In this document: positions 1 to 5,709 of the stretch, piece by piece
How the letters are laid out: each line of letters opens with the position of its first letter
Numbering within the stretch: position 1 is the first letter of the stretch
From: Actinomycetota bacterium
GTDB lineage: Bacteria; Actinomycetota; Thermoleophilia; Solirubrobacterales; Solirubrobacteraceae
Length of the DNA stretch: 5,709 nucleotides
Direction of reading: 5' to 3'
Assembly: GCA_019348575.1 (NCBI GenBank)
Contig: JAHWJE010000129.1
Coordinates: forward strand, 1-5,709
The notes under the pieces: generated by a model
The model's database searches: none
What the model saw: the letters and a program-made list of their open reading frames with translations, nothing else
What the model was told of the DNA's origin: nothing
Position numbers and translations under genes: made by a program

Positions 1-159
1 GCCCCCCTCGAGCTGCCCACCAAGCCGTTCATGCTCGGCACGCACAGGGTGAAGCGACGCCGACCGCGGGCGATCAGCACCGATCCCCCTCGTCATCAAC
101 CACCTCGGCGCGATCGCGGCTGGATGGGCCAGCACCGCGAGCGCCAGCAACGCCTGCAT
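1..159 (-). CDS. Start of a divergent gene, unknown product, 3' end outside window, possible frameshift
   Basis: Read on the minus strand, an ATG at 159-157 is preceded by a good Shine-Dalgarno sequence (GAGAGGAG, plus-strand 174-167) seven bases away. The frame stays open for 53 codons to the left edge. The first residues, MQALLALAVLAHPAAIA, are hydrophobic and could be a signal peptide or membrane anchor. Codons are almost all G/C-ending for about 22 codons, then T-ending codons become common. From about position 80 leftwards a different minus-strand frame (GTG at 80-78, SD-like GAGGGGG before it) has G/C-ending codons and a more protein-like sequence (VLIARGRRRFTLCVPSMNG). Either the gene carries a frameshift here or two short genes overlap. 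I do not recognise the family. The gene would be transcribed away from the cystathionine beta-synthase gene. Confidence 0.33.
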   Translation of the reverse strand, partial: MQALLALAVLAHPAAIAPRWLMTRGIGADRPRSASLHPVRAEHERLGGQLEGG

Positions 160-190
160 CCGAACGCTCCTCTCGACAGCACTCCTATCG

Positions 191-203
191 AGGGTAGTAG
201 AGT
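191..203. promoter_or_regulatory. Candidate -10 boxes in the divergent intergenic region
   Basis: The space between the minus-strand gene (start at 159) and the beta-synthase gene holds a plus-strand TAGAGT (198-203) and a minus-strand TACCCT (196-191). Both fit the actinobacterial TANNNT -10 pattern. No convincing TTGACA-like -35 box is visible for either. They could serve the two diverging genes, but the hexamer is short and this is only suggestive. Confidence 0.25.
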
Positions 204-217
204 CGTCGCCGATCGGC

Positions 218-1708
218 ATGAGGGCGCCGACGGCGACGAACACTGAGCGACGCGCTACGCGCGGTCGCGGGCCGCCGAGCACTCACGGGGCGTACAGTGC
301 GCTGATCGCCGAGACCGAGCAACACGACGCCGCTCGCGCTGGCATATCCGACTCCATCCTCGACGCCGTCGGCGATACCCCGCTCGTGCGCCTTTCGCGC
401 CTTGCGAGCGGGCTCGCGCCGCAGGTCGTGGCCAAGGTCGAGTCGCTCAATCCCGGCGGCTCGATCAAGGATCGCGTCGCCGTCTCGCTGATCGACGCAG
501 CCGAGCGCGACGGACGGCTGCGACCGGGGGACACGATCGTCGAGCCGACGTCGGGCAACACCGGGACGGGGCTCGCGATCGCGGCTCGCCTGAAGGGCTA
601 CCGCGTCGTCGCCGTCATGCCCGACAAGCAGTCCAAGGAGAAGATCGACCTGCTGCGCGCCTACGGCGCCGAGGTCGTCCTGACGCCGACCGACGTGGCG
701 CCGGAGTCGCCGCAGTCCTACTACCGCGTCGCCGAGCGGCTCGCGAGCGAGATTCCGCGCGCCTTCCGTCCCAACCAGTACGACAACGCCGCCAACCCCG
801 ACGCGCACTACCGCTCGACCGGGCCGGAGCTCTGGGAGCAGACCGGCGGGCGCATCACGCACTTCGTGGCGGGCGTCGGGACCGGCGGCACGATCACCGG
901 CGCGGGACGGTATCTCAAGGAGCGCAACCCGCTGATCGAGATCATCGGCGGCGATCCTGTCGGATCGATCTTCTCCGGCGGCGAGGAGGCCGTGAAGCCC
1001 TACCTCGTCGAGGGCGTGGGGGAGGACTTCTGGCCCAGGACGTTCGACCCGGCGATCGTCGATCGCTACGTCACCGTCTCCGACCGGGACGCGTTCCTCA
1101 TGACACGGCGGCTGGCTCAACGGGAGGGCATCCTCGCCGGAGGATCGGCGGGCCTCGCGCTCGTCGCGGCGCTCACGGTCGCCGCCGAGGTGCACGACCC
1201 GGCGGCGCTGATCGCGGTGATCCTGCCCGACGGAGGTCGCAGCTACCTGTCGAAGATCTTCAACGACACGTGGATGACGCACTACGGATTCCTCGAGCGC
1301 CCATCCAGCCAGACCGTCGGAGACGTGCTTCGCAGCAAGCAGGAGAGCAGCGACACGCCACCGCTGGTGACCGTCTCGACGCACGACAAGGTCCGCGACG
1401 CGGTCGCGCTGCTGCACGACCACGGCGTCTCTCAGCTGCCGGTCGTGTCCGCGCACGACCCGTCGACGATGGTCGGCTCGATCGCCGAGCGCGGACTGCT
1501 CAAGCACGTCATCGAGGACCCCGGACTGCTCGGCGCAGCCGTCGTCGACGTGATGGAAGCGCCGTTCCCGGCCGTTTCCGCCGGCGACCTCGTGCAAGAG
1601 GCGGTCGAGCTGCTGGCCGGCGAGCGCCAAGCGGTGCTCGTGACCGTCGGCGGGCGGGCGACCGGGATCCTCACCCGCGCCGATCTGCTCGAGGCGCTCG
1701 CAAGATGA
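218..1708 (+). CDS. cbs: Cystathionine beta-synthase with C-terminal CBS-domain pair
   Basis: PLP enzyme of the cysteine synthase/beta-synthase fold type II family. It condenses serine with homocysteine to cystathionine in the cytosol, the first step of reverse transsulfuration. Residues 43-355 form the catalytic domain: NPGGSIKDR with the PLP-binding lysine at K84, the substrate loop EPTSGNTGTG (109-118), the phosphate-binding GVGTGGTITG (219-228), GGSAG (308-312) and LPDGGRSYLSK (336-346). Residues ~365-432 and ~438-496 are two CBS domains, ending in GILTRADLLEAL. This is the usual 450-500 residue bacterial layout without the eukaryotic heme domain. The two CBS domains argue for beta-synthase over O-acetylserine sulfhydrylase. 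The ATG at 218 is the only standard start before the conserved region, but it leaves ~42 non-conserved residues with poorer codon use. A -10 box at 293-298 lies six bases before an in-frame ATC at 305, so the true start may be there. The 3' end overlaps the next gene by four bases. Confidence 0.93.
   Translation: MRAPTATNTERRATRGRGPPSTHGAYSALIAETEQHDAARAGISDSILDAVGDTPLVRLSRLASGLAPQVVAKVESLNPGGSIKDRVAVSLIDAAERDGRLRPGDTIVEPTSGNTGTGLAIAARLKGYRVVAVMPDKQSKEKIDLLRAYGAEVVLTPTDVAPESPQSYYRVAERLASEIPRAFRPNQYDNAANPDAHYRSTGPELWEQTGGRITHFVAGVGTGGTITGAGRYLKERNPLIEIIGGDPVGSIFSGGEEAVKPYLVEGVGEDFWPRTFDPAIVDRYVTVSDRDAFLMTRRLAQREGILAGGSAGLALVAALTVAAEVHDPAALIAVILPDGGRSYLSKIFNDTWMTHYGFLERPSSQTVGDVLRSKQESSDTPPLVTVSTHDKVRDAVALLHDHGVSQLPVVSAHDPSTMVGSIAERGLLKHVIEDPGLLGAAVVDVMEAPFPAVSAGDLVQEAVELLAGERQAVLVTVGGRATGILTRADLLEALAR
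293..298 (+). promoter_or_regulatory. -10 box TACAGT inside the annotated cbs 5' end
   Basis: TACAGT matches the TANNNT consensus and lies exactly six bases before the in-frame codon ATC at 305. The same six-base spacing separates a -10-like hexamer from the start codon at 2842, 3326 and 3637. If this is the active promoter, the cbs transcript would be leaderless and the protein would begin near residue 30 of the long reading, just before the conserved domain. ATC would then be a rare non-AUG start or a mutated or miscalled ATG. Confidence 0.4.
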
Positions 1709-2787
1709 CCCGGCTGCCCGACGACGCGCGCTTTGCCACCCGCGCCGTCCACGCCGGCCTGGACCCCGACCCGCACTACGGGTCGGTCATCCCCGCGATC
1801 CACCAGACCTCGACATACGCGCAGCGCGCGCCCGGAGAGTTCGTCGAGGACTACGACTACGCGCGCTCGGCAAACCCGACGCGGGCCGCGCTCGAGCGGG
1901 CGCTGGGCGAGCTCGAGGGCGGGCATGCGAGCGCGTTCTCGAGCGGGATGGCTGCGTCGCACGCCCTGATCACGGTTGTCGCGAAGGCGGAAAGCCACAT
2001 CGTCCTGCCGGCCGACCTGTACGGCGGCACGTACCGCTTGGCCGACAAGGTGCTCAGGCGCTGGGGGCTTGACTACACGCTCGTCGACCAGACCGACCTC
2101 GACGCGATCGCAGCCGCCGTGCGCGACGACACGCGCCTCGTCTGGGTCGAGACGCCGACGAACCCGCTGCTGAACGTCGTCGACATCGAGGCCGTCGTCG
2201 CGCGCAGGCGCTCGGCGCTCGTCGCAGTCGACAACACGTTCGCCACGCCGGTCAACCAGCGCCCACTCGAGCTCGGCGCCGACGCCGTGGTGCACTCGAC
2301 GACGAAGTACCTCGGCGGACACTCCGACACCGTCGGCGGCGCGGTCGTCGTGCGAGATCTCGACCTGCACGAACGCGTGCGCTTCGTCCAGAACGCGGTC
2401 GGCGCCGTCCCCGGGCCGCTGGACTGCTTTCTCGTGCACCGCGGACTGCGCACGCTGCATCTGCGGATGGCCGCGCATGCCGCCAACGGCCGCGCGGTGA
2501 GCGAGTTCCTGCGCACTGTCGAGGGGGTGCACGACGTGCGCTGGCCCGGCTTCTCGGGGATGGTCTCGTTCCGCCACCCCGACGCCGTTCGGATCGCCGG
2601 CGCGACGCAGATCTTCACGCTCGCCGAGTCGCTCGGCGGCGTCGAATCGCTGATCGAGGTCCCCCAGGCGATGACCCATCAGTCCGTCGAGGGCTCCGCG
2701 GCCGCCGTGCCCGCGGACCTCGTTCGGTTGTCGTGCGGCGTCGAGGCGCCAGAGGACCTCGTCGCGGACCTGCGGCGCGCGCTGTGA
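1705..2787 (+). CDS. metB: Cystathionine gamma-synthase / gamma-lyase family PLP enzyme
   Basis: Fold type I Cys/Met-metabolism PLP enzyme, cytosolic, 360 residues. Visible motifs are YDYARSANPTR (50-60, cofactor contacts from the neighbouring subunit), SSGMAA (79-84, phosphate site), VETPTNPLL, VDNTFATP with D176 opposite the pyridine nitrogen, STTKYLGGHSD with PLP lysine K201, and LGGVESLIE followed by MTH near the C-terminus. The family makes cystathionine from an activated homoserine plus cysteine (gamma-synthase), or splits cystathionine to cysteine, 2-oxobutyrate and ammonia (gamma-lyase). Sequence alone does not separate them. Translational coupling to cystathionine beta-synthase through an ATGA overlap, and an acidic residue after ESLI as in lyases, favour the lyase role. 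The protein is ~20 residues shorter than most relatives: the segment usually found between the PG and the (G)FSGMVSF motif is absent at residues 282-283. The fold should survive if this is a surface loop, but it is a clear deviation. Confidence 0.9.
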   Translation: MTRLPDDARFATRAVHAGLDPDPHYGSVIPAIHQTSTYAQRAPGEFVEDYDYARSANPTRAALERALGELEGGHASAFSSGMAASHALITVVAKAESHIVLPADLYGGTYRLADKVLRRWGLDYTLVDQTDLDAIAAAVRDDTRLVWVETPTNPLLNVVDIEAVVARRRSALVAVDNTFATPVNQRPLELGADAVVHSTTKYLGGHSDTVGGAVVVRDLDLHERVRFVQNAVGAVPGPLDCFLVHRGLRTLHLRMAAHAANGRAVSEFLRTVEGVHDVRWPGFSGMVSFRHPDAVRIAGATQIFTLAESLGGVESLIEVPQAMTHQSVEGSAAAVPADLVRLSCGVEAPEDLVADLRRAL

Positions 2788-2841
2788 TGCGATGCCGACC
2801 AAGCCGCGCGCCCTGACCCCGATTTGCGCCAGACTGTCCTC
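2788..2841 (+). promoter_or_regulatory. Short intergenic region with -10-like CAGACT
   Basis: The 54 bases between the gamma-synthase stop and the lipoprotein start contain CAGACT at 2830-2835, six bases before the GTG at 2842. It differs from TANNNT only in the first base and has the same spacing as the other starts in the window. No strong terminator hairpin is visible after the operon, so read-through from the upstream genes is also possible. Confidence 0.3.
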
Positions 2842-3279
2842 GTGCATCGCAACCGTCTTGCGCTCGTCGTGATTCTCGCGGCCGCTCTGGTCGCGATCGG
2901 CTGCGGCTCGGAGGAGAAGCAATCGACGTCGGAGCGCCAGTCGCAGGCGGGCCGGGCCGAGGACCGGGCCGAGACGCCGAAGCTGAAGCCCAACAGCGCG
3001 CGCGCGCAGATGATCGAGTGCATCGAGGGCGCCGGGTTCGAGGTGACGTCCGACGACAAGCCGACCCCCAAGCTGTCGTTCAAGAGCCCGGGCGGCACGC
3101 TCGAGGCGGTCGCCGTCATCCACCCCAACCGGGCTGCTGCTCGGAAGTCGGCGGTGCGGGGGCAGAGGAAGGGCGTGAACGTCGTCGCCTTTGGCCGTGC
3201 CGAAGTCATCCGGCACGCCGCCAAGGACGCTGAGGCCGGCGTCATCGTCAACTGCGTGGCGGCCGAGTACGGCGGCTGA
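2842..3279 (+). CDS. Small predicted lipoprotein of unknown function
   Basis: 145 residues. The start has a basic end (HRNR), a hydrophobic stretch (residues 6-19) and a lipobox-like VAIGC that would make C21 the lipidated cysteine, so the protein is likely anchored on the outer face of the cytoplasmic membrane. Residues 22-50 are charged and polar, a typical tether rich in E, Q, S and R. Residues ~52-145 look like a small folded domain with two further cysteines (C60 in MIECIEGAGFEV and C138 in VIVNCVAAEYGG) that could form a disulfide outside the cell. I do not recognise the domain. I chose GTG 2842 over the in-frame TTG at 2824 because it gives a normal signal peptide and sits six bases after a -10-like hexamer. 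It lies 54 bases after the transsulfuration operon, and nothing in it suggests a role in sulfur metabolism. Confidence 0.72.
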   Translation: MHRNRLALVVILAAALVAIGCGSEEKQSTSERQSQAGRAEDRAETPKLKPNSARAQMIECIEGAGFEVTSDDKPTPKLSFKSPGGTLEAVAVIHPNRAAARKSAVRGQRKGVNVVAFGRAEVIRHAAKDAEAGVIVNCVAAEYGG

Positions 3280-3313
3280 GCAGCCGTCGCCGGCGAGCGT
3301 CGCAGACGTCGAG

Positions 3314-3319
3314 TAGCCT
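3314..3319 (+). promoter_or_regulatory. -10 box TAGCCT, leaderless promoter
   Basis: TAGCCT fits TANNNT and is followed by exactly six bases and then the ATG at 3326. That places the likely transcription start at or within a base or so of the start codon, and no Shine-Dalgarno sequence precedes it. No clear -35 box is visible. This is the clearest example of the leaderless arrangement in the window. Confidence 0.5.
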
Positions 3320-3325
3320 CAACGC

Positions 3326-3520
3326 ATGAGCGCGATCCCCGGCGAGCCACTGAAGCGGAAGCCGCACGAGCTGACCCTCAAGGACGGCCGCAAGCTGAAG
3401 CTCAAGCTCCCCGGGCTGCCGCCGCGCGTGGAGCCGCTCGCGACCGAGGAGCGCGCCGCCGCCGATCCGCCGCGCGACAACCCCGCTCCGCGCCACAACC
3501 CGAACCACGGCGCGTTCTGA
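3326..3520 (+). CDS. Small basic, proline-rich protein, unknown function
   Basis: 64 residues, beginning MSAIPGEPLKRKPHELTLKD. The N-terminal half is lysine-rich, with alternating Lys/Leu (GRKLKLKLPGLPP) that could form a beta-hairpin. The second half is disordered-looking (Glu/Ala then Pro/Asn/His-rich) and ends in HNPNHGAF. There is no signal peptide or membrane segment. It has its own leaderless -10 box, and its codons are strongly G/C-ending, which supports a real gene. I do not recognise the family. Just past its TGA (3518-3520) the coding signal continues in the +1 frame, so the annotated end may not be the whole story. Confidence 0.55.
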   Translation: MSAIPGEPLKRKPHELTLKDGRKLKLKLPGLPPRVEPLATEERAAADPPRDNPAPRHNPNHGAF

Positions 3521-3580
3521 GCGCTGGCGGCTCGCCTTCGCCTGGGCGGCGCGCGACGTCAGCGACGACGTCAAGCGGTC

Positions 3581-3596
3581 CGTCAGCCGGCTGACG
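3581..3596. repeat. Perfect 16-base palindrome CGTCAGCCGGCTGACG
   Basis: The two halves CGTCAGCC and GGCTGACG are exact reverse complements with no spacer. It lies 41 bases before the ATG at 3637 and about 29 bases before the -10-like TACGGC, a position suited to an operator for a dimeric regulator. With no loop and no T-run it is a poor intrinsic terminator. It also falls inside the coding-like remnant, so it may be chance in GC-rich DNA. Confidence 0.4.
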
Positions 3597-3624
3597 CGCC
3601 GTCGCGCGCGGAGCGCGGGCGGGG

Positions 3625-3630
3625 TACGGC
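3625..3630 (+). promoter_or_regulatory. -10-like TACGGC before the mosaic ORF
   Basis: TACGGC matches the conserved first TA of a -10 box but has C in place of the final T. It is followed by exactly six bases and then the ATG at 3637, the same geometry as at 3314-3326. No Shine-Dalgarno sequence precedes the ATG. A weak leaderless promoter is plausible. Confidence 0.3.
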
Positions 3631-3636
3631 CCGCTG

Positions 3637-3875
3637 ATGTCGCTGCAGCATCTGCGGGACCTGCTCGTCGACACCGACTCGGTGGCCGGCCTGGCGGTCA
3701 CCACGCTGGCGATCGTCTTCGTCGCCGCCGGAGTTCGTCTGCTCGCCGTTCCGCTCGTCCGCCGACGGTACGCCGACGATCAGTACCGGCGCTACTGGTC
3801 GGCCAAGGTCGTCACCTACGTGATCGTTGCCGTCGCGCTGGTCGCGCTGCTGCTCGCCCCGACGCTTGCGGCGGC
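3637..3875 (+). other. MscS-type mechanosensitive channel, N-terminal fragment
   Basis: Residues 1-79 of the mosaic ORF. Two hydrophobic segments (about 17-39 and 57-79) are joined by a basic loop, with VRRRYADDQYRRYWSAKVVT before the second. An arginine-rich loop with an aromatic RYW-x-x-K element ahead of a membrane helix is typical of the TM1-TM2 region of actinobacterial MscS-like channels. The pore helix (TM3, Gly/Ala-rich) and the cytosolic beta domain that define MscS are absent, so this piece cannot form a channel alone. The family call rests on pattern recall over a short stretch and is moderate. The boundary with CbiB is blurred because both sides are hydrophobic Ala/Leu/Val. Confidence 0.5.
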
Positions 3876-5109
3876 CGGCGACCCGCGCCGCGGCCACCCC
3901 GTTGCCGGCTTCGGCCGCGCAGCCCAGGCGCTGGAGCGGCGGGTGTGGCGCGACGATCGTCTGGCCGGCGCTGCCTTCGTGGCTGCCCTGGTCGGAGTAC
4001 CCGCGGCGTGCACCTGGGCGATTGACCGTCGCGTCGCATCTGGCTGGGGCCGCGTTGCGCTGCGCGCCGGCGTGACGTGGGCCGCGCTCGGCGGGCGGTC
4101 GCTGCGGCGGGAGGCATCCGGCATCGCGGCCGCGCTCGGGCGCGACGACCTTGCACAGGCACGGCGGCGACTGCCTGCGCTCGTCGGACGCGACCCCTGG
4201 AAGCTCGACGCAGGTGAGATCAGCCGCGCGGTCGTCGAGTCGGTCGCGGAGAACACGAGCGACGCTGTCGTGGCGCCGTTGGTGTGGGGGTCGCTCGCGG
4301 GGCCGGCGGCGATCGTTGCGTACCGCTGCGCGAACACACTCGACGCGATGGTCGGGCACCGAAGTGCCCGGTACCAACGTTTCGGCTGGGCCGCCGCGCG
4401 GCTCGACGACGTGCTGAACTGGCTGCCGGCGCGGCTCGGCGCGGCAGTGACTGGTGCGGTCGCGCCCGCTGTCGACGGCAGCCCGCGGGCGGCCTGGTCC
4501 GCCGCCGTGCGCGACGGGGGCAACCACCCCAGTCCGAACGCAGGCCGGATGGAGGCCGCGTTCGCCGGCGCGCTGTCGGTGCGTCTGGGCGGCACGAACG
4601 TCTACGGCGACCGTGTGGAGGTCCGCGGCCCGCTGGGTGGCGGAGCATCGCCCGACGCCACCACCATCACTCGGGCCGTGCGCCTGTCGAAGGTGGTCGG
4701 CGCGGCGGTCGCGGTGCTCGCGCTGGTCGGGTCGCTGGCCGGGATGAGCCTGCTGCTCGCGCGGGACGCCCTGCCCGGCGACGCCCTGTACGGCTTCAAG
4801 CGCACCGCGGAGGCCGCCTCCCTCGGCCTCACCTTCGGCGACGAGTCCAAGGCGCTCAAGCACCTCGAGGTGCCGACCGCGGATCCGTCGCTGAATAGAC
4901 TGTTCCGACCGCCGGCGAGGTTGCGGCGTCAGGCCCGGACCCCCACCGACGGGGGTTGCAAAGCCGCCTGCTGGACTTCACCCATGCGCTGCGCCGTGCC
5001 GGGGTGCCGGTGGCGGTCAGCGACGGGCTGGACGCCATGCGCGCGACCGCCGAGGTCGACCTGCTGTCGCGCCGGCAACTGCACGAGGCGCTCGCCGCGA
5101 CGATGGTGA
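3637..5109 (+). CDS. Mosaic ORF: MscS-like N-terminus, CbiB core, DUF5667 fragment, out-of-frame tail
   Basis: A 490-residue reading frame that does not match one protein family. Residues 1 to ~72 resemble the first membrane helices of an MscS-type small-conductance channel. Residues ~81-355 are a nearly complete CbiB (adenosylcobinamide-phosphate synthase). Residues ~355-411 match a short part of DUF5667, which is found on actinobacterial anti-sigma-like proteins. From ~412 to the end the frame crosses an intergenic stretch and then overlaps the VWA gene in the wrong phase, giving Arg/Cys/Pro-rich non-protein sequence. The first two joins are in frame and both fall in hydrophobic helices, where unrelated proteins look alike. 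I read this as fused gene remnants (genomic deletions or an assembly join). A working MscS-CbiB fusion is possible in principle because only CbiB's first helix is replaced. The parts are listed separately below. Confidence 0.6.
   Translation: MSLQHLRDLLVDTDSVAGLAVTTLAIVFVAAGVRLLAVPLVRRRYADDQYRRYWSAKVVTYVIVAVALVALLLAPTLAAAGDPRRGHPVAGFGRAAQALERRVWRDDRLAGAAFVAALVGVPAACTWAIDRRVASGWGRVALRAGVTWAALGGRSLRREASGIAAALGRDDLAQARRRLPALVGRDPWKLDAGEISRAVVESVAENTSDAVVAPLVWGSLAGPAAIVAYRCANTLDAMVGHRSARYQRFGWAAARLDDVLNWLPARLGAAVTGAVAPAVDGSPRAAWSAAVRDGGNHPSPNAGRMEAAFAGALSVRLGGTNVYGDRVEVRGPLGGGASPDATTITRAVRLSKVVGAAVAVLALVGSLAGMSLLLARDALPGDALYGFKRTAEAASLGLTFGDESKALKHLEVPTADPSLNRLFRPPARLRRQARTPTDGGCKAACWTSPMRCAVPGCRWRSATGWTPCARPPRSTCCRAGNCTRRSPRRW
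3877..4710 (+). other. cbiB: Adenosylcobinamide-phosphate synthase (CbiB/CobD) core
   Basis: Residues ~81-358 of the mosaic ORF. CbiB is a membrane enzyme that attaches (R)-1-aminopropan-2-ol phosphate, or a related aminoalcohol, to adenosylcobyric acid in cobalamin synthesis. Visible family motifs in order are GDPRRGHPVAGFGR (81-94), RSLRREA (154-160), RAVVESVAENTSDAVVAP (197-214), NTLDAMVGHRS (233-243), RFGWAAARLDDVLNWLPARL (248-267), HPSPNAGRMEAAFAGAL (297-313) and LGGTNVYGDRVE (318-329). About 275 residues are present out of the usual ~300, lacking only the native start and last helix. No other cobalamin gene and no cobalamin riboswitch is near, so this is an orphan copy. Whether the piece is active with a foreign first helix is unknown. 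Confidence 0.85.
4711..4868 (+). other. DUF5667 (anti-sigma-like) fragment
   Basis: Residues ~359-411 of the mosaic ORF: a hydrophobic helix (LALVGSLAGMSLLLA), then DALPGDALYGFKRTAEAA and LGLTFGDESKALKHLEV. The A-L-P-G-D-x-L-Y-x-x-K-R motif after a membrane helix is the hallmark of DUF5667 proteins, which in Actinobacteria often follow ECF sigma factor genes. Only about 50 residues remain. The N-terminal cytosolic part that would bind a sigma factor and most of the C-terminal extracellular part are missing. The frame then runs into sequence that no longer fits the family. Confidence 0.6.
4896..4901 (+). promoter_or_regulatory. -10 box TAGACT upstream of the VWA gene
   Basis: TAGACT is a good TANNNT match and lies 54 bases before the TTG at 4956. 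Its first three bases are also an in-frame TAG stop for the VWA frame, so the VWA protein cannot begin further upstream. Six bases downstream, where other genes here have their start codon, the in-frame codon is ACC, so a leaderless start is not supported at this site. A 5' leader of about 48 bases is more likely. Confidence 0.4.
4939..4956 (+). promoter_or_regulatory. Hairpin covering the VWA ribosome-binding region
   Basis: ACCCCC (4939-4944), loop ACCGAC, GGGGGT (4951-4956) forms a perfect six-pair GC stem. It covers the only purine-rich stretch before the TTG start and the first base of that codon, so it could limit translation initiation. With no U-run it is unlikely to be a terminator. 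It might be chance in GC-rich DNA. Confidence 0.35.
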
Positions 5110-5709
5110 AGTCCGCCGGCCACCGCCCCGCGTTCGACACGTTGTTCGACGTCTACTTCCCCCCGCGGGGTGGGACGTCGCCGGAACATCACGAGGCGTC
5201 GGAGGATCGCGACGTCGGCGACTTCCTCGCGGAGCTCGTCGACGAGTTGCTGGAGGGTGACGACGCCGCGATTCGCCGGCTCGCGCACGAGGCGGTGGAG
5301 ACGTTCGGCCGCGTCGAGGGCCGCGACGGCGCCCCGGAGTACTTCTCGTACCGGGTGTTCCGCAACATCAACATCGCCGGCATCCTGCGCCGCGCGCTGA
5401 TGACTGCGGGGGAGAGCGACGACGCGCTGACGCAGCGGCTGCTCACCGACGAGCTGGAGCAGCGGCTGCGCCACTTCCGCGAGGAGATCGACGCGGAGAT
5501 CCGCCGGCGCATGGTGTTGCGCCGCGGCGCCGACGAGGTGGCGCGCAAGCTTGTGCGCGCGCTGCCGGAGGACGTCGACTTCTTCTCCGTCAGCGCCGAC
5601 GAGCAGGCCGAGATGCGCCGGGCGGTCAAGCCGCTGGCGCGCCGGCTCGCCACGCGGCTTGCGGTCAAGCGCAAGCGTGCGCGTCGCGGCCGCCTGGACA
5701 CCCGCCGCA
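4956..5709 (+). CDS. CoxE-like VWA-containing protein, N-terminal part (3' end outside window)
   Basis: Open to the right edge with 251 complete codons. The sequence matches the N-terminal helical region of actinobacterial VWA/CoxE-like proteins: LLDFTHALRRAGVPVAVSDG (5-24), LAATMVKSAGHRPAFDTLFD (46-65) leading into VYFPPRG (66-72), an acidic variable linker (~74-104), FGRVEGRDG (117-125), ALPEDVDFF (202-210) and LARRLATRLAVKRKRARRGR (227-246). The VWA metal-binding domain (DxSxS) would follow just past the window. Family members usually pair with a MoxR-type AAA+ ATPase and act in maturation or insertion of cofactor or metal centres, as with CO dehydrogenase CoxD/CoxE; no ATPase is visible here. 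TTG at 4956 is the only standard start between the in-frame TAG (4896-4898) and the conserved region. The mosaic ORF overlaps its first ~50 codons in another frame; that overlap is spurious. Confidence 0.85.
   Translation, partial: MQSRLLDFTHALRRAGVPVAVSDGLDAMRATAEVDLLSRRQLHEALAATMVKSAGHRPAFDTLFDVYFPPRGGTSPEHHEASEDRDVGDFLAELVDELLEGDDAAIRRLAHEAVETFGRVEGRDGAPEYFSYRVFRNINIAGILRRALMTAGESDDALTQRLLTDELEQRLRHFREEIDAEIRRRMVLRRGADEVARKLVRALPEDVDFFSVSADEQAEMRRAVKPLARRLATRLAVKRKRARRGRLDTRR

Follow-up and report, generated by a model that had tools for sequence, protein, structure and literature searches.

A 490-codon open frame with MscS, CbiB and DUF5667 sequences is very probably the product of a chimeric contig

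The window (the whole stretch of DNA that was analysed, 5,709 nucleotides) carries on its forward strand an open frame of 490 codons at 3637–5109, with an ATG start and no internal stop, as the preliminary description had reported. To judge from the sequence, the window is very probably a chimeric contig in which pieces of several bacteria have been stitched together, and the frame is then not a gene. The contig would mimic a fusion protein because the joins happen to keep one frame; with a chimera as the most likely reading, cells would not be expected to make such a protein. The pieces and their joins are itemized below, with break points and shared words estimated from relatives.

3637–5109, forward strand: the probably chimeric open frame of 490 codons (frame reading; entry P0001).
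3622–3849, forward strand: 5′ portion of a Solirubrobacteraceae-type gene for an MscS-family channel, with coding from 3637 (DNA of L024; P0002 amino acids).
3850–3875, forward strand: join 1, a hydrophobic stretch (the MscS match stops at 3849 and the CbiB DNA matches start at 3876–3877).
3871–4721, forward strand: core of CbiB (adenosylcobinamide-phosphate synthase) without its own N-terminal segment (PF03186, TIGR00380, P0125 and tree).
4698–4721, forward strand: join 2, a stretch matched from both the CbiB and the DUF5667 sides (identity of relatives).
4698–4868, forward strand: DUF5667 gene fragment of 171 bases, Actinophytocola type (DNA of L021; up to 98% amino acid identity).
4849–4868, forward strand: join 3, AAGGCGCTCAAGCACCTCGA (common to the A. 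xanthii DUF5667 gene and the G593 AAA-ATPase end).
4849–4897, forward strand: KALKHLEVPTADPSLN, the 3′ terminus of an AAA-ATPase gene, which the chimera reads in phase (frame ends of L065, L066 and L067; PF07728).
4898–5709, forward strand: 5′ part of a CoxE-like VWA gene, running off the contig end (G530:C278; PF05762 in L065).

The pieces are cut sharply apart by local BLAST of the window against 124 loci, which is the source of the DNA identities for the MscS, CbiB, DUF5667 and VWA pieces. The DNA matches of relatives place the joins at about 3849–3876, 4698–4721 and 4849–4868, in agreement with the places proposed earlier. Longer counterparts are found as separate proteins (P0002, 332 aa; P0125, 307 aa; P0007, 432 aa). 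The nearest kin of the pieces lie in different lineages, and none of the relatives compared is an identical parent of a piece.

Starting at the 5′ end, the frame begins as an MscS-family gene. The DNA of 3622–3849 is 83% identical to L024 of the Solirubrobacteraceae MAG YX3bin26 (in genome G001), and residues 1–85 are 94, 86, 77 and 74% identical to four PF00924-bearing proteins besides the window's own. PF00924 is present in P0002–P0005; in P0002, an intact MscS protein of 332 aa that is 94% identical to the MscS start, it lies at residues 111–153. Pfam finds no PF00924 match in the 490-aa frame, so that the MscS-like start recognized earlier is borne out by these identities of 74–94% and not by a Pfam MscS match itself. 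The match is followed by join 1, where 3850–3875 matches neither the MscS nor the CbiB relatives examined; no word common to both sides could be demonstrated there, and the stretch has no source among the relatives compared.

The strand then continues as CbiB. CobD_CbiB (PF03186) is matched by residues 79–350 (3871–4686) with E = 4.1e-86 and 289.2 bits, against a Pfam cut-off of 34.4 bits. The match covers profile positions 10–281 of 282, which upholds the description of a nearly full CbiB core. The family cut-offs of TIGR00380 (172.5, cut-off 165.9) and NF002276 (382.5, cut-off 381) are also exceeded. From 3876 to about 4721 the DNA is 67–78% identical to CbiB genes (BLAST rows above 80 bits), and the encoded sequence is 74% identical to P0125. 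The own N-terminal segment of CbiB, with its conserved Asp, is absent from the frame. Among 119 CbiB relatives, 11 of which have no scorable motif, an Asp is located four residues before the GDP motif in all 108 that could be scored; in the window this residue is Leu.

In a CbiB tree of 36 rows the window's CbiB is joined with P0125 and P0126, both metagenomic proteins (support 99/97), within a wider group (93/88) that takes in P0129, P0151 and P0165, named Egibacteraceae by their sources. Four genomes of the family Solirubrobacteraceae form a separate clade (100/99), as do five Actinophytocola-type genomes (100/97). This grouping sets the CbiB piece apart from the MscS parent as well as from the DUF5667 parent.

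The next piece, 4698–4868, is 92.4% identical in DNA to Actinophytocola xanthii (L021) over 171 bases, and the corresponding residues (about 355–412) are up to 98% identical to DUF5667 proteins. PF18915 is matched at residues 378–412 by profile positions 2–36 of 99, the first third of the domain, scoring 23.6 bits over the whole frame, which falls short of the Pfam cut-off of 27, and 28.0 bits when the piece is taken alone. The frame does not contain a whole DUF5667 domain above the cut-off; the partial match and the A. xanthii identity do confirm the fragment that had been recognized. It had also been labelled an anti-sigma domain. That label is not sustained by Pfam, which gives DUF5667 as a domain of unknown function, and a literature search on DUF5667 found nothing.

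Joins 2 and 3 were followed with hand-picked panels of 11 DUF5667 and 5 CbiB loci, from which L080 was left out as it gave no gapless alignment there. At join 2 the mean identity of the DUF5667 relatives in 12-base bins rises from 0.31 (4684–4695) through 0.70 to 0.84. That of the CbiB relatives is 0.75 (4684–4695), 0.63 and 0.75 (4708–4719), then 0.42, 0.58, 0.35 and 0.28. The DUF5667 relatives remain at 0.73–0.92 up to 4863 and then fall to 0.57, 0.37 and 0.21. They cease matching after 4868, although a few distant ones are carried by BLAST to 4885. At join 3 the A. xanthii DUF5667 gene has all 20 bases of the shared word AAGGCGCTCAAGCACCTCGA, and G593 has 19 of them at its AAA-ATPase end, directly before its VWA gene; L065, L067 and L118 have 15, 16 and 16 of the 20 bases, respectively. 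At both joins the switch of parent is abrupt and falls within a stretch common to the two sides.

On the AAA-ATPase side of join 3, 12 loci were tried. Those of L066 (26/32), L118 (24/32) and L067 (21/32) are the only ones placed before a VWA gene, while the other nine are placed elsewhere with 19–21/32. Taken by itself, the score of L067 does not exceed chance, because nine loci elsewhere reach the same range, and its placement rests on its reading frame. The frames before the VWA gene end as KGLKHLSVPPDPSLN in L065 (G509), KAIKHLDVPPDPSLN in L066 (G593) and KALKHLSVPPDPSLN in L067 (G604), each followed by the stop, and as KALAHLDVPAQ and stop in G530. PF07728 in L065 and L118 identifies this frame as an AAA ATPase (Pfam), and PF05762 (VWA_CoxE) is matched by the full orthologous VWA frame of L065.

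The DNA of 4898–5699 is 80% identical to G530:C278, and the VWA protein 83%. Beyond the ATPase end, the chimera runs through the VWA gene out of its coding phase and stops at 5109. The out-of-phase tail reported earlier is accordingly correct for the VWA part and incorrect for HLEVPTADPSLN, which is the in-frame end of the AAA-ATPase gene. Within 4885–4960 the AAA-ATPase stop is one base out of frame relative to the relatives, and the VWA start of G530 is absent at the aligned place in the window. A MoxR-type ATPase next to a CoxE-type VWA protein is a known pairing. An AAA-ATPase-like frame precedes the VWA frame in all four neighbourhoods read (L065, L066, L067 and L118), and at E ≤ 0.001, with weak matches counted, the CoxE-like VWA frame (L064/L118, G530:C278) is matched in 166 of the 396 genomes that sample the phylum.

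The MscS–CbiB–DUF5667 architecture was absent among the matches listed in three protein searches, made with the N-terminal, CbiB and DUF5667 parts; those for the MscS and CbiB parts scored about 8000 candidates with the most words in common. The CbiB part gave 119 further proteins among the best 120 of 7925 over threshold, with PF03186 only, and the DUF5667 end 119 further proteins among the best 120 of 320 over threshold, with PF18915 only. One protein, P0207 (463 aa), was considered as a possible fusion and set aside, its extension being by eye unlike MscS. A literature search for a fusion of CbiB with a mechanosensitive channel brought up one genome paper.

Twenty-six genome loci were found with the frame, 20 for the CbiB part (within residues 39–367), five for the DUF5667 part and one for the MscS part. 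The same domain order was not seen among the rows listed for genome contigs and whole genomes, and neither was the MscS–CbiB order that might have been shared by related genomes. In G001 the MscS match is on C12 and the CbiB match on C4; in G002 CbiB is matched on C127 and DUF5667 on C136. CbiB and DUF5667-side matches are on different contigs in G002, G003, G004 and G006. In G004, G008 and G009 the CbiB matches continue beyond the CbiB end, passing through 3, 1 and 1 stop codons, and were interpreted as over-extended. G004 and G008 have their DUF5667-side matches on other contigs, and G009 has one match only.

An assembly join, one of the possibilities raised in the preliminary description, is supported by these differing kin lineages, abrupt parent switches and separate gene places in the genomes compared, together with the lack of an equal architecture among the proteins listed. 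The record probably derives from a metagenome. The joining would be the work of a short-read assembler or, with lower probability, of chimeric library fragments, and would involve three genomes at the least and probably four: an MscS gene of Solirubrobacteraceae, CbiB of a further lineage, an Actinophytocola-type DUF5667 gene and the AAA-ATPase/VWA pair of another lineage. The count is given in this form because CbiB has no match in G530, the nearest VWA genome, yet G530 may be incomplete. At each of joins 2 and 3 the two parents would share a stretch of about 20 bases by chance. Short assembler words are a more plausible cause of the joins than the library, and the bridge may have been the DUF5667 piece, whose 171 bases are about the length of one read.

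That all three joins are in frame, as had been pointed out, is real, and a tendency of chance-shared words to agree in phase accounts for it only in part. In 28 actinobacterial loci (179 frames, 227,991 bases) such words have the same codon phase in 175 of 284 cases at 16 bases, 24 of 42 at 18 and 2 of 13 at 20. Compared with the expected one third, this is an excess at 16 bases (P = 2e-22) and at 18 (P = 0.001), with none at 20. Frame pairs alike by blastp (E of 1 or less) were left out, amounting to 73, 54 and 47 words at 16, 18 and 20 bases. A strong bias (41/51 for words of at least 18 bases, 13/16 at 20) was rejected, being weaker at 18 and not seen at 20 after the recount; the 41/51 count was too high because one region was counted twice and six non-actinobacterial loci, and possibly distant homologues, were included. 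Three in-frame joins would arise by chance with a probability of about 0.19 at the 18-base rate and about 0.04 at one third, and are somewhat lucky. The rest of the coincidence may partly reflect selection, the contig having been noticed since its frame is open.

Library molecules that became chimeric during ligation, PCR or whole-genome amplification would be one way of making such a contig, included in the chimeric reading and rather unlikely. Template switching at short shared words would give the same overlaps at joins 2 and 3, but three independent joins would be needed on a 5.7-kb contig, each with enough copies for assembly, and the 171-base DUF5667 piece would fit an assembler bridge through one or a few reads.

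A real gene fusion in one bacterium, in which CbiB would carry a membrane anchor from MscS at its N terminus and a helix from DUF5667 at its C terminus, is highly improbable. The unbroken frame with its three joins in phase, the CbiB core scoring over the TIGR00380 and NF002276 cut-offs, and a phase bias that covers the in-frame joins in part only would be consistent with it. Against this, the pieces match different genomes at 80–92% DNA identity, with CbiB from yet another lineage, the equal domain order is absent among the proteins listed, the Asp of the N-terminal CbiB segment is gone and the frame ends in out-of-phase VWA coding sequence. The membrane fusion suggested earlier is not supported, given the differing lineages and the lack of a listed protein with equal architecture. 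We consider it scarcely credible that a real CbiB gene acquired the MscS anchor and DUF5667 helix through recombination between lineages at short shared words.

The suggestion of remnants joined within one genome, here four gene remnants united by deletions and horizontal transfer, draws on a gene order that seems readily changed, because the window's upstream genes are scattered in those genomes of the Solirubrobacteraceae family that were searched, but it has very little to recommend it because the MscS, DUF5667 and VWA pieces match different genomes at 80–92% DNA identity, and the pieces exhibit no decay (the DUF5667 piece being 92.4% identical to A. xanthii and the CbiB core profile being kept).

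Upstream of the frame, a cystathionine beta-synthase gene (TIGR01137, 552.6 bits, cut-off 510.25) and a cystathionine gamma-synthase/lyase-like gene adjoin at 218–2787. They are followed by a putative lipoprotein gene at 2824–3279 (type judged by eye) and a 64-aa gene at 3326–3520. The DNA of 349–2781, comprising both cystathionine genes, is 79% identical to G023, and that of 3323–3512 is 89% identical to G026, both genomes being drawn from the family of G001. Relatives of the 2824–3279 and 3326–3520 genes are on different contigs of G026 (C17 and C166), and 5–211 of the window is 73% identical to G001:C12:213845-214042. The gamma-synthase-like gene has fewer residues near WPGF than we take to be usual for the family; an extra join there was rejected, as G023 is equally short near WPGF. 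Among plasmid records only the cysteine synthase part was matched, twice and weakly.

The window illustrates the way in which false fusion proteins may come into sequence collections, where the frame is already present as P0001 (a single-member entry with the CbiB domain, from one contig 5709 bases long). An open frame over a join is weak evidence of fusion where the pieces differ in lineage of origin.

Each piece of the proposed chimera resembles a known family in part. About the first 70 residues are like MscS channels (PF00924), with up to 94% identity, but the frame has no region equivalent to the PF00924-bearing residues 111–153 of P0002. The likeness to CbiB/CobD (PF03186, TIGR00380) extends over residues 79–350 (profile positions 10–281 of 282), while the MscS sequence and the 3850–3875 stretch stand in place of the N-terminal segment with its Asp. 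About residues 355–412 are like DUF5667 (PF18915) of Actinophytocola, up to 98%, covering profile positions 2–36 of 99 where the 432-aa relative P0007 covers 2–54, and both flanks of the gene are missing. Shared k-mers can give rise to chimeric contigs, according to PMC7299287. Compared with the chimeric metagenome contigs described in PMC7299287 and PMC7881036, the window is alike in that several genomes would be joined at short shared words, and differs in that its three joins keep one frame and look like a protein fusion.
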